A stretch of DNA of 64,000 bases from assembly GCF_000215955.2 (NCBI RefSeq), contig NZ_AFNV02000026.1, positions 1-64,000 on the forward strand, in the 5' to 3' direction. The position numbers and the translations under genes are program-made. This document shows positions 1-64,000 of the stretch, one piece after another. The stretch comes from Salinisphaera shabanensis E1L3A (GTDB lineage Bacteria; Pseudomonadota; Gammaproteobacteria; Nevskiales; Salinisphaeraceae). Each line of letters begins with the position of its first letter. Position 1 is the stretch's first letter. A model generated the notes under the pieces. That model ran no database searches. It was given only the letters and a program-made list of their open reading frames with translations, and was not told the origin of the DNA.

Positions 1-298
1 CCTGTGGATCGGCGGCCGCGTCCACGCGCAGCGCGCCCGGCAGATCCGCGTCCGATCCCCAGCACAGCGTGGCCCGCGGGTGCGGAAGCTGATCATGAAC
101 GCGCTGCAGCGCCTCGTAATCGGCCGTGCGGATACGCCCGACGACCAGCAGGATGCTCGCGTGGCGCGGGCTGGCCACCCAGTCGATATCCGCAGACAGC
201 GCAAGATCCTCGATGCGCTCGCGCCCGCCCTCGCCTTCGGCGACGAACAGCGGCACGGGGGCCGCGGCCGCCAGCTTGCGCAGCGCGTTTACTGCCAC
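1..298 (-). CDS. NuoB-like complex I subunit lacking Fe-S cysteines (partial)
   Basis: This frame opens with GTG inside the last codons of the nuoA-like gene and runs off the window edge, giving about 99 residues. The stretch SPRHASILLVVGR followed by LQRVHDQLPHPR and GSD aligns with the NuoB core SPRQSDLMIVAGT, LRKVYDQMPEPR and GSC. In canonical NuoB (complex I 20 kDa subunit) cluster N2 is held by a CC pair, the Cys of GSC and the Cys of PGCPP. Here the CC pair is absent and GSC has become GSD. The protein may therefore keep a structural role without carrying N2. The start is uncertain, and the last ligand lies outside the window. Translational coupling to the upstream gene supports a complex-I-like operon. 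Homology is inferred from motif resemblance only. Confidence 0.55.
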   Translation of the reverse strand, partial: MAVNALRKLAAAAPVPLFVAEGEGGRERIEDLALSADIDWVASPRHASILLVVGRIRTADYEALQRVHDQLPHPRATLCWGSDADLPGALRVDAAADPQ

Positions 299-642
299 CG
301 GAATATGCCCTCGCGCCAGCCGTAAAGGATGCCGATCGACAGGATCGCCAGGAACATACCCATTTCAACGAGCGCCTTGACGCCCTCGGCCACATACACC
401 ACCGCCCACGGGTACATGAACATCATTTCCATCTCGAAGGCGATGAACAGCAGGGTCATGGAGTAGAAGCGCACGTGGTAGCGCTGCCAGGCGTGGGTGC
501 CCGGTTGCTGACCTCCGAGCACCGGCGTCTTTTGCGGCTCGGAGACTGGCGGCAGGCCGGATGGCCGGGTGAGCCACTGCAGCCCCAGCGCAGTGCCGAC
601 CAACAGCACGAAGATCAACGTCAACGCCAGCAACTCCGCCAT
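289..642 (-). CDS. nuoA: NADH-quinone oxidoreductase subunit A-like protein
   Basis: A 117-residue membrane protein with three predicted transmembrane segments (about 4-22, 59-80, 87-108), the usual NuoA layout and length. The second segment carries RFYSMTLLFIAFEMEMMF and YPWAVV, matching the NuoA/ND3 signature around its conserved acidic residues. NuoA is a small membrane subunit of complex I near the quinone cavity. Oddly, the cytoplasmic loop that normally reads YECG (the ND3 cysteine loop) reads LGGQQPGTHAW and has no cysteine. The gene overlaps the next one by 10 bp, so the two are probably co-translated. It is likely a divergent complex-I-like oxidoreductase rather than the standard NDH-1; the rest of the operon lies beyond the window. 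Confidence 0.8.
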   Translation of the reverse strand: MAELLALTLIFVLLVGTALGLQWLTRPSGLPPVSEPQKTPVLGGQQPGTHAWQRYHVRFYSMTLLFIAFEMEMMFMYPWAVVYVAEGVKALVEMGMFLAILSIGILYGWREGIFRWQ

Positions 643-956
643 ACAGCAGCACCCGGTCGCAAGAACAAAAACAGCGGCTCACGAAACCCCTTCGCGCCGC
701 CTCAGCCGGATCAAGAATGTCCAGAACGACTTTGTGTCGTCAAATATCTGTATGCCGAAGAATATGATGACGGCCCCGCGCCGCATCGACCAAAGAGCCT
801 TTCGTGCCGCCAATATCCATTTGTTTTCAATGGATTGCGTACAGAGACACTTCGTGCATCCGGGTTTTTCCCATTGAAAGCAGGAAGTTACCCTGGACTA
901 CGGTTCAAGGTTTCGACTTTGCGCTATTCTGGAAAGTGAAGCAGTCAGCCTCGCCG
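643..956. other. intergenic region between nuoA-like gene and copper operon end
   Basis: No gene is visible in this 314 bp. It should hold the promoter of the minus-strand nuoA-like gene, which I could not place with confidence. It does contain a MerR-type dyad, listed separately. Confidence 0.5.
888..918 (+). promoter_or_regulatory. candidate MerR-family metal-responsive promoter
   Basis: A 9-4-9 bp imperfect dyad lies at 890-911, with half sites ACCCTGGAC and GTTCAAGGT separated by TACG. It sits between a possible -35 TTACCC (888-893) and a possible -10 TCGACT (913-918), 19 bp apart. A dyad inside an over-long 19 bp spacer is the hallmark of promoters controlled by MerR-family metal sensors (CueR, CadR, ZntR, PbrR). 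It points rightward, toward the 3' end of a minus-strand gene, so no target gene is visible. The -35 and -10 matches are imperfect. Confidence 0.35.
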
Positions 957-1586
957 TCAAGGCGAAGACGACTGGGCGGAATCCGCAACCCTGACCGACA
1001 GCATCGAAGGCGGCAGACAAAGCCCGGAGTCATTGCATGCTTGTATGCGGGCCTGCGCTTTCAAGGGCCTATCGTTGTCCGGCGCGGCCAGATTCGTGAT
1101 CAGCTCCAGCCGCCCGGAGTACACCTGGATCGGGTCACCGAGGCCGACATCGATCTGCTCGCCCGCCGGGTAATCGAAATTTGCGGGCACGCGAACGTCG
1201 TTGGCCGTGAACTCGACTTCCGTGGGAATAAGAAAATCGAGAGAAGCCGGGTTGGCATTGATATGCCACGGCTTTTCTATCGCCAGTTCGACTCGGACGT
1301 TGTTGCCTTGTCGTGACGCACTAAGCTCGACATGATCCGAACTCGACGTTTGCCTCGCCTGGGCCGAATCACCGATCCCGGCTTGCCGGTTCAGTTCTTC
1401 GGATTGCGAGTACAGGGCAACGATGTCGGCGTTCGAGTCGCTGCCGGTTGAAGCCGACCCGTTGCTCGCGGCCTGGACGTTGCGTGCATCGTCCGGCGCC
1501 GGCCACTGCCAGAACACAAAGACGCCGCCCACGACCGCGGCGGTTGCCACGGGCACAAGCCAGCGCACCAGGATGTCTTTATTCAT
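957..1586 (-). CDS. stand-alone DsbD N-terminal-like periplasmic domain protein
   Basis: About 209 residues from an ATG that overlaps the stop of the preceding dsbD-like gene (ATGAATAA arrangement). An N-terminal membrane anchor (about 6-25) is followed by a linker and a domain with PWHINANP near the middle and CNDSGLCLPP near the C-terminus. These are hallmarks of the DsbD alpha / DsbC-binding domain, where two cysteines accept electrons from the membrane domain. In E. coli DsbD this domain is the N-terminus of one polypeptide; here it is a separate gene placed after the membrane and thioredoxin parts. It probably relays reducing power to periplasmic thiols. An upstream in-frame ATG at 1616 is possible, but it lies inside the preceding gene. 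Confidence 0.75.
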   Translation of the reverse strand: MNKDILVRWLVPVATAAVVGGVFVFWQWPAPDDARNVQAASNGSASTGSDSNADIVALYSQSEELNRQAGIGDSAQARQTSSSDHVELSASRQGNNVRVELAIEKPWHINANPASLDFLIPTEVEFTANDVRVPANFDYPAGEQIDVGLGDPIQVYSGRLELITNLAAPDNDRPLKAQARIQACNDSGLCLPPSMLSVRVADSAQSSSP

Positions 1587-2766
1587 TGCCACGAGTTGAC
1601 TCCACGCTGGTTTCAATCGCTGTTGCCAGCGTACTGACGGTAAACAGATCGGGTAAGCGCTGGTGAATCGCCCCGTCGGGCTTTAACACCACGGCAAACG
1701 GCAGGCCGGCACCGCCGAACGAGCGCAGGTAGGCGTCAAGCGCGGCGTCGGGCCGGGTCAGATCGGCTCGCAGAACAACCATGCCTGTCGCGGCGACCGC
1801 GCGCGCAATCGCTTTATTGGCATAAACGGTCTGTTCCAGAACCTTGCAGTTGATGCACCAATCGGCGGTAAATTCGATCAGCACCGGACGATTGGCGGCA
1901 CGTGCCGAGGCCAGCGCCTGTTCGGTCAGCGGCTGCCAGGGCAGCTCATGCGCCGCGGCGCCGCTACGGTTGAGGCCGATCGCGACCGTGCTCACCGCAA
2001 CCAGCGCCAGCACCACCGCCGGAACCAGCCGCGCCCCGAACCCGGGGCCAACAGCAAATGCTCGCAGCAGCCAGAACGTCAGCGTGCCGAGCCAGGCGGC
2101 CCATAATAGCGTGCCGAAGCGTTCTCCCAGCACGGTGGTCGCAAAGAAGGTCGCGCCGGCCAGCAGAACCAGGCCCATGACCTGTTGCACGCGTTGCAGC
2201 CAGGGACCGCTGCGCGGTATGCGCGAGAGCAGCCCCGGCCGGGCCAGCAGAATCAGGTACGGCAAGGCTAGCCCCACGCCTACCGCAATGAACAACATGA
2301 AGATGGTGCTCGGCGTCTGGGTGAGGGCAAATGCCATGACGCCACCGAGAAAAGGCCCGGTACAGGGGGTCGACAGGACCGCCGCCAGCAGGCCCGCCAG
2401 ATACGGCTCGGCGTAGCCGCTCGCCTGGATCCGATAGACCCATTGCGGCGGTTGAACACCGCGTCCGGCAAGACTGTAAACGCCCAGGCCGGCCAGCAAA
2501 AGCGCCAATGCAGCCCTAAACCAGGCTGCCTGGAACAAGCTGCCCCAGGTCCAGTTCAATGCGGCCGTGGCCAGCGCCAGCGCACCAAAAAAGGTGAGCG
2601 TGCCGGCGAGCAGCGCAATACCCGCGATCAGCCGTTGCCGCGGGCCATTGCCTACGGCCCGCCCGATGGTGCGCAACTTGATCGGCAGCGCGGGCAATAC
2701 GCAGGGGGTGAGGTTGAGCAAAGCCCCGGCGGCCATCGCCAGCGCGAGGTTCGTCCAGATCGTCAT
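1579..2766 (-). CDS. DsbD/ScsB-type thiol:disulfide reductase, membrane plus thioredoxin domain
   Basis: 395 residues. Residues about 1-265 form a DsbD/CcdA-like membrane domain with two half-repeats, each carrying the expected redox cysteine: NLTPCVLPALPIKL near the start and STPCTGPFLGG near 135. Residues about 285-395 are a thioredoxin-fold domain with the active site ADWCINCK. DsbD proteins pass electrons from cytoplasmic thioredoxin through the membrane to periplasmic thiols. This version lacks the N-terminal periplasmic domain, which is encoded by the next gene. The copper oxidase upstream in the same transcription unit suggests a job like ScsB, keeping periplasmic thiols reduced under copper stress. 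The start overlaps the methyltransferase gene by 4 bp. Confidence 0.85.
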   Translation of the reverse strand: MTIWTNLALAMAAGALLNLTPCVLPALPIKLRTIGRAVGNGPRQRLIAGIALLAGTLTFFGALALATAALNWTWGSLFQAAWFRAALALLLAGLGVYSLAGRGVQPPQWVYRIQASGYAEPYLAGLLAAVLSTPCTGPFLGGVMAFALTQTPSTIFMLFIAVGVGLALPYLILLARPGLLSRIPRSGPWLQRVQQVMGLVLLAGATFFATTVLGERFGTLLWAAWLGTLTFWLLRAFAVGPGFGARLVPAVVLALVAVSTVAIGLNRSGAAAHELPWQPLTEQALASARAANRPVLIEFTADWCINCKVLEQTVYANKAIARAVAATGMVVLRADLTRPDAALDAYLRSFGGAGLPFAVVLKPDGAIHQRLPDLFTVSTLATAIETSVESTRGNE

Positions 2767-3506
2767 GAGGTCGAGTCGCCTCCGCGGTTAACGCCACCGG
2801 CTGCGGCCAGCACCGCGTAGCGGGTCAATGTGCTGATTGTCATCGTGCGATATCCCAATGAGCAGGCTTGTTGTTGGGCCCAAGCGGGCGCATGGATACA
2901 CCGAATGGTCATGAGCCCCCACCGCCAATTAATCTTGTAGGTGTCGATAGCCTCCACGCTAAAACCGGCCTGTTCGAGCAGCCGCCTGCATTCACGCGCT
3001 CGATAGATCCTGGCGTGCGCGCGACCGAGCAGGCGCTGATATTGCTCGAACAGCCGGCACGCCCAGTAATCGCCGCACCAGTCCGTGATGACGAGCCGCC
3101 CGCCGGGCTGCAAAACGCGCCGTATTTCGCCTAACGCATCGACGGGTCGGTCGATAAAATGAAACATGTTGCAGGACACCACGATATCGAACCGCGAATC
3201 GGCAAACGGCAACTGCTCGGCCCAGCCCTGGCGAAGCTCGACTGCCGGCGAGAGTTTGTGGCGCGCTGCCTCCAGCATTTTGGCCACGGGATCCATCCCG
3301 GCCAGGTGGCAGGCCGGATGCGCCGCCGCAAGACGATGCAGCAAGGCGCCGGTGCCGCAGCCGATATCGAGCAACCGATCCTCGGCCCGTAGGGGCAGCC
3401 GCGCGATAGTCTCGCGCGTGGTCGCTTCGATATAGAACGCCCACTTGCGGTCATACGCGTCTGCGAGTCGCTTGTATTCCTTGACGATCCGGTTGCGTGT
3501 CTTCAT
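2763..3506 (-). CDS. class I SAM-dependent methyltransferase (UbiE-like)
   Basis: 247 residues. Motif I reads LLDIGCGTGALLHRL (about 45-60), followed by an acidic motif II region (GMDP) and the post-motif stretch LPFADSRFDIVVSCNMFHF typical of Methyltransf_11. PGGRLVITDW is the usual strand before the C-terminal part. The substrate cannot be told from sequence. It sits in the copper operon between the multicopper oxidase and the DsbD-like gene, with a 4 bp overlap downstream, so it is probably co-expressed with them. The last ~40 residues look poorly conserved. Confidence 0.75.
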   Translation of the reverse strand: MKTRNRIVKEYKRLADAYDRKWAFYIEATTRETIARLPLRAEDRLLDIGCGTGALLHRLAAAHPACHLAGMDPVAKMLEAARHKLSPAVELRQGWAEQLPFADSRFDIVVSCNMFHFIDRPVDALGEIRRVLQPGGRLVITDWCGDYWACRLFEQYQRLLGRAHARIYRARECRRLLEQAGFSVEAIDTYKINWRWGLMTIRCIHAPAWAQQQACSLGYRTMTISTLTRYAVLAAAGGVNRGGDSTS

Positions 3507-3552
3507 TGCGCATCCGCGATCGTGTTCTGTTTGCGTGCAAGACCACGCGCGG

Positions 3553-5169
3553 TCATGCCCGCACCCGGTAATAGCGCATCATGCCGTTGTCCTCGTGCTC
3601 CATGTTGTGACAGTGGTAGATATAAAGGCCTTCGAAATCCTTGAAAGTCAGCGCAATACGCACGCGTTCGCCGGGCAGCACCAGCACCGTGTCCAGCAGC
3701 CCGGCATCGACGAGTCCCGAGTCCAGGTCCGGCCAGCCGCGCCGATCAGTCATACGCCGGCGTTCGACCACCGCGAACTGCAGGCCGTGCACGTGCATCG
3801 GATGCGGCATCATGGTGTCATTGACGAACTCCCAGATTTCGGTGTCGCCCAACGCCACGATTTCGTCGTCGGCCACCTTCGCGCCTTCGAATTGGCGCTC
3901 GTTGATGGAAAAGCCGCGCATCATCCGCATACCGAACTCGAAACGGCGTATGGGCGTCGTGCGCGTTACCGACGGTGGCGAAAGCTCCGGGTCCAGGTTC
4001 TGCGGCAACGATCGCCCATCGCGCGCACGATCGGTCACGCGCAGGCCCAGCAGATCGAATCTTGCACCGGCGGGCAGCGCCGACCGGCCCATCATGGCGC
4101 CCATACCACCCATACCGCCCATCATCCCGGCACGGTATGAGTCGCTGACAAGGCTTAGTCGCTGGCCGATTTGCGCGTCGGACAGATCCACCCAGACATC
4201 GATGCGCTGGGCCGGCGCCAGGGTCACGTAGCGCAGCCGCTGCGGTTTGGCGAGCAGCCCGCCGTCCGTGCCGAGCACCGTGACGGGCCGGCCGTCGCTC
4301 CAGGCCAGCTTGTAAATACGGGCGTTGGAGCCGTTGAGAATCCGCAGGCGATAAGGACGCGTGGCGACGTCGCGGGTTTGCGGCGGGCGGCCGTTGACCA
4401 GCACGCGATCACCCAGAAACCCCTGCATGCGGGCCATCATCGCCCCCATGCCGTCCATATAGCGCAGCGCGTTATCGTCGGCGAAACTGCGATCCTGCAG
4501 GATCAGGATCAGTTGCTGGTCGCCGTCGGGCAGCTCGAGCCCGCGTTCGATATCGTCCTCGATCAGCAGCGGCCCCGCCAGCCCGGCATAGCTTTGAAAA
4601 CCGACGCGACCGCCGTCCGGGCCGTGGGGATGCGGGTGATACCAGTACAGCCCCGCGCGATCGCGCACGTCGAAGGTAACGCTCATGTTCTCGCCCGGCT
4701 TGATCGGCAGGCGCGGCTGGCCGTCGACGTCGGGCGGCACGTGCAAGCCGTGCCAGTGGACCGTCGTGTCCTCGGGCAGCCGGTTTTCCAGTCTTGCACG
4801 CACGCGCTGGCCGCGGCACAGGCGAATCAGTGGCCCGGGGTAGCTCGCGTTTATCGGTGCCAGCGTATTCGCGGGCCCGTCGACCAAAGCGCCGTCATAC
4901 CGCCAGACCTCGCTCGGCGCACCGGGCAGTAATGGCACGGTGTCGGGCCGGGCACGCAGTCGAAAGTCCACGTCGACCGCCCTGGTACCCGGGCCGCGGG
5001 CCGATGCTGCATCGCTGCCGCTGCCCGCGGTTACCTCGTTTTTGCAGGCGCTGAGCAGCATCGACGGCGACAACGCAGCTACGCCCGCCGCACCGCCGAT
5101 CCCGCCCAGCAGCCTTCGGCGCGTTGGATCAACGCGCTTCACAGCGAACTCCCGGGCCAGCGATCCCAC
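3553..5169 (-). CDS. multicopper oxidase, Tat-exported (CueO/CopA family)
   Basis: 538 residues. The N-terminus has a twin-arginine-type signal (RRRLLGGIGGAAGVAAL) followed by LLSAC, a plausible lipobox, so this may be a Tat-exported lipoprotein. All four copper-binding signatures are visible: HWHGLHVPP near 137, WYHPHPHG near 177, HPMHVHG near 452 and HCHNMEHEDNGMM near 518. A Met/Gly-rich insert (MMGGMGGMGAMMG, about 345) resembles the methionine-rich copper-binding segments of CueO. The protein probably oxidises Cu(I) in the periplasm for copper tolerance. It heads the part of the operon that also holds a Met-rich peptide and a DUF411 protein. Laccase-like activity on other substrates cannot be excluded. 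Confidence 0.9.
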   Translation of the reverse strand: MGSLAREFAVKRVDPTRRRLLGGIGGAAGVAALSPSMLLSACKNEVTAGSGSDAASARGPGTRAVDVDFRLRARPDTVPLLPGAPSEVWRYDGALVDGPANTLAPINASYPGPLIRLCRGQRVRARLENRLPEDTTVHWHGLHVPPDVDGQPRLPIKPGENMSVTFDVRDRAGLYWYHPHPHGPDGGRVGFQSYAGLAGPLLIEDDIERGLELPDGDQQLILILQDRSFADDNALRYMDGMGAMMARMQGFLGDRVLVNGRPPQTRDVATRPYRLRILNGSNARIYKLAWSDGRPVTVLGTDGGLLAKPQRLRYVTLAPAQRIDVWVDLSDAQIGQRLSLVSDSYRAGMMGGMGGMGAMMGRSALPAGARFDLLGLRVTDRARDGRSLPQNLDPELSPPSVTRTTPIRRFEFGMRMMRGFSINERQFEGAKVADDEIVALGDTEIWEFVNDTMMPHPMHVHGLQFAVVERRRMTDRRGWPDLDSGLVDAGLLDTVLVLPGERVRIALTFKDFEGLYIYHCHNMEHEDNGMMRYYRVRA

Positions 5170-5184
5170 GCCGGTGAGCGGCGC

Positions 5185-5424
5185 TCATCGCGTCTCACCC
5201 CGCAGATACTTGAGCAATGACAGAACGCCGAGCACCAGCAGGACCAGGATCAGCAATGCAAACAGCATGCAGGCGATCATCATCGGGCCGCCCATCATGC
5301 CGCCCTGCATCATCCAGCCATCCATCATGCCGGCGTTACCCATATTGCCGGGCCCCTGCTGCGCATGGGCCGTGGCGGGCAATCCCGCAAGCAGCAGCCA
5401 TGCGATGGTTTCGAGATATCTCAT
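5185..5424 (-). CDS. small Met-rich membrane protein, copper-associated
   Basis: 79 residues: a signal peptide or first membrane segment (about 1-21, ending AHA), a methionine-rich stretch GMMDGWMMQGGMMGGPMM (about 33-50), then a transmembrane helix (about 51-70) and a short basic tail. Clustered methionines are typical of periplasmic Cu(I)-binding segments. It lies 15 bp upstream of the multicopper oxidase start and 67 bp downstream of the DUF411 gene, so it belongs to the same transcription unit. No named family recognised; Cu(I) binding or delivery to the oxidase is inference. Confidence 0.7.
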   Translation of the reverse strand: MRYLETIAWLLLAGLPATAHAQQGPGNMGNAGMMDGWMMQGGMMGGPMMIACMLFALLILVLLVLGVLSLLKYLRGETR

Positions 5425-5491
5425 GATTCAGCTCGTCTTTAATCGAAAGAAACAAACAGGCGAAAGCGCAATAAAACGCGATGCACGCACG

Positions 5492-5938
5492 TCAGTACGT
5501 GGCATAGATTTCGCCGGCCAGCGTCCGGATAGCAAAGGGTTCTTTTTGCTGACCTGGCATACCGGGAGAGCCTGTCGGCATACCCGGCAGCGAGATACCG
5601 CGTATGTCCGGCCGTTCGCGCAGCAACTGGGCGATAACCGGCTCGGGTATATGTCCGACCACAACGTAGTCACCGATCAGGCTGGTATGACAGGACGACA
5701 ACTGGCGTCGCACCGCGTGTTGTCGGTTCACGCTCGCCAAGGCTGCGTTTTCCACGATCTTGACGTCGTAGCCTTTTTCATTGAGATGCTCGGCATATTG
5801 CTCGCAGCACATGCAGCCGGGGTTGTGGTACAGCGTGGCTTGTAAAGGCGTGGCCGCGACCGGACCGGCCGACACAAAAAACAGGAACAAGGACACGAGC
5901 GACAGGCGCACTGCGTCCGTAAGGTGTAGATATTTCAT
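5492..5938 (-). CDS. DUF411 metal-binding protein
   Basis: About 148 residues from the ATG at 5938, which has a GGAG box about 9 bp upstream; a longer in-frame reading to 6049 lacks such support. There is a signal peptide (about 1-28). The mature start LYHNPGCMCCEQYAEHL, followed by VRRQLSSCHTSLIGDYVVVGHIPEPVI, is diagnostic of DUF411, a thioredoxin-like periplasmic family that recurs in copper and silver resistance loci. The CMCC motif is the likely metal site. The protein probably binds copper in the periplasm ahead of the multicopper oxidase. The C-terminus PGMPTGSPGMPG is Met/Pro-rich. Confidence 0.88.
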   Translation of the reverse strand: MKYLHLTDAVRLSLVSLFLFFVSAGPVAATPLQATLYHNPGCMCCEQYAEHLNEKGYDVKIVENAALASVNRQHAVRRQLSSCHTSLIGDYVVVGHIPEPVIAQLLRERPDIRGISLPGMPTGSPGMPGQQKEPFAIRTLAGEIYATY

Positions 5939-6089
5939 CCGAGGAGACTCCACGTGATCTTTAAAGAGATTCCGGCAAGCCTTGGGGGCACACGACAAAT
6001 GGGGTCGCGAGACAGCCCAGGTCACCAGCCTGTGGGCTGGCCTGAACATCGTCAGTCCGGATTCAAGACGCGCTCACGCGTCGATCAGA

Positions 6090-6416
6090 TCAAACGCGGA
6101 TTACACGTGGAGGGAAGGGATCGGGCCCCGTCAGGCGCCGACCTGGATGATCCGCCACGTAGAACACGGGCGTCATACCATGCACAGGCGCCAGATCGAG
6201 CGTACCGTCAGTAATATTGGCGGCCATGCCGCAAAAGACGACGGCGCAAGCCGAAGCCTGGGCGGGAGAATGCGGCTGTCCGGAATCCAGTTCGCACAAC
6301 ACGCAATCGCTGACGGCACTTTCGGCCGGCATGGTCGATGCCATGACGGCTGGACTGGCCAACAGGCCACCGAGCACCCAAACCGCGATCAGCATGTGGA
6401 CGAGACACCGCTTCAT
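6090..6416 (-). CDS. small secreted Cys-containing protein of the copper operon
   Basis: 108 residues with a clear signal peptide (about 1-27). The mature part contains SDCVLCELD and CAVVFCGM, four cysteines in two pairs, with a His between, and ends in a Pro-rich segment DPFPPR. The layout resembles small DUF2946/CopL-like proteins found at the front of copper resistance loci, but I cannot assign the family firmly. It is the first gene after the candidate operon promoter and is followed by the DUF411 gene. Copper sensing or scavenging is inference. An alternative start at the internal Met8 is possible. Confidence 0.6.
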   Translation of the reverse strand: MKRCLVHMLIAVWVLGGLLASPAVMASTMPAESAVSDCVLCELDSGQPHSPAQASACAVVFCGMAANITDGTLDLAPVHGMTPVFYVADHPGRRLTGPDPFPPRVIRV

Positions 6417-6451
6417 AAATGCACTATAGGACGCCTATCTTCCACGGACAA
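6414..6451 (-). promoter_or_regulatory. candidate sigma70 promoter of copper operon, possibly leaderless
   Basis: On the minus strand a -35 TTGTCC (6451-6446) and a -10 TATAGT (6428-6423) lie exactly 17 bp apart, a near-consensus arrangement. The -10 ends only 6 bp before the ATG at 6416, so transcription would begin at or next to the start codon and give a leaderless mRNA. No ribosome binding site precedes this ATG. Confidence 0.45.
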
Positions 6452-7413
6452 TACTGAAGTGGGGTCCAGGGTTGTAGTTTTTTTACAAGCCGAAAACGAC
6501 AGAATCGAGCTCAAAACCGATCAGCCGCAGGGGTGCCTGATGCTCCACCCTGTCATCCTGCGTGCGATGGCAATCAGCACGTTCTCGCCGTTAACGCCGA
6601 TGCGGATCGCTATCGATCGGTTTGCAAGCAAGTCGAGGGATCGTCGGTTACACGCGCCTTGAAGCGGTGCCGTCCCCCAGCATCCTCGAGCCACCGCAGA
6701 ACGGTGTGCGCGGGTGAGAAAATTGTCGGGCATTCTCACCTTCGCCTGGTTGGCTGCATTGATGACAAGCGACATACACTGACCCTACTGGTTAGCGAGC
6801 CACGGCCGTATTCGGTGGCACGTAAAAGGCACATCACGGACTGACACACAGACGGCGAAGCCTTGAAGGCTTATCGTCGCCGGCCTATGTGACCCAACAC
6901 AGCGCGGCCTCTGGCCATGAACACTGCGTCCGCATCGAGACGAGATCTATCCTGATCTATGAAAAGTCGATCGATACACCTGACACATGTGTACCGATTC
7001 ATCGATGCGCCGGCAGGCCCGAAACCCACTGGCATCGATTGCCGATTGTCCATGGATTCCCGCTAGAATGCCGCAAGTGGCCGAATGCAACCGAGTCCGT
7101 GTGAAACCCCGGGCTGGTAACAGTCCGGTCAAAGATCGCGGCTCTGCACACAACGAACTCGCTGAAACCTCGACCTTCGGTGTTTAACACCGCCTGGGCC
7201 GATCGCCGTCATGCAAACCGATGCTTCGAAACGCGGCGTTGATCGACACAACTACGTGTTCCGCGTCGACGCGCCGATCACAGCAAGACCGGTAATCTCC
7301 TGTGGTGAAATATTCAGTCAAGGATTCGACGGGTCGACGGGTCGACGGTTTTCGAAGCTCCGGTCTACTGTGATGAATCCTTGGCCGCATCAGCCCGCCT
7401 CAAATGTTCGGGG
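6429..7413. other. gene-free stretch of about 1 kb
   Basis: No reading frame here has convincing protein character. Short frames exist on both strands, but none shows a recognised motif, a ribosome binding site or a likely start. A short tandem repeat lies near 7325. It may be decayed coding sequence. Confidence 0.4.
7325..7347. repeat. short tandem repeat, unit TCGACGGG
   Basis: Just under three copies of the octamer TCGACGGG occur head to tail in the intergenic region beyond the 3' end of the DUF945 gene. No function is suggested. Confidence 0.6.
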
Positions 7414-8001
7414 TCAAAGCATGCGCGAATCGCCGACGAGACGAAGCTCGTTCACCGCAACGCCGCCCTGACTGTCGGAAATACGCACGCCGGGGGCAAC
7501 CAGCTCGAAGGTTTCATCAAGGTCAGCGCGTTCGTAGAAACCAGACAGACCGTTCCACTCGACATAGGTCTGCACACCGTTGGCATCTTCGCTCGTGCCT
7601 TGCGCGACGGGCGAGCGCAGCTCGACCCGGAAGTTTTCGTCGTCTGTAACCCACGTTTCGATCCTCAGCGGGGGTTCGCTGAAAATGCTCGACAGGTCCG
7701 GGTCAGCATCACGCGACAGCGTGCTGACGATGTGCGTCTGCCCGAGGCCAGGCACCCACGGATGGGTGATTTCGTTGTTGAACGTCGCGCGCTCGTCACC
7801 CAGGCCACCGACCGAGACCTTGGCGTGTGAGCTCATCCAGCCCCGGTCATAGGATTCGATCGCGAAATCGAAGTCACCGCGCTTGTTCATGTTGTCGATG
7901 CCGGCCCGGAATTGGTTTTCGACTTCGGAGCCGGTCAAATACGGCACGAGCGCGGCGATGGCCACGACCAGTACCAAAACGATCGCAAGGACCTTTTTCA
8001 T
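7414..8001 (-). CDS. DUF945 (YdgA-like) protein, short form
   Basis: 195 residues. An N-terminal membrane helix (about 3-24) is followed by SEVENQFRAGIDNMNKRGDF and SYDRGWMSSHAKV, the typical opening of DUF945/YdgA proteins. These are envelope-anchored proteins of unknown role. Known members are usually about 450-500 residues, so this one ends after roughly the first 40 percent. The stop is followed by gene-free sequence, which suggests truncation, though a natural short form is possible. The ATG at 8001 lies just after a purine-rich stretch. Confidence 0.65.
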   Translation of the reverse strand: MKKVLAIVLVLVVAIAALVPYLTGSEVENQFRAGIDNMNKRGDFDFAIESYDRGWMSSHAKVSVGGLGDERATFNNEITHPWVPGLGQTHIVSTLSRDADPDLSSIFSEPPLRIETWVTDDENFRVELRSPVAQGTSEDANGVQTYVEWNGLSGFYERADLDETFELVAPGVRISDSQGGVAVNELRLVGDSRML

Positions 8002-8159
8002 GTGAGTTTCCCCCTCGTAATGATGATGGCCAACGCCGGCACACGGCTATCCCGCAAAAAACGGCTACGCGCTTGGTCGACCGGGTAAAGCGTTGCCCGC
8101 CGATATGCGGACAACAGTTCGACGGGCCGCGCCCTGAGGCGACTCGTCTACGCCGCCGC

Positions 8160-8441
8160 TTAGTGCAGCGTGCGAATTTCGCGGGCGTGCTTGAGCTTTT
8201 CCATGACCGAATGCGGCGGATCACCGGCCTGTCGACGCTGGCGGTACCAGGCCATGAGGATGTAGCCGAACACGTCGTCGGTGATGGTGCCGCGCTCGAG
8301 GTCGTTGACGTCCTCGAGTGCTTCGATGGTGCCTTCGACGATATCGAGCTGGCCGGTCTGGCTGTCGAAGTGTCGAACCGGCAGTGGCCAGTCGCCCGGC
8401 ACGTCGATGGATTGAACGGTAGCGGTATGGGTTGCGGTCAT
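8160..8441 (-). CDS. hypothetical protein, 93 aa
   Basis: 93 residues, soluble and acidic to neutral in composition, with no signal peptide, membrane helix or recognised motif. It contains LEDVNDLERGTITDDVFGYILMAWYRQRRQ and looks like a globular, mostly helical protein. Codon third positions are GC-rich like the neighbouring real genes, which is the main argument for coding. It lies upstream of the DUF945 gene on the same strand with a 158 bp gap. Function unknown. Confidence 0.5.
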   Translation of the reverse strand: MTATHTATVQSIDVPGDWPLPVRHFDSQTGQLDIVEGTIEALEDVNDLERGTITDDVFGYILMAWYRQRRQAGDPPHSVMEKLKHAREIRTLH

Positions 8442-8942
8442 TGGAATATGCGTTGGCTGCTCGCCGGCGAGAACCGGCGGTCTGTTCTTATTCGACCCGT
8501 TCGGGGCCGGCGTGTATTGAGCTCTGCCGCATTGGCCGGTTTCAGCATGGCACGGCCGCCAGGGATCGCAAAGGCGGCTTCAGACAAGCGGTTGTCGCTG
8601 CCCTACCCCGCAGCTTGCGCCCCGATGATTTCGCCCTGCCGGGCGTTTGACGGCTAAGCGATCGAAAGGTAGCCCACCCGCGAAAGCGCGCAATCTTGTG
8701 CTGTATCCCATCTTGAATAGCGTGCCGGGCGAGGTTGTGCGTGCCGGCGACATACTCCGCGGCTGCGATGACTCATGCCATGTCCCGCGTCGGTCATTCG
8801 GCCAACGACACAGCCTCGTCCCAGTGTTTACCTCTGGCGGGACAACTGGCCTTCTTGGCGACCTGTTGAACAAGCGGGCCGGCCAGTTGGTAGGCGCGAC
8901 CGCCGTCGTCGGGCTTGGTCGCGTCCAGCATCTGCCGGTTTT
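8442..8942. other. no intact gene; possible continuation of decayed sequence
   Basis: Only short overlapping frames on both strands. Minus-strand fragments such as QLAGPLVQQVAKKA look protein-like but are broken by stops and frame changes, fitting decay of a gene related to the MazG-like remnant to the right. Confidence 0.35.
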
Positions 8943-9154
8943 TTAAGGGTGTTGCACATGGGTGTCTGAATCCAGAGCGAGCTTTTCGCCGACGAAGGCG
9001 ACGCAGCATGAACGTCCGCGATTTCTTTGGTCAGCCCGGCCTGGACACCGGGGCTGACATTGCCGTGTTCGTCGGTTTCAGTCGTTGTTGCCTGCTAGAC
9101 AAGCTCGCCGAACTCCTCGGCGAATTTGACCAGGTCGTTGCTGGCCATGCTCAT
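8943..9154 (-). pseudogene. decayed MazG-like nucleotide pyrophosphohydrolase
   Basis: Reading the minus strand from the ATG at 9154 gives MSMASNDLVKFAEEFGELV, then an in-frame TAG, then (same frame) GLTKEIADVHAA, and after a +1 shift VAFVGEKLALDSDTHVQ before TAA. The EEFGEL and KEIADV elements match the metal-binding helices (ExxE and ExxD) of MazG-type NTP pyrophosphohydrolases, a family common in phages and genomic islands. One stop and one frameshift show that it is broken. The assignment rests on these two motifs in the right order and spacing. Confidence 0.5.
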
Positions 9155-9864
9155 GACGCCACCACGCATTGGGAGGGCATCATCGAGGAGGCCGGCATGC
9201 GCAGCCGGTCTGCGACCGCCTTGATGACCATGCTGTCGATCCCAACTGCGTGTGCGGCCGGCGCGCCGATCTATCGCCGTTCATCGACATACCCGTTTGC
9301 TACAAGCCCTACCGCACCAGCTATTAACGTCGCCATTTCCCCAGCTGGCTACTATTGCTCGCAGCTCGAAGGTAGATTTGCCAACCTGCGGCGGTGGCTT
9401 AAGTCGGCAGCGAGTTATAGCTTCGTGCTCTACGATGTTCACGACAGAGCACTGATCGATACCACGCTCGAACGGCTGGACGCCTATTGATCTCTGCCGT
9501 CACGTTCGTGCTCGCGGTGTTCTGTGTCGCTGGATACACCGTACCGGTTCAATCTCCAGAGCATTAAGACAGCGACCATAATGAACGGGAAAAGTACAAG
9601 AATCGCCACAGGCGCCTCCGCTAGTCCTCGCGGTTCCTTACCCAGCGCTGAGTTTTAGCACCGCAAAGCATTTTCAGGAGAGCCACGCCACGCTTAATTT
9701 AGCGTAGTTCGGTTTCGAATTGGCGCTGTGCAGCAAATCCATTTTCCGTACCAGTTAAATGGCTCTGGCAACTGATTAACTCCACGCCAGGCCCGGCTAT
9801 AGCGTACGTAACCGAGTCAGTCTGATCCGTAGGGATCGCTCCGGAGGATACGAGTGAATCATTC
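9155..9864. other. no gene recognised
   Basis: About 700 bp without a convincing gene. The sequence becomes more AT-rich toward the AlpA gene. A plus-strand frame covers the left part, but it mirrors the decayed minus-strand MazG-like gene and has no support of its own. Confidence 0.4.
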
Positions 9865-10038
9865 TCAACCCCTGCTTGCGACGAACGCCTCTACATCGGA
9901 AAGTCTCCAGCGCGTGCATCCAGGTCCGAGTCGGACCGGCTGCGGCAGCCGCCCCTCCCGGGCCCAACGCCATATCGTATTTCGCGATACTAGAAAGCGA
10001 TCTGCAAGGTCCCGGTCTCGCTCGTACCGCAGTGTCAT
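9865..10038 (-). CDS. AlpA-family phage transcriptional regulator / excisionase-like
   Basis: 57 residues from the ATG at 10038 (a GGGA box lies about 10 bp upstream; in-frame starts at 10056 ATG and 10083 GTG would add 6 or 15 residues). The sequence has ADRFLVSRNTIWRWAREG, a winged helix-turn-helix of the AlpA/MerR type, then LPQPVRLGPGCTRWRLSDVE, the classic AlpA ending. AlpA of P4-like elements controls integrase expression or excision. It lies just downstream of the P4-type integrase on the same strand, the usual pairing in small integrative elements. Confidence 0.8.
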   Translation of the reverse strand: MTLRYERDRDLADRFLVSRNTIWRWAREGRLPQPVRLGPGCTRWRLSDVEAFVASRG

Positions 10039-10382
10039 GTCGATTTTTCCCGCCATGCTTTTCAGTGCGCTGTTTGAATTCACAAGAACAAGCTACGGCA
10101 TTACATGATCTATTTTGTCGAGTTAAATACACGCAATGAACACGAGTGCTATCGCTATCGTTGAGAAGATATCTAAAGCGACGAAAACGTTTAGACCTAT
10201 TACGTAACGCTGCAAGCACAGACCGCCTCATGTTGGACAGTAAGCAAGCGAAGGAATCGGCGAGTCACCAAATGCTCGCTCTTTCAGACTGTAGACTGCA
10301 GCGGCTCGTAGTCTCCCACGAGAGCCGAGTGCGACCCTATAGTTGGCTATTGAGATCCCCCTGGCATGAGGCGACCAAGTAG
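10039..10382. other. gap between AlpA and integrase
   Basis: No gene seen. The stretch is comparatively AT-rich, as is common in integrative elements, and may hold the regulatory region of the AlpA gene. Confidence 0.4.
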
Positions 10383-11591
10383 CTATTCGCCAAGCGGGAT
10401 CGGGTTGCAGCAAAACCTAGCCCACTGCTCCATCATTATGGAGCGTTGCTCCAACAGCTCATCACGAGCATAAGCTGCTCGCGTGGAATCGCTATTGACA
10501 TGTGCAAGCGCTAGCTCGCTCACCTCATCTGAGGCGTCGGTGCAATTGCGGGCCCAGTCTTTAAAGCTAGATCGAAAACCGTGCGGCACGGCGTCGACAT
10601 CCATTTTTCTGGTTAACGACGATAGACTCATATCTGATAAAGACCCGCCGCGCGAGGCCGTGAATACCGTGTCCTCGTTTTCAAATCTGGGTAAGGTACG
10701 CAACAACGCGACTACCTCTTTCGATAGTGGCACTCGGTGCGCCTTACCGTTTTTTGTTCGCTGTCCTGGCACTACCCACAATGCAGCGTCCAAGTCGATT
10801 TCATTCCAAGTGGCGAATCGCACTTCCCCAGATCGAGCGGCCGTCAATATCGCAAACTCAAGCGCCCTCGCCGACATCCCTGTACGTTTTCGGAGCCGTC
10901 TCATGAATCCAGGTATTTCTTGCCACGGTAGTGCGCGGTGATGCTTTACCGTCGAAATTTTTGTCGGCTTCGGCAACACCTCCGCTAGATTTCCTTTCCA
11001 TGCTGCTGGATTCGCGGTCTCGCGATATTTGCGGGCAATCGCCCAATCAAAGACCGCCTCCATCCGTTGTCTAACGCGATTCGCGGTGTGCGTCTTGTCC
11101 CTCCATATCGGCTCGATAACCGATAAGACGTGCGACATCTCGACGTCCGCCACTTCCATGTCGCCAACGACTGGAACTGCATATAGCTCTAGGGAGGAAA
11201 GCCAATTTGCACGAGAACGCGCGTTGCGAAACTCTGGAGCAATCGCCTCGTGCTTGCGACGAGCAGCCTCGGCAAAGCTCAATCGTTTAGCCTGACTCGC
11301 GCGCAACGCCACCTTCGCCGCTTTCCGCTCCTCGATGGGGTCAAATCCCTGGTCAATCTTGCCGCGTGTAACGCGTGCTTTTTCGCGCGCCTGAGCCAGA
11401 GTGACGTCAGGGAAACCGCCGAGCCCGATATCTCGTCTTCGACTACCGACGGTGGCACGGAGAATCCATGATCTAGCACCGGATTTCGAAACCTGGAGTA
11501 GCAATCCGGCCACGCCGCCCACGGCATGCATGCCAGGCTTATCTAATCGCTTCACCTGAATCGCGCTTAGTTCGATTCCCTTTTTTGGCAT
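10383..11591 (-). CDS. P4-type tyrosine recombinase (integrase)
   Basis: 402 residues. The N-terminal ~95 residues are the DUF4102 arm-binding domain (GLLLQVSKSGARSWILR, GLGGFPDVTLAQAREKA), followed by a SAM-like core-binding domain and the catalytic domain. Catalytic residues are present: R253 in AARSGE, H337 and R340 in HGFR, H364 in ALAH and the nucleophile Y374 in RAAYARDELLEQR. The protein appears intact and could be active. P4-type integrases usually insert at the 3' end of a tRNA gene, but none is adjacent here. Base composition is lower in GC than the flanking pilus genes. With AlpA it probably marks the remains of a genomic island. Confidence 0.93.
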   Translation of the reverse strand: MPKKGIELSAIQVKRLDKPGMHAVGGVAGLLLQVSKSGARSWILRATVGSRRRDIGLGGFPDVTLAQAREKARVTRGKIDQGFDPIEERKAAKVALRASQAKRLSFAEAARRKHEAIAPEFRNARSRANWLSSLELYAVPVVGDMEVADVEMSHVLSVIEPIWRDKTHTANRVRQRMEAVFDWAIARKYRETANPAAWKGNLAEVLPKPTKISTVKHHRALPWQEIPGFMRRLRKRTGMSARALEFAILTAARSGEVRFATWNEIDLDAALWVVPGQRTKNGKAHRVPLSKEVVALLRTLPRFENEDTVFTASRGGSLSDMSLSSLTRKMDVDAVPHGFRSSFKDWARNCTDASDEVSELALAHVNSDSTRAAYARDELLEQRSIMMEQWARFCCNPIPLGE

Positions 11592-11898
11592 CCCAACGAC
11601 CTACCCAACAATAGCGATGGTATTGGAAGATACGTGGCGTTACTGGACGAATCAAGTAACTATTTATTTTAAAAGGAATATACAGCTCATTGGTAAGCCT
11701 TGATACTGGATAAAACATGTTCCCGACACTTCTCCCCGGCACCATCCAATCGCCCTCGCCTGTTTCGCACACTGCGGGTTCGCACGATCGAACGGCCACT
11801 TGCCGGCGGCGCGTGCCGGGCGACCGTTTATCGGACACGTCACAGCGCCGGTCGGCGCCGATAGGACGACACCAAAGGCACAGCCGATACTTGCGGGC
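11592..11898. other. divergent region between integrase and fimT
   Basis: Locally AT-rich sequence near 11640-11700, then GC-rich sequence. It probably holds the promoters of the integrase (minus) and of the minor pilin operon (plus). No tRNA or clear attachment repeat was found. Confidence 0.4.
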
Positions 11899-12441
11899 AT
11901 GGGCATCCCGTATTCCAGCACCAGACACTCGAACCGCGGTTTTACGCTGCTCGAACTCATCGTCGCGATGGCCGTCGCCGCGATCCTGCTCGCTATCGCC
12001 ATTCCGTCGTACCGTTCGGTGATCCAGCGCAACTCGATGGCCGCCACGGTGAACGACCTCGTGGGCGATCTCAACTTCGCCCGCAGCCAGGCGGTGACCC
12101 GCGGCCGGCAAGTCTATGTGTGCCGCAGCAACGGCAACAACAGTTGCGATGGCGATGGCGACTGGAGCGACGGCTGGATCATCTACGCGCCAGACCCTGG
12201 TTCGGAGAGCCCCAATGACGACAATGTGCTACGCGTACACGGCGCGATGACCAATCAAATATCGATTGTCGGCAATAACAACATCACCTCGCGGGTGTTC
12301 TTCGACCCCAACGGCTTTGCAATGGGCAGCATTGGCACCTTTACGGCGACTGCCCACGATAGCGCCCAGCAGACCCTCGTGGTGATTGCCAGCACCGGGC
12401 GTATCCGCACCGAGACGGTACAAGGGAGCAGCGGCACATGA
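11899..12441 (+). CDS. fimT: minor pseudopilin FimT/GspH family
   Basis: 180 residues from the ATG at 11899. A class III prepilin signal RGFTLLELIVAMAVAAILL gives processing after Gly with Glu at +5, followed by a long hydrophobic helix. The C-terminal domain contains ARSQAVTRGRQVYVC and a GW(I/L)IY-like segment typical of FimT/GspH. It is the first gene of a fimT-pilV-pilW-pilX-pilY1-pilE operon, whose products form the priming tip of type IVa pili. The stop overlaps pilV by 4 bp. The ribosome binding site is weak; a longer in-frame reading from 11800 is unlikely because the prepilin leader would be very long. Confidence 0.85.
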   Translation: MGIPYSSTRHSNRGFTLLELIVAMAVAAILLAIAIPSYRSVIQRNSMAATVNDLVGDLNFARSQAVTRGRQVYVCRSNGNNSCDGDGDWSDGWIIYAPDPGSESPNDDNVLRVHGAMTNQISIVGNNNITSRVFFDPNGFAMGSIGTFTATAHDSAQQTLVVIASTGRIRTETVQGSSGT

Positions 12442-12992
12442 GACAGAGGAACAAATCACATCGCGCGGCAGATCAGACCGGGTTCACGCTACTCGAGGCG
12501 CTGGTGACACTTGTCATCGTTTCGATCGGGCTGCTCGGGATCCTGGGTCTGCAAACGGTCAGTATCGCCAACACCCAGTCGTCTTCAGCACGCAGTATCG
12601 CGACCGTGGCTGCCGACAACCTCGCGGATCGCATGCGCGTGAACTTCATCGGCGCGCGCGATGGTGAATACGACGACATCGACCACCCTGCGTCGGGTGG
12701 CGGCAGCGGACCGCAGCCGTGCACCGTGGCTTCAACCTGTAATCCGGCTCGGCTCGCCCAGCGCGACGCGTGGGAATGGGACGCCGCGCTCGATCCGGCG
12801 CTGCCCAACGGCGAAGGCCATGTCAGTTGCGAAGAACGCGTTGATGGGGACTGTATAACGTATCGCATCTCCATTCTCTGGTCGGAACGCGATCCAGATC
12901 GTGCTGCCGGCGTGTCCGATCCTGACATGAGTCAGTGCGATAACAACGACCCAATGGTCAGCGGCTGTTTTCAGACGGTGGTCAGACCATGA
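12438..12992 (+). CDS. pilV: type IV pilus minor pilin PilV
   Basis: 184 residues with a prepilin leader of about 14 residues and the cleavage motif QTGFTLLEALVTLVIVSIGLLG, including Glu at +5. LGLQTVSIANTQSSSARSIA and LADRMRVN are typical PilV features. It belongs to the tip complex of type IVa pili together with PilW, PilX, FimT and PilY1. It overlaps fimT and pilW by 4 bp each, showing translational coupling. Paired cysteines in the C-terminal half (CTVASTC, CEERVDGDC) suggest disulfides in the periplasmic domain. Confidence 0.88.
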   Translation: MRQRNKSHRAADQTGFTLLEALVTLVIVSIGLLGILGLQTVSIANTQSSSARSIATVAADNLADRMRVNFIGARDGEYDDIDHPASGGGSGPQPCTVASTCNPARLAQRDAWEWDAALDPALPNGEGHVSCEERVDGDCITYRISILWSERDPDRAAGVSDPDMSQCDNNDPMVSGCFQTVVRP

Positions 12993-13762
12993 ACCGCTTA
13001 CGTTCCGGCATGCCGCGTCAAAGCCAAGGCTTCAGCCTCGTCGAACTGATGGTCGCACTCGTTGTCGGCCTGCTTCTGCTCGCTGGCGTATTGCAGATTC
13101 TTCTTGGCAACCGCGAAAGCTTCAACGCGCAGCGTGCGATCGCCGACGTTCAGGAGCAAGGACGCCTGGCCACGTTCTTCATCGAAAATGTCGTCGCCCA
13201 TGCAGGGCATCGCGTAAACCTTGCCGCAGATGATGAATTTCTGTTCCCGGCACGCACGACGGGCGACGGCTTCAGCTTAGCTTCGGAAAGCGTCGTTGCC
13301 GGCACTAACGACCCAAACGGCAACGACGGTCTGCATATTCGATTTGAATCGGACGGCAACTTCACCGCTTGCGACGGCTCGCCTGTCGGCTCGCCCACCG
13401 CACCGGCGCTCGGCGAATTTTCATTCACCGTGTCTGCAAACGGTGCCCTGGAGTGCAACGGAACCGATTTGACCGATATCGATAGCGTTGCTCGCTTGCG
13501 CGTTCGTTACGGGCTCGATACGACAGGTGAAGACAACGTCGTCGATGCGTATACGGATTCGATCGCTAACGCGGATCTTCAACGGGATGTGAAGAGTCTT
13601 AGAATTCAACTGCTGCTACGTAGCCAGGATAACGTCCTACCGGTCGGCAGCGCACGCACGTTCCAGTTTGCAGACGGTAATAATTTCACCACCGAGGCCG
13701 ATGATCGACGTGCCTACCAGCTCATCGATCAAACCGTGGCCCTGAGGAACCTTCTGCCATGA
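12989..13762 (+). CDS. pilW: type IV pilus minor pilin PilW
   Basis: 257 residues. The leader ends QGFSLVELMVALVVGLLLLAG, a class III signal with Glu at +5. NRESFNAQRAIADVQEQGRLATFF is the conserved helix of PilW proteins. The remainder is a beta-rich globular domain with DGLHIRFESDGN. PilW is a tip minor pilin needed to prime pilus assembly. Gene order and 4 bp overlaps on both sides fit the pilVWX module. Confidence 0.88.
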   Translation: MNRLRSGMPRQSQGFSLVELMVALVVGLLLLAGVLQILLGNRESFNAQRAIADVQEQGRLATFFIENVVAHAGHRVNLAADDEFLFPARTTGDGFSLASESVVAGTNDPNGNDGLHIRFESDGNFTACDGSPVGSPTAPALGEFSFTVSANGALECNGTDLTDIDSVARLRVRYGLDTTGEDNVVDAYTDSIANADLQRDVKSLRIQLLLRSQDNVLPVGSARTFQFADGNNFTTEADDRRAYQLIDQTVALRNLLP

Positions 13763-14358
13763 ATAGCCGGTCGCCCATGCCGCCGCGCCGATCCCAGAAC
13801 GGCTTCGTACTCGTGACCAGCCTGATCTTTCTCGTGGTGATTACGTTGCTTGCAGTATCCGCAATCAACTCATCAACGCTGCAGGAACGTATGGCCTCCA
13901 ACCAACGCGAAAAATCTCGCGCTCGACAAGCTGCAGATGCAGCGTTGCGGCGAGGCGAACTGGTCCTCCAGGACGCCGTCTTCGATACGCTGCAAAAACC
14001 CGGCTCGACGGTGATCGTAGATACACCGGCAGATACCGATAACGCTGGGGGCACGCTATCCGTACGGATCTGGCGACGCGGTGAAATGATTGAAGAAACC
14101 GACCAGCAGGATAATCCGGAAGCTTTTCTCGATGACACCACCTGGGCTTCCGGAAAGCCCTTGAACTACACACTCGACGATTTGCTCGCCCCGGTCGACT
14201 ATTTCGTCGAGGACTATGACTGCATCGCGCGGGACCTCAACCCCGATAGTGAAGCCGTTTGCGACGGTTCAATGCTTTATCGAGTCACCGCACGTGCGCG
14301 TGGCCAGAACCCGGCCGCTGTTGCCGTCACTCAAAGCATTTACGAAAAGAACTACTAA
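13759..14358 (+). CDS. pilX: type IV pilus minor pilin PilX
   Basis: 199 residues. The leader reads SQNGFVLVTSLIFLVVITLLAVSAI, with the hydrophobic helix of PilX-type pilins; as usual for this family the +5 Glu is missing. SSTLQERMASNQREKSRARQAADAALR is the hallmark PilX N-terminal repeat region. PilX works with PilY1 at the pilus tip. It overlaps pilW by 4 bp and precedes pilY1 by 22 bp. Confidence 0.87.
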   Translation: MNSRSPMPPRRSQNGFVLVTSLIFLVVITLLAVSAINSSTLQERMASNQREKSRARQAADAALRRGELVLQDAVFDTLQKPGSTVIVDTPADTDNAGGTLSVRIWRRGEMIEETDQQDNPEAFLDDTTWASGKPLNYTLDDLLAPVDYFVEDYDCIARDLNPDSEAVCDGSMLYRVTARARGQNPAAVAVTQSIYEKNY

Positions 14359-14380
14359 AACAAGCCAACGGATAACACCC

Positions 14381-17300
14381 ATGAAAATTCTCGGTTATCC
14401 CCTCCATAGCGCGATGCTGATCGCCGCCATTTCGTCGTGGCCCGGTACTTCTGCGCAGGCTGCGTCTTATCTGGAACTGTCGCAGGAACCGTTGTTTGCA
14501 GGGACGAATGCACCGCCGAACGTGCTAGTTGCGGTTGACGACTCGGGTTCAATGGACCTAGAAACATTATTCCCGACCGACGACGGTTTTCTGTTCTGGA
14601 ACGACAACGCAAACGGCACCGCCGATAGTAGTGGCACGTTTTACAACAGCGGCGAAACCTACGGGTATGTATTCCCGTTCGACCAGGTGCAATCCGGTCA
14701 AAGCCTGACAGTGCCCCCCATCCCAGGCATGGCCTATGTGCGTTCTCACGAATACAACAAATCGTATTTCAATCCCGCGACAACATATGAGCCATGGCTT
14801 GGATACGACGACTCAAAGAGCGCAGAAGCGCTTAATGATCCAGAGGAAAATGCGGGGATAACCAACCTCACTCAGACTCAAGCGGGAACGTTCGATTTCC
14901 GACGTGGAATGACCATCCCGGGTTCGGATGGCTCATCTAATATTACTTATACCTGCGTAAACGAATCTCTATCATTCTTGACGTATACACCGTCAGCGCA
15001 AGAAATCCGTAATGGCGCGTGTAGTCAGACGTTCTTCGGAATAAGGTATCGCCTAGTTGCGAGCCCTGGCCCCTCGAAGCCGGACGAAGTCGTAAATTCT
15101 CCAGCACGGCGACAGTTAACTTATTTTCCCGCAACGTTCTTTCTTAAGCCCGGGACAAGCCTTCCGCCCGAGTATGGGTACAAGACAACTAAAATCATTC
15201 AAGGGAAAGGCCCGCGGGCAGAAACGCTGAATGGTTATGAAATCAAGTCTGACAACTTCGACTCAACAGCGAAATACGAGAAGGCAATTCAGAATTTCGC
15301 CAATTGGTTCACCTACTACCGCAAACGTCATCTAGCCACGCGCGGTGGGATCGTTGCGGCATTCGAGGATATCGATGATGTCCGAGTTGGCGCTTGCACG
15401 ATCAACAATCGTCGCGACCTGCGTACGGGTAGCTCGAACCTGACAATGTTAGAGTTAAATGATTCGCCGACACAGGCCAATCAGGCTTCGCCGCGCGAGC
15501 AGTTTTATAGCAGCGTCTTCAATATCGATTACACATCGAATCGCGGCACACCAAACCGTGAGGCGTTGAAGTATCTCGGAAGCCAACTCGAAGGTAATCG
15601 CTCGATTATCACGGCCCCTTGTCAACGCAACTTCGCCATTCTTTTCACTGACGGGTTTTCCAACCCGAGCACAGGACACAACGTCGGGAATGTGGACGGC
15701 AATTACGGCGCACCGTTCGCTGACAGCAGAGAGGACACCATCGCGGATATCGCGATGCGGTACTACAAAGAACTCGATGTTCCGGTCACGAGTCTCCTGA
15801 AAGTGCCGGAAGCTTGTAAAGAAGAGAACCCGCCCTTGGAACTCGATTGCGAGACCGATCTGCACATGACCACGTTCGGCGTCACGCTGAATCAGAGTGG
15901 CACCTTGTTCAACACAGAGAATCAGGGCAATCCCTACGCAAACCCAGGAAACTGGCCCCGATGGAAATGGCCGGACGTGAACTCCGGTGGTCGTAGCAAA
16001 AAGCAGATCGACGACCTATGGCATGCAACGATCAATACTCGCGGCGATTTGCTTAACGCAACGACGCCCAAGGACATTGCCAGCAAGTTCACCACAGCCC
16101 TGCAGCGCATTCTGGGTGAGCAAGGCTCTGCAACCAGTCTTTCACTGAATAGCCCGAACCTGACCGGCGACTCGGTCGGCTATCAGGCTGGGTTTACGTC
16201 CGGTGCCTGGACGGGTGAGCTGAAAGCGCTTCCGCAATTGAGCAACGGCGCCTTCGATGATCCTTTGTGGGAGGCATCCAGTGCGCTTTCCGACCCGGCC
16301 AGCGATAACTATCGGGCACCCAAGGATCGCGTCATTCTCACCAGTAAGCGTTCCAACTGCGGTAACGGCAATAATAATTTGACGCCCGCCCCTTTTCGTT
16401 TCGATTCGTTGAAAAACGGCTGCAAGCCGTTGAGCCAGGACGAAGTCGATTATCTGAGGGGCGACCGCACGAACGAACGGGCTAATAACGGCGACCTTCG
16501 CAATCGTTACAGCAATATACTTGGCGACATCGTGAATTCGAGCCCGCTGTACGTAGGCCCACCGAACCGCGTCCGCTACCCATACGACTGGAACGATCTG
16601 TTGCGCAACGGTAACGAGCGTACGATCGAGGATATCGCGGGACCTTATACCGATTTCCAGAATGGCGGCTTTGCCGAAGCCGCGAAAAACCGTATACCCA
16701 TGGTTTACGTGGGCGCTAACGACGGCATGCTCCATGGCTTTGACGCCCGTACCGGCGAAGAGCGACTCGCCTACGTACCCGGTAGCCTGACGGACGAATT
16801 GGGCCAGCTCACCCGGCCTGACTACCTCCATCGCTATTTCGTGGACGGCACCCCAGCTTCAGGCGATGTGGTTATCAATACCGGCTCGGGTCGCCAATGG
16901 CGGACCGTACTCGTCGGCGCGCTCGGTGCGGGCGGTCGCAGCGTCTATGCGCTCGACGTCACGGATCCCGCTGCATTTTCGGAAAATAATCCAGGGCAGA
17001 CTGTGCTATGGGAATTCCAAGACGACGAGCTTGGTAATGTTGTCGGGCAGCCCTCGATCGTTCGTCTGCACAACGGCCGCTGGGCTGCGGTCTTTGGTAA
17101 TGGCTACAACAGCGAGCGCGGAAGCGCGCAACTTTTCATCGTAGACATCGAAACCGGCGATCTGCTTCGCAAAATCGACACCTTCGCTCGACCGGGCTCG
17201 GCACCAGATATCTGCGAGCTAGCGAGCACTGTCGACCCAAGCTGCAACAATGGCAGTGCAGCGAAGGTCACGGTGTGTCACCGCGGCAATACTAAAGAAA

Positions 17301-18352
17301 TCTCGGTATCAGCATTGAACGGCCACCTTGGTCACGGCGACTTACGGGGTGAATGTGGTGCAACCGATGAAGAGAAAGTTAATGGTTTAAGCGAAGTCTT
17401 CCCCGTAGATCTCGACGGCGATTTCATTACAGACTACATCTACGCTGGCGACCTGTATGGAAACGTATGGAAGTTCGACTTAACGAGTAGTTCATCAGAG
17501 AGCTGGAAGGTTGGCTTGGACGGCAAAGCGCTTTTCAAGGCCGTCGATGACGATGGGAACCGTCAGCCGATCACGTCTCAACCGCAGGTTGGGGTTCATC
17601 CTTACGGCAGCCGCTATGGTGTCATGGTTTATTTTGGCACGGGCAAGTATCTGGAAAGCAACGATCGCGATGCCGATACGGATGCCAGGAACACTTTTTA
17701 TGGTATCTGGGACTTGGATGTGTTCACGTTTAATGACGCGAATAACGGTCGGCCACTATTTTCGACCAGTCTAAAAAGCGAGATCCCGCGTTCACGCCTG
17801 CTTCGGCAAACGATCACTGAAACCATCGGTAGTAACGGCCAGACGTACCGGCTGGTCAGTGACAACCCGATCTTGTACCAAACCCAAAACGATAGTCGGA
17901 GCGATACAAGTCATCGTGGATGGTATATAAACCTGTCGCCCAATACGGGCGAAATGTCGGTCACCAATAGCCGCATAGAATCCAATACAATCGCTTTCAG
18001 TACGACAATTCCGAATACGGAAACATGTGCGGCGAGCGGCACAGGTTACTTCATGCTGCTCGATCGCCGGAACGGCGGTCGTACTGACTACCCGGCTTTT
18101 GACCTCAACGGCGACGGTCAACTGAACGTACCTAACGACACTGTTTCACGAACCGAAAATGGCAAAGACGTTAATGTGGGCGCCTCCGGCGTTCTCATCA
18201 AGCAAGGGATTCCTGGCGCCGCGTCGCATCAGCAGGACAAAGCAAACGGCAAGGCGTTCTACATCGTGCCGACATCCGATGGTTCGATCCGAACCGTAGC
18301 GACTCCACCCGATCCGGATCGTCGTCGCAGCTGGCGAGAGATCAGAAGATGA
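14381..18352 (+). CDS. pilY1: PilY1-type type IV pilus tip adhesin
   Basis: 1323 residues from the ATG at 14381, which begins a clear signal peptide ending AQA; longer in-frame readings overlap pilX. The N-terminal half holds a von Willebrand A-like domain with a MIDAS-like DDSGSM near residue 52. The C-terminal half is a beta-propeller with PMVYVGANDGMLHGFD and a calcium-loop motif DLDGDFITDYIYAGDLYGNV near 1009, the site that governs pilus extension and retraction in Pseudomonas. An unusual insert VTVCHRGNTKEISVSALNGH lies near 964. Two RGD triplets occur near 553 and 692. The protein caps the pilus and mediates attachment. It overlaps pilE by 4 bp. Confidence 0.93.
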   Translation: MKILGYPLHSAMLIAAISSWPGTSAQAASYLELSQEPLFAGTNAPPNVLVAVDDSGSMDLETLFPTDDGFLFWNDNANGTADSSGTFYNSGETYGYVFPFDQVQSGQSLTVPPIPGMAYVRSHEYNKSYFNPATTYEPWLGYDDSKSAEALNDPEENAGITNLTQTQAGTFDFRRGMTIPGSDGSSNITYTCVNESLSFLTYTPSAQEIRNGACSQTFFGIRYRLVASPGPSKPDEVVNSPARRQLTYFPATFFLKPGTSLPPEYGYKTTKIIQGKGPRAETLNGYEIKSDNFDSTAKYEKAIQNFANWFTYYRKRHLATRGGIVAAFEDIDDVRVGACTINNRRDLRTGSSNLTMLELNDSPTQANQASPREQFYSSVFNIDYTSNRGTPNREALKYLGSQLEGNRSIITAPCQRNFAILFTDGFSNPSTGHNVGNVDGNYGAPFADSREDTIADIAMRYYKELDVPVTSLLKVPEACKEENPPLELDCETDLHMTTFGVTLNQSGTLFNTENQGNPYANPGNWPRWKWPDVNSGGRSKKQIDDLWHATINTRGDLLNATTPKDIASKFTTALQRILGEQGSATSLSLNSPNLTGDSVGYQAGFTSGAWTGELKALPQLSNGAFDDPLWEASSALSDPASDNYRAPKDRVILTSKRSNCGNGNNNLTPAPFRFDSLKNGCKPLSQDEVDYLRGDRTNERANNGDLRNRYSNILGDIVNSSPLYVGPPNRVRYPYDWNDLLRNGNERTIEDIAGPYTDFQNGGFAEAAKNRIPMVYVGANDGMLHGFDARTGEERLAYVPGSLTDELGQLTRPDYLHRYFVDGTPASGDVVINTGSGRQWRTVLVGALGAGGRSVYALDVTDPAAFSENNPGQTVLWEFQDDELGNVVGQPSIVRLHNGRWAAVFGNGYNSERGSAQLFIVDIETGDLLRKIDTFARPGSAPDICELASTVDPSCNNGSAAKVTVCHRGNTKEISVSALNGHLGHGDLRGECGATDEEKVNGLSEVFPVDLDGDFITDYIYAGDLYGNVWKFDLTSSSSESWKVGLDGKALFKAVDDDGNRQPITSQPQVGVHPYGSRYGVMVYFGTGKYLESNDRDADTDARNTFYGIWDLDVFTFNDANNGRPLFSTSLKSEIPRSRLLRQTITETIGSNGQTYRLVSDNPILYQTQNDSRSDTSHRGWYINLSPNTGEMSVTNSRIESNTIAFSTTIPNTETCAASGTGYFMLLDRRNGGRTDYPAFDLNGDGQLNVPNDTVSRTENGKDVNVGASGVLIKQGIPGAASHQQDKANGKAFYIVPTSDGSIRTVATPPDPDRRRSWREIRR

Positions 18353-18762
18353 CCATGAAAAAAATAGCCGGCTTCACGCTCATCGAATTGATGATCACGG
18401 TAGCGATCGTCGGCATTCTCGCCGCGATCGCCTACCCCTCTTATCTCAATCAAATGCGCCAGTCACGGCGTGCGGATGCGCAAAGTGCCCTGCTGCAAGC
18501 TGCCAATCGACAGGAGCGTTTTTATACGACGCAGTACACCTACGCGAACAATCTTGGCGACCTCGGCATGCCCGCCGAAACAGAAAACGAAGCCTATACG
18601 CTCGCTGTGGACAGCGGCGACGGAGACGGTTTTGCGATATCCGCGAATGCACAAGGTGACCAGACTAATGACGACTGCGCGACCTTGACGATCAACGAGC
18701 GTGGCGAAAAAACGGCAAATGGCACAGGGGCCGACACGGCGACCAGCCAACAGTGCTGGTAA
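18349..18762 (+). CDS. pilE: type IV pilin-like minor pilin PilE
   Basis: 137 residues with a very short leader and IAGFTLIELMITVAIVGILAAIAYPSY, a perfect class III prepilin signal with Glu at +5. RRADAQSALLQAANRQERFY is the typical PilE continuation, and a C-terminal Cys pair (CATLTINERG and QQCW) would form the disulfide loop. As last gene of the fimT-pilE operon it is a minor pilin of the tip complex rather than the major subunit. It overlaps pilY1 by 4 bp. Confidence 0.9.
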   Translation: MTMKKIAGFTLIELMITVAIVGILAAIAYPSYLNQMRQSRRADAQSALLQAANRQERFYTTQYTYANNLGDLGMPAETENEAYTLAVDSGDGDGFAISANAQGDQTNDDCATLTINERGEKTANGTGADTATSQQCW

Positions 18763-19196
18763 GACTTTCCTGCCGCGCATTGACCCGAATCGAAGCTTGA
18801 CCAAGAGGCTGGCCAGGGGCGTGTCGTTACGCCAGCATTGGGACTAATCGGGAATGATCTTGCCGGAGAGTGAGAAACTTGGCTCGCGAGAGGCCAACGG
18901 CGTGCTCCCTCAGGCAAAGCCCATCCCTGTCCATACCAAGCCGATTGGGCTCGCTAGGGCCCTGACAGCGGCATTCGGGTCCAACTCATAGGCATCCAGT
19001 AGACAAACACGGGTCAATAGCAGCGTCCTGTGCTCCGGTCGCGACGGCCGAGCCCTTCAGGCCGTAAGCCCTAAAGAAAACCCGGCGCGATATCCTGGCT
19101 AAAAGCGTCAGCGACAACAACGTTGACAATGCAGTTCGGACAGACGAGCCAAACGTCGACTCTCGCCACCACTCATCAGCGATCCGAGCGGCGCCT
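18763..19196. other. intergenic region between convergent pilE and lspA
   Basis: 434 bp with no convincing gene on either strand. I saw no strong hairpin followed by a T-run, although both flanking genes end here. Confidence 0.4.
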
Positions 19197-19706
19197 TCAG
19201 TAACGCCGCGGGCGCAACATATCGACGCCCATGAGAATCGCGCCCAGCACGATCGCGCTGTCGGCCACGTTGAATGCAGGGTAATGCCAGCCCTGGATAT
19301 GGAAATCCACGAAATCGACAACGAATCCACGCGCAGCGCGATCGATCGCATTACCTAGTGCGCCGCCCAGGATAAGAGCCAGCGACGCGGCAACCAGCCG
19401 CTCCCCGTGCGGGTGCCGTCGCATCCAAACCAGAATACCAACCGCAACTGCCACAGCCAGCGCAACGAAGAACCAAGGCGTTGCCCCGGCGAAAATACTG
19501 AACGCCGCACCGGTGTTGTGCATTAGCGTCAAATTGAGCCAGCTGAACAGCGGGATGCGATCGAACAGATCGAGATTGTTCACGACCAGCTGCTTGGTGA
19601 TCTGGTCGGCCGCGATCACGAGCGCCGATAGCCAAAGCCAGTGGACGTTCTGCAGCTGAAAGCCGCGCTCGTCCGGCGCACTGGTCTTGTCCGTGGATAG
19701 CGTCAT
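19197..19706 (-). CDS. lspA: lipoprotein signal peptidase (signal peptidase II)
   Basis: 169 residues with four transmembrane helices. The conserved blocks are present: AADQITKQL, MHNTGAAFSIF, LGGALGNAIDRAARGFVVDFVDF and FNVADSAI. The aspartyl dyad is probably D131 (VVD) and D149 (VAD). The enzyme removes the signal peptide from diacylglyceryl-modified prolipoproteins in the inner membrane. It overlaps ribF by 4 bp, the usual ribF-lspA linkage in proteobacteria, and both follow murJ. Confidence 0.95.
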   Translation of the reverse strand: MTLSTDKTSAPDERGFQLQNVHWLWLSALVIAADQITKQLVVNNLDLFDRIPLFSWLNLTLMHNTGAAFSIFAGATPWFFVALAVAVAVGILVWMRRHPHGERLVAASLALILGGALGNAIDRAARGFVVDFVDFHIQGWHYPAFNVADSAIVLGAILMGVDMLRPRRY

Positions 19707-20641
19707 GTGGATTCGGGCTCTTGCAGATGCGAGCGCACGCTAGCGACATCGCGATGCATCTGGGCGGTCAACGCGTCGAGCGAGTCGTAACGCTCTTCCG
19801 CACGAATGAACGCTTCGAAGGATACGTCAATCCGTTGGCCGTATAAATCGCCTTCGAAATCGAGCACGAACACCTCGAGCAATGGCTCTCGCCCATTAAC
19901 AGTCGGCCGTACGCCAAAACTCGCAGCACCGGCGCGTCGTACGCCGTCAGCCATATAGACCCATACGGCATACACGCCATACCGCGGTGCCGGTTTCCGT
20001 GCCAGACGAATATTGGCCGTCGGAAAACCCAGTGTGCGGCCCAGACGCTTGCCGGCGACAACACGCCCACTCACCCAGTAAGCATGACCCAGCAAACGCT
20101 TGGCATGCGCGACCTCGCCGGCCGCAAGCGCATCGCGCACGCGGGTTGAACTCACGCGTGCGCCATCGACCTGGACATCGGGCAACGGCGCGATTTCGAT
20201 ATCCCGGTCGTGCGCAAACGCGCGCAGTGTCTCGATGTCGCCCGCGCGCTTCTGGCCGAAGCGAAAATCCTCGCCCACCAGTACGTAATACGCATTCAGG
20301 CGCGCGGCGATCAGCTCATCGAGAAACGCATGGGGCGACAAGCTTGCGAAGGCCGCATCGAAACGCGCCCAGGCGAATATATCGACGCCCAAAGACTGGG
20401 CCATACGCATCTTCTCGCGTGGCGACGACAGCCGTGCCGGCGCGTTTTCGGGCGAAAAGAACTCGCGCGGCATGGGTTCGAAGCTCATGAGCACGCTGGG
20501 GACACCCAACGCCCGTGCGCGCTCGCGCACCTGCTCGACGATCGCTTGGTGGCCCAGGTGCAAGCCATCGAAGTTGCCGATGGTAAGCGTGCAGCCGCTC
20601 TCAAGCGCGCGCATGCGGCGAACACAGCGAATGACACGCAT
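19703..20641 (-). CDS. ribF: bifunctional riboflavin kinase / FAD synthetase RibF
   Basis: 312 residues from the ATG at 20641, placed 2 bp after the murJ stop; a much longer in-frame extension lies inside murJ and is an artefact. The N-terminal nucleotidyltransferase domain shows TIGNFDGLHLGHQAIV (about 21-36) and DFRFGQKRAGD; the C-terminal kinase domain shows GKRLGRTLGFPTANI and a YGVYAVWV segment. The enzyme phosphorylates riboflavin to FMN and adenylates FMN to FAD. It sits in a tight murJ-ribF-lspA unit. Confidence 0.95.
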   Translation of the reverse strand: MRVIRCVRRMRALESGCTLTIGNFDGLHLGHQAIVEQVRERARALGVPSVLMSFEPMPREFFSPENAPARLSSPREKMRMAQSLGVDIFAWARFDAAFASLSPHAFLDELIAARLNAYYVLVGEDFRFGQKRAGDIETLRAFAHDRDIEIAPLPDVQVDGARVSSTRVRDALAAGEVAHAKRLLGHAYWVSGRVVAGKRLGRTLGFPTANIRLARKPAPRYGVYAVWVYMADGVRRAGAASFGVRPTVNGREPLLEVFVLDFEGDLYGQRIDVSFEAFIRAEERYDSLDALTAQMHRDVASVRSHLQEPEST

Positions 20642-20643
20642 GT

Positions 20644-22209
20644 TCAGGCCGACTCGCGGATGATGAACTGGCGCGGTCGTACGCCTAATAATGCGAGCAC
20701 GAGGAAATACACGCCGATCCCTGCACCAATCCAGATTAACAGCCATTCCACACGCGCCAATACGCCTCGTGCAACCCATACCGGCAAATCTGCCGCACCG
20801 ATCCACAGCACACCGCCCATGGCGATACAGCCGGCCGTGACTTGCAGCATCAGACGGCGCCAGGCCGCACTCGGGCGGTACACGTCGGCTTTGCGTAGAT
20901 AGCGGTAAAGCAATCCGGCGTTGATGAATGCGCCCAACGAGGTCGCAAGCGCCAGGCCCGCATGCGGCGCCGGCCAGCCCATGAACGTGAACAGGCCGAC
21001 AAAGGAAAGATTCATGATCATCGCGCCAATGAGCGATATCACACCGCAACGTACCGGCGTACGCGAATCTTCACGCGAGAAAAAGCCGGTAACCAACACC
21101 TTAACCAACGAAAACCCCATGAATCCCAACGCATAGGCCATCAACGCATACTGACTCATCAGCGCATCATGGCCGTCGAACGAGTGATAATTGAACAATG
21201 TCGTAACCAGCGGCCCGGCCAGCACGAACATACCCACCATCGCCGGCAAGCCGACGACCATCAGTAGGCGCAGCGCCCAGTCCAGCGTATCCGAAAATTC
21301 GCGAGATGACTGGCTCGCATGACGCGCGGATAGACTCGGCAAGATCACGGTCGCGATCGCAATGGAGAATACGCCCAACGGGAATTCCATCAGCCGATCC
21401 GCGTAATACAGCCAGCTTACGCTGCCCGCGGCCAGCAGTGAGGCTATCACCGTATCGAGCAACAGGTTGAGCTGGGCCACCGACGAACCGAACAGAATCG
21501 GCAGCATCAGCGACAAGATGCGCCGCACCTCCGGCTCCGACCAGCCCCAGCGCGGGCGCGGCAGCCGGTCGATCTGCAACAAAAACGGCACCTGGAACGC
21601 CAGCTGCACGATTCCCGCGATCAAAACACCGATTGCAAGCGCCATTTCCGGACGCGGGAAATACGGTGCGAGGCCGATGGCCGCGCCGATCAGGCAAACG
21701 TTAAGCAATACCGGCGTAAAAGCCGGAATGCTGAAACGCCCGTAGGTATTGAGAATACCGCCGGCCAGCGCGGTTAACGAAATGAACAGCAGGTACGGAA
21801 AAGTCAGCCGCAGCAGATCGACAGCGAGCTCGAACTGTTCCGGTTGATTCGCGAAACCGGGCGCGAACAGATAGATCAGCAACGGCGCGGCGAGGACGCC
21901 GACCACCGTAATCCCCACAAGAATCAAACCCAGCGTACCCGCGACCACATCGATCAGATGCTGCACGTCGCGGCCGGTATCTTTGCTCTTTGTCGCCGAC
22001 AGCACGGGCACGAAAGACTGCGCGAACGCGCCTTCGGCAAACAGGCGCCGCATGAAATTCGGGATCTTGAACGCAACCAGAAACGCGTCCATACCGACGC
22101 CCGCGCCGAAGATGACCGCGAAGATCACATCGCGCAGAAACCCGAGCACGCGCGACAACAGCGTCATCACGCCGACCGTACTCGTGGATCGCGCCAGCGA
22201 CGAAGCCAT
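20644..22209 (-). CDS. murJ: lipid II flippase MurJ
   Basis: 521 residues with about 14 hydrophobic helices, the standard size. The MviN/MurJ signature is clear at the start: STVGVMTLLSRVLGFLRDVIFAVIFG and FKIPNFMRRLFAEGAFAQSFVPVL, which includes the conserved Arg and charged residues of the central cavity. MurJ moves lipid II across the inner membrane for peptidoglycan synthesis. It is transcribed divergently from rpsT, a conserved gammaproteobacterial arrangement, and is followed by ribF after 2 bp. Confidence 0.96.
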   Translation of the reverse strand: MASSLARSTSTVGVMTLLSRVLGFLRDVIFAVIFGAGVGMDAFLVAFKIPNFMRRLFAEGAFAQSFVPVLSATKSKDTGRDVQHLIDVVAGTLGLILVGITVVGVLAAPLLIYLFAPGFANQPEQFELAVDLLRLTFPYLLFISLTALAGGILNTYGRFSIPAFTPVLLNVCLIGAAIGLAPYFPRPEMALAIGVLIAGIVQLAFQVPFLLQIDRLPRPRWGWSEPEVRRILSLMLPILFGSSVAQLNLLLDTVIASLLAAGSVSWLYYADRLMEFPLGVFSIAIATVILPSLSARHASQSSREFSDTLDWALRLLMVVGLPAMVGMFVLAGPLVTTLFNYHSFDGHDALMSQYALMAYALGFMGFSLVKVLVTGFFSREDSRTPVRCGVISLIGAMIMNLSFVGLFTFMGWPAPHAGLALATSLGAFINAGLLYRYLRKADVYRPSAAWRRLMLQVTAGCIAMGGVLWIGAADLPVWVARGVLARVEWLLIWIGAGIGVYFLVLALLGVRPRQFIIRESA

Positions 22210-22451
22210 GGATATCCTGTAAAAGCGCCAAAGTGCGGCGCACTATAGCGGGATTGCAGAATTCTTTGAAAGCGAACCGAGTGCGCCGCGCCGCATACAC
22301 ACTGGTGCAGCCCTTTTGCGGGCTGACATCGCCCCACCTTTCGGGCGACGATGGCGGGTCTGCTGTGCGGTAGCGGTTGACAAACACCGCGCGAATAACA
22401 ATAATCGCGCGCCTGACAACCTTACATTCAACGATTTCGAGGAGCCGCTCA

Positions 22452-22721
22452 GTGGCGAACTCTCCGCAAGCCCGCAAGCGCGCCGTACAGGCCGTTACCC
22501 GTCGTGAACGCAACATGGCGCAGCGCTCGCTCGTGCGCACCCATATCAAGAAGGTGCAGAAAGCCATCGCCGCCGGCAGCGAAGCCGATGCGCGTGCTGC
22601 TTTCCAGGCCGCGGTACCGGTGATCGATCGCATGGCCGGCAAGGGCCAGATCCATCGCAACAAGGCGGCACGCCACAAGTCGCGTCTGAACGCGCAGATC
22701 AAGGCGCTGGCCAGCGCCTGA
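22452..22721 (+). CDS. rpsT: 30S ribosomal protein S20
   Basis: 89 residues from the GTG at 22452, preceded by GAGGAG about 8 bp upstream; a longer in-frame reading from 22377 is not expected for S20. The start reads (M)ANSPQARKRAVQA and the core HIHRNKAARHKSRLN-type stretch (QIHRNKAARHKSRLNAQIK) matches S20. The protein binds 16S rRNA early in 30S assembly. The non-ATG start is of note because in E. coli rpsT the weak UUG start is part of autoregulation. A strong terminator follows. Confidence 0.96.
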   Translation: MANSPQARKRAVQAVTRRERNMAQRSLVRTHIKKVQKAIAAGSEADARAAFQAAVPVIDRMAGKGQIHRNKAARHKSRLNAQIKALASA

Positions 22722-22751
22722 TGGCCGACACCAAGCCTTTAACGGTTTGAT

Positions 22752-22783
22752 AAAAAAAGCCCGCTCCAAGCGGGCTTTTTTTA
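22752..22783 (+). terminator. Rho-independent terminator of rpsT
   Basis: A GC-rich hairpin (AGCCCGC, loop TCCAA, GCGGGCT) is followed by a run of T and preceded by a run of A, so it may work in both directions. It lies 30 bp after rpsT. Confidence 0.93.
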
Positions 22784-23057
22784 TGGGGGAGGTAAACGAT
22801 AGTGCGCTATCTCGAGGCACCCCCAACGAACCCCGAGTCGGGCCGATATAGTCGAGACTAACGCTGATCGCGCAGCGTATAAGCTGAGTTCACGGGCCGT
22901 GGCGCGGCGCGACATATCAATGGTGGCGAGCCGCATACGCGGCGTATAGCCGGCGGCATCGCCGAAGGTCTATCGTGAATTCGGGTGCTAAGCGTATCTC
23001 AGCAGCCCGCAGAATGCGCCGATGGCGGACCCGCATTTCAGCGGGATGTTCGCTGAT

Positions 23058-25320
<2,263 letters not shown>

Positions 25321-25337
25321 CTACCCTATTCTCGGAC

Positions 25338-25371
25338 AAAAAAAAGCCCCGCGCTCGGCGAGGCCTTTTTT
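25338..25371 (-). terminator. terminator between rpmA and obgE
   Basis: On the minus strand a hairpin (GCCTCGC, loop CGAG, GCGGGGC with one G-T pair) is followed by eight T. It may attenuate read-through from rplU-rpmA into obgE. Confidence 0.85.
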
Positions 25372-25390
25372 GCGACGTACGCGCGGTTCG

Positions 25391-25651
25391 TTACTCTACG
25401 GCTTCGATCGAGACGAACTTGCGGTTACGCGGGCCCTTGACAGCAAAATTGACGATGCCGTCGGTGCTGGCATACAGCGTGTAATCACGGCCCGTGCCCA
25501 CATTATCGCCGGCATGGAACGAATTGCCACGCTGGCGAACGATAATGTTGCCTGCCTTGACTTTCTGGCCACCGAATTTTTTAACGCCTAAGCGTTTCGA
25601 TTCGGAATCGCGACCGTTGCGGGTACTGCCGCCTGCCTTTTTATGTGCCAT
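25391..25651 (-). CDS. rpmA: 50S ribosomal protein L27
   Basis: 86 residues starting [16 protein letters not shown], the invariant L27 N-terminus that reaches the peptidyl transferase centre. GNIIVRQRG and [15 protein letters not shown] follow as expected. Length matches E. coli L27 (85). It lies 65 bp downstream of rplU in the conserved rplU-rpmA operon. Confidence 0.98.
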
Positions 25652-25716
25652 GAGTGCTTTCCTCTAACCTGATCTGCTGAGCCTAGCGCGGATAAGCGCT
25701 ACAAGTCATCCGGCGC

Positions 25717-26031
25717 TCAAGCGCCCGGGATCGACTTGATCTTGAGCTGGGTGTAGTGCTGACGGTGTCCATGAGTACGGCGATATTTCTTGCGCCGTTT
25801 GAACTTGATCACTTGGATTTTATCGGCGCGGGCATGCGTCATGACCTCGGCCGATACCGCCTTACCTTCGAGCAAAGGCGTGCCAATCTGAACGTCGTCG
25901 CCGTCCGAGATCAAGAGCACGTCGCTCAGATCGATGGTGCTGCCGGCTTCCACATCCAGCTTTTCGACGCGCAGAATATCGCCTTCTGCTACTCTGTACT
26001 GCTTACCGCCGGTGCGTATAACCGCGTGCAT
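25717..26031 (-). CDS. rplU: 50S ribosomal protein L21
   Basis: 104 residues from the ATG at 26031, which follows GGAG by 5 bp; the in-frame GTG two codons upstream abuts that box and is less likely. MHAVIRTGGKQYRVAEGD and KVIKFKRRKKYRRTHGHRQ-type sequence are diagnostic of L21, which binds 23S rRNA. It heads the rplU-rpmA operon and is divergent from ispB, the common gammaproteobacterial arrangement. Confidence 0.97.
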   Translation of the reverse strand: MHAVIRTGGKQYRVAEGDILRVEKLDVEAGSTIDLSDVLLISDGDDVQIGTPLLEGKAVSAEVMTHARADKIQVIKFKRRKKYRRTHGHRQHYTQLKIKSIPGA

Positions 26032-26194
26032 GACCACTCCACATCGCGTAAAAACAAGGGCTCGTGCCCGTTTGAAGAGCGCGAATGATACGTTCTAGAA
26101 CCCCACCGGTCAACGACTGGATACTACAGACAGCGTTCTTGACAGCAAACGGACACGCGCCTAAGTTTGCCCCTGTTTTCTCAGCCCCTGCCCC

Positions 26195-27163
26195 ATGAGT
26201 ATCCAGCCGCTTCTCAAGCCGGTCGATGATGATATGCGCGCGGTCGATGCGCTGATTCGCGCACGTCTGAATTCCGATGTCATTCTCATCAACACGCTGG
26301 GCGAATACATCATTTCCAGCGGCGGCAAGCGGCTGCGCCCGGCGCTCGTGCTCTTGGCCGCACGTGCAAGCGGCTATACCGGGCAGCAGCATCACCTGCT
26401 CGCGGCCATTATCGAATTTATACACACGGCAACGCTGCTCCATGACGATGTGGTGGACGAATCGACCATGCGCCGTGGCCAGCAGACGGCCAATACCGTA
26501 TGGGGCAACGATGCTAGCGTATTGACCGGCGATTTCCTTTACTCGCGCGCTTTTCAAATGATGATCGAGCTCGAAAGCTTCGACGTCATGCGCGTGCTGG
26601 CCGACGCGACGAACCGCATCGCCGAGGGCGAGGTTATGCAGTTGATGTACGCCCATAACCCCGATCTTGCCGAATCCGACTATCTGGAAGTCGTGGATCG
26701 AAAGACCGCAAGCCTGTTTTCAGCAGGCTGCCGTCTCGCGGCGCAACTGGGCGGCTGCAGCGTCGAGCAGCAACAGGCGATGGCCGACTATGGGCGTCAT
26801 TTGGGCGTGGCGTTTCAGGTCATCGACGACGCACTCGACTACGGTCGCGGCGATGGTAACTACGGCAAGAACGTCGGCGACGATCTCGCCGAAGGCAAGG
26901 CCACCCTGCCCGTGATCCATGCTTTGGCCTGTCTCGACGCGGATACGGCCGCCCCCATTCGAGCGGCGGTTCGCGATGGAAACCTCGATGCGATGGATTC
27001 GATCATGAAAGCGATTGAATCCACTCAAGCGATGGAATACACTTGCCGCCGCGCTGAGGAGGAGGCCGCCAAGGCCATCGCCGCACTCAGCGCTTTCGAG
27101 GAGTCCGAAGCGAAGCGAGGACTTGTCGAGCTAGCCGAGTTCTCGGCCCAGCGACGACATTAA
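26195..27163 (+). CDS. ispB: octaprenyl diphosphate synthase IspB
   Basis: 322 residues. The trans-isoprenyl diphosphate synthase motifs are present: GGKRLRPALVLL, the first aspartate-rich motif LHDDVVD (about 87-93) followed by RRGQQTAN, and the second VIDDALDYGR (about 209-218). The enzyme makes the polyprenyl side chain of ubiquinone; chain length (C40 or similar) cannot be read from sequence. It is divergent from rplU and ends 2 bp before the tRNA-Pro gene, with which it may share a transcript. Confidence 0.94.
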   Translation: MSIQPLLKPVDDDMRAVDALIRARLNSDVILINTLGEYIISSGGKRLRPALVLLAARASGYTGQQHHLLAAIIEFIHTATLLHDDVVDESTMRRGQQTANTVWGNDASVLTGDFLYSRAFQMMIELESFDVMRVLADATNRIAEGEVMQLMYAHNPDLAESDYLEVVDRKTASLFSAGCRLAAQLGGCSVEQQQAMADYGRHLGVAFQVIDDALDYGRGDGNYGKNVGDDLAEGKATLPVIHALACLDADTAAPIRAAVRDGNLDAMDSIMKAIESTQAMEYTCRRAEEEAAKAIAALSAFEESEAKRGLVELAEFSAQRRH

Positions 27164-27165
27164 AT

Positions 27166-27242
27166 CGGAGTATAGCTCAGCTTGGTAGAGCGCCACCTTC
27201 GGGAGGTGGAGGTCGTAGGTTCAAATCCTGCTACTCCGACCA
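27166..27242 (+). tRNA. tRNA-Pro (anticodon CGG)
   Basis: 77 nt including encoded CCA. The acceptor stem pairs CGGAGTA with TACTCCG, the D arm is AGCTCAGCTTGGTAGAGC, the anticodon stem CCACC/GGTGG encloses the loop TTCGGGA with anticodon CGG, and the T arm carries GTTCAAATC. A strong terminator follows. Its 3' end is a likely integration site, as the accessory genes begin right after it. Confidence 0.97.
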
Positions 27243-27250
27243 TACAAAAC

Positions 27251-27285
27251 AAGGGCTTAGGCGAATCGCCTAAGCCCTTTTATTT
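27251..27285 (+). terminator. Rho-independent terminator after tRNA-Pro
   Basis: A near-perfect 13 bp stem (AAGGGCTTAGGCG with CGCCTAAGCCCTT, loop AAT) is followed by TTATTTT. It closes the ispB/tRNA-Pro unit. Confidence 0.93.
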
Positions 27286-27309
27286 TGCCTAAGTGTCGGG
27301 TAAGTGCCG

Positions 27310-27825
27310 TTAGAGTGGCACATCTGCTTTCACTTGCCGGGCGAACTGGTCTATTTGCGTAATCGCCCGACCGGCTTTTTCTCTCACTTCGGCCTTACTA
27401 ATAGCCCGCTCGTCTGGGTTGTCGCTGCTTTGTGCGACTCGTATGGCCTCTATATACGCGTCCACGTGTCGTTCTGCTGCCTCACGCGTAGCTTTGAAGG
27501 TTTCGCTAAGCGACTCCCTGAAATAAAGTTCTACAAGCATCTCCAGTTCAAACAGCGGAGGCACTTCCCGACCTGAGCGAGGCTTCGGGGCGACGTTGCG
27601 CGTCAACATGAATATTGCATTCGCCAATTGGGTGTTCACATCTCGGCGAAGTTTTAATGCTGCAAGATACAGCCTCTCGAGTCTGTCCCGCGTGCGTTCT
27701 TCTAAGGCGCTCTGAGCTTGGTGGTTTAATTCGGAATCGGATCGTTGATTCGCAGCCCGAAGGGTAAGCCACGAAGTTGCCAGCATCCCGACTACAGTGA
27801 AAAGCGAACTAAGCACCGCCTCCAT
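27310..27825 (-). CDS. hypothetical membrane-anchored coiled-coil protein
   Basis: 171 residues from the ATG at 27825, preceded by AGGGAGG at good spacing. One N-terminal transmembrane helix (about 2-25) is followed by a long charged helical region (ALEERTRDRLERLYLAALKLRRD) likely to be coiled coil, with no cysteines or catalytic motif. No family recognised. It is the first gene after tRNA-Pro in an accessory block, and its codon use is less GC-rich than the housekeeping neighbours, fitting acquired DNA. Function unknown. Confidence 0.65.
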   Translation of the reverse strand: MEAVLSSLFTVVGMLATSWLTLRAANQRSDSELNHQAQSALEERTRDRLERLYLAALKLRRDVNTQLANAIFMLTRNVAPKPRSGREVPPLFELEMLVELYFRESLSETFKATREAAERHVDAYIEAIRVAQSSDNPDERAISKAEVREKAGRAITQIDQFARQVKADVPL

Positions 27826-27909
27826 GCACCCTCCCTTTCGCAAAATACCTAACAGACCTGCGAGTCTAGTATTACGTCTACTTCAGTGAAACTGTTCAAG
27901 TTGCGCGAG

Positions 27910-28269
27910 TCACCGAACGCCGCATATCCGACACCTAAGCACGAGCGCACCCTCGCCCCGAAACAACGCCGGGTGCTGATAGCCGCAACGCGGGCAGCCG
28001 TCATCGATCGCATTAACTGACGGGTGTTTATAGCGGGCTTCGATCAGCGCGGCCGTATCGCGATAGGCGCGCACCAGCGCCCCCAGTAGCTCGACCTCGC
28101 TTGCCCCGCGCACGTACGGTCCGGCGTTGCGCCAACGCCCGTCTACGCGCTTCTGCAGCCGCGCGCACCACGCCCGACATACGCGATCGAAGTCGCGCCA
28201 TAGGTAGACACGCAGCTCGTCGTTAAGCGGTAGGTAGAGCTCGCGGGTCGGTCCGCCAGGGTTGGGCAT
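27910..28269 (-). CDS. hypothetical zinc-ribbon protein, mobile-element-like
   Basis: 119 residues. The C-terminus is a likely zinc ribbon with CPRCG about 90 and CRICG at the end. The N-terminal part is rich in Arg and Trp (YLWRDFDRVCRAWCARLQKR). No named family recognised; small proteins of this sort are common in prophages and islands. It lies beside a decayed secreted nuclease gene on the same strand in the tRNA-Pro accessory block. Nucleic acid binding is inference. Confidence 0.55.
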   Translation of the reverse strand: MPNPGGPTRELYLPLNDELRVYLWRDFDRVCRAWCARLQKRVDGRWRNAGPYVRGASEVELLGALVRAYRDTAALIEARYKHPSVNAIDDGCPRCGYQHPALFRGEGALVLRCRICGVR

Positions 28270-28303
28270 AACCGATACTGTACATGCGCACAGTTCTAAA
28301 TCG

Positions 28304-28455
28304 CTAGCCGCACCAGCCCCGCCGGTGCCCGCCTTCGTATGGCCGGGCCAGCCCCGCGCCGATCAGCATGTCGGACAGGTCGCGGCGCCGTAGTCGGCGG
28401 CGTGTACGAGTACGCTAGCGAGGAAAAGGAAAGCGATTAGCGTTAGTCTGAACAT
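28304..28455 (-). pseudogene. remnant of a secreted staphylococcal-nuclease-like protein
   Basis: From the ATG at 28455 the minus strand encodes a signal peptide, MFRLTLIAFLFLASVLVHA, then ADYGA and a stop soon after. In another frame just downstream it encodes DMLIGAGLARPYEGGHRRGW, then Cys-Gly and a stop. The LxxxGLARPYxGGxRxxWC ending is characteristic of thermonuclease (SNase) family proteins carried by phages and plasmids. The start and end of such a gene therefore survive with the catalytic middle deleted. Assignment rests on the C-terminal motif plus the leader. Confidence 0.5.
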
Positions 28456-28481
28456 GAATTATTCGTAAGTTCGGGGGCAGC

Positions 28482-29387
28482 TTGGTCGACCGTTGGAAAG
28501 ATGAGCGAGAACTATTCGCGGACACACAAGCACGTCTCGATGAACTTGCCGCGCTGGGCGAGCTAACTGCCCGCCGCTATATCCACCATCCGCAATTCGC
28601 AGCTAGGCCCATGCCCCGCTTTCTATACCGATTTCTAGGTGCGAACAAGCCAAATCGACTCCGACAGATCATTGTTGATAATGCGCTGTATTTGAGCAGC
28701 GCCGATTACTTCAACGACCCATTCGACTGCCGCTATGTTCTGACGTCTGCCGCCAGCGTGAGAGAGCAGCTCCGATTGCACGAAGCTATCGTAAAACGCC
28801 AAATGCCCGGCTTGCGCGGCCTTAAACGTAAAGAGCTTGTCAGGCGAAGTTTTCGAAACTCAGGCTATGACCAATCGGATATAACGCGAACCGCACATGA
28901 TGAAACGATCAGAACAGCAGGGATCTGCTGTTTGAGTACTGACGCGAAGTCGATACTTCTATGGTCTCACTATGGCGAGAGCCATCGAGGCGTGGCATTT
29001 CAATTCAAAGTTTCCGCGCCTACAGCGTTATTTCTACTCACAAACCCCGTGAGTTATCGAGGCCCGCAGGACGATTTACCGTCCATCGATGCGAGCTACG
29101 ACCCACATACCGACCACGGTAAGCATTTGATCGAGGTTCTTTTTCTGAACAAATTTAAAGATTGGTGCTATGAACAAGAGTACCGGTTGATATTAACTGA
29201 CCGCGCAAAAACAGCGATACGTTTCCACCCGGACCATTTAACGGGAGTGATTTTGGGTTGTAACGCGTCAGACGATACGCGCTCGTACGTGCGCGAGTTG
29301 ATTCAAGAAAGCCGCTCCACGCCTCGCCTTTACCAAGCTCAAACCGTCGACAATCGCTATCGCCTTCGTGTAGTTGAGACGAACTAG
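28482..29387 (+). CDS. DUF2971 family protein
   Basis: 301 residues from a TTG start at 28482, preceded by GGGGG at suitable spacing; the first in-frame ATG (about residue 51, MPRFLYRF) is possible but would cut off the N-terminal extension. FLYRFLGAN, LYLSSADYFNDPFDCRY, ICCLSTDAKSILLWSHYGESHRGVAFQF and WCYEQEYRLIL are the signature blocks of DUF2971, a family of unknown function frequent in accessory and defence-rich regions. Its N-terminal ~45 residues are helical and charged. Convergent with the SRAP gene, overlapping it by 4 bp. Confidence 0.8.
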   Translation: MVDRWKDERELFADTQARLDELAALGELTARRYIHHPQFAARPMPRFLYRFLGANKPNRLRQIIVDNALYLSSADYFNDPFDCRYVLTSAASVREQLRLHEAIVKRQMPGLRGLKRKELVRRSFRNSGYDQSDITRTAHDETIRTAGICCLSTDAKSILLWSHYGESHRGVAFQFKVSAPTALFLLTNPVSYRGPQDDLPSIDASYDPHTDHGKHLIEVLFLNKFKDWCYEQEYRLILTDRAKTAIRFHPDHLTGVILGCNASDDTRSYVRELIQESRSTPRLYQAQTVDNRYRLRVVETN

Positions 29388-30070
29388 TTAGCTACGATGC
29401 GTTCGACGATCTTCGCATCATCTTCGCTCGGCTTCCCAACACGCTTGTCGATCGGCCACGATTCGTAGCTCGAGTATCGACCGTCGAAAAGGATCTCCGA
29501 CAAATGCGCCGGGCCGGTGTCCGGATCGATCCACGCCCGCGACGCCTCGGCCGTCAGTGCCTGCGGCTGGCGATTGTGAATGTGCGCGATATCGTCGTTA
29601 GGCTCGCCGGTCAGAATCGCGAATGTAACCTCGCCGCTCGCTGGGTGATCGTCTGGCAGCTTCGCGGCCTTGCTCCAGATACCCGCGAAGAAAAACGGTT
29701 CGGCCTCGCTGGGCCGGATCGCGAAAGGCTGTTTGCCGCGCTCGCCGCGCTGCCATTCAATCCAGTAATCGGCCGCGACCAGACAGCGCTGGCGTTCGAA
29801 GGCCTTCGCGAAGAGCTTCTTATCGGCGGCCGTTTCCGACCGGGCGTTGATCGGCGATAGCTTGGTATCGATCGCCCAGTTCGGGATGAAGCCCCACCAT
29901 GCCGGCCCGAGCGCTGCCTCACCATTGTCCGGGTTCAACAACCCCACGAGCTGGAACGTACCGGGCGGCCGGTTATAACTGGGCGTGTCGTCCAAGCGCT
30001 TCGAAACCATCGCATCAATGATGCCTGCATAGGCTTCGGCCGCGCTGTATCTGCCATAGCGTCCGCACAT
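29384..30070 (-). CDS. SRAP/YedK-HMCES family DNA-protein crosslink protein
   Basis: 228 residues from the ATG at 30070, chosen because SRAP proteins begin MCGR with Cys2 as nucleophile; the longer frame would bury it. NARSET, AADYWIEW (catalytic Glu) and HIHNRQP (catalytic His) are the conserved motifs. YedK/HMCES proteins covalently capture abasic sites in single-stranded DNA. The gene sits in the tRNA-Pro accessory block next to DUF2971, convergent with a 4 bp overlap. Bacterial SRAP genes are often SOS-linked; I saw no clear LexA box here. Confidence 0.9.
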   Translation of the reverse strand: MCGRYGRYSAAEAYAGIIDAMVSKRLDDTPSYNRPPGTFQLVGLLNPDNGEAALGPAWWGFIPNWAIDTKLSPINARSETAADKKLFAKAFERQRCLVAADYWIEWQRGERGKQPFAIRPSEAEPFFFAGIWSKAAKLPDDHPASGEVTFAILTGEPNDDIAHIHNRQPQALTAEASRAWIDPDTGPAHLSEILFDGRYSSYESWPIDKRVGKPSEDDAKIVERIVAN

Positions 30071-30469
30071 TTCCCGGAGTATGCCCGAGAGGACGGGCGA
30101 AGTGCGGGAGCCGCACAAAAGCGCTAAATTGACGCGCTTCAAAAACTGTTCGCCAGCCCACTCTAACCAGTGAATCGCGGTTTCGCGGTTGTCGCTTGCG
30201 TGTGCGACCGTCCCGCAACGTCGCTGTCACACATCGTCTGCGGCCTTTGCCGACCTATTCATCAAAAACGAGCATTCAAACTCTACAAAATAGGCGAGAG
30301 GCAAAGTCGACGATCATTCACTTTTCGCTTCTATATCAGCACCCCGGTTGACGGCTACTTATTCGGCGGTAAGTAGCTTGGCGGCGAACAAAGCTATACG
30401 ACTTGTGCAGACGTGTAACGGGAAACCGGGCGCGGTCGCACCCGGCATAAGGCCAATTACAGGCGGGCT
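30071..30469. other. gene-free region between accessory block and hemerythrin gene
   Basis: About 400 bp without a convincing gene. The middle (30230-30420) is more AT-rich. A weak GC-rich inverted repeat near 30425-30450 may end the hemerythrin transcript. No copy of the tRNA-Pro 3' end was seen. Confidence 0.4.
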
Positions 30470-30913
30470 CTACGCCCCCGCCTGTTCCTCCATCATGTCG
30501 TCATAGGTCTTGGCCAGTTCGGTCTTGTCGCGCTCGCTCAATACCTTGCCGGCCACCTGAAAGACTTCCTGTTCTTCTTCATCAAGGTGATGGGTCACCA
30601 GCTCCTGCAGCTGCTTGGCGTAGGTTAGCCAGCCCGGCGAGCTGTAATCGGTCTGCTCAAGCGTTTCCACCAGCTCGTCGATCTCATGATGCTCGGCCAC
30701 GCTGTGGCGCGCTTTTTCCTGCGTCTGATCGTATTCCATCAGCGGCACATAGAAATGTCGCTCTTCGGCGGCCGCATGATGATGAAGCTCCGCCTTGAGC
30801 GCCGCAAACAGCCCCTCGCGCTTGTCGGTATCGCCGTGCGTGTCGGTGAGCGCGTCGAGTAGGCGGCGTTGCTTGTCGTGGCTTTCACGCAACGCTTCGA
30901 AGATATTTTTCAC
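30470..30913 (-). CDS. hemerythrin HHE cation-binding domain protein
   Basis: 147 residues from a GTG at 30913 with AAGGA upstream. The His/Glu pattern fits the four-helix hemerythrin fold: RESHDKQRRLLD, LHHHAAAEERHFYVPL, AEHHEIDELVE and THHLDEEEQEVF. Such proteins hold a di-iron centre and sense or store oxygen, or relieve oxidative or nitrosative stress. The stand-alone form cannot be assigned more precisely. It is divergent from pilB. Confidence 0.88.
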   Translation of the reverse strand: MKNIFEALRESHDKQRRLLDALTDTHGDTDKREGLFAALKAELHHHAAAEERHFYVPLMEYDQTQEKARHSVAEHHEIDELVETLEQTDYSSPGWLTYAKQLQELVTHHLDEEEQEVFQVAGKVLSERDKTELAKTYDDMMEEQAGA

Positions 30914-31079
30914 GTATTGTCCTTATGTCGTCTCGGTGGTCTTTAGCGCATTGATGGTACCGTGCGCGAAGACCGCATAAAATCCGGTCGGACACCGACG
31001 CGCAAGCCGCCCGCCATCGCACCGTCTCGCGGGTGCGGCTCGGGCGAAACCGGTGCCGAAATCATTTCGAGAACACCCT

Positions 31080-32813
31080 ATGGCCACGAAGAAGAATACG
31101 CTCGCAACCCCGGCACTGGGCGGGCTGGCGCGGCAACTTGTCGAGGATCGGCTCATCGATGCCGACAAGGCGCGCGAGATCCAGAACGAAGCCCAACAGG
31201 AAGGCGAGTCCTTCGTGGCACGCGTGGTCAGTCGTGGCGTGCTGTCTGCGGCAGTACTGGCCAAGGCCGCCTGCGAAGAATTTTCCATGCCGCTGCTGGA
31301 TTTGCGCGCGGTCGATGTCGAGCAGATGCCGATCAAGAAGGTGCCGGAAAACCTGATTCGCAGACATGAGGTGCTACCGCTCTATCAACGCGGGCGAAAC
31401 CTGATGGTCGCGGTCTCGGACCCCACGAATCTCCAGGCCCTCGACGAATTCAAGTTCAGTACGGGCCTGAATATCGAGCCGATCCTGGTCGAACAGGACA
31501 AACTCGCCAAGGCGATAGAGAACGCGTTCAGCGCGATCGACAGCGCCATGGCCGGTCTCGACGATGTCTCTCTCGACGGCCTCAATTTCGACGACGCAAG
31601 CGACACCTCAGACGCGCAATCTGATGCGAGCCGCGTCGATTCCGACGATGCACCCGTGGTGCGCTTCGTGAACAAGGTGATGCTCGACGCGATCCACAAG
31701 GGTGCCTCGGATATCCATTTCGAGCCTTACGAAAAAACCTATCGCGTACGCCTTCGCCAGGATGGCGTACTGCGCGAAGTCGCGGCCCCGCCGGCCGGGC
31801 TGGGCATGCGCCTGTCGGCGCGTTTAAAAGTCATGGCGCGCCTGGACCTCGCAGAACGGCGTGTTCCCCAGGACGGTCGGATTAAGCTGAATCTGTCGAA
31901 GAATCGCTCAATCGATTTTCGTGTCTCGACCTGCCCCACGCTGCACGGCGAAAAGATCGTGCTGCGTATTCTCGACCCCACCAGTGCCCAGCTCGGTATC
32001 GAAGCGTTGGGCTACGAAGCCGATCAGCGGGCGCTGTTCGAAGAGACGATACATCGTCCTTACGGCATGGTACTGGTGACCGGCCCGACCGGTAGCGGCA
32101 AGACCGTGTCTTTGTATACGGCGTTGAACATGCTCAATACGGCCGATCGCAATATCTCGACGGCCGAAGATCCGGCTGAAATCAACCTGCCTGGCATTAA
32201 TCAGGTCAACGTGCATCCCAAAGTCGGGCTGACGTTTGCGAGCTGTCTGCGCGCGTTCCTGCGCCAGGATCCGGATGTGATCATGGTGGGTGAGATCCGC
32301 GATCTGGAAACCGCTGAGATCGCGATCAAGGCCGCTCAGACCGGGCATATGGTGCTTTCGACCCTGCATACCAACGACGCACCGCAGACGCTTACACGTC
32401 TGGTCAACATGGGCGTACCGGCATACAACATTGCTGCGTCGGTATCGTTGATCATCGCCCAGCGGCTCGCGCGCCGTCTGTGCCAGCACTGCAAGGTCGA
32501 AGCCCAGATCCCACGCGAAGAACTCGTCGCCGAAGGCTTTCGCGAAGACGAAGTCGACAGCCTGCGCCTGTTCGAGGCCAACGCCGACGGCTGTGACAAC
32601 TGCACGAACGGTTACAAGGGCCGAGTCGGCATTTATCAGGTCATGCCGGTGACTGATGAAATCGGCCAGATCATCATGGAAGGCGGCAATGCGGATGATA
32701 TCGAACGCCAGGCCGAAAGTGAGGGCGTCATCAACCTGCGTGAAGCCGGCTTGCAGAAAATGCGTACGGGCGTGCTGAGCCTTGCCGAAGTCAACCGCGT
32801 TACCGTGGACTAG
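31080..32813 (+). CDS. pilB: type IV pilus assembly ATPase PilB
   Basis: 577 residues from the ATG at 31080. The N-terminal GspE_N/MshEN-like domain (about 1-150) is followed by the ATPase core: Walker [16 protein letters not shown] near 334, the Asp box and Walker [20 protein letters not shown], and the His box. A zinc site CQHC (about 466) with CDNC (about 504) is kept. PilB powers pilus extension from the cytoplasm. The sequence groups with PilB rather than GspE by its spacing and by the separate GspE in this window. pilC and pilD are not adjacent, unlike in many gammaproteobacteria. Confidence 0.9.
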   Translation: MATKKNTLATPALGGLARQLVEDRLIDADKAREIQNEAQQEGESFVARVVSRGVLSAAVLAKAACEEFSMPLLDLRAVDVEQMPIKKVPENLIRRHEVLPLYQRGRNLMVAVSDPTNLQALDEFKFSTGLNIEPILVEQDKLAKAIENAFSAIDSAMAGLDDVSLDGLNFDDASDTSDAQSDASRVDSDDAPVVRFVNKVMLDAIHKGASDIHFEPYEKTYRVRLRQDGVLREVAAPPAGLGMRLSARLKVMARLDLAERRVPQDGRIKLNLSKNRSIDFRVSTCPTLHGEKIVLRILDPTSAQLGIEALGYEADQRALFEETIHRPYGMVLVTGPTGSGKTVSLYTALNMLNTADRNISTAEDPAEINLPGINQVNVHPKVGLTFASCLRAFLRQDPDVIMVGEIRDLETAEIAIKAAQTGHMVLSTLHTNDAPQTLTRLVNMGVPAYNIAASVSLIIAQRLARRLCQHCKVEAQIPREELVAEGFREDEVDSLRLFEANADGCDNCTNGYKGRVGIYQVMPVTDEIGQIIMEGGNADDIERQAESEGVINLREAGLQKMRTGVLSLAEVNRVTVD

Positions 32814-32824
32814 GCGCTCCTTGG

Positions 32825-33241
32825 TCAGTAGTTCGGCCAGATCCGCGGCGTCACCAGTTCCAGCAGGTGGCCATCCGGATCGCGAAAATACAGGCTGACC
32901 GCCCCTTTCGGCCAACGCGTCTGCCCTTCGATGGCGATATCGTTGGCTTGCAAATGCTTCGCCCAGTCCTCCAGCGCATCCGCCGCAATCGCGAACGCGA
33001 TATGCTGACGGCCGCTGCCGTCGTGCGGCGGAATGGTGCCCATGTCGCCCGGCAATTCGACGGTCTCGGATGTTTCGCCATCCGCAAAGAGCAGCAACAT
33101 ATTCCACTCGAGCGCATACGCGGTAAAGCGATGATCCGCCGTATGCGGCGTTAGCCCCATGACGGATTCGAAAAAATACCGCGCCAAACGCATATTCCGC
33201 GTATAGAGAACGGTCTCGACGACGCCTTTTATTGTCGGCAT
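32825..33241 (-). CDS. VOC (glyoxalase/dioxygenase-fold) family protein
   Basis: 138 residues with two beta-alpha-beta-beta-beta halves typical of the vicinal oxygen chelate fold: VETVLYTRNMRLARYFFESVMGL at the start and HIAFAIAADALEDWAKHL, then SLYFRDPDGHLLELVTP at the end. The His in QHIAF and the Glu in LLELV are likely metal ligands. Substrate unknown; possibilities include glyoxalase-like, extradiol dioxygenase or antibiotic-modifying enzymes. Convergent with pilB, 11 bp apart. Confidence 0.82.
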   Translation of the reverse strand: MPTIKGVVETVLYTRNMRLARYFFESVMGLTPHTADHRFTAYALEWNMLLLFADGETSETVELPGDMGTIPPHDGSGRQHIAFAIAADALEDWAKHLQANDIAIEGQTRWPKGAVSLYFRDPDGHLLELVTPRIWPNY

Positions 33242-33288
33242 GGCATTACTCGTTAAACCGGCACGCGTATCACACCAGGGCGAGGCGC

Positions 33289-33903
33289 CTAGTCGTCGTA
33301 GCCGCGATGCAGTGTATCGGTCTCGACGACGACCGCGTTTTCCAGCGTCACTTCGCGCAGCAGACGACTGCCACCGAAATTGAATATCCAGCGCTCACGA
33401 TAGACGGGCGCCACACCGCGCCGGCGTCGATAATCGTAGACCCCGTCGGCATTACGGGTGCTAAAGACATAGCCGCCGCTTTTCTGAACAGGCTGGCCGC
33501 AGGCCACGAGCAGCCGGTATTTGCTCATGCCGCGCGTGATCTCGGATGGTCGACAGTTCGAAGCGCCCGCGGGCACATTGAAACCATAACCATCCTCACG
33601 GATACGTTTGAGCTCGCCGTCACGAAAAACGAGGATCTGGAGCAGCCGTCGCGGTCCTCGGTTGTAGGTCCATTCCTCCATGTCCGGCACCGCACCATAG
33701 GCAATACCCGCACCGCCGATCCAGGGGTCGACAAAGTCCGGTACGCCACAACTCGCCCGCACGGCGGCAGCCGGGTCTCCGGTTTGTACAAGCGAGCCGC
33801 CGCAACGCAGATTATCGGCCTGTGCCGGCATCGCGAACAGGCTCGCCAAAAGCACAAGTGCGCCCAGCGGCACCCGGTACTTGCGTTGCTTTGAATCGTT
33901 CAT
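33289..33903 (-). CDS. DUF2845 secreted protein
   Basis: 204 residues with a signal peptide (about 1-29, ending AQA). Two DUF2845-type repeats are visible: LRCGGSLVQTGDPAAAVRASCGVP with YNRGPRRLLQILVFRDGEL, then CRPSEITRGMSKYRLLVACGQP with RERWIFNFGGSRLLREVTLENA. Each has a Cys pair. Function of the family is unknown. Its ATG overlaps the gspB stop by 1 bp, so it is translationally coupled to the gspA-gspB unit and may assist or use type II secretion. Confidence 0.8.
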   Translation of the reverse strand: MNDSKQRKYRVPLGALVLLASLFAMPAQADNLRCGGSLVQTGDPAAAVRASCGVPDFVDPWIGGAGIAYGAVPDMEEWTYNRGPRRLLQILVFRDGELKRIREDGYGFNVPAGASNCRPSEITRGMSKYRLLVACGQPVQKSGGYVFSTRNADGVYDYRRRRGVAPVYRERWIFNFGGSRLLREVTLENAVVVETDTLHRGYDD

Positions 33904-34733
33904 CAGCCCGGTCCTCGTACGTGGTAGCGCTCGCCGTGGTAATTGAGCGTCGCGCCGCTGGCGTCGATACTTTCCACGGCCGGTCCAGCCGCAAGGCGCT
34001 CGCCTTCGTGGTAGCGCTGGCCACGAACCAGTATGAAACTGCGCCCGGGCACCGAGCTATACAGATGGCCATTGATTTCGACATCGGGCGCGCTGCCCGG
34101 CGGGCTTGCGCTGACCGCCGCGCTACGCGATTCCTCGACAACATATGGCGCATCGTCGTCGAGCGGTGTCGCTGAATAGGTGACTTGCCCACGTTTGCGC
34201 GGGCTCTCGTTACGACCTGTATCGAACGTCGACACATCGATGTCCTGCTCTACAGCCGTACGCGGCGGCGGCAACGTCATGCTCGAAGATGTCTCTGTGG
34301 TGGTGTCGCGCGGCGCGTTATCCGCCGATGTCGACGGCCCAGCCTCCTGGGCAGGCCGGGCCTTGGCGGCCGGCCGGTTGACGGTGGCCGGACGCTCGGG
34401 CGGGATCGGGCTACGCTGCTCGTCCAGCGAATCGTCGGCGTGCGCTTCAACCGCGGCGCCATCGCTGTTTGCGGTCTCGACAGCTGCGACAGGCGCAGCC
34501 GTACTCCCGGTCGTGGGCGCGGGTTCGACCAGCGCCGCAGACACCGCAGCCGGTAAAAAAAGATAGACGAGCAACGCCGCATTGCAGGCAACCAGCACGC
34601 CTACCAACCAGCGTAGCGCCCTGCCTGTATGACTTGTAGACGGTTCGCCGCCGGCCAGAGAGCGCAAATCGGCACGCTGGTTCTCGTGGCGTTCCCGCTC
34701 CGCTTTTTTCAGCGCGTCGACCAGATAGGACAC
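33903..34733 (-). CDS. gspB: general secretion pathway protein GspB
   Basis: 276 residues. MSYLVDALKKAERERH is the standard GspB/ExeB opening. One transmembrane helix (about 40-61) is followed by a long Pro/Ala/Ser-rich periplasmic linker and a C-terminal T2SSB domain (INGHLYSSVPGRSFILVRGQRYHEGE). GspB pairs with GspA to help place the secretin in the outer membrane through the peptidoglycan. It lies 3 bp after gspA and just before the DUF2845 gene. Confidence 0.88.
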   Translation of the reverse strand: MSYLVDALKKAERERHENQRADLRSLAGGEPSTSHTGRALRWLVGVLVACNAALLVYLFLPAAVSAALVEPAPTTGSTAAPVAAVETANSDGAAVEAHADDSLDEQRSPIPPERPATVNRPAAKARPAQEAGPSTSADNAPRDTTTETSSSMTLPPPRTAVEQDIDVSTFDTGRNESPRKRGQVTYSATPLDDDAPYVVEESRSAAVSASPPGSAPDVEINGHLYSSVPGRSFILVRGQRYHEGERLAAGPAVESIDASGATLNYHGERYHVRGPG

Positions 34734-34736
34734 GGT

Positions 34737-36587
34737 CTACTCCTGTTCCACTGGCTTTAATGCCGGCGAACCTGGCGAGGGCACCGCGCCGTTGAGCATC
34801 ATCTGCGTTCGCGGGCCTGCCATGCCGTCTGATTTGAGCCCGTTCGCAGCCTGAAATGCACGCAGACGGCGCTCGAGCGCGTCGTCATAGACCGGCGAAG
34901 CCGGCCCGAGTCGGGTTTCAGGGTTCTCACCGTCGATACGATCCAGACGCTTGCGCAACCAGACCACTGCAGAACCGACCGCACCCGGCTGGATCAGCCC
35001 CACACCGGAATCCGCGCGCCATACCACTTGGAATTCGCCGTTCCAGATACGCATCAGTGCCGCCCGCGAAATACGCCGTGTCCCGTCGGCACCGACCAAT
35101 GTGGCATCGGGGCCATCGAGCGAGCTCAGCAACACCTGGTGCGTGCGTCCCTGATGTCGAATACGCAGTAGTGCCGGGCGGTTGTAGCGTTTGATGGTTG
35201 CGAAATCACCCTTGTCAGCCAGACAGCGCAGGTCGCCGATACGCAGGTTCGCGCAGCCACTACGCACCTGGGCGCCGAACACGCCCCAGAGTCTGAGAAG
35301 CTGGGTGATCGTGGCATCGCCCGCCGGCACGCCTTCGAGCGCGACGGTTTGATCTGCACTTATTTCACCGCCGCTATCGCTGCTGACGCTGGTTTCGTGG
35401 TCGCCGACCTCCGGTTCCACGCTATGGGCAGACACGCCGTCACTATCGTCATTCTGGTTAACGGCCACTACGGTCTCACCGGCCTGACCCGCGCCCCCCG
35501 CTTCACCGGCAGGATTTTTCAGTGACGGCCTATAACTATCGCCGCCATGCCCGAGCCGCTCTGCCTGTTCGTCGGGCGGGAGGTCCACGCCCGCTTCATC
35601 CGGCGCGTTTTCGGTGCTGTTGCTGGCAAGTGCCGGCGCCGATGCGCCCGACGACTGCACCCAATCCGCCGCGCGGCTCAATTCAATGCCGGGATACCAC
35701 GCCAACGCACCGACCAGCGCTATCGCGGTGAGGCTCACTGCCGGAACCGCCACGCGCAGCCAGCGCGAACCACGCTCGCGCGGCAAGGTCTCGGCCGCGG
35801 CCCGTAACACCATCAGCGCGCCGATACGTGAGCGCGAATGCGCGTAGCCGCCCATCAAAGCGCGTTCGCACACCATGTTGATCAAGCGCGGGATGCCACC
35901 GGTGACACGCCGCAGCACAAACAGCGCGCTGGGCGTAAACAGATGCTGAGGACCACCCGCCAGGCGCAATCGATGCTGAACATAGGCCCGAGTTTCTGCA
36001 TGCCCCAGCGGCTTGAGCTTGAACCGTGCGGTGATGCGCTGTGACAGCTGCCGGAGGTCGTGGCGCGCGAGCAGCTGCTCGAGTTCGGGCTGTCCGACCA
36101 GAATGATACGCAGCAGCTTGTGCTTGTGCGTTTCCAGATTGGTAAGCAGCCGCAACTGTTCGAGAACGCCGCGACTCAGATTCTGCGCCTCGTCGATCAC
36201 AAGCACGGTACGCCGGTTGTTGGCATGCGTCGCCAACAGATGCTTGTTGAGTCGATCGACCAGATCCTTGAGGGATGTATCGCGGCGTGCGTCGTAGGAT
36301 GCCCCCAACTCATCGCAGATCGTGGCAACAAACTCGCGCACTTCCAGGTGCGGGTTCCAGCACAGCGCGATATCCAGGTCGGGCATGTCGTTGTCGACCA
36401 GCGCACGTATGAGCGTTGTTTTGCCCGTGCCCACCTCACCGATCAGGGCCACGAAGCCACTGTGTTCGCCCGCGCCGTACAGCAGATGTCCAAGCGCCTC
36501 GCGATGGCTGGCGCTTAGATACAGGAATGCCGGATCCGGGGTAACCGAAAACGGATAATCGTCAAAGCCGTAATAGCGCAGATACAT
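34737..36587 (-). CDS. gspA: general secretion pathway ATPase GspA (ExeA-like)
   Basis: 616 residues from the ATG at 36587 (MYLRYYGFDDYPFSVTPDP is the usual ExeA start). The cytoplasmic AAA domain has Walker A GEVGTGKTTLIRAL (about 45-60) and Walker B VLVIDEAQNL. A membrane helix near 280-300 is followed by a long acidic linker and a C-terminal peptidoglycan-binding domain (YDDALERRLRAFQAANGLKSDG). In Aeromonas, ExeAB binds peptidoglycan and helps insert the GspD secretin. Divergent from gspC-N. Confidence 0.9.
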   Translation of the reverse strand: MYLRYYGFDDYPFSVTPDPAFLYLSASHREALGHLLYGAGEHSGFVALIGEVGTGKTTLIRALVDNDMPDLDIALCWNPHLEVREFVATICDELGASYDARRDTSLKDLVDRLNKHLLATHANNRRTVLVIDEAQNLSRGVLEQLRLLTNLETHKHKLLRIILVGQPELEQLLARHDLRQLSQRITARFKLKPLGHAETRAYVQHRLRLAGGPQHLFTPSALFVLRRVTGGIPRLINMVCERALMGGYAHSRSRIGALMVLRAAAETLPRERGSRWLRVAVPAVSLTAIALVGALAWYPGIELSRAADWVQSSGASAPALASNSTENAPDEAGVDLPPDEQAERLGHGGDSYRPSLKNPAGEAGGAGQAGETVVAVNQNDDSDGVSAHSVEPEVGDHETSVSSDSGGEISADQTVALEGVPAGDATITQLLRLWGVFGAQVRSGCANLRIGDLRCLADKGDFATIKRYNRPALLRIRHQGRTHQVLLSSLDGPDATLVGADGTRRISRAALMRIWNGEFQVVWRADSGVGLIQPGAVGSAVVWLRKRLDRIDGENPETRLGPASPVYDDALERRLRAFQAANGLKSDGMAGPRTQMMLNGAVPSPGSPALKPVEQE

Positions 36588-36718
36588 GCGAACAAACGAG
36601 GAAGGCGGCAACCCACCAAGTCTAACCCGCACCCGCAGCCGCGCAAACTTGCGTGGTAATTGGTTAAATTCGATTCATACCAGTCGCAGATTGATTGCGC
36701 TGGGTTAGAATTGCTCGC

Positions 36719-37576
36719 ATGGCCGTTGAACTCTCACGCGACGCGCAACGCTGGCTCGGCCGGTTGCCGGAAGTCGTTAATATCGTACTGGTGATCCTGA
36801 TCGCGTTGTCGCTGGCGCGTTTGTTCTGGCTGGCGTGGCCGGCTGGCGAGAACGATCTGATGCCGGCTACCACCACCCGAGCCGACGCCGCCGAACAAGA
36901 CAGCGCGGTGGATGTCGATACCATCGCCAGCGCCCATCTGTTTGGCGAACAGGCGATCAAGGACCGTGACGCCGAGCAGCGCGAAATCATCAACGCCCCT
37001 GAAACAAGACTCAATCTTGTGCTGACCGGCATCGTCTCGGAAGCCAACGGCAACCGTTCCCGAGCATTGATCAAAAGCGGTCGCAACGATCAGGACAGCT
37101 ATGCCGTAGGCGGCGATATCGGCAACGGCGTGAAGCTGCATGCGATCTATGCCAACCGCGTGATTCTCGATCGCAGTGGCCGCTACGAAACACTCACGCT
37201 GGAAAGTGTGAAACAGGCTCGTAATCTGACCGGTGTACAACGCACCCAGGCAGTTTCCAGCGACCTCGCCGATGACTTGGGCGAGGTACGTGAAAAGATT
37301 CTGGCCAATCCAGCAAATGCCTCACGATACATTCGCTTGCAGCCCGAGCGACAAAACGGCAACCTCGTGGGCTACCGGATCTATCCGGGGGCCGACCGGG
37401 GGCTTTTTGAGAAGGCCGGCCTTAAACCGGGAGAACTGGTCACCGCCGTCAACGGGCAGCCGCTCGACAACCCGGCCGCGTCGCTCAAACTGTTGAGCAA
37501 CCTGGCCTCGGCAAGCAGTGCATCCGTGACGCTCGAACGCGATGGCCAGCAACGTACCGTTACGGTGAATTTCTAG
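36719..37576 (+). CDS. gspC: type II secretion protein GspC
   Basis: 285 residues from the ATG at 36719. One N-terminal membrane helix (about 18-36) is followed by a homology region (IASAHLFGEQ, RLNLVLTGIVSE, AVGGDIGNGVKLHAIYANRVILDRSGR) and a C-terminal PDZ domain (about 190-285; AGLKPGELVTAVNGQPLDN). GspC links the inner-membrane platform to the secretin and helps select substrates. First gene of a gspC-N operon, abutting gspD without a gap. Confidence 0.93.
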   Translation: MAVELSRDAQRWLGRLPEVVNIVLVILIALSLARLFWLAWPAGENDLMPATTTRADAAEQDSAVDVDTIASAHLFGEQAIKDRDAEQREIINAPETRLNLVLTGIVSEANGNRSRALIKSGRNDQDSYAVGGDIGNGVKLHAIYANRVILDRSGRYETLTLESVKQARNLTGVQRTQAVSSDLADDLGEVREKILANPANASRYIRLQPERQNGNLVGYRIYPGADRGLFEKAGLKPGELVTAVNGQPLDNPAASLKLLSNLASASSASVTLERDGQQRTVTVNF

Positions 37577-39661
37577 ATGACAGCCACAGTTCTGCGCCGG
37601 TTCTGCCTGCTTACCCTGCTGGTGCTTGCTGCCAGCACGAGCGCGGTGGCGCAATCGGCTCGGGAAGCGACACCCGCGGGCGATGCGTTCACCCTCAACC
37701 TCAAGAACGCAGACATCACCACGCTGATTGCGACCGTAAGCGAGGTCACCGGCCGCAATTTCGTGGTCGACCCACGGGTCAAGGGCGACGTTACGGTGCT
37801 TTCGACCGAACCGATGACGCCCGCCGAACTCTACGAAACGTTTCTTTCGGTGCTTGAAGTACACGGCTTTGCTGCCGTGCCCTCGGGCGAAGTCACCAAG
37901 ATCATTCCCCAGATCAACGCCAAGCAGGACGGCGGTTTCGGCCGTGCCGGGTCGACGCGTGAAGATATCGTGACCCGGGTGATCGCGGTATCCAATGTCC
38001 CGGCCGATCAGTTGGTGCCGATCCTGCGCCCGCTCGTACCGCAATACGGCCATTTGGCGGCCTATTCTGCTTCTAACACTCTTATAATTTCCGATCGCGA
38101 AGCCAACGCGCAGCGAATCGCCGAAATCGTCAACAAGATCGATCGCAACGGCCTGCAGGATGTCGAAACCATCCGTTTGCAGTACGCGAGTGCCTCGGAA
38201 GTCGCACGCGTGATCGAGCAGCTCAAGTCGGGCGCCGCAGGCAATGCGGCAGCGGTCAACTTCAGCGTTATACCGGATGAACGCACCAATAGCGTGATTA
38301 TCAGCGGCGCACGCAAGGAGCGCCTACGGCTGCGCGCGATCATTGCCGATCTCGATACGGCCACCGAACAAACCGGCGGCACCCAGGTGGTCTATCTCGA
38401 CTACGCGGATGCAGAGACGCTCGCGCCCGTACTTCAGAATTTTGCCAGCGGCAACGGCGCCAGCCCGAGCAGCACGTCTGCGGCATCAAGCGCCGGCAGC
38501 GCCCAAACGCGTCCGAGCGGCGGCGGTTTGGGCGGCAATGGCGTGACCGTTATCGCCGAACCGGCTGCGAACGCGCTCGTGGTGACCGCGCCAGCCGATA
38601 CGATGCGCCAGATCAAACAGGTCATCAATCAGCTCGACATCCGGCGCGGCCAGGTCCTGGTCGAAGCCATCATCGCCGAAGTCACCCTGTCGCGTTCGCG
38701 GCAGCTGGGCGTGAACGTCGCGGTGTTCGAAGACGGCGGGCCAGCCGCCGCGAGTATTCTCGATTCACGCACGCTCGACGTCGTACCGTCGCTCGCGCTT
38801 GATGGCACGCCGCTGGAGCTCGTCCAGCAAGGCATCAATCTGGGCATAGGCAACATCAGCGATAGCGGCACCAGCTTTGCGGTGCTCGTAAACGCGCTGT
38901 CCGGGAATACCAACACCAATGTGCTTTCCACGCCGTCGCTGATCACGCGCGACAACGAGGAAGCCGAGATCAAGGTCGGTCAGGAAGTGCCGTTCGTGAC
39001 CGGCAACTACACCAGCGGCACCACCGGCGGTGGCGGCACGAACGGGCTGACCAACCCGTTCCAGACCATCGAACGCAAGGATGTGGGCCTGACGCTTGGC
39101 TTCACGCCGCAGATCAGCGCCGGCGATACCATTCAGCTGACTATCGACCAGGAAGTCTCGAGCATCGCCCAGGGCTCGAGCCAGACCGGCGCGGTGGACC
39201 TGATTACCAACAACCGTACACTCACCACGTCGGTGGAAGTCGAAAACGGCCAGATTCTCGTACTCGGCGGTCTGATCGATGATCAAGTCGTCGAAACCGA
39301 ACAAAAAGTGCCGGTGCTCGGCGATATCCCGATCCTGGGTGCGCTGTTCACGAATCGATCCGTAACAAAGAACAAGCGCAACCTGCTGAATTTCATTCGC
39401 CCGACCATTCTGCGTGGCGGCGGCGAGGCCGACTACTTTACGCGCAAGAAGTACGATTACATTCGTTCCTTGCAGGAACAGCAGGCCGAAACAAGTATCC
39501 CGCTGATGGGCGAGGAGCAGCGTCCACAGCTGCCGCCCATCGAAGATTACGACGATCGTGACTCGTTCTCGCGGGACTCCGGTGTGAGCGGCAATGAAAG
39601 CACACCACGTGACACGGACCGCGACGCGGGCAACTATAAACGCCGCGGCGACGATTTCTAG
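37577..39661 (+). CDS. gspD: type II secretion secretin GspD
   Basis: 694 residues. Signal peptide about 1-26, then N0 (FTLNLKNADITTLIATVSEVTGRNFVVDP), N1 (about 132-185), N2 (about 195-265) and N3 with a Ser/Gly-rich loop, and the secretin barrel domain (about 360-620; VPFVTGNYTSG, GLTLGFTPQIS, VPVLGDIPILGALF). The C-terminal tail is charged. It forms the outer-membrane pore. No pilotin gene was seen nearby, which fits the presence of gspAB as an alternative assembly aid. Adjacent to gspC with zero spacing. Confidence 0.96.
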   Translation: MTATVLRRFCLLTLLVLAASTSAVAQSAREATPAGDAFTLNLKNADITTLIATVSEVTGRNFVVDPRVKGDVTVLSTEPMTPAELYETFLSVLEVHGFAAVPSGEVTKIIPQINAKQDGGFGRAGSTREDIVTRVIAVSNVPADQLVPILRPLVPQYGHLAAYSASNTLIISDREANAQRIAEIVNKIDRNGLQDVETIRLQYASASEVARVIEQLKSGAAGNAAAVNFSVIPDERTNSVIISGARKERLRLRAIIADLDTATEQTGGTQVVYLDYADAETLAPVLQNFASGNGASPSSTSAASSAGSAQTRPSGGGLGGNGVTVIAEPAANALVVTAPADTMRQIKQVINQLDIRRGQVLVEAIIAEVTLSRSRQLGVNVAVFEDGGPAAASILDSRTLDVVPSLALDGTPLELVQQGINLGIGNISDSGTSFAVLVNALSGNTNTNVLSTPSLITRDNEEAEIKVGQEVPFVTGNYTSGTTGGGGTNGLTNPFQTIERKDVGLTLGFTPQISAGDTIQLTIDQEVSSIAQGSSQTGAVDLITNNRTLTTSVEVENGQILVLGGLIDDQVVETEQKVPVLGDIPILGALFTNRSVTKNKRNLLNFIRPTILRGGGEADYFTRKKYDYIRSLQEQQAETSIPLMGEEQRPQLPPIEDYDDRDSFSRDSGVSGNESTPRDTDRDAGNYKRRGDDF

Positions 39662-39682
39662 CCGACAACGGCAGGAGCGAAC

Positions 39683-41227
39683 ATGAGCGACAGCCTCGAA
39701 ACGCTCAGCCTTGAACCAATAGTCGAACACGACCCGGCCCCTGTGGCGGGCCCAGGCGGGATTGATCGTCTGCCGTTCGCGTTCGCCAAGCGCCACGGCA
39801 TCATGCTCGGCGAACAGCGCGACGGCACGGTGCACGTGACCGTGCGTAACCCGGTCAATCAGGCCGCGTTATCGGAAGTCCGCCGCTACTGCCGAAGACC
39901 GCTCAGCATCGAGCGCGTCGATGCCGACTCTTTCGATGCTCTGCTGCAGAACGACTACGAAGGCAAGGCCAACGAGTCGATGCAGATCGTTGAAGGCATG
40001 GATGAGGACATGGACCTCACCGATGCAGCGCGTGCGCTCTCCGAGCCGGCCGATCTGCTCGAATCCTCGGACGACGCGCCGATCATTCGTCTGATCAATG
40101 CCCTGCTCACCGAAGCGATCAAGGAAAACGCGTCCGATATTCATATCGAACCATTCGAAGCGCGTTTGACCGTGCGGTTTCGTGTCGACGGCGTGTTGCG
40201 AGAGGTGCTCAACCCGCCGCGCCAACTCGCGCCCCGCCTGATTTCGCGTGTGAAGGTCATGGCCAAGCTCGATATCGCGGAAAAACGCGTGCCGCAGGAC
40301 GGCCGTATTTCCGTACGTATCGCCGGGCGCCCGGTCGACGTACGTGTATCGACGATCCCATCCGGTAACGGCGAACGCGTGGTAATGCGTCTGCTCGACA
40401 AACAGGCTGGCCGGCTGGATCTTCCGCAGCTGGGCATGCCTGCAGATACGCTCAGCACGATCGACGAGCTGATCCACAAACCACACGGCATCATGCTCGT
40501 GACCGGGCCCACGGGCTCGGGTAAAACCACCACATTGTATGCGGGCCTGACGCGCATCAACGATCACACCCGCAATATAATGACCGTGGAAGATCCGATC
40601 GAGTATTACCTCGATGGCATCGGCCAGACCCAGGTCAATTCCAAGGTCGACATGAGCTTCGCACGCGGACTGCGTGCGATCCTGCGTCAGGATCCCGACG
40701 TGGTCATGATTGGCGAAATCCGCGATCTGGAAACCGCAGAGATTGCAGTACAAGCCTCGCTGACAGGCCACCTGGTGCTGTCCACGCTACATACCAATAC
40801 CGCGGTCGGCGCGATCGCACGTCTGCGCGATATGGGCGTGGAGCCATTTCTGTTGTCGTCGAGCCTGATCGGCATCATGGCGCAGCGGCTCGTGCGTACG
40901 CTATGCAAAAGCTGTCGTGCGCCCTATGAGGCCAACCGCCGCGAGTGCGAGCTGCTCGGCATCGACCCGGACAGCCCGCCCACGCTCTACAAACCGGCTG
41001 GCTGCGAAGCCTGCAACCAGTCCGGTTTTCGTGGCCGCACCGGCGTCTATGAGCTGGTGGTCGTGGATGACGAGATGCGCAACCTCATCCACGAACAGGC
41101 CTCGGAACAGAAGCTGGAAAAACATGCGCGTCTGTCCACGCCCAGCATTCGTGCCGACGGCGTCGCCAACGTGCTTGCCGGCAACACCACGCTCGAAGAA
41201 GTATTGCGCGTCACGCGTGAAGGCTGA
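39683..41227 (+). CDS. gspE: type II secretion ATPase GspE
   Basis: 514 residues with GGAG upstream. The core holds Walker [16 protein letters not shown] (about 274), Walker [20 protein letters not shown] and [13 protein letters not shown] tetracysteine zinc site, CKSC near 406 and CEAC near 436, separates it from PilT-type ATPases. It drives pseudopilus assembly from the cytoplasm and docks on GspL. Its stop overlaps gspF by 1 bp (TGATG). Confidence 0.96.
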
Positions 41228-42441
41228 TGGGCGCCTACGAATACACCGCGCTCGACGCGCGCGGGCGTGAAAAGAAAGGCATTCTCGAAGGCGATGCCGC
41301 GCGTGCCATTCGCGCCCAGCTGCGCGAACAGGGCCTCACACCGCTCGAAGTGAGTGAAGTGTCGGACCGCAAGAGCGGCGGTTCGCGCAGTATTTCGTTT
41401 CGGCGCGGGATCAGCGTTACCGAACTGTCGCTGTTCACGCGCCAGCTGGCCACCCTCACCCATGCCGGCCTGCCGATGGAGGAAGCGCTTAAGGCGGTCG
41501 CCGAGCAGACCGACAGCGACAAGGTGCGCAAGATCATCGTCGGGGTACGCTCGCAGGTGGTCGAAGGGCATACGCTTGCCGATGCACTGGGCGAGTTTCC
41601 AAACAGCTTCGATGAGCTGTATCGCGCCACGACCGCGGCGGGCGAACAGTCCGGGCGCATCGATGAGGTTCTTAACGGGCTGGCCGATTACGTCGAGGAC
41701 CAGCAGTCGATGCGCCAGAAAGTCATGGCTGCCCTGATCTATCCGGCCTTTCTGTCGATTGTGGCCATCGCCATCGTGATTGCGCTACTCACCACCGTGG
41801 TGCCCGATCTTGTTCAGGTTTTCGATAGCGTGGGCGCCGATCTGCCGGCACTCACCACGGGTCTGATTTCGGTGAGTGATTTTCTGCGCGTCTGGGGCTG
41901 GCTGCTCACGCTGGGGCTGGGCGCAGCAGTCACGGCATTTATCTACGGCATGCGCCGGCCAGCGTTCAAGCGCGCGGTGCAGGCGAGAATTCTGCAGGTG
42001 CCGCTGATCGGACGGTTCGTGCGCGGCGTGAACACTGCCCGGTTCACGCGCACGCTATCGATTCTTACCCGCAGTGGCGTGCCGGCGCTCGATGCCATGA
42101 CCATCGGCGCCGATGTGGTCACCAACCTGCCCATGCGCGATGCCATCAAGCGCGCTTCCACGAGGGTCCGCGAAGGCGAGGCGATTCACCGCGCACTCGG
42201 GCGCGAACGGCTGTTCCCGCCGATTACGCTGCACATGATCGCCAACGGCGAAATTTCCGGTGAACTCGACATGATGCTCGGGCGAGCAGCCGAACATCAG
42301 GAACGCGAGGTCGAAACATTACGGCAAGGTGTCATGGGCATACTGGGCCCGGCCGTGATCCTGCTCATGGGCGGGCTGGTGCTGATTATCGTACTCGCCA
42401 TCCTGCAGCCGGTGTTCAACCTCAACCAGCTGGTCAAATAA
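41227..42441 (+). CDS. gspF: type II secretion platform protein GspF
   Basis: 404 residues with two repeats of the T2SSF domain (about 72-195 and 275-397) and three membrane helices. [23 protein letters not shown] is the usual start, and LSLFTRQLATLTHAGLPMEEAL and FTRTLSILTRSGVPALDAM the two conserved repeat openings. It is the central inner-membrane platform on which pseudopilins are assembled. Coupled to gspE by a 1 bp overlap. Confidence 0.96.
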   Translation: MGAYEYTALDARGREKKGILEGDAARAIRAQLREQGLTPLEVSEVSDRKSGGSRSISFRRGISVTELSLFTRQLATLTHAGLPMEEALKAVAEQTDSDKVRKIIVGVRSQVVEGHTLADALGEFPNSFDELYRATTAAGEQSGRIDEVLNGLADYVEDQQSMRQKVMAALIYPAFLSIVAIAIVIALLTTVVPDLVQVFDSVGADLPALTTGLISVSDFLRVWGWLLTLGLGAAVTAFIYGMRRPAFKRAVQARILQVPLIGRFVRGVNTARFTRTLSILTRSGVPALDAMTIGADVVTNLPMRDAIKRASTRVREGEAIHRALGRERLFPPITLHMIANGEISGELDMMLGRAAEHQEREVETLRQGVMGILGPAVILLMGGLVLIIVLAILQPVFNLNQLVK

Positions 42442-42529
42442 CGCCAGCCCCGCGTTGCACCGTCTCGCGCGGTGCGCGCGTACACTCAGTTACAACCTCA
42501 ACCGATTGCTATCGAGGAGTAGATAAGAA

Positions 42530-42988
42530 ATGACACGACAAGGGCTTCGCGCCGCAACGCCGCGCGCACAGAGCGGTTTCACGCTCATCGAGATCATGGT
42601 CGTGGTGGTCATCCTCGGCATCCTCGCCGCTCTGGTTGTGCCGCAGATTATCTCGCGTCCGGACGAAGCGCGTGTCGCCAAGGCACGCCAGGACATTCGT
42701 GCCGTCGAGTCCGCGCTCAAGTTATACCGGCTGGATAACTTCCAGTACCCGACCACGGAACAAGGCCTCGCGGCGCTGGTCGACAAACCGACCACGCAGC
42801 CGGAGCCGCGCAACTGGAAGTCCGGCGGTTATCTGGATCGTATTCCGACTGACCCCTGGGGCAATGTCTATCACTACCGCAACCCTGGCGAACACGGCGA
42901 GATCGACGTTTATACGCTCGGCCGCGATGGCCGGCCCGGCGGTGAGGAATCGGACGCCGATATCGGCAACTGGGCGCTCGACAGCTAG
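42530..42988 (+). CDS. gspG: major pseudopilin GspG
   Basis: 152 residues. Leader ends QSGFTLIEIMVVVVILGILAAL, with Glu at +5. The C-terminal domain has NFQYPTTEQGLAALV, the conserved disordered-to-calcium loop region DRIPTDPWGNVYHYRNPG and GRDGRPGGEESDADIGNW, which supplies the calcium ligands typical of GspG. It forms the pseudopilus shaft. A ribosome binding site (GAGGAG) precedes it; an 88 bp gap follows gspF. Confidence 0.96.
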   Translation: MTRQGLRAATPRAQSGFTLIEIMVVVVILGILAALVVPQIISRPDEARVAKARQDIRAVESALKLYRLDNFQYPTTEQGLAALVDKPTTQPEPRNWKSGGYLDRIPTDPWGNVYHYRNPGEHGEIDVYTLGRDGRPGGEESDADIGNWALDS

Positions 42989-43006
42989 CGCGCGGCCGAA
43001 CCGGAC

Positions 43007-43540
43007 GTGCCCGTAAGAGGTCAACAGCGTGGCTTCACGCTTATCGAGGTACTCGTCGTTGCCCTCATCATCGGCGTGGTACTGGCGTTCGTGTCGCTTT
43101 CGATCAACCCGACGGGCCCGGCCGACCGTCTCGATACCGAAGCCGAGCGCCTAAACGCCTTACTCCAGACCGCGGCCGACGATGCCATTCTCTACGGGCG
43201 GGAAATCGGGCTCGACATCACTCAAGGCGGCTATCGATTCCTGCGCCTGGGTGATGACGGCTGGCAGCCGCTTAACGTACCGGACATCCCGCTGCGCGCT
43301 CGTGAACTCGGCGACGGACTCGTTATCGTGCTCATCGACCGCGGCGACGACACACCACGACTGGTTCAGGCCGATGAAGACGAAGAAGACGTCGTACGGC
43401 CAGAGGCAGTATTGCTGTCCAGCGGTGAATTCGTACCCTTCGAACTCGAGCTCTATGCGAACGACGTGGATTACCGTTACCGCCTGACCGGCGAGGCCGG
43501 CGGCACGCTCGAGATGACGCGCATCGAAGGCCCGCGATGA
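43007..43540 (+). CDS. gspH: minor pseudopilin GspH
   Basis: 177 residues from a GTG at 43007. QRGFTLIEVLVVALIIGVVLAF is the prepilin signal. ERLNALLQTAADDAILYGREIGL and YRFLRLGDDGWQPL are the GspH domain hallmarks. A strongly acidic loop (QADEDEEDVV) is noteworthy. GspH links the pseudopilus tip to the shaft. It overlaps gspI by 4 bp. Confidence 0.92.
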   Translation: MPVRGQQRGFTLIEVLVVALIIGVVLAFVSLSINPTGPADRLDTEAERLNALLQTAADDAILYGREIGLDITQGGYRFLRLGDDGWQPLNVPDIPLRARELGDGLVIVLIDRGDDTPRLVQADEDEEDVVRPEAVLLSSGEFVPFELELYANDVDYRYRLTGEAGGTLEMTRIEGPR

Positions 43541-43998
43541 CAAACGAACGCGGCTTTACGCTCGTCGAGGTGCTTGTTGCGACCGCAATTCTTGCACTCG
43601 CGCTCGGCGCCTTTATTTCCGGCGGCGCACGCTATGCGGACTACGCCCGCTATATCCACGATCGTACGCTCGCGCAATGGGTCGCCCGCAATCAGCTCGT
43701 TCAATATCAGATCGCCGAACAATGGCCCAGCACCGGGACCGAAGACGGCGAGACCGAAATGGGCGACGCGGATTGGCATTGGGAAGCCGAAATCCAGGAA
43801 TCGCCCGACCCCGATGTGCGCCGTATCGATATCCGGGTGTTTCGTATCGCCCCCGACAGCGGCGATCCGGAAGCCGATGCAGTGGCACTGCTCAGCGGTT
43901 TCGTCACCCAGCATATCGCCCTTCAAAACGTGCCCGCCGGCGGCAACGGCGCTCAGGCCGATGAAGATACGGCTCGCGATTACGGCTCGAACTTCTGA
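43537..43998 (+). CDS. gspI: minor pseudopilin GspI
   Basis: 153 residues with a very short leader: NERGFTLVEVLVATAILALALGAF. YIHDRTLAQWVARNQLVQYQI is the usual GspI helix. It is part of the tip complex with GspJ and GspK. The end overlaps gspJ by 1 bp. The C-terminal ~25 residues beyond the conserved domain are Gly/Asp-rich. Confidence 0.92.
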   Translation: MTNERGFTLVEVLVATAILALALGAFISGGARYADYARYIHDRTLAQWVARNQLVQYQIAEQWPSTGTEDGETEMGDADWHWEAEIQESPDPDVRRIDIRVFRIAPDSGDPEADAVALLSGFVTQHIALQNVPAGGNGAQADEDTARDYGSNF

Positions 43999-44654
43999 TG
44001 CGCGGGCCCGACCGCCAGACCGGTTTTACCCTAATCGAAATACTGATCGCGATCGCCGTGTTCGTGGTCATGGCCGCCATGGCCTATGGCGGGCTGTCGT
44101 CGGTGATCTCGACCCGCGAAACCGTCACGGCCGCGCTCGATCGCAGCAAAACGCTACAGATGTCGGTCTGGCGCATGCGCAACGATATCGAACAGATCGT
44201 CAATCGTCCGATCCGTGACAGCTTCGGCGACAATCAGCCCGCAATCTTCGGCAGCCCGGATATCGGTCTGCAGTTCACCCGCAACGGCTGGCGTAATCCG
44301 TTGGGCGACATTCGCAGCAATCTGCAACGCGTGGCCTATCGCATCGACGAGGACAACAACCTCGTGCGCGCCCACTGGCGCGTGCTAGATCAGGCACAGG
44401 ACAGCGTACCGGTCGAATCGGTGTTGCTTGAAGATGTATCGAACGTGGAATGGCGGTTTCTCGATAGCGACCGCGAGTGGCAGGACCGCTGGCCCGAGAA
44501 TTCGACCATCGGCGCATCCGCGACAAGCGTGCAGACCCCGGCTGGCACCATCGCTTCGAGCTATGCGCCGCCGCTTGCGATCGAACTCCGTGTCACCACC
44601 TCGGCCTGGGGCGATCTGCGCCTGCTGTTCATGCTCGCAGGGGCCGAGCGTTGA
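43998..44654 (+). CDS. gspJ: minor pseudopilin GspJ
   Basis: 218 residues. QTGFTLIEILIAIAVFVVMAAMAYGGL is the prepilin signal. WRMRNDIEQIVNRPIRDSFGD and LQFTRNGWRNPLGDIRSNLQRVAYRI match GspJ closely. It forms the tip heterotrimer with GspI and GspK. gspK starts 2 bp after its stop. Confidence 0.94.
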   Translation: MRGPDRQTGFTLIEILIAIAVFVVMAAMAYGGLSSVISTRETVTAALDRSKTLQMSVWRMRNDIEQIVNRPIRDSFGDNQPAIFGSPDIGLQFTRNGWRNPLGDIRSNLQRVAYRIDEDNNLVRAHWRVLDQAQDSVPVESVLLEDVSNVEWRFLDSDREWQDRWPENSTIGASATSVQTPAGTIASSYAPPLAIELRVTTSAWGDLRLLFMLAGAER

Positions 44655-44656
44655 AG

Positions 44657-45595
44657 ATGAAGCCCGACCGGTACCAGCGCGGGGTTGCGCTTCTAACCGC
44701 GATGCTCATCGTAGCTCTGGTCGCGATCATCGGCGCCAGCATGCTTTCGCAGATGAATCTCGCCTTGCACCGAAGCGGCAATATCTGGCAGTCAGAGCAA
44801 GCTTGGTGGTATGCGGTGGGCATCGAAAACTGGCTCGGCAAACTGCTGCGTCAGGACGCCGAAAACAGCGATATCGACAGCCTCGATGAAGCATGGGCAC
44901 AGCCCGTGGACTACCTGCCACTCGACGGCGGCGCGCTCCAGGGCCGACTCATCGATCTTCAGGGGCGGTTCAACTTGAACAATCTCAGCGGCTCCGACGT
45001 CGACGCGGCCCAGGAACAGTTCCAGCGCCTGATCGAGCTGGTGGCCGATACCGATCAGATCACGGCGCGCACTATCGCAGCTTCCACCCGCGACTGGCTG
45101 GACGCCGATATCAACCCCACCCTGCCCGACGGCGCCGAGGACGATTATTATCTGGGCCTGAACCCGGCCTATCGGACAGCGAACACGCTCATGGCCAGTG
45201 CGAGCGAGTTGCGGCTGGTCAAGGGCGTTACCCCGGCAATCTATGCCGCCCTGCAGCCGTATATCTGTGCGCTGCCGCAGCTGACCGCCATTAACGTCAA
45301 CACAGCCCCGGCCCCGATACTGGCAACGCTCGCGCCCGAGTTGCCAGCCAGCACCGGCGAAGCGCTGGTCGAATCCCGTGCAGACGAGCCCTGGGAATCG
45401 ATCGACGCTTTTCTGCAGGACCCGGCGCTCGCCGGTCGCGATATCGATGCCAACCGCCTCGATGTGGTCACGCACTATTTCCTGGCCACCGGCCAGATCA
45501 CCGTCGATCGTGCCCAGATACAGTTTTTCAGCGTGCTCGAGCGCGGCGACAACGGCGCGGTACGTACCTTGCGTCACAGCACCAATGTCGAGTGA
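44657..45595 (+). CDS. gspK: minor pseudopilin GspK
   Basis: 312 residues from the ATG at 44657 (a TTG two codons upstream is an alternative). RGVALLTAMLIVALVAIIG is the signal, without the +5 Glu as normal for GspK. GRLIDLQGRFNLNNLSG and INVNTAPAPILATLAPEL are diagnostic, the latter from the helical insert domain. GspK caps the pseudopilus tip. A 215 bp gap separates it from gspL. Confidence 0.94.
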   Translation: MKPDRYQRGVALLTAMLIVALVAIIGASMLSQMNLALHRSGNIWQSEQAWWYAVGIENWLGKLLRQDAENSDIDSLDEAWAQPVDYLPLDGGALQGRLIDLQGRFNLNNLSGSDVDAAQEQFQRLIELVADTDQITARTIAASTRDWLDADINPTLPDGAEDDYYLGLNPAYRTANTLMASASELRLVKGVTPAIYAALQPYICALPQLTAINVNTAPAPILATLAPELPASTGEALVESRADEPWESIDAFLQDPALAGRDIDANRLDVVTHYFLATGQITVDRAQIQFFSVLERGDNGAVRTLRHSTNVE

Positions 45596-45810
45596 TCCAC
45601 GGCGCTTGCCAGCGGTTGTCGACGGCCGGTCGTGCGCCCGTTTGAAAGCATGCCGTCGGGCGTTACCCATGGTGGCCGACCTCGAAAGCGTGCAGACGTT
45701 AAAACCCGTTTTGATTCAGGTAGACTGGCGCTGGATCGTATCGGGTAGCGCCCGTAGCCGCGCCGCTTCAGGGCCTGCGTTGCGATCTGAAACTCCGGGG
45801 GTATGCATTC

Positions 45811-47019
45811 GTGGCTGAACGATTCATCGTGCATTTCGACGGCGAACAGGCCGCCTGGCTGAATGCAGCCGATGAACTCGTGCGCGGCCCTGTCGACGAT
45901 GCGGCGTTGGCCGCCGATGGGCGCGAGTGCACGCTGCTGATCCCCGGCGAAGATGTACTGCTGACCCGGGTTACGTTACCGCCGATTCGCCAGGCCAAAC
46001 GCCGACTACAGGCGGCGGCCTTTGCGCTCGAAGACCGATTGGTCACGCGCGTGGACGATCTGCATTTCGCCCTCGCTGCCAAAGCCGATGCCGACGGCGA
46101 TACGCCGGTACTGGTGGTCGACCGCGCGCTGATGAAGCACCTGCTCGACGCCTGTGAAACCGCCGGCCTGGATATCGTGCAGGCGGTACCGGACGTGCTC
46201 GCCCTCGCAGCGGCGGAAAGTGACAGCTGGCATGTCGCTGTGGTCGATGACCGCGTGCTCACCCGCACGGGCCACGGCCACGGTTTTGCCTGCGAACAAG
46301 CACTTTGGCCGGTATTGGCCAGTGGCTGCACACCGCCCGCGCGCATCGTGTTGGAGCGCGCCAGAACGAATTCCGCAGCTCAAAGCCTGGCCCCCGAGCG
46401 CGCGCTCGACCCCTCGCCCGATATCGAATCGGTCGACTACGCCGATGACGAGATCCTGCTCGCGCATCTGCTCGCCCACGCCGATACACGCGAAGCTATC
46501 AACCTGCGCCAGGGCGCACTCGCACGGGCCTCGGCGATGCAAGCATGGTGGCAGCCGTTTCGGCTCACAGCCGGGCTTGCTGCGGCGTGGCTGCTCATCG
46601 CGCTGGCCGCACGCGGCATCGAAAGCTACCAGTTGCATCAGCGTATCGACACGCTCGAAGCGCGCAGCGAGAGCGTGTTCCGAGAAACATTTCCCCGGGT
46701 CGGTACGATCAACGATCTAAGGGTACAAGCCGAACAGAACATCCGCGCACTCCGGGGCAGCGGTGGCAGCGGTGGCGTTTTCCCCCTGCTACAGGCGACA
46801 GCCGAGGTAGCCGGCCAGGCCGGGAGCCTGACGATCCAGTCGCTGCAATATCGTGACGGCGCGCTTTATCTAAGCCTGCGCGGTGATAGCGTGCAGTCCC
46901 TCGAAGCGTTGCGGGCCGGGTTCGCGCGTCAGCGTGGCACCACGCTGAACGTGGAAAGCGCCGATGCGGCGGCCAACGGCGTCCAGATACGTGCCAGCGT
47001 GACCGCGGAGCCCACATGA
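45811..47019 (+). CDS. gspL: type II secretion protein GspL
   Basis: 402 residues from a GTG at 45811. The cytoplasmic actin-like domain spans about 1-240 (LLIPGEDVLLTRVTLPP, QAKRRLQAAAFALEDRLV). One membrane helix (about 252-272) precedes a periplasmic ferredoxin-like domain; a Gly/Ser linker GSGGSGG lies near 320. GspL recruits GspE to the membrane and binds GspM. It overlaps gspM by 4 bp. The gap before it may hold an internal promoter, but I saw no clear one. Confidence 0.92.
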   Translation: MAERFIVHFDGEQAAWLNAADELVRGPVDDAALAADGRECTLLIPGEDVLLTRVTLPPIRQAKRRLQAAAFALEDRLVTRVDDLHFALAAKADADGDTPVLVVDRALMKHLLDACETAGLDIVQAVPDVLALAAAESDSWHVAVVDDRVLTRTGHGHGFACEQALWPVLASGCTPPARIVLERARTNSAAQSLAPERALDPSPDIESVDYADDEILLAHLLAHADTREAINLRQGALARASAMQAWWQPFRLTAGLAAAWLLIALAARGIESYQLHQRIDTLEARSESVFRETFPRVGTINDLRVQAEQNIRALRGSGGSGGVFPLLQATAEVAGQAGSLTIQSLQYRDGALYLSLRGDSVQSLEALRAGFARQRGTTLNVESADAAANGVQIRASVTAEPT

Positions 47020-47516
47020 ACGCACTACGCCAATGGTACGAAGGCCTGGCGCCGCGCGAGCGCGTCGCCGTCATTGTCTGTGCGATCGTGGTGACGATTG
47101 CCGTGTTCTACTACGGGCTCTGGCGACCGCTGAATACGAGCGTTGAAGAAGGCCGTCTGCGCCTGACAGCGCAGGCCGACGAAACACGCTGGATGCTCGG
47201 CATCCGGGACGAAGCCCGGCTGCTCCAGGCCGATAACACGCAACGCCGGATCCAGGGCCGCAACGATTCGCTGCTGTCTATCGTGGACAGCACCAGCCGC
47301 GAGAATGGCCTCGGCGAAGCCGTACGGCGTATCCAGCCGGATGACGACGATCAGGCCACCGTCACGCTCGAGAAGGCGAACTTCAACCAGATGCTGTTCT
47401 GGCTGCGCAGCCTTCAGCGCGACTACGGTGTGGCAGCCCAGCAGATGACGATTACCCGCGACGAGGAAGCCGGCACTGTGCAGGCACGACTGACACTGGC
47501 GCGAGGTAGCGCATGA
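47016..47516 (+). CDS. gspM: type II secretion protein GspM
   Basis: 166 residues: short cytoplasmic start (LRQWYEGLAPRERV, the GspM signature), a membrane helix about 21-37, then a periplasmic coiled coil and ferredoxin-like domain. It partners GspL in the inner-membrane platform. It overlaps gspL and gspN by 4 bp each. Confidence 0.9.
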   Translation: MNALRQWYEGLAPRERVAVIVCAIVVTIAVFYYGLWRPLNTSVEEGRLRLTAQADETRWMLGIRDEARLLQADNTQRRIQGRNDSLLSIVDSTSRENGLGEAVRRIQPDDDDQATVTLEKANFNQMLFWLRSLQRDYGVAAQQMTITRDEEAGTVQARLTLARGSA

Positions 47517-48265
47517 TGCGCGCCCTGCGCTACGGGCTGATCGGCCTGATTACCTTCATTATCGGCCTCGTCGCCTTCCTGCCGGCACGTGTTGCGGCGG
47601 GCTGGGCGGAACAGATGGGCCCGATTGCGATGGGCGGCGTCACCGGCACGCTTTTCGATGGCCGGGCCAGCTATATTTCCGGGCCCGACGGTGCCATCGA
47701 GAATGTCGCCTGGACCCTGAAGCCGGCGTCGCTACTACTTGGCCGTATCAGCGCGCGGCTCAATATCGACTCGGATCTGGGCGGTTTCGATGCCGATGTG
47801 TCGCGTTCGCTGTTCGGCCAGACAACCATCGAAAACGTCACCGGCAGCGCCTCCGCCAGCTGGCTGGCGAAACTCGGCGGTTATACCTTCTTGCCGCTAT
47901 CCGGCGACGTGCGGGTGAACATCGCCGAGGCCGTGTTCGACGACGAACTGCACTTCGACGCGCTCGCCGGCCAGATCAGCCTGGTGAACACGCGCTGGCA
48001 ACTGTTCAACCCGCCGGTGCCGCTGGGCCGTTTTACCGCCGCGCTCGGCCGGTCTGATGACGGCCTGCGCGTGACACTGGTCGAAAGCGAGGGCCCGCTC
48101 GCCATCGACGGCGGGCTGAGCCTCGACGAAACGAAACGCTACCTGCTCGACGTACGCCTGCGGGCTCGCGCCGGCGCTGACGAACGTCTGCCGCAAATGC
48201 TCGAGCAGCTGGGCCGTGCCAACGCCGACGGCTGGCACCCGATTCGCGAGCAGGGCCGACTCTGA
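47513..48265 (+). CDS. gspN: type II secretion protein GspN
   Basis: 250 residues. One N-terminal membrane helix (about 9-28), then a periplasmic domain with GGVTGTLFDGRASYISG, WTLKPASLLLGRISARL and PLSGDVRVNIAEAVF, typical of GspN. Its role is poorly defined and it is dispensable in some systems. Last gene of the gspC-N operon; the symporter gene follows after 5 bp. Confidence 0.9.
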   Translation: MMRALRYGLIGLITFIIGLVAFLPARVAAGWAEQMGPIAMGGVTGTLFDGRASYISGPDGAIENVAWTLKPASLLLGRISARLNIDSDLGGFDADVSRSLFGQTTIENVTGSASASWLAKLGGYTFLPLSGDVRVNIAEAVFDDELHFDALAGQISLVNTRWQLFNPPVPLGRFTAALGRSDDGLRVTLVESEGPLAIDGGLSLDETKRYLLDVRLRARAGADERLPQMLEQLGRANADGWHPIREQGRL

Positions 48266-48270
48266 ACCCA

Positions 48271-49734
48271 ATGCTGCCCGGCGCGGTCGCGTTGATGCCG
48301 TGGCTCGTCTTCGCGGCCTACGCGCTGATCGTGCTCAAGGCCACGCCCCGAGCCGCCGGGCCGATGGCGTTCTTCGGCGGCCATTCCCTGTCCGGGCGTA
48401 CGCCTGGCATCTGGCTGCTGGGGGCGTCGGCGGCTATTTCCTGGGTCATGGCCAAGAGCGTGGACAACGCCATGAACCTGACCGCTGCCTTCGGCTACTG
48501 GGGCGGCATCGGCTATGCCACCTACTGGCTCGCGTTCGTCATCGTGGCCATCGCCGTCTATTTCATACGCACCCGCGGCCACGACAACTCGCTGGCCGCC
48601 TTTCTCGAACGCAAGTACGGCGTCGTGGCCACGCGCCTGTTTCTGATCGTGATCGGCATTCGTCTGTTCAACGAAATCTGGTCGAACACCAAGGTCGCCG
48701 CGCTTTACTTCGGCACCGAAGGCAGCACGCCCTACTGGCTCGCCGTCATCGCCTTCACCGCTTTGACGCTCTACTACGCACGGCGCGGCGGCCTGCGTTC
48801 CTCGATCGTGACCGACGCGGCACAAATGGTACTGATTGCCGTATTGCTGGTCGTGACGCTCGCGGTGCTCACACCGAATGTCATAGCCACCGGTCTATCG
48901 AGCGACGACACTGCGCTGATCAGCGCCGACATGCGTGCCCATGGCATCACTTTTGCCGTGCTCGCGCTCGTGCAAACGCTGTCCTATGGCTTTCACGACC
49001 CCGTGCTGACCGACCGCGCCTTCGTTAGCCCGCCGCACAAGATGGTCGCCAGTTTCATGCTTGCCGCACTGCTTGGCGGCGCGCTGATCGCCGGTTTCAG
49101 TGTGGCCGGACTGTACGCGCTGGCCGAGCACATCACACCGACACCTTCGGTTGCCATTGCCGTACCCATGGCGCTGGGTCTTGGCATGATGCTGTTGTTC
49201 AACGCGGTCATGCTCGCCAGCGCCGGTTCGACGCTCGACTCCACCTTCGCGTCAACCGCCAAGTTCAGCGCTCGAGACTGGCGCGTTGCCCGCGCGGTAC
49301 CGACTCGTCAGGACCAGCGTCGCGGCCGGCGGGCGGTATGGGTCATCGCCGTAATCGGCAACCTGCCGCTGCTATCGCTCTATATCGACGGCGTCGGCCC
49401 TGCCGTGATTGCGGCGACCACGATCAGCGGTACCGCGATCATGGGCCTGGCGCCGATATTTCTGCTCGCATGGCTACCGGGCGCAGGTCGGCTGTCCTTT
49501 CACCTGGCGCTCTGGCCCGGCGTGATCATCGGCATAGCCCTCGCGCTCGAGCGGTTGGCCGGCTTCGAACTCATCCCGGCAGCCGTGTCGATAGGTAGCG
49601 GCCAATACGCAAAAACGCTCGGCATCAACGTCTGGGGCCTGGCGCTATGCACCACCCTGTTCGCCGGCGCTGCCGTGGTGTCGGTCATGTGCCGACGCGG
49701 CGCTCAGCCGGTCCAGTCGAACTCGTTGTCCTGA
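48271..49734 (+). CDS. sodium:solute symporter family protein
   Basis: 487 residues with about 13 membrane helices, the SSS family fold (LeuT-like). GIWLLGASAAISWVMAKSV, YGVVATRLFLIVIGIRLFNEIW and LTLYYARRGGLRSSIVTDAAQM are family-like segments. The substrate cannot be told. It begins 5 bp after gspN and may be co-transcribed with the secretion operon, although no functional link is known. Its last 31 bp overlap the convergent cfa gene. An internal start at Met9 (48295) is possible. Confidence 0.85.
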   Translation: MLPGAVALMPWLVFAAYALIVLKATPRAAGPMAFFGGHSLSGRTPGIWLLGASAAISWVMAKSVDNAMNLTAAFGYWGGIGYATYWLAFVIVAIAVYFIRTRGHDNSLAAFLERKYGVVATRLFLIVIGIRLFNEIWSNTKVAALYFGTEGSTPYWLAVIAFTALTLYYARRGGLRSSIVTDAAQMVLIAVLLVVTLAVLTPNVIATGLSSDDTALISADMRAHGITFAVLALVQTLSYGFHDPVLTDRAFVSPPHKMVASFMLAALLGGALIAGFSVAGLYALAEHITPTPSVAIAVPMALGLGMMLLFNAVMLASAGSTLDSTFASTAKFSARDWRVARAVPTRQDQRRGRRAVWVIAVIGNLPLLSLYIDGVGPAVIAATTISGTAIMGLAPIFLLAWLPGAGRLSFHLALWPGVIIGIALALERLAGFELIPAAVSIGSGQYAKTLGINVWGLALCTTLFAGAAVVSVMCRRGAQPVQSNSLS

Positions 49735-50945
49735 ATGCGGCGCGGTGCCTCGACGCGTTCCTTGTACAGATAATCGCGCGTGACCGGCACGATATCGTTG
49801 CGCTGTGCAAGCTGGATATGAAATACCACCAGTTCGCCCCAGCGGAAGATCGCCTGGCAACCGAGTAAATAGAACTCCCACATCCGGCAGAAGCGCTCGC
49901 CGAAACGTTCGCGAAAAACGTCGCGATGCTGCTGGAAGCGTTCGTTCCAGCTGGCCAACGTACGCGCATAGTGCAGCCGCCAGATTTCCAGGTCCGACAG
50001 GCTCATACCGGTCTTTTCCACGCAGGGCGCGACCTCGGACAGCGATGGCACATAGCCGCCCGGGAAAATATATTTCTCGATCCAGCCGTGGGTGTCCTCG
50101 ACCGGTGGGCCGCTGCGCCCGATGGTATGAATCAGGCTCCGACCGTGCGGCTTGAGTAGGCGCTGAACCTGGTCGAAGAAGATCTGGAACTGCGGCCGGC
50201 CGACATGCTCGAACATGCCCACGCTCACGATCGCATCGTAGCCGCTGCCGCCATCGAGCTGGTGCTCGCGATAATCCTGTTTGAGAAAACGCACACGCTC
50301 GCGCAAGCCTTCACGGTCGGCGCGGGCTTGCGCATACGCGTACTGATCGTCAGATAGCGTCAAACCGGTCACGTTCACGTCGTGATGGCGAGCGAGATAG
50401 AGCGCCAGCCCCCCCCACCCCCAGCCGATGTCGAGCACACGATCGCCCGGCTCGAGACAGAGCTTGCGCGCAATATGCCGACACTTGGCTTGCTGGGCCG
50501 CTTCGAGATCCATGTCGGCGGATTCGAAGTAGGCACAAGAGTAGTGCATATCGCTATCGAGAAACCGGGCGAACAGCTCGTGGTCGATATCGTAGTGGTG
50601 CTTGACGTTGCGCCGTGAGCGCAGCCGCGAGTTCGCCTCGCGTAGCCCGCGCAAGGCATGGCGCGCGATATCCAGAATACGGCTGGAATCAAAGTTGTTC
50701 GCATTCGCGAAATACAACTTGAACAACGCCAGCAGCCCGCCCTCGCCCGGCCACCAGTCGCCGTCCATATAGGCCTCGCCGAACGCCATTTCGGGGTCGG
50801 AAAGCAAACGCGCCAGCACCCTGCGCTCGCGCAAGTGAATATGCGCGGTGGGCTTACCCTGGCCGATGATCTGCGTGTTCGAATCCGGGTAATGGATAAC
50901 GAGCGTGCCTTGATCGATCAGCCGGTCGAAAAAGCGTGCCTTCAT
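49704..50945 (-). CDS. cfa: cyclopropane-fatty-acyl-phospholipid synthase
   Basis: 413 residues. Motif I of the SAM site is VLDIGWGWGGLALYLARHH (about 170), preceded by HYDIDHELFARFLDSDMHYSCAYF, the Cfa hallmark, and followed by GMFEHVGRPQFQIFFDQVQRLLKPHG. The N-terminal domain (1-110) binds lipid. The enzyme adds a methylene bridge to unsaturated acyl chains of membrane phospholipids, a stress adaptation. Divergent from the universal stress gene; the 3' end overlaps the symporter gene by 31 bp. Confidence 0.93.
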   Translation of the reverse strand: MKARFFDRLIDQGTLVIHYPDSNTQIIGQGKPTAHIHLRERRVLARLLSDPEMAFGEAYMDGDWWPGEGGLLALFKLYFANANNFDSSRILDIARHALRGLREANSRLRSRRNVKHHYDIDHELFARFLDSDMHYSCAYFESADMDLEAAQQAKCRHIARKLCLEPGDRVLDIGWGWGGLALYLARHHDVNVTGLTLSDDQYAYAQARADREGLRERVRFLKQDYREHQLDGGSGYDAIVSVGMFEHVGRPQFQIFFDQVQRLLKPHGRSLIHTIGRSGPPVEDTHGWIEKYIFPGGYVPSLSEVAPCVEKTGMSLSDLEIWRLHYARTLASWNERFQQHRDVFRERFGERFCRMWEFYLLGCQAIFRWGELVVFHIQLAQRNDIVPVTRDYLYKERVEAPRRIQDNEFDWTG

Positions 50946-51139
50946 GTCGTCCCAGTCCCCACGGACGACGCATGGTCAGCGCCATCCGCTTTTCATGCCT
51001 ATCGAAAATACTACACGGCACGACATTAGATGTACATTACACGTATGAAAGTATTCGCTAGTTAAATTGTGCATACGCTTTTCATCCGTACTCTCGTGTG
51101 TAGGCTGAACGTACGACGGCTTTAGAAGGGAGAACGAAG

Positions 51140-51580
51140 ATGTTCGAAACAATCGTGATCGCGGTCGACGGGTCCGAGCACTCGAAGCGGGCTATCGAGA
51201 TCGCTGCCGATATGGGCAAACGCTATACCGCCGCGTTGCATATCGTGCATGTACCCCAGCACACGGGCCACGAAAAAACGCTTGCGCTCGGGGGCGCGGC
51301 GATCACGTTGCAGCCCTCGCCGGAAGAGCTGAAAGCTGCGGGGCAGTCCGCGATCAGTGCGGCGCGTGACATGCTCGAAGGCGCGGGCTGTCAAAACATC
51401 GAGACGGAGATTGTTGGCGGCGACCCGGTCCAGCAGATCGTTGCGGCCGCCGAGCGCGCCGACGCCGATCTGATTATCATGGGTCGACGCGGCTTGAGCG
51501 ATTTCACGGGCTTGGTGATCGGCAGTACATCACACAAGGTCGCGCATCTGGCCCCGTGTGCCTGCTTGACCACGCGCTAG
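51140..51580 (+). CDS. universal stress protein UspA family
   Basis: 146 residues with a good ribosome binding site (AAGGGAG). The Usp fold starts FETIVIAVDGSEHSKRAIEIA and ends with the ATP-binding signature MGRRGLSDFTGLVIGSTSHKVA (G-2x-G-9x-G-S/T) and the final beta strand. It is therefore of the ATP-binding subclass. The 194 bp upstream region is AT-rich and shared with cfa, consistent with stress-controlled divergent promoters. Confidence 0.92.
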   Translation: MFETIVIAVDGSEHSKRAIEIAADMGKRYTAALHIVHVPQHTGHEKTLALGGAAITLQPSPEELKAAGQSAISAARDMLEGAGCQNIETEIVGGDPVQQIVAAAERADADLIIMGRRGLSDFTGLVIGSTSHKVAHLAPCACLTTR

Positions 51581-52390
51581 CTAGCCGATTACGCGCATGG
51601 TTTCGCCCGCCTGGCGGACGAGCCATGCGATATCGCGCCCGAATGACAGCATCAGTAGTGCCAACGCGATAACGAGCGCGGAGCTGGCTACCGTTGCGCT
51701 GACCGCCGGCAACAGGCAGACCATGAGCGTCGCGCCTTGCCAGACACAGGCAATCTTGCGCAATCGCGATGGCGGCAGCGGCCGCCTAAGCATGGGAAGG
51801 CATGCCTGGGCGATCACGAACAGATAGCGCGCCAGACCGATTGCGAGCACCCAGAGCCCCGCCTTGTCGAGCGCGACGAGCACGACCGACAACACAAGCA
51901 GGAAAAAGGCATCGAGCTCCATATCGAAACGGGCGCCGAATGCGCCACTGCAGCCGGTACGCCGTGCGACCCAACCGTCCACCCCATCCAGTAGCAGACA
52001 AACCACCGCCAGCGCGGCGAACGCATACACATTGGCAGCCAGAAAAGCCGGGAACATACCGGCGCCAGCCAGCAGCATCACCGCCGCCGCGCGTATCAGC
52101 GTGATGCGGTTGGCCCAGCCGAACGGCTGCGGACACCCGCCCCGACAGCCATACAGAACGACGGCCAGGGCCAGGTACAGACCGCCCGCACAGGCGCGTA
52201 GCGCAACCGGCCCGCCCAGCGCATACAACAGTATTTCAGTGCCGACGCCGAGCGCCACCAACCCCGCCAGCAGTTCGAAAATAAACGAACGCGCGCCCGG
52301 TTGCACTCTCGCGCGCGCCGACTGGCTGGTTGGCGCCGATACGCCAACGACCAGTCGCCGCGAAGGTATGATGCGGGTTACATTTCGCAC
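51581..52390 (-). CDS. CDP-alcohol phosphatidyltransferase family membrane protein
   Basis: 269 residues from a GTG at 52390 (start uncertain; no clear ribosome binding site). Several membrane helices. The full catalytic motif D-G-x2-A-R-x8-G-x3-D-x3-D is present at 135-160 (LDGVDGWVARR, then GARFDMELD). This family transfers a phosphatidyl or similar CDP-linked group to an alcohol. The N-terminal 80 residues add two extra helices. It opens a cluster that also has a PTPS-fold protein, a glycosyltransferase and a flippase-like protein, so it may make a lipid-linked product. The natural alcohol is unknown. Confidence 0.82.
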   Translation of the reverse strand: MRNVTRIIPSRRLVVGVSAPTSQSARARVQPGARSFIFELLAGLVALGVGTEILLYALGGPVALRACAGGLYLALAVVLYGCRGGCPQPFGWANRITLIRAAAVMLLAGAGMFPAFLAANVYAFAALAVVCLLLDGVDGWVARRTGCSGAFGARFDMELDAFFLLVLSVVLVALDKAGLWVLAIGLARYLFVIAQACLPMLRRPLPPSRLRKIACVWQGATLMVCLLPAVSATVASSALVIALALLMLSFGRDIAWLVRQAGETMRVIG

Positions 52391-52521
52391 AGAAGATCGT
52401 ACTCGCTAAGCCTACGCATCGGCGCCGGCTTCCTTGTCGCCCACGTCGCAACGCATGCGACGGCGTAATTTGATGAGTTTACGCGAGCGCGCTTCATCCT
52501 GTTTCAATTGCGTGACATGCC

Positions 52522-53502
52522 ATGACTGATCGCTTCGCTCGGGCCTTGTGGCTGGAACCGCCCTACGCCTGTCGTCTGCGCGACGAGCCACTGCCCGAAC
52601 GCGAGGGCGAACAACTTCTGATACGCAGCCTCTATTCCGCGATCAGCCGCGGCACGGAAACGCTGGTTTTCGCCGGTGCAGTGCCCGAGAGCGAATACTC
52701 GCGTATGCGCGCCCCGTTTCAGGATGGCAGTCTGCCTGGGCCGGTCAAACACGGCTATGCCAACGTCGGCGTGGTCGAAGACGGCCCGCCGAACTGGATC
52801 GGCCGCAACGTGTTCTGTCTGTATCCACATCAAACGCGCTATGTCGTGAACGCCGATGCCGTGGTTGAACTGCCGGCCGATGTACCCGCGGCGCGGGCGG
52901 TGCTTGCCGCCAATATGGAAACCGCGGTCAATGCGCTCTGGGACGCCGGTATCGGTGTGGGCGATCGGGTCACCATCGTGGGCGCAGGTGTGATCGGCGC
53001 ACTGATCGCCGGTCTGACCGCAGCCATCCCGGGCACCGATGTCGAACTCGTGGATATCGATCCAGGAAAGAGCGTGCTGGCTGAAGCCCTGGGCGCGCGC
53101 TTTCGCGCCCCGGATACCGCAACAACAGATCGCGATATCGTTGTTCATGCCAGTGCTACCGGCGCCGGCCTGGATAGCGCTATCGCCCTGGCCGGATTCG
53201 AAGCGACGGTCCTGGAAATGAGCTGGTACGGTGCCACGCCAGTAACAATCGCCCTGGGCGGCGCTTTTCATTCCCAGCGGCTGACGCTGCGCTCAAGCCA
53301 GGTCGGCGCCGTTTCGCCGAGCCGCCGCGCGCGGCGCGATCACGGCGCTCGACTGGCGCTCGCGGTGTCGCTGCTTGCCGACGCGCGCTTCGATGCACTG
53401 TTCGAGCTCGAAGATGCCGCGTTCGACGATTTGCCGGCGGTCATGCATCGTCTGGCCTCGCCAGACGACAATAGCCTGTGTCAGCGCATCCGTTACCCCT
53501 GA
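52522..53502 (+). CDS. zinc-less medium-chain dehydrogenase (MDR family)
   Basis: 326 residues. The GroES-like N-terminal part (IRSLYSAISRGTETLVFAG, GYANVGVVEDGP) is followed by a Rossmann fold with VTIVGAGVIGALIAGLTAA (about 150-168) and VELVDIDPGK. The structural zinc cysteines and the catalytic Cys-His ligands are absent. It resembles BchC-like and other uncharacterised zinc-binding dehydrogenase homologues. It probably reduces or oxidises a sugar or side-chain alcohol. It starts a plus-strand run of five closely spaced genes and lies 39 bp before the PTPS-fold gene. Confidence 0.78.
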   Translation: MTDRFARALWLEPPYACRLRDEPLPEREGEQLLIRSLYSAISRGTETLVFAGAVPESEYSRMRAPFQDGSLPGPVKHGYANVGVVEDGPPNWIGRNVFCLYPHQTRYVVNADAVVELPADVPAARAVLAANMETAVNALWDAGIGVGDRVTIVGAGVIGALIAGLTAAIPGTDVELVDIDPGKSVLAEALGARFRAPDTATTDRDIVVHASATGAGLDSAIALAGFEATVLEMSWYGATPVTIALGGAFHSQRLTLRSSQVGAVSPSRRARRDHGARLALAVSLLADARFDALFELEDAAFDDLPAVMHRLASPDDNSLCQRIRYP

Positions 53503-53541
53503 CGGCGCGTTTTCTGTTTCGAATTCAATAAAGGACCCGAC

Positions 53542-53940
53542 ATGTTCAGCCTGACCGTTCGCGATCACTTCATGATCGCCCATAGCTTCAACGGCGAAAT
53601 CTTCGGCCCGGCCCAGCATACGCACGGCGCAACCTATGTCGTGGACGTATCGTTCATGCGCGCCGAACTCGACGACGACGATCTCGTCATTGACATCGGC
53701 CTGGCCAGCGATGCGCTCAAGCGAACGCTCGGCGAACTGAATATGCGCAACCTCGACGACGTCGACGAATTCAAAGGGCGCAACACCACCACCGAATTTC
53801 TCGCCAAGGCCGTGTTCGACCGGCTGCGCGCCGCCATTCAAGCCGGCGATCTCGGCGATAGCGCGCGATCGCTTGCCGCAATGCGCGTAACGCTGGCGGA
53901 GTCGCATATCGCCTGGGCAAGCTACGAGGGCGACGTGTGA
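53542..53940 (+). CDS. PTPS/QueD-fold protein without catalytic triad
   Basis: 132 residues with an AAAGGA box upstream. The zinc ligands of 6-pyruvoyl-tetrahydropterin synthase / QueD are present (H14, H26, H28 in AHSF and HTHGATY), as are the NTTTEFLA segment and the substrate-binding Glu near the end (E120 in LAESH). The catalytic Cys four residues before the first His of HxH is Gly22, and the LDHxxLN block reads LNMRNLD, so the Asp and His are Asn67 and Met68. It can probably bind a pterin-like ring but should not do standard PTPS or QueD chemistry. Overlaps the glycosyltransferase gene by 4 bp. Confidence 0.8.
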   Translation: MFSLTVRDHFMIAHSFNGEIFGPAQHTHGATYVVDVSFMRAELDDDDLVIDIGLASDALKRTLGELNMRNLDDVDEFKGRNTTTEFLAKAVFDRLRAAIQAGDLGDSARSLAAMRVTLAESHIAWASYEGDV

Positions 53941-54980
53941 CCGCGGCCGCATTCGTCGTCGCGGGCGCGCTCGACCAGCCCACCGGCGGGTACGTTTACG
54001 ACCGCGCCATTATCGACGGTCTGCAGGCGGATGGCGTTGATATAGAGGTCGTCGAACTGGCGGGCACGTTCCCCGTCGCCGACGATACCGCCCGTGCCGC
54101 GCTCGATCGTACGTTGGCGCGCGCCTCGCCACGTATGCCCGTCATCGTTGACGGGCTCGCTGCCGGCGGGCTACCCGAGGTCGTCGAACGCCATGCGGGC
54201 CAAGGAGCGCTCATCGTCCTGCTTCATCATCCGCTTTGTGATGAAACCGGTCTCGATGACGCAACTCAGGCGCATTTACTCGAATCGGAGCGGCGTGTGC
54301 TTGCCTGTGCCACGCGAATCATCGTGACGAGTCGTTTCACTGCACGCCGTCTCGTATCGCTCGCCCTGGCCCGCGAAGACGCTATTACGGTCATCGAACC
54401 GGGCGTACGCCCGGCCACACTCGCGCACGTTGCACACCAGGGCGCGCCTCGTCTGCTTTGTGTCGCCAGCATCATTCCCCGCAAAGGTCATCGCCTGCTC
54501 GTCGATGCCCTCGCTCAACTCCGTGATCTCGACTGGGTCTGTGATTTCGTCGGCGACGATAAACGCGATGCCGACGAAACGAAGGCGTTGCACCAGGCGG
54601 TCGATCGCCACGGTCTTTCATCGCGTATCCGTCTGCACGGCAGCCAGAACACGCAGGCGCTGGAGCGCTACTACGAACGCGCGGCCATCTTCGTGCTGGC
54701 CTCGTACTACGAAGGCTACGGCATGGTCATCGACGAAGCCGTGGCGCACGGACTGCCGATCGTCACCACAACAGGCGGCGCGCTCGCGGATACCGTGCCG
54801 GCCGGCGCCGGCATCGTAGTCGCGCCCGGCGATACGAACGCGCTTGCACAAGCCCTGCATACGCTTATCGATGATGCCGAACAACGCGGATGTGCCGCCG
54901 CCGCGGCACGCATTGCGCGTTCACGGCAACGCGACTGGGCAGCGGCGGCACGCGAATTCGCGGCCGTGCTCGCGCGATGA
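53937..54980 (+). CDS. GT4-family glycosyltransferase
   Basis: 347 residues from a GTG overlapping the previous stop. GT-B fold: the N-terminal domain starts with VVAGALDQPTGGYVYDRAI, a glycine-rich acceptor loop; the C-terminal donor domain has LLCVASIIPRKGHRLLVDAL and the E-x7-E motif EGYGMVIDEAVAHGLP near 265. It transfers a sugar from an activated donor to an acceptor, probably the product of the neighbouring pterin-like or lipid enzymes. Overlaps the methyltransferase gene by 4 bp. Confidence 0.86.
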   Translation: MTAAAFVVAGALDQPTGGYVYDRAIIDGLQADGVDIEVVELAGTFPVADDTARAALDRTLARASPRMPVIVDGLAAGGLPEVVERHAGQGALIVLLHHPLCDETGLDDATQAHLLESERRVLACATRIIVTSRFTARRLVSLALAREDAITVIEPGVRPATLAHVAHQGAPRLLCVASIIPRKGHRLLVDALAQLRDLDWVCDFVGDDKRDADETKALHQAVDRHGLSSRIRLHGSQNTQALERYYERAAIFVLASYYEGYGMVIDEAVAHGLPIVTTTGGALADTVPAGAGIVVAPGDTNALAQALHTLIDDAEQRGCAAAAARIARSRQRDWAAAAREFAAVLAR

Positions 54981-55822
54981 GCGAATCCAATCCACATGCC
55001 TTTTTCGAAGCAGACTGGCTTAGCCTGCGCGAACCGGCCGATCACCAGGCCCGCGCTATGCCCCTGACCGATGCCGCGGCCGAATGGCTGGCTCGTCAGG
55101 CCGCCAGTCGTCGGCGCATCGTGGACCTCGGCGCCGGCCGCGGTTCGAATATGCGCTATCTTGCCCCGCGCCTGCCCGGCCCTCAGCACTGGCGTCTTAT
55201 CGATCACGACTGCGCGCTGCTCGAGACAGTCCAGGCGAGCGCGCATTCGCTCACCGATGCCCATGGCGCGCCCGTCGCGATCGAAACGCAAGCGCTGGAT
55301 CTCACCGGCGACGGCCTCGAAACCGCACTGGCGGGCGCACACCTGGTCACCGCAGCGGCATTATTCGACCTGGTCACCCGCGCATGGATCGTGCGCCTCG
55401 CTCAGGCCTGTGCCGCGCACGGGGCGGCCGTGCTGTTCGTTCTCAGTATCGACGGCCATATCGACTTCGCCCCGGCCTCGACCGACGACGCATTCATAAC
55501 CGGCCTGCTGGGGGCACATCAGCACCGTGACAAAAGCTTTGGCGAAGCCCTCGGCGCGCACGCACCTGCGGTGCTGCAACAGGCGTTCGAGCACGAAGGC
55601 TATCGTGCAACGCTTGCCAAGAGCGCCTGGAATATCGATGCAACACGCGCCGATCTCGGCGCAGCGCTAATCGACGGCTGGCGCCGCGCCGCATGCGAAC
55701 AGGCCCCCGAGGCCAGTGCGCGTATCGATGCCTGGGCTGCCGCCCGTATGCAGTCACTCCAGGCCGGCGAGCTATCGATCACCGTCGGCCATCAGGATCT
55801 GTTCGCAACACCCAGTCCATGA
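54977..55822 (+). CDS. class I SAM-dependent methyltransferase
   Basis: 281 residues from the ATG at 54977. Motif I is IVDLGAGRGSNMRYLAPRL (about 48-66), with HWRLIDHDCALLE as motif II. The acceptor is not evident. It overlaps its neighbours by 4 bp on both sides (ATGA), so it is translationally locked to the glycosyltransferase and the flippase-like gene. N-, O- or C-methylation of the pathway product is inference. Confidence 0.82.
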   Translation: MSESNPHAFFEADWLSLREPADHQARAMPLTDAAAEWLARQAASRRRIVDLGAGRGSNMRYLAPRLPGPQHWRLIDHDCALLETVQASAHSLTDAHGAPVAIETQALDLTGDGLETALAGAHLVTAAALFDLVTRAWIVRLAQACAAHGAAVLFVLSIDGHIDFAPASTDDAFITGLLGAHQHRDKSFGEALGAHAPAVLQQAFEHEGYRATLAKSAWNIDATRADLGAALIDGWRRAACEQAPEASARIDAWAAARMQSLQAGELSITVGHQDLFATPSP

Positions 55823-56760
55823 GTCGAGGCGGCTGGCGTTTCACGCTGCGCGCGCTGTTCAGCGCGGCGCTGGTCGGCACAGTCGTCTGGCGCATCGATC
55901 TGACTGCTCTGGCGAACCAGTTTCAAGATCTGGATTACGAATGGCTGGCAGCAGCACTCGCGCTGACCGTGCCGCAGGTCGTCATCTCGGCCTGGCGCTG
56001 GCGCCTGACCGCGCGCTGCGTGGGCCTGCGGCTGACGATCGGTGCGGCGATCCGCGAATATTATCTAGCCACGTTTCTCAATCAGGTCCTGCCGGGCGGC
56101 GTACTCGGCGACGCGCATCGCGCCTGGCGCCATGCACGCCGCGATACCGATACCGCGGCCGCCTGGCATGCCGTATTCATCGAGCGTTTTTCCGGCCAGC
56201 TTTCACTCGCGCTGGTCACTGTCGTCGCACTCTGGCAGGCGCCCGCGCTAACGGCCGGCGTAGCGCAGCGACTGCCCATGGCGGGCTTTTCCGCGATACA
56301 GGCTTTTGTCGTGCTCGTCGCAATACTGCTTCTAATCGGCAGCGCCGGTGCGGTGGCTTACCGCTATCCCCAAACGCGCGTATCGGCCCTACGTTTTCTC
56401 GGAAATACGCATCGCAGCCTGCTCGCCCGCAGCGTCTGGCCGGCGCAATTCGCCAGCTCGCTGCTGGTGGTTGCAAGCTATATCGGCGTATTCCTGCTTT
56501 GTGCCCAGGCAATCGCACTGGCCACGCCGCTGGATGAACTCATCTGGCTCATCCCGCCGGTGCTCATGGCGATGGCGGTGCCGCTGTCGATTGCCGGCTG
56601 GGGTTTGCGCGAAGGCGCCGCGGCCGTGGTGTGGACGCTCGTCGGTCTGCCGGCGCACGAAGGCGTGGCGCTGTCGTTGTGCTACGGCGCGCTGGTGCTC
56701 GTATCCAGCTCGCCGGGCGCGGTTGTGCTGTGGCGGCGCGAGCCAGCGCTTCAGGGCTGA
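55819..56760 (+). CDS. UPF0104 / lysylphosphatidylglycerol synthase TM-domain flippase-like protein
   Basis: 313 residues from the ATG at 55819, with about eight membrane helices. NQVLPGGVLGDAHRAWRHAR and FIERFSGQLSLALV are the family signature (PG..GD and ERxxG blocks seen in MprF flippase domains and AglD-type proteins). It lacks the soluble transferase domain of MprF. It may move a lipid-linked or amphiphilic product across the inner membrane, which fits the CDP-alcohol transferase and glycosyltransferase nearby. Convergent with the RibD-like gene, overlapping it by 10 bp. Confidence 0.82.
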   Translation: MSRGGWRFTLRALFSAALVGTVVWRIDLTALANQFQDLDYEWLAAALALTVPQVVISAWRWRLTARCVGLRLTIGAAIREYYLATFLNQVLPGGVLGDAHRAWRHARRDTDTAAAWHAVFIERFSGQLSLALVTVVALWQAPALTAGVAQRLPMAGFSAIQAFVVLVAILLLIGSAGAVAYRYPQTRVSALRFLGNTHRSLLARSVWPAQFASSLLVVASYIGVFLLCAQAIALATPLDELIWLIPPVLMAMAVPLSIAGWGLREGAAAVVWTLVGLPAHEGVALSLCYGALVLVSSSPGAVVLWRREPALQG

Positions 56761-57596
56761 TACGAAGCGCGCAGGTCGAGATCGAAGAACATGTCGTCGC
56801 CCATGACCTGGCTTTTACAGGACGGTCGTAGCGCGCTGTGCAGTTTTTCAATAGGCGCCAGCGAGAGCGCCGGGCGCCCGGACCCGATCAACATCGGGGC
56901 CACCACGACATGCAGGCGATCGAGCAAACCGGCATCCAGAAATCGTGAAATCGTCACGCCGCCGCCTTCGACCAATACCCGCGTCAGGCCGCGTTCGGCG
57001 AGCAGGCCTAGAATGGCGGCAGGATCCATCGCCTCGTCGTCGCAACCGAGCACGACACGCTCGACACCGGGCGGGCTGGCCGGCGCGTGTGGCCCCACAA
57101 CGTGCAGCGTCGACGCCGAGGCATCGTTGAACAGCTTGCGATCGGCCGCAAGCCGCGCACGCGGATCGATCACCACACGCACCGGATTCGCCCCCGGCAC
57201 GTGGCGCACGGTCAGCTGGGGGTCGTCGGCGGCGACCGTACCGGCGCCGACGATTACGGCATCCACGAGCGCGCGCAGCCGATGCAGATGGACGCGGCTG
57301 GCCTCACCGGTCACGTAATGGGAATGCCCGCTTTCGGTGGCGATCCGCCCATCCAGACTCTGCCCGAGCTGCGCGATTACGAAATCCGGCCCACCGAGCG
57401 CGACCGGCAGCAATGTATCCAACAATGCCGCGACCGAGACCGACAATTCGCCGTCGAACTGCCAACCGTAGCTTTCATCGATTACGATAGATGTGCGCTG
57501 CACATTCATATCGCCGAGTGTCGCCGGCGCGACGCGCCTTGAATTGCGTGCATCCTGAATCAATTGCCAGGCGTAATCGTCGTCCATCACAGGCAT
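56751..57596 (-). CDS. stand-alone RibD C-terminal-type pyrimidine reductase
   Basis: 281 residues. A ~70-residue N-terminal extension precedes the RibD_C reductase domain: IAQLGQSLDGRIATESGHSHYVTG, VDAVIVGAGTVAADDPQLTVR, VLVEGGGVTISRFLDAGLLDRL. The zinc deaminase domain of bacterial RibD is absent. Such stand-alone reductases reduce the ribose of the GTP cyclohydrolase product to ribityl in fungi and archaea; others act on pterins or folate. Divergent from the GTP cyclohydrolase II gene across 166 bp, a suggestive partnership for a dedicated pathway rather than ordinary riboflavin synthesis. Confidence 0.85.
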   Translation of the reverse strand: MPVMDDDYAWQLIQDARNSRRVAPATLGDMNVQRTSIVIDESYGWQFDGELSVSVAALLDTLLPVALGGPDFVIAQLGQSLDGRIATESGHSHYVTGEASRVHLHRLRALVDAVIVGAGTVAADDPQLTVRHVPGANPVRVVIDPRARLAADRKLFNDASASTLHVVGPHAPASPPGVERVVLGCDDEAMDPAAILGLLAERGLTRVLVEGGGVTISRFLDAGLLDRLHVVVAPMLIGSGRPALSLAPIEKLHSALRPSCKSQVMGDDMFFDLDLRASYQP

Positions 57597-57762
57597 TCAT
57601 TGCTCATCGCGGGCGTTTGTCGAACGCGGCGCGGGCTACCGCGCGGGCCACCGACTCTAGGATAATGCCGCGCCGCATGCGAGCGCCTGTGGCCAGCAAT
57701 CAGTGCATGTTCGAGCGCGCGTCGCTTGAGTTTTACAAAACGGGACCATACCGAGAGACAGT

Positions 57763-58911
57763 ATGCGACAGGTGGAACGTTCGATATTCGATTTGCGGCG
57801 CGGTTTGCCCGTACTCATCCGTAACAGCGACCCCCAGACCGACGACTCGCATCGCGCCACCCTTGTCGCACCGCTCGAAGGCATGACTGACGCTGCGTTG
57901 CAGCGTCTAGCCGAGCATGCCGGCAACCCCTGCGCGCTGATTGTCACCAAGCATCGCCTGGAAGTGCTGGGTCTCAATACCGACGGCGATGCAGCAGCGC
58001 TGCCGATTACGGCCGACAACACAGCAACACAAGTCATCGACTGGGCCTGTGCACGCCACCCGCAGACTCAGCCGGAACCCAAGGCCATACAAAAGACAAC
58101 TGGCGGCGACGCCGCCGGGCTTACGCTCATGCGCCGCGGCCTGCTCATTCCGGCCGCGATTACCGCGCCGGTCGCGGCCGATCGGCTGGCAGCCATCGAA
58201 GCTCGGGTCAAGGACGGCAGCCTGCTGGCCACCGACACCGATGCCGTCGCCAACTATGAAAACAACGCGCCCAATTTTCTCAAGCGCATCAGCGCAGCGG
58301 ACGTACCGCTCGACGATGCGCCGCGCTCGCGTTTCGTGCTGTTTCGTGAAGCCGACGGCATGCGCGAACATCTGGCGATCGTGATCGGCGACCCGGAGAA
58401 ATGGGCCGACGCGGTGCCGGTGCGCCTGCATTCGGCCTGTCTGACCGGCGACCTGTTCGGCAGCCTGCGTTGCGATTGTGGCGAGCAGCTACGCTCGAGC
58501 GTGGCCAAGATCGCCGATCATGGTGGCGGCGTATTGCTCTATCTCGCCCAGGAAGGCCGCGGCATCGGGCTCGCAAACAAGCTGCGCGCTTACAGCCTTC
58601 AGGATGAAGGGCTGGATACGGTGGACGCCGATCATGTGCTGGGCTTTGGCGACGACGAACGCCGCTACAATGTGGCACTGGAAATGCTGGCTCAATTGGA
58701 GATCCGGCAGATCGAACTATTAACCAATAATCCGTCCAAGATCGCGGCGATGAGCCGCGGCGGGGTGACGGTGGTACAGCGCAGCGGTGTCTATGGCCGG
58801 GTGACGCACCAGAACCGTCGTTATCTGACTGCCAAGGCCACCCGCGCCGGCCACTGGCTGGACCAGGTACTCGGCACATCACCGGAAGACGCGACCGCGA
58901 CCGACAACTGA
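57763..58911 (+). CDS. GTP cyclohydrolase II with extra N-terminal domain
   Basis: 382 residues. The C-terminal ~195 residues are a complete GTP cyclohydrolase II: zinc ligands in CLTGDLFGSLRCDCGEQL (C226, C237, C239), YLAQEGRGIGLANKLRAY with the Tyr matching E. coli Tyr105, and LLTNNPSKI. That Tyr argues for normal release of formate and the diaminopyrimidine. The N-terminal ~185 residues (LRRGLPVLIRNSD, NPCALIVTKHRLEVLGL) faintly resemble a degenerate RibB domain but lack its acidic active-site motif. It probably feeds the neighbouring RibD-like reductase. It may be a second copy beside a housekeeping ribA elsewhere. Confidence 0.87.
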   Translation: MRQVERSIFDLRRGLPVLIRNSDPQTDDSHRATLVAPLEGMTDAALQRLAEHAGNPCALIVTKHRLEVLGLNTDGDAAALPITADNTATQVIDWACARHPQTQPEPKAIQKTTGGDAAGLTLMRRGLLIPAAITAPVAADRLAAIEARVKDGSLLATDTDAVANYENNAPNFLKRISAADVPLDDAPRSRFVLFREADGMREHLAIVIGDPEKWADAVPVRLHSACLTGDLFGSLRCDCGEQLRSSVAKIADHGGGVLLYLAQEGRGIGLANKLRAYSLQDEGLDTVDADHVLGFGDDERRYNVALEMLAQLEIRQIELLTNNPSKIAAMSRGGVTVVQRSGVYGRVTHQNRRYLTAKATRAGHWLDQVLGTSPEDATATDN

Positions 58912-58933
58912 TCGCTTACTGGCTGGCGCTATG

Positions 58934-59731
58934 TTAGACGCCGCCGAGCGTCGCCAGATCAAACGTCTGTGTTTCGTCGATGACCTGGGCAAGACGCGCG
59001 CTGAACTGCGCCGCCAGCGCAGCGCCATGTTCGGCGCTGGCCAGACGCGCGTCGCCCGCCACGCCCTGCGGGTGCAGATCTTGCGCCATCCAGGCAAAGC
59101 CGGCATCCCCTTCCGGTAGCAGCGTGCTTCCCGCGTCGGCCCGCTGGGCGCCGATTGGCTTGAACTCGGCGATATGCTCACGGCGCACGCTGGCCGGTGC
59201 CAGATGCAGCATTAGCGACGTTTCCAGCGCCCCGCCGTGCAAACCGTGCGCCAGTTCGTCGGCAGCGAGCGAAGCCGCGGGGGGCGCAAAACGAAAATAA
59301 TTCGCCTTGACGACCAGCATGCGGTGGGCAGCGCGCAGCTTGAGCGCGGCCAGATCGAGTACCGCCTTGTTGCCGCCGTGGCTGTTGAAAAGCAACAGCC
59401 GCCGAATGCCGGCCGCAGCGAGTGATGCGCCGATCGATTCGATCGTCGTTATCGCCGTCTCCGGCGCAATGCTGAGCGTACCGGCAAAGCCGGTATGTTC
59501 CAGACTCGCGCCGACGGCGAGCGTCGGCAACACGAAGACGGGCGCGCTGTCGTTACGCAAGTGCTCGAGCGCGCCTGCGAGCAAGCCTTCGCCAATCGTC
59601 ACATCCGTGGATAACGGCAGATGCGGGCCGTGCTGTTCAACTGCGGCGACCGGCAGGATGGCGACCGACGCGTCGTTGGCGATCGCAGCAAGTTCCGGCC
59701 CGCTTAGATCGCACCAATAGCGCCAGGCCAT
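58934..59731 (-). CDS. creatininase-family metal-dependent amidohydrolase
   Basis: 265 residues from the ATG at 59731; longer in-frame sequence upstream lies inside the neighbouring gene. Metal-binding motifs of the creatininase family are present: VAAVEQHGPHLPLSTD (Glu, His, Asp about 29-41), FNSHGGNKAVLD and GGALETSLM. The family includes creatininase, MftE of mycofactocin synthesis and archaeal ArfB, which deformylates the FAPy intermediate made from GTP. Its place beside a GTP cyclohydrolase II and a RibD-type reductase makes a role on a pyrimidine or pterin intermediate attractive, but this is inference. It lies 2 bp downstream of the AhpD-like gene. Confidence 0.83.
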   Translation of the reverse strand: MAWRYWCDLSGPELAAIANDASVAILPVAAVEQHGPHLPLSTDVTIGEGLLAGALEHLRNDSAPVFVLPTLAVGASLEHTGFAGTLSIAPETAITTIESIGASLAAAGIRRLLLFNSHGGNKAVLDLAALKLRAAHRMLVVKANYFRFAPPAASLAADELAHGLHGGALETSLMLHLAPASVRREHIAEFKPIGAQRADAGSTLLPEGDAGFAWMAQDLHPQGVAGDARLASAEHGAALAAQFSARLAQVIDETQTFDLATLGGV

Positions 59732-59733
59732 GA

Positions 59734-60324
59734 TCAGGCCTTGGCGTCGCGCGGCATACGGCCCATGAGATAGAACTCGTCGTTGGGCCGCATTGCGGTG
59801 AGATTGGCCATGCGATTGGACAGCGCGAAGAATGCGGCAATCGCGCCGATATCCCAGATATCGTCTGCCGAAAAACCGTGCTCGGCCAACCGGGCATGAT
59901 CGTTGGGCCCGACAGTGTGGGCAGCGTTCGACACCTGCACCGCAAAATCCAGCATCGCGCGCTGGCGGGGCGTGATATCGGCCTTGCGATAATTGACTGC
60001 AATCTGGTCCGCAATCAACGGATCGGCTTCGCGAATCCGCAGAATCGCGCCGTGAGCGACCACGCAGTACTGACACTGGTTGATGCCGGACGTCGCGACC
60101 ACAATCATTTCGCGCTCGCCCTTGGTCAGTCCGCTGTCTTTTTCCATGAGCGCATCGTGATAAGCGAAAAACGCGCGGAACTCGTCCGGGCGATGCGCCA
60201 ATACCCAGAACACATTGGGTACGAAGCCGGCCTTGTCCTGAACGGCGAGAATGCGCTCGCGAATATCCTCGGGCAGTTCCGCCAGTTTCGGCACATCAAA
60301 CTGGCTGATCGCTTTATCCATCAC
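59734..60324 (-). CDS. AhpD-like (carboxymuconolactone decarboxylase fold) peroxidase-related protein
   Basis: 196 residues. GINQCQYCVVAHGAIL carries the CxxC-x3-H redox motif of AhpD-type proteins (about 80-95), and LTKGEREMIVVATSG is the preceding helix. The family of uncharacterised peroxidase-related enzymes has this length. It may reduce peroxides through its Cys pair. It is 2 bp upstream of the creatininase-family gene on the same strand and presumably co-transcribed. Confidence 0.85.
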   Translation of the reverse strand: MMDKAISQFDVPKLAELPEDIRERILAVQDKAGFVPNVFWVLAHRPDEFRAFFAYHDALMEKDSGLTKGEREMIVVATSGINQCQYCVVAHGAILRIREADPLIADQIAVNYRKADITPRQRAMLDFAVQVSNAAHTVGPNDHARLAEHGFSADDIWDIGAIAAFFALSNRMANLTAMRPNDEFYLMGRMPRDAKA

Positions 60325-60371
60325 AGAGTCTCGAAACTGAAAACACGCCGCGTAACGATAGCAGCGATCGT

Positions 60372-60965
60372 CTAATTGCTGTTTTCGTCTTCACGCGGGG
60401 CCGGCTCACGCACAAAGCCCAGCGTCGTCGGCATATCGGCCCGGTCGCAGCGATAGACGGGCAGCCGCTCGCTGCCGAAAACGAGTTCCAAATCGGTCTT
60501 CGCGCCGCTGGTCGCCTCGAGCGCGCTGGCCAACGCCGACTCGTCGATTTCTTCGTCGCCACTGGTCTTGCGTAGTCGCTCGAGTACCCAGGCGAGCTCG
60601 GCGCCCTGAATAAGCACCGCGCCCTCCGGCGTATCCAGAACGGCCGTGCTGTCTTCGTCCAGATAAAGCGCGCGGGCGGTTTCGACCCGGCACCCGGTAT
60701 GCACGGCGAGGCTGTCGTCTGCCTGTACGCGCGCGATCAACGGCGCATATTCGAGCGTGATATAGCCACGCTGCGGGCCGTTCTGGAAAAACCAGCGACC
60801 ATGTTCGTCCACGCCGTAGTTGCGCGCGATCGTGTCGACGATACGCCGGTGGTTGATCACATCGCCTTGAATCAGCCACTCGCCGCGACGGTTCAACCCC
60901 AGCCAGCCGAACAGGGCAGGCACGTTCGGCATGCGCGCCATCGCGCGTTCAACCCATTCATCCAT
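60372..60965 (-). CDS. conserved DUF protein (DUF2946/DUF2944-like)
   Basis: 197 residues from the ATG at 60965 (MDEWVERAMARMPNVPAL). GWLGLNRRGEWLIQGDVINHRRI and WFFQNGPQRGYITLEYAPLI are highly conserved in a proteobacterial family of unknown function that I recognise by sequence; I am unsure of its DUF number. No signal peptide or membrane helix. It lies upstream of the AhpD-like gene with a 47 bp gap on the same strand, so they may form a unit. Confidence 0.7.
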   Translation of the reverse strand: MDEWVERAMARMPNVPALFGWLGLNRRGEWLIQGDVINHRRIVDTIARNYGVDEHGRWFFQNGPQRGYITLEYAPLIARVQADDSLAVHTGCRVETARALYLDEDSTAVLDTPEGAVLIQGAELAWVLERLRKTSGDEEIDESALASALEATSGAKTDLELVFGSERLPVYRCDRADMPTTLGFVREPAPREDENSN

Positions 60966-61123
60966 AGCTTGTGCTCTTCGATTAACCACGCGTGATCATA
61001 CGACGCACGTCGCATGCTCCGACAGATCAGGCGGGCCAGCCGCCACGTTGTCTACGCGGGTGAATGCGCTCGCCCGAGGCACGACCACTGGCACAGCCGG
61101 CGCCTATCTGCTGCAATCGCACC

Positions 61124-62314
61124 ATGTACGATTTCATCGTCATCGGCGGCGGCATCGTCGGCCTGGCCACTGCGCGCGAACTGTTGCACCGACACCCGGG
61201 CCGATCACTGCTTCTGCTCGAAAAGGAAGCCGATGTCGCGGCCCATCAAACCGGACATAACTCCGGTGTCATCCATGCCGGGGTCTACTATGCGCCGGAC
61301 TCGCTGAAGGCGCGGTTCTGTGTAGCCGGTAATACAGCCACACGCACGTTCTGCTCGCAGCACGGCATACCGTTCGATACGCCGGGCAAACTGCTGGTCG
61401 CGACCGCTGCAAACGAGCGGGCCGGTCTTGAAACGCTGTTCGATCGTATCGGCGCCAACGGCATCGAACGCCACTGGCTCGATGCGGACGCGCTCGCCGA
61501 GCGCGAGCCCGCGGTTCACGGTGTCGCGGCGATTCATGTACCGACAAGCGGCATCGTCGACTACCGCGCAGTCAGTGGGGCTCTGGCATCGGATATCGAA
61601 GCCGCGGGCGGCGAGATTCGTTGCGACACAGCCGTACAGGGCTTGCAGGAATACGCCAGCGAAGTCGTAGTCGACACCTTGGCAGAAACGCTGCATGCAC
61701 ATCAGATCGTCGCGTGTGCCGGTCTGATGGCAGATCGGCTGGTCCGTATGCTCGATATCGAACCCGACTTCATCGTTTGCCCGTTTCGCGGTGAATATTA
61801 CCGGCTGCGCAACGAACACCACGATCTCGTACGCCATCTCATCTATCCGGTTCCCGATCCGGCGATGCCGTTTCTGGGCGTCCATCTCACGCCCATGATC
61901 GACGGTTCGATCACCGTCGGCCCCAATGCGGTGCTTGCGACCGCACGCGAGGGCTATCGCCTGGGTGATTTCAGCGCCCGGGATACGGTAGAGATGCTCG
62001 CCTTTGCCGGCGTTCGCCGTATGCTGGCGCGTCATATCAAACCCGGCATTCACGAACTGCGTAATGCGTTGTCCAAGCGCGCCTATCTCGCCCAGGTGCA
62101 ACGCTACTGTCCCGATCTGAAGCGGGCGGATCTCGCCCCCCACCCGGCCGGCGTGCGCGCCCAGGCGGTCGCGCGCGACGGCACGCTCATCGGTGATTTC
62201 CGGTTCGTGGACACCCCGCGAACGCTGCATGTCTGCAATGCGCCCTCGCCGGCTGCGACCTCGGCGCTGCCGATCGCCGCCCATATCGTGGATCGGATGA
62301 CCGCGCGTGGTTGA
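61124..62314 (+). CDS. lhgO: L-2-hydroxyglutarate oxidase/dehydrogenase LhgO family
   Basis: 396 residues from the ATG at 61124. The FAD-binding motif is YDFIVIGGGIVGLATARELL at the start, followed by LLLLEKEADVAAHQTGHNSG and VIHAGVYYAPDSLKARFC, the signature of LhgO/YgaF. The C-terminus has SPAATSALPIAAHIVD. The enzyme oxidises L-2-hydroxyglutarate to 2-oxoglutarate and passes electrons to the respiratory quinone pool, clearing a side product of central metabolism. Not obviously linked to its neighbours. Confidence 0.92.
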   Translation: MYDFIVIGGGIVGLATARELLHRHPGRSLLLLEKEADVAAHQTGHNSGVIHAGVYYAPDSLKARFCVAGNTATRTFCSQHGIPFDTPGKLLVATAANERAGLETLFDRIGANGIERHWLDADALAEREPAVHGVAAIHVPTSGIVDYRAVSGALASDIEAAGGEIRCDTAVQGLQEYASEVVVDTLAETLHAHQIVACAGLMADRLVRMLDIEPDFIVCPFRGEYYRLRNEHHDLVRHLIYPVPDPAMPFLGVHLTPMIDGSITVGPNAVLATAREGYRLGDFSARDTVEMLAFAGVRRMLARHIKPGIHELRNALSKRAYLAQVQRYCPDLKRADLAPHPAGVRAQAVARDGTLIGDFRFVDTPRTLHVCNAPSPAATSALPIAAHIVDRMTARG

Positions 62315-62383
62315 GCGCCTTGCACGGTGGAACTCACGGGTTAGGATCGCGTTCTACGCTTGCGGCCCGACAAGGAACGGACC

Positions 62384-63010
62384 ATGACAGATCAGAAAGG
62401 CTTTCACTTCTACGAACCACGCAACGGCCACGGTCTGCCGCACGACCCGTTCAATGCGCTGGTCGCGCCGCGGCCGATCGGCTGGATTTCGTCGAAGAGC
62501 ACGGCCGGCGCACTCAATCTGGCCCCCTATAGTTTTTTCAACGCGTTCAACTACACCCCGCCGATCATCGGCTTCGCCAGCGTGGGCTACAAGGACAGCG
62601 TGGCCAATATTCAGCAGACCGGTGAGTTCGCCTGGAACCTGGCCACCGAGTCACTGGCCGAACCGATGAACGAAAGCTGTGCCGCGGTCGAACCCGACGT
62701 TGACGAATTCGAGTTGGCGGGACTGACGCCGGCCCCCTCGCGCGTGATCGATGTGGCCCGGGTTGCCGAAACGCCGGTCTCGTTCGAGTGTCGGCTGAGC
62801 CAGGTCGTGCGGCTGACCGGCGCCGATGGCGCCCAGACCGACACCTGGCTGGTGCTTGGCGAAGTGGTCGGCGTGCATATCGACGAACAATTGCTCGTCG
62901 ACGGCATCTACGACACCGCAGCGGGCCAGCCGATCATGCGCGCCGGCGGGCCCGCCGATTATTTCAGGATCGGCGCCGACCAGCGGTTCCGGATGCGCCG
63001 GCCGGGCTAG
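62384..63010 (+). CDS. flavin reductase family protein (FMN-binding split barrel)
   Basis: 208 residues from the ATG at 62384. PFNALVAPRPIGWISSKSTAGALNLAPYSFFNAFN is the FMN-binding opening of the DIM6/NTAB flavin reductase family, with PPIIGFASVGYKDSVANI next. Such proteins bind FMN and reduce flavins or act as small oxidoreductases. The pathway is unknown. It lies 69 bp after lhgO on the same strand and is convergent with the AsmA-family gene, overlapping it by 4 bp. Confidence 0.87.
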   Translation: MTDQKGFHFYEPRNGHGLPHDPFNALVAPRPIGWISSKSTAGALNLAPYSFFNAFNYTPPIIGFASVGYKDSVANIQQTGEFAWNLATESLAEPMNESCAAVEPDVDEFELAGLTPAPSRVIDVARVAETPVSFECRLSQVVRLTGADGAQTDTWLVLGEVVGVHIDEQLLVDGIYDTAAGQPIMRAGGPADYFRIGADQRFRMRRPG

Positions 63011-64000
63011 CCGGCGTTATCGTTTTCGGTATTCGCGTCGGTCGAACGAATACGTTCGATCACTGGACCGCACTGATTCTCTTCGCCGCCGGTCGGCGAT
63101 ATCAGCGCCAGTAGCGATGCGGCCGGGGTCGCTGCCACACCGAGGGCCACGGCTGCGGCCCCGCGCGCAAGCAGCGGCGCGGCTTTCACGCCGGGCGAAG
63201 GTTCAGCGAACGTGCCACGCACGTACAACGGCGAGCGTAACGTGAACAGCCGCGGGCCCTTGCTCTTGGGTGTAATGGTCAGGTCCAGCGATTCCGGCCC
63301 GAAATCGATATCACCGGTGATATTGACGATCGCGTTCTCGGTATCAAAAACGAACACGGTGGGCGTAGCCAGACCGTTGTCGATAGGAATATCCGCGGCC
63401 GCGCAATTGATCCGAACCAGTTCGTCGCCAAACAGTTTGCCTACCACGTAGTTGCCGACGTTCAGTCCCGCCAGCTCCATGAGATTGCGACTGATCGCGC
63501 CGCGATCGATGAGTACCGTCAGGCGGCCGTCGGCCCCGCCGAGCAGCGCCGCCACCGAATTGCCTGTCCCGGTAAAGCTGGCATCGGCGTTGATTTCACC
63601 GAGACTGCCCTCGAGCGCTTCGACCGCCGGCACGATTTCATCCAGCTGCAGACGGCGGGCATGCAGATCGGCACGGGCAGCCAGCGGCGACTTGTTGCCT
63701 TCCAGACGCACCGTGGTATTGAGTTCACCCTTGGCGATACCAAAGCGCAACGGGTCCATCAGAATCTCGCCACCGTCGAGCACCAGGTGCGCATACAGAT
63801 CGTTCAACGGCAGCGTGTCGCCATGCTGGATGCGTTCGGCGGTGAACTTCACGTCGGCATCCATCGCCGCCCAGCTCGCCGTATCGAACGTTTCGACGGG
63901 CAGCACCTTGTCGGCGGGCTGACGCGTGGATTCACCGCGCTCGGCCTTGTGCTCGTTGGAATCCGCACCGATCAGCGGTGCCAGATCGGCAAACAGCAGC
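63007..64000 (-). CDS. AsmA family protein (C-terminal part)
   Basis: The frame is open to the right edge, so the N-terminus lies outside the window; about 330 residues are seen. LLFADLAPLIGA, ADLHARRLQLDEIVPAVEALEGSLGEINADASFTGTG, GRLTVLIDRGAISRNLMELAGLNVG and LDLTITPKSKGPRLFTLRSPLYVRGTF are typical of the C-terminal AsmA/YhjG domain. These are large inner-membrane-anchored periplasmic proteins of the bridge-like lipid transfer type. The C-terminal GVAATPAASLLALISP segment is hydrophobic. Confidence 0.85.
   Translation of the reverse strand, partial: LLFADLAPLIGADSNEHKAERGESTRQPADKVLPVETFDTASWAAMDADVKFTAERIQHGDTLPLNDLYAHLVLDGGEILMDPLRFGIAKGELNTTVRLEGNKSPLAARADLHARRLQLDEIVPAVEALEGSLGEINADASFTGTGNSVAALLGGADGRLTVLIDRGAISRNLMELAGLNVGNYVVGKLFGDELVRINCAAADIPIDNGLATPTVFVFDTENAIVNITGDIDFGPESLDLTITPKSKGPRLFTLRSPLYVRGTFAEPSPGVKAAPLLARGAAAVALGVAATPAASLLALISPTGGEENQCGPVIERIRSTDANTENDNAG

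Follow-up and report, generated by a model that had tools for sequence, protein, structure and literature searches.

The nine genes at positions 51581-59731 of a 64,000-nucleotide stretch from Salinisphaera shabanensis E1L3A (the window) are, on balance, best read as a biosynthetic cluster of the PTPS-IV type that would convert GTP into a reduced 2-amino pyrimidine or pterin, which would be glycosylated, methylated and, in some lineages, linked to lipid. A GTP-derived, glycosylated, methylated and possibly lipid-linked product fits the predicted enzyme set, and the outcome is probably a pterin-like compound that carries a sugar and a methyl group and may be attached to the membrane. The gene content, its conservation, the residue changes and the finding of a single intact GTP cyclohydrolase II (GCH II) in the genus are established observations. 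The PTPS-IV gene is widespread (at least 578 loci, one genome per species), and the gene set survives in genomes of about 1 Mb and on a small plasmid.

Gene content and organization

All nine genes were located where they had originally been predicted, and their families were assigned by Pfam and NCBIfam profile searches and, where families failed, by AlphaFold models and Foldseek. Pfam supports a CDP-alcohol phosphatidyltransferase family protein on the minus strand (51581..52390, CDP-OH_P_transf, PF01066, E = 6.9e-15), three plus-strand genes encoding a T-fold protein assigned to the PTPS-IV subfamily, with an FGPAQ signature and altered catalytic residues (53542..53940, PTPS, PF01242, E = 8.4e-24), a GT4-type glycosyltransferase (53937..54980, PF13692, E = 2.1e-29) and a flippase-like UPF0104 membrane protein (55819..56760, LPG_synthase_TM, PF03706, E = 5.8e-42 when run from 55693), a stand-alone RibD_C reductase without a deaminase domain on the minus strand (56751..57596, PF01872, E = 8.4e-42), a GCH II with an N-terminal extension on the plus strand (57763..58911, GTP_cyclohydro2, PF00925, E = 2.2e-55), and a creatininase-family amidohydrolase on the minus strand (58934..59731, Creatininase, PF02633, E = 4e-67). 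The MDR-superfamily NAD(P) dehydrogenase (52522..53502, plus strand) and the class I SAM-dependent methyltransferase (54977..55822, plus strand) have no Pfam match.

The best NCBIfam match of the dehydrogenase is weak (bchC at 40 bits, where the cut-off is 291). The nearest folds to its AlphaFold model (pLDDT 90.2) are polyol and alcohol dehydrogenases (best Foldseek matches to 4ejm, 6ie0, 6dkh and others) and at no single position from 35 to 52 do more than 2 of 30 sequences carry a cysteine; the protein is apparently an MDR dehydrogenase that lacks the usual zinc-site cysteine. The methyltransferase also matches no NCBIfam family, and the Foldseek matches of its model (pLDDT 94.6) are class I methyltransferases, with E = 6.3e-12 for the best of them. 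The motif of the CDP-alcohol phosphatidyltransferases (D..DG..AR..G...D...D) is complete in 139 out of 141 homologs at the loci examined, the window protein among them, and the enzyme could transfer a phospho-alcohol or a phospholipid moiety.

The expected joining of four genes by 4-bp overlaps was also found: the PTPS-IV, glycosyltransferase, methyltransferase and UPF0104 genes are linked by three such overlaps, given a UPF0104 start at 55819, which was adopted instead of the first start of the open reading frame (ORF) at 55693. The dehydrogenase gene lies 39 nt upstream of this run on the same strand. Because the CDP-alcohol phosphatidyltransferase, RibD_C and creatininase genes are encoded on the strand opposite to the dehydrogenase and the GCH II gene lies beyond RibD_C, the nine genes do not form one operon. 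The creatininase start was placed at 59731; an upstream GTG in the same ORF is found at 60076.

Conservation and distribution of the cluster

A search with the PTPS-like protein in a collection with one genome per species confirmed at least 578 loci. The best 80 of these were chosen, a sample that leans to close relatives, and 66 were tabulated (14 were left out for short flanks). They represent four phyla, with the Gemmatimonadota and the Acidobacteriota contributing one metagenome-assembled genome each. Among these 66 loci (from the best 80 of at least 578), the dehydrogenase and the PTPS-fold protein are present at all 66, the glycosyltransferase at 65, the methyltransferase at 64, the CDP-alcohol transferase at 58, RibD_C at 55, the flippase-like protein at 50, GCH II at 40 and the creatininase homolog at 37, so that the set does co-occur in other genomes. 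Within the same 66 loci, the CDP-alcohol transferase gene, where present, is opposite in strand to the dehydrogenase at 55 of 58 loci and the RibD_C gene at 51 of 55, a pattern beyond chance, so that the conservation reflects more than the inheritance of an operon. PTPS-IV is accompanied by the dehydrogenase and the glycosyltransferase at nearly all of 173 loci examined.

A seven-gene core that lacks GCH II and creatininase is present in each of the four reduced genomes examined (about 1 Mb each) and on a 59-kb Microbacterium plasmid, approximately 3 kb from a recombinase and a transposase gene. In a set of 96 loci, whose totals count L019 and L032 twice although they are almost surely one locus, the glycosyltransferase and methyltransferase share a single ORF at 23 other loci, and creatininase and RibD_C do so at one locus (L050). 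Three pattern matches to phage-borne copies were obtained, none of which was confirmed.

RibD_C is absent from 40 of 60 actinobacterial loci, a sample that covers 60 of 64 places (the three weakest, G707, G657 and G782, were left out together with G450, which is identical to L098). The Betaproteobacteria in the 66-locus set carry the CDP-alcohol transferase at six of eight loci and UPF0104 at none of the eight. Within the genus, these two genes are both present at 6 of 14 loci and both absent from 8 (at the locus itself; three of the 14 genomes are 81-87% complete, and a gene missing there could be a gap). The original view of nine genes as one pathway is supported in part: GCH II and creatininase are accessory to the cluster and lie outside the conserved core, and the CDP-alcohol transferase and UPF0104 genes are absent from the eight genus loci.

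GTP cyclohydrolase II and the creatininase homolog

The window GCH II retains Tyr105 (E. coli numbering) together with all three zinc cysteines, matches PDB 2bz0 (E = 5.6e-47), and scores above the cut-off of NCBIfam NF001591 and slightly below that of TIGR00505 (196 bits, cut-off 205.85). It is the only GCH II in 7 of the 14 genus genomes; the other seven contain second copies, all of which (7/7) lack the three zinc cysteines, leaving the cluster gene as the only intact GCH II found in all 14, although in the three less complete genomes (81-87%) another copy could fall into a gap. The cluster GCH II of the genus therefore probably supplies the riboflavin route as well.

Each of eight actinobacterial genomes checked contains 2-4 PF00925 genes, so that the cluster copy is an extra one there. 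Tyr105 is replaced at 37 of the 48 actinobacterial loci that have GCH II, and creatininase accompanies 36 of these 37 non-Tyr enzymes and none of the 11 Tyr enzymes, a pairing that may represent a natural handover of one enzyme's second step to another protein. In a set of 105 loci, which may contain some genomes twice, creatininase nevertheless accompanies 40 of the 56 Tyr enzymes, although a deformylase should be unnecessary there, and the Tyr changes only three times on the tree, a small number of independent events. The creatininase homolog reaches the cut-off of none of the NCBIfam models that it matches (best MftE, 121.5 bits, cut-off 172) and is a possible formamide hydrolase acting on the GCH II product.

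These data bear on the alternative that the pathway consists of the core only (the dehydrogenase, PTPS-IV, glycosyltransferase, methyltransferase and RibD_C, with the CDP-alcohol transferase and UPF0104), and that GCH II and creatininase belong to riboflavin housekeeping and are kept adjacent through a common first intermediate. The absence of GCH II from 26 and of creatininase from 29 of the 66 loci (best 80 of at least 578), the seven-gene core that the four reduced genomes and the plasmid carry by itself, and the finding of no other intact GCH II in any of the 14 genus genomes all agree with this explanation, which is possible but rather doubtful given the extra GCH II copy in eight of eight actinobacteria checked (2-4 PF00925 genes each), the replaced Tyr at 37 of 48 actinobacterial loci, and the joint creatininase and RibD_C ORF in L050.

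The stand-alone RibD_C reductase

The closest PDB match of the RibD_C protein is 6p8c, a reductase of 2,5-diamino-6-ribosylamino-4(3H)-pyrimidinone 5'-phosphate (DARPP). Its best NCBIfam model is TIGR00227 (ribD_Cterm, 151.4 bits, just above the cut-off of 150.15), and the archaeal reductase model TIGR01508 gives 119.5 bits (cut-off 186). Judged by these scores the protein appears nearer to the C-terminal domain of eubacterial RibD than to the archaeal reductase, which counts against the proposed DARPP-type role. According to the available text of PMC3631187, bacterial RibD, which uses a deaminated substrate, has Lys at the specificity position, and the fungal and archaeal enzymes, which use the amino substrate, have Thr and Asn, respectively. 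The window protein has Gln where bacterial RibD has Lys (B. subtilis position 151), and the position is Gln, His or Ser and never Lys in 77 of 77 ORFs, in 12 of 12 more and in 20 of 20 from the actinobacterial sample; the organism's own RibD has Lys in the corresponding motif (judged by eye). The Lys that marks a bacterial RibD reductase acting on the deaminated substrate is absent from all 77 ORFs, and the residue pattern makes the protein a candidate DARPP-type reductase with a 2-amino substrate. It resembles the archaeal and fungal DARPP reductases (2azn and others) in standing alone and in having no Lys at this position (PMC3631187, available text), but differs in carrying Gln, His or Ser instead of Asn or Thr, and no deaminase partner was seen in the cluster.

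All 14 genus genomes encode a housekeeping RibD in addition to the cluster RibD_C. The separate riboflavin genes that the original prediction would require are therefore present for RibD, but no intact one was found for GCH II: the cluster encodes the organism's only intact GCH II found, and not its only RibD.

RibD_C has a DHFR fold and could instead be a dihydropterin-type reductase. The pathway would then start from ordinary dihydroneopterin, have no need of GCH II, and end in a tetrahydropterin glycoside similar to limipterin or cyanopterin. The glycosyltransferase and methyltransferase would match the known methylated pterin glycosides and some loci lack GCH II; this reading is nevertheless unlikely, as the PDB matches of RibD_C are riboflavin-type reductases and no further recurrent partner gene such as GCH I was recognized at the loci, in a list crowded by shadow ORFs.

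The PTPS-IV protein

The FGPAQ motif of the window PTPS-like protein is the signature of PTPS-IV, a subfamily of COG0720. F21, P23 and A24 are present in 113 of 113 sequences and Q25 in 108, and G22 is invariant in a smaller alignment (15/15). All 113 sequences have Ala in place of the catalytic Cys, have lost the second His of the HGH motif, and conserve two Glu, which we take to be the pterin-anchoring residues. The first zinc His of QueD is misaligned with the invariant His14 of the window protein, and this ligand counts as neither lost nor kept on this alignment. On these residues, the protein is assigned to the PTPS-IV subfamily, with loss of catalytic residues; membership in PTPS-I, II or III (QueD, BH4 and folate enzymes) was rejected because the protein lacks the Cys or Glu that precedes an HGH motif in those enzymes, and the second His of that motif. 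The closest solved relative by far is Streptomyces coelicolor SCO6650 (PDB 3d7j, E = 1.2e-48). Work by Spoonamore, Bandarian and colleagues reportedly identified SCO6655 as the enzyme that produces the formamide and found neither zinc nor PTPS activity in SCO6650. The comparison with S. coelicolor covers this protein, and the comparison at cluster level covers other actinobacterial loci.

A role in queuosine synthesis is unlikely because a separate QueD-like gene in the same genome, which retains the canonical motifs (Cys, HGH), adjoins a QueE-like gene (named by eye). In the plasmid records the PTPS member is named 6-carboxytetrahydropterin synthase and carries a queuosine term, and this annotation of PTPS-IV proteins is probably wrong wherever it is present.

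A function in coenzyme F420 synthesis is suggested by PMC5041015, the available text of which places PTPS-IV in archaeal F420 synthesis as unpublished work. CofD, the one F420 marker searched, is present in both actinobacteria searched (2/2) but absent from all 18 proteobacterial genomes searched, that of the window included, each of which has a PTPS-IV match (with cluster genes seen beside it in 17; the neighborhood in G398 was left out). On this marker the F420 role was rejected for these 18 genomes, and it is very improbable as an explanation of PTPS-IV. A chance neighborhood or vertical inheritance of unrelated genes would be compatible with conservation within the genus alone, but has practically no probability left, being contradicted already by the recurrence of the set and its strand pattern across four phyla, the shared ORFs, and the plasmid and reduced-genome copies.

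Relation to known systems

The RibD_C and PF00925 genes both lie in the neighborhood of the PTPS-IV gene in the window, and the AGeNNT study (PMC5445326, available text) describes PTPS-IV with the same FGPAQ signature and a neighborhood that includes PF00925 and PF01872. The available text of that paper names PF00925 as GTP cyclohydrolase I, proposes no pathway, and makes no mention of the dehydrogenase, glycosyltransferase, methyltransferase, CDP-alcohol transferase, UPF0104 or creatininase. The literature searched describes neither the cluster as a whole nor a product of it, which is weak evidence of absence as most subscription papers lie outside its coverage. Within that coverage, the original statement that no described pathway has this set agrees with the searches for the whole cluster, and the part of the neighborhood with PTPS-IV, RibD_C and PF00925 is already in print.

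BrbF, which belongs to the creatininase family, frees formate from a GTP-derived formamidopyrimidine and serves riboflavin synthesis, and the window creatininase is similar to the BrbF and ArfB formamide hydrolases at the family level (PMC9478397, available text). Many actinobacterial loci carry the same set of CDP-alcohol transferase, dehydrogenase, PTPS, glycosyltransferase, methyltransferase, UPF0104, GCH II and creatininase, but differ from the window, which has Tyr and RibD_C, in a non-Tyr residue at position 105 of GCH II (37/48) and in missing RibD_C (40/60). The pterin glycosides limipterin, cyanopterin and biopterin glucoside derive from GCH I. A pterin with a sugar and a methyl group would be common to these compounds and the cluster product, whereas the cluster encodes GCH II in place of GCH I.

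Proposed biosynthetic route

The route that we infer for the PTPS-IV cluster, including all of its substrates, the order of its steps and its lipid step, would begin with the conversion of GTP into DARPP by GCH II; where GCH II halts at the formamide, the creatininase homolog would remove formate. The stand-alone RibD_C would form the ribityl side chain on a ring that is still 2-amino, with no deaminase step, and a ribityl chain made without deamination would set the compound apart from the riboflavin route. Since 40 of 60 actinobacterial loci lack RibD_C, the ribityl step would not be universal unless a copy elsewhere serves. PTPS-IV would bind the 2-amino-4-oxopyrimidine, or a pterin derived from it, and act with the adjacent dehydrogenase on the side chain or the ring, and the glycosyltransferase and methyltransferase would add a sugar and a methyl group. 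Where a lineage retains the CDP-alcohol transferase and flippase-like protein, these would join the product to a lipid and present it at the membrane.

A second, GCH II-based route to pterins can be drawn up with the same enzymes, although it seems improbable. The ribityl-diaminopyrimidine formed by RibD_C would be oxidized at its C2' hydroxyl by the polyol-dehydrogenase-like MDR protein, yielding the same 2'-keto compound as the Amadori rearrangement of GCH I, and PTPS-IV would close the pyrazine ring to give dihydroneopterin phosphate, which would then receive a sugar, a methyl group and, in many lineages, a lipid anchor. If true, a reductase and a dehydrogenase would replace the chemistry of GCH I, with the formyl carbon lost.

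Organization of the Nine-Gene Cluster

The nine genes of the original prediction (51581–59731) and their coordinates were matched by open reading frames (ORFs) and family matches. The CDP-alcohol transferase (CDP-OH) gene is divergent at the left end of the cluster; the genes for the PTPS-fold protein, the GT4 glycosyltransferase, the methyltransferase (MT) and the flippase-like UPF0104 protein follow one another in series through three junctions with 4 bp overlaps; and the RibD_C reductase gene, convergent with UPF0104, is followed by the GCH II (PF00925) and creatininase genes on alternate strands. Two of the nine proteins, MT and the MDR dehydrogenase, had no Pfam match. Their predicted structures display a class I SAM enzyme fold (pLDDT 94.6) and a fold resembling polyol and alcohol dehydrogenases (pLDDT 90.2), respectively. 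In the dehydrogenase, no more than 2 of 30 sequences carry a Cys anywhere in residues 35–52, the expected place of the zinc-site Cys. Outside the cluster, a gene for a peroxidase-related AhpD-like protein (59734–60324) adjoins creatininase and is present at 4 of 14 Salinisphaera loci, the window included. A cyclopropane-fatty-acid synthase-like gene (49704–50945) adjoins the cluster at all 14 and likely reflects local synteny.

Distribution and Core Genes

The general idea of a candidate pterin/flavin-precursor glycoconjugate pathway was upheld, and the gene set, largely undescribed, is real and widespread. The PTPS protein was identified in 16 of 85 genomes of the order, among them all 14 of the genus. 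Using an alignment as query, it was detected in 21 out of 370 sampled genomes of the class, and in 63 out of 393 from the class to which a Streptomyces genome belongs. A scan of named genomes with the same protein confirmed at least 578 loci. Searching 96 loci (the window, 15 further stretches and the best 80 of the at least 578 loci) with profiles of all nine proteins identified MDR in 96, PTPS in 96, GT4 in 95, MT in 91, CDP-OH in 77, RibD_C in 77, UPF0104 in 63, GCH II in 57 and creatininase in 54. Sufficient flanking sequence was available for 66 of the best 80 loci (36 Gammaproteobacteria, 16 Actinomycetes, 8 Betaproteobacteria, 2 Alphaproteobacteria, 2 other Pseudomonadota, 1 Gemmatimonadota and 1 Acidobacteriota), and 61 of the 65 loci with a complete MDR-PTPS-GT4 trio carry it as one contiguous block. 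Sixty actinobacterial loci contained MDR, PTPS and GT4 throughout, UPF0104 in 54, CDP-OH in 52, MT in 52, GCH II in 48, creatininase in 37 and RibD_C in 20. Two contigs (L189 and L190) of one actinobacterial genome (G466) bear PTPS-IV genes accompanied by cluster partners, the PTPS-IV gene of a Streptomyces plasmid (L118:8001–8399) has no cluster partner within the 16 kb read, and in genome G008 a HipA-like ORF (L024:6221–7570), named by eye, separates the dehydrogenase and PTPS genes.

At the locus, all four genomes of 1.0–1.1 Mb in the class scan contain CDP-OH, MDR, PTPS, GT4, MT, UPF0104 and RibD_C but neither GCH II nor creatininase; the same seven genes are found on a 59-kb Microbacterium plasmid. 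On this pattern, GCH II and creatininase count as accessory. A rhodopsin gene in three of the four genomes, together with their size and a G+C content of 28–32% in the stretches read, suggests SAR86-like bacteria. Of the 14 genus loci, six have CDP-OH together with UPF0104 and eight have neither, in keeping with a joint lipid-and-flip module that is open to loss. Outside the genus the pair is not always together, since betaproteobacterial loci contain CDP-OH in six of eight cases and UPF0104 in none.

GCH II, Riboflavin Supply and Creatininase

Seven of the 14 genus genomes contain one PF00925 gene and seven contain two. The three zinc cysteines are kept in all 14 cluster copies and missing from all seven second copies, which are the RibBA-like proteins of the rib operon (L112:2051–3178 on C22 of the organism's own genome, and L135–L140). 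A GCH II dedicated to the pathway thus does not hold for the source organism, in which the cluster copy is the only intact one found; as the only intact GCH II found in the genus, it probably also serves riboflavin synthesis. Eight actinobacterial genomes carry two to four GCH II genes each. Three genomes of ~1 Mb (L141, L142 and L143) have one PF00925 match each, without the zinc cysteines.

Residue 105 of GCH II (E. coli numbering) is Tyr in 45 of the 57 copies from the 96 loci and Met (9), His (2) or Ile (1) in the other 12, all of which have creatininase at the locus. Among the actinobacterial copies 37 of 48 are non-Tyr (25 Met, 6 Leu, 4 His, 2 Gln), with creatininase at 36 of these 37 loci; the 11 Tyr loci all contain RibD_C and none contains creatininase. 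Over 105 loci, creatininase is present at 48 and absent at 1 with non-Tyr GCH II, and present at 40 (the window included) and absent at 16 with Tyr. Because residue 105 changed only three times on the dehydrogenase tree, the association between Tyr loss and creatininase is suggestive and does not amount to a test. A Sinorhizobium formamidase initially annotated as creatininase acts on the same GTP product (PMC9478397). At one locus (L050) creatininase and RibD_C share one ORF.

A Candidate PTPS-IV Type Pathway

In known PTPS enzymes two glutamates anchor pterins, and both are kept in all 113 PTPS sequences. In all 113, Ala replaces the motif Cys, the HGH motif lacks its second His (replaced by Ala in 111), and the Asp-His pair lacks its His. 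PTPS or QueD chemistry is unlikely, but a 2-amino-4-oxo ring may still be bound. The protein carries the FGPAQ signature that names subfamily PTPS-IV in PMC5445326, and is thus assigned to PTPS-IV; its closest solved relative is SCO6650 (3d7j) of S. coelicolor. We lean toward a PTPS-IV type cluster for a GTP-derived pathway as the main explanation. PMC5041015 mentions unpublished work that links PTPS-IV to F420 in archaea; the F420 marker CofD was absent from all 18 proteobacterial genomes searched (seven from the genus), each with a PTPS-IV match.

The RibD_C reductase bears on the substrate. At the position that is Lys in bacterial RibD and is proposed to recognize the deaminated ring, 77 cluster ORFs have Gln (66), His (7) or Ser (4), 12 further RibD_C proteins have Gln (5) or His (7), and 20 actinobacterial loci have Gln (5) or Ser (15). 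In the fungal and archaeal reductases, which act on the 2-amino compound, the equivalent residue is Thr and Asn, respectively, and replacing Thr by Lys altered substrate preference (PMC3631187). The best PDB match, 6p8c, is a reductase of the GCH II product DARPP. Against a 2-amino substrate, the sequence-based NCBIfam ranking places the eubacterial RibD C-terminal domain first (151.4 bits, cut-off 150.15), with the archaeal reductase below its cut-off (119.5 bits, cut-off 186.45). On balance, these sequence features favor a branch before deamination.

A GCH II route to pterins would be consistent with the modeled dehydrogenase fold and the T-fold protein; the absence of a zinc site in MDR and the lack of RibD_C at 40 of 60 actinobacterial loci argue against it, and we consider it improbable. 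Both this route and the PTPS-IV type pathway are slightly weakened by the NCBIfam ranking of RibD_C and by the Betaproteobacteria that contain CDP-OH without UPF0104.

The organism's own RibD, encoded in the rib operon, has the Lys motif by eye. Two RibD_C genes are present in all 14 genus genomes and in eight of nine genomes outside the genus, the ninth (G307) having the cluster copy only.
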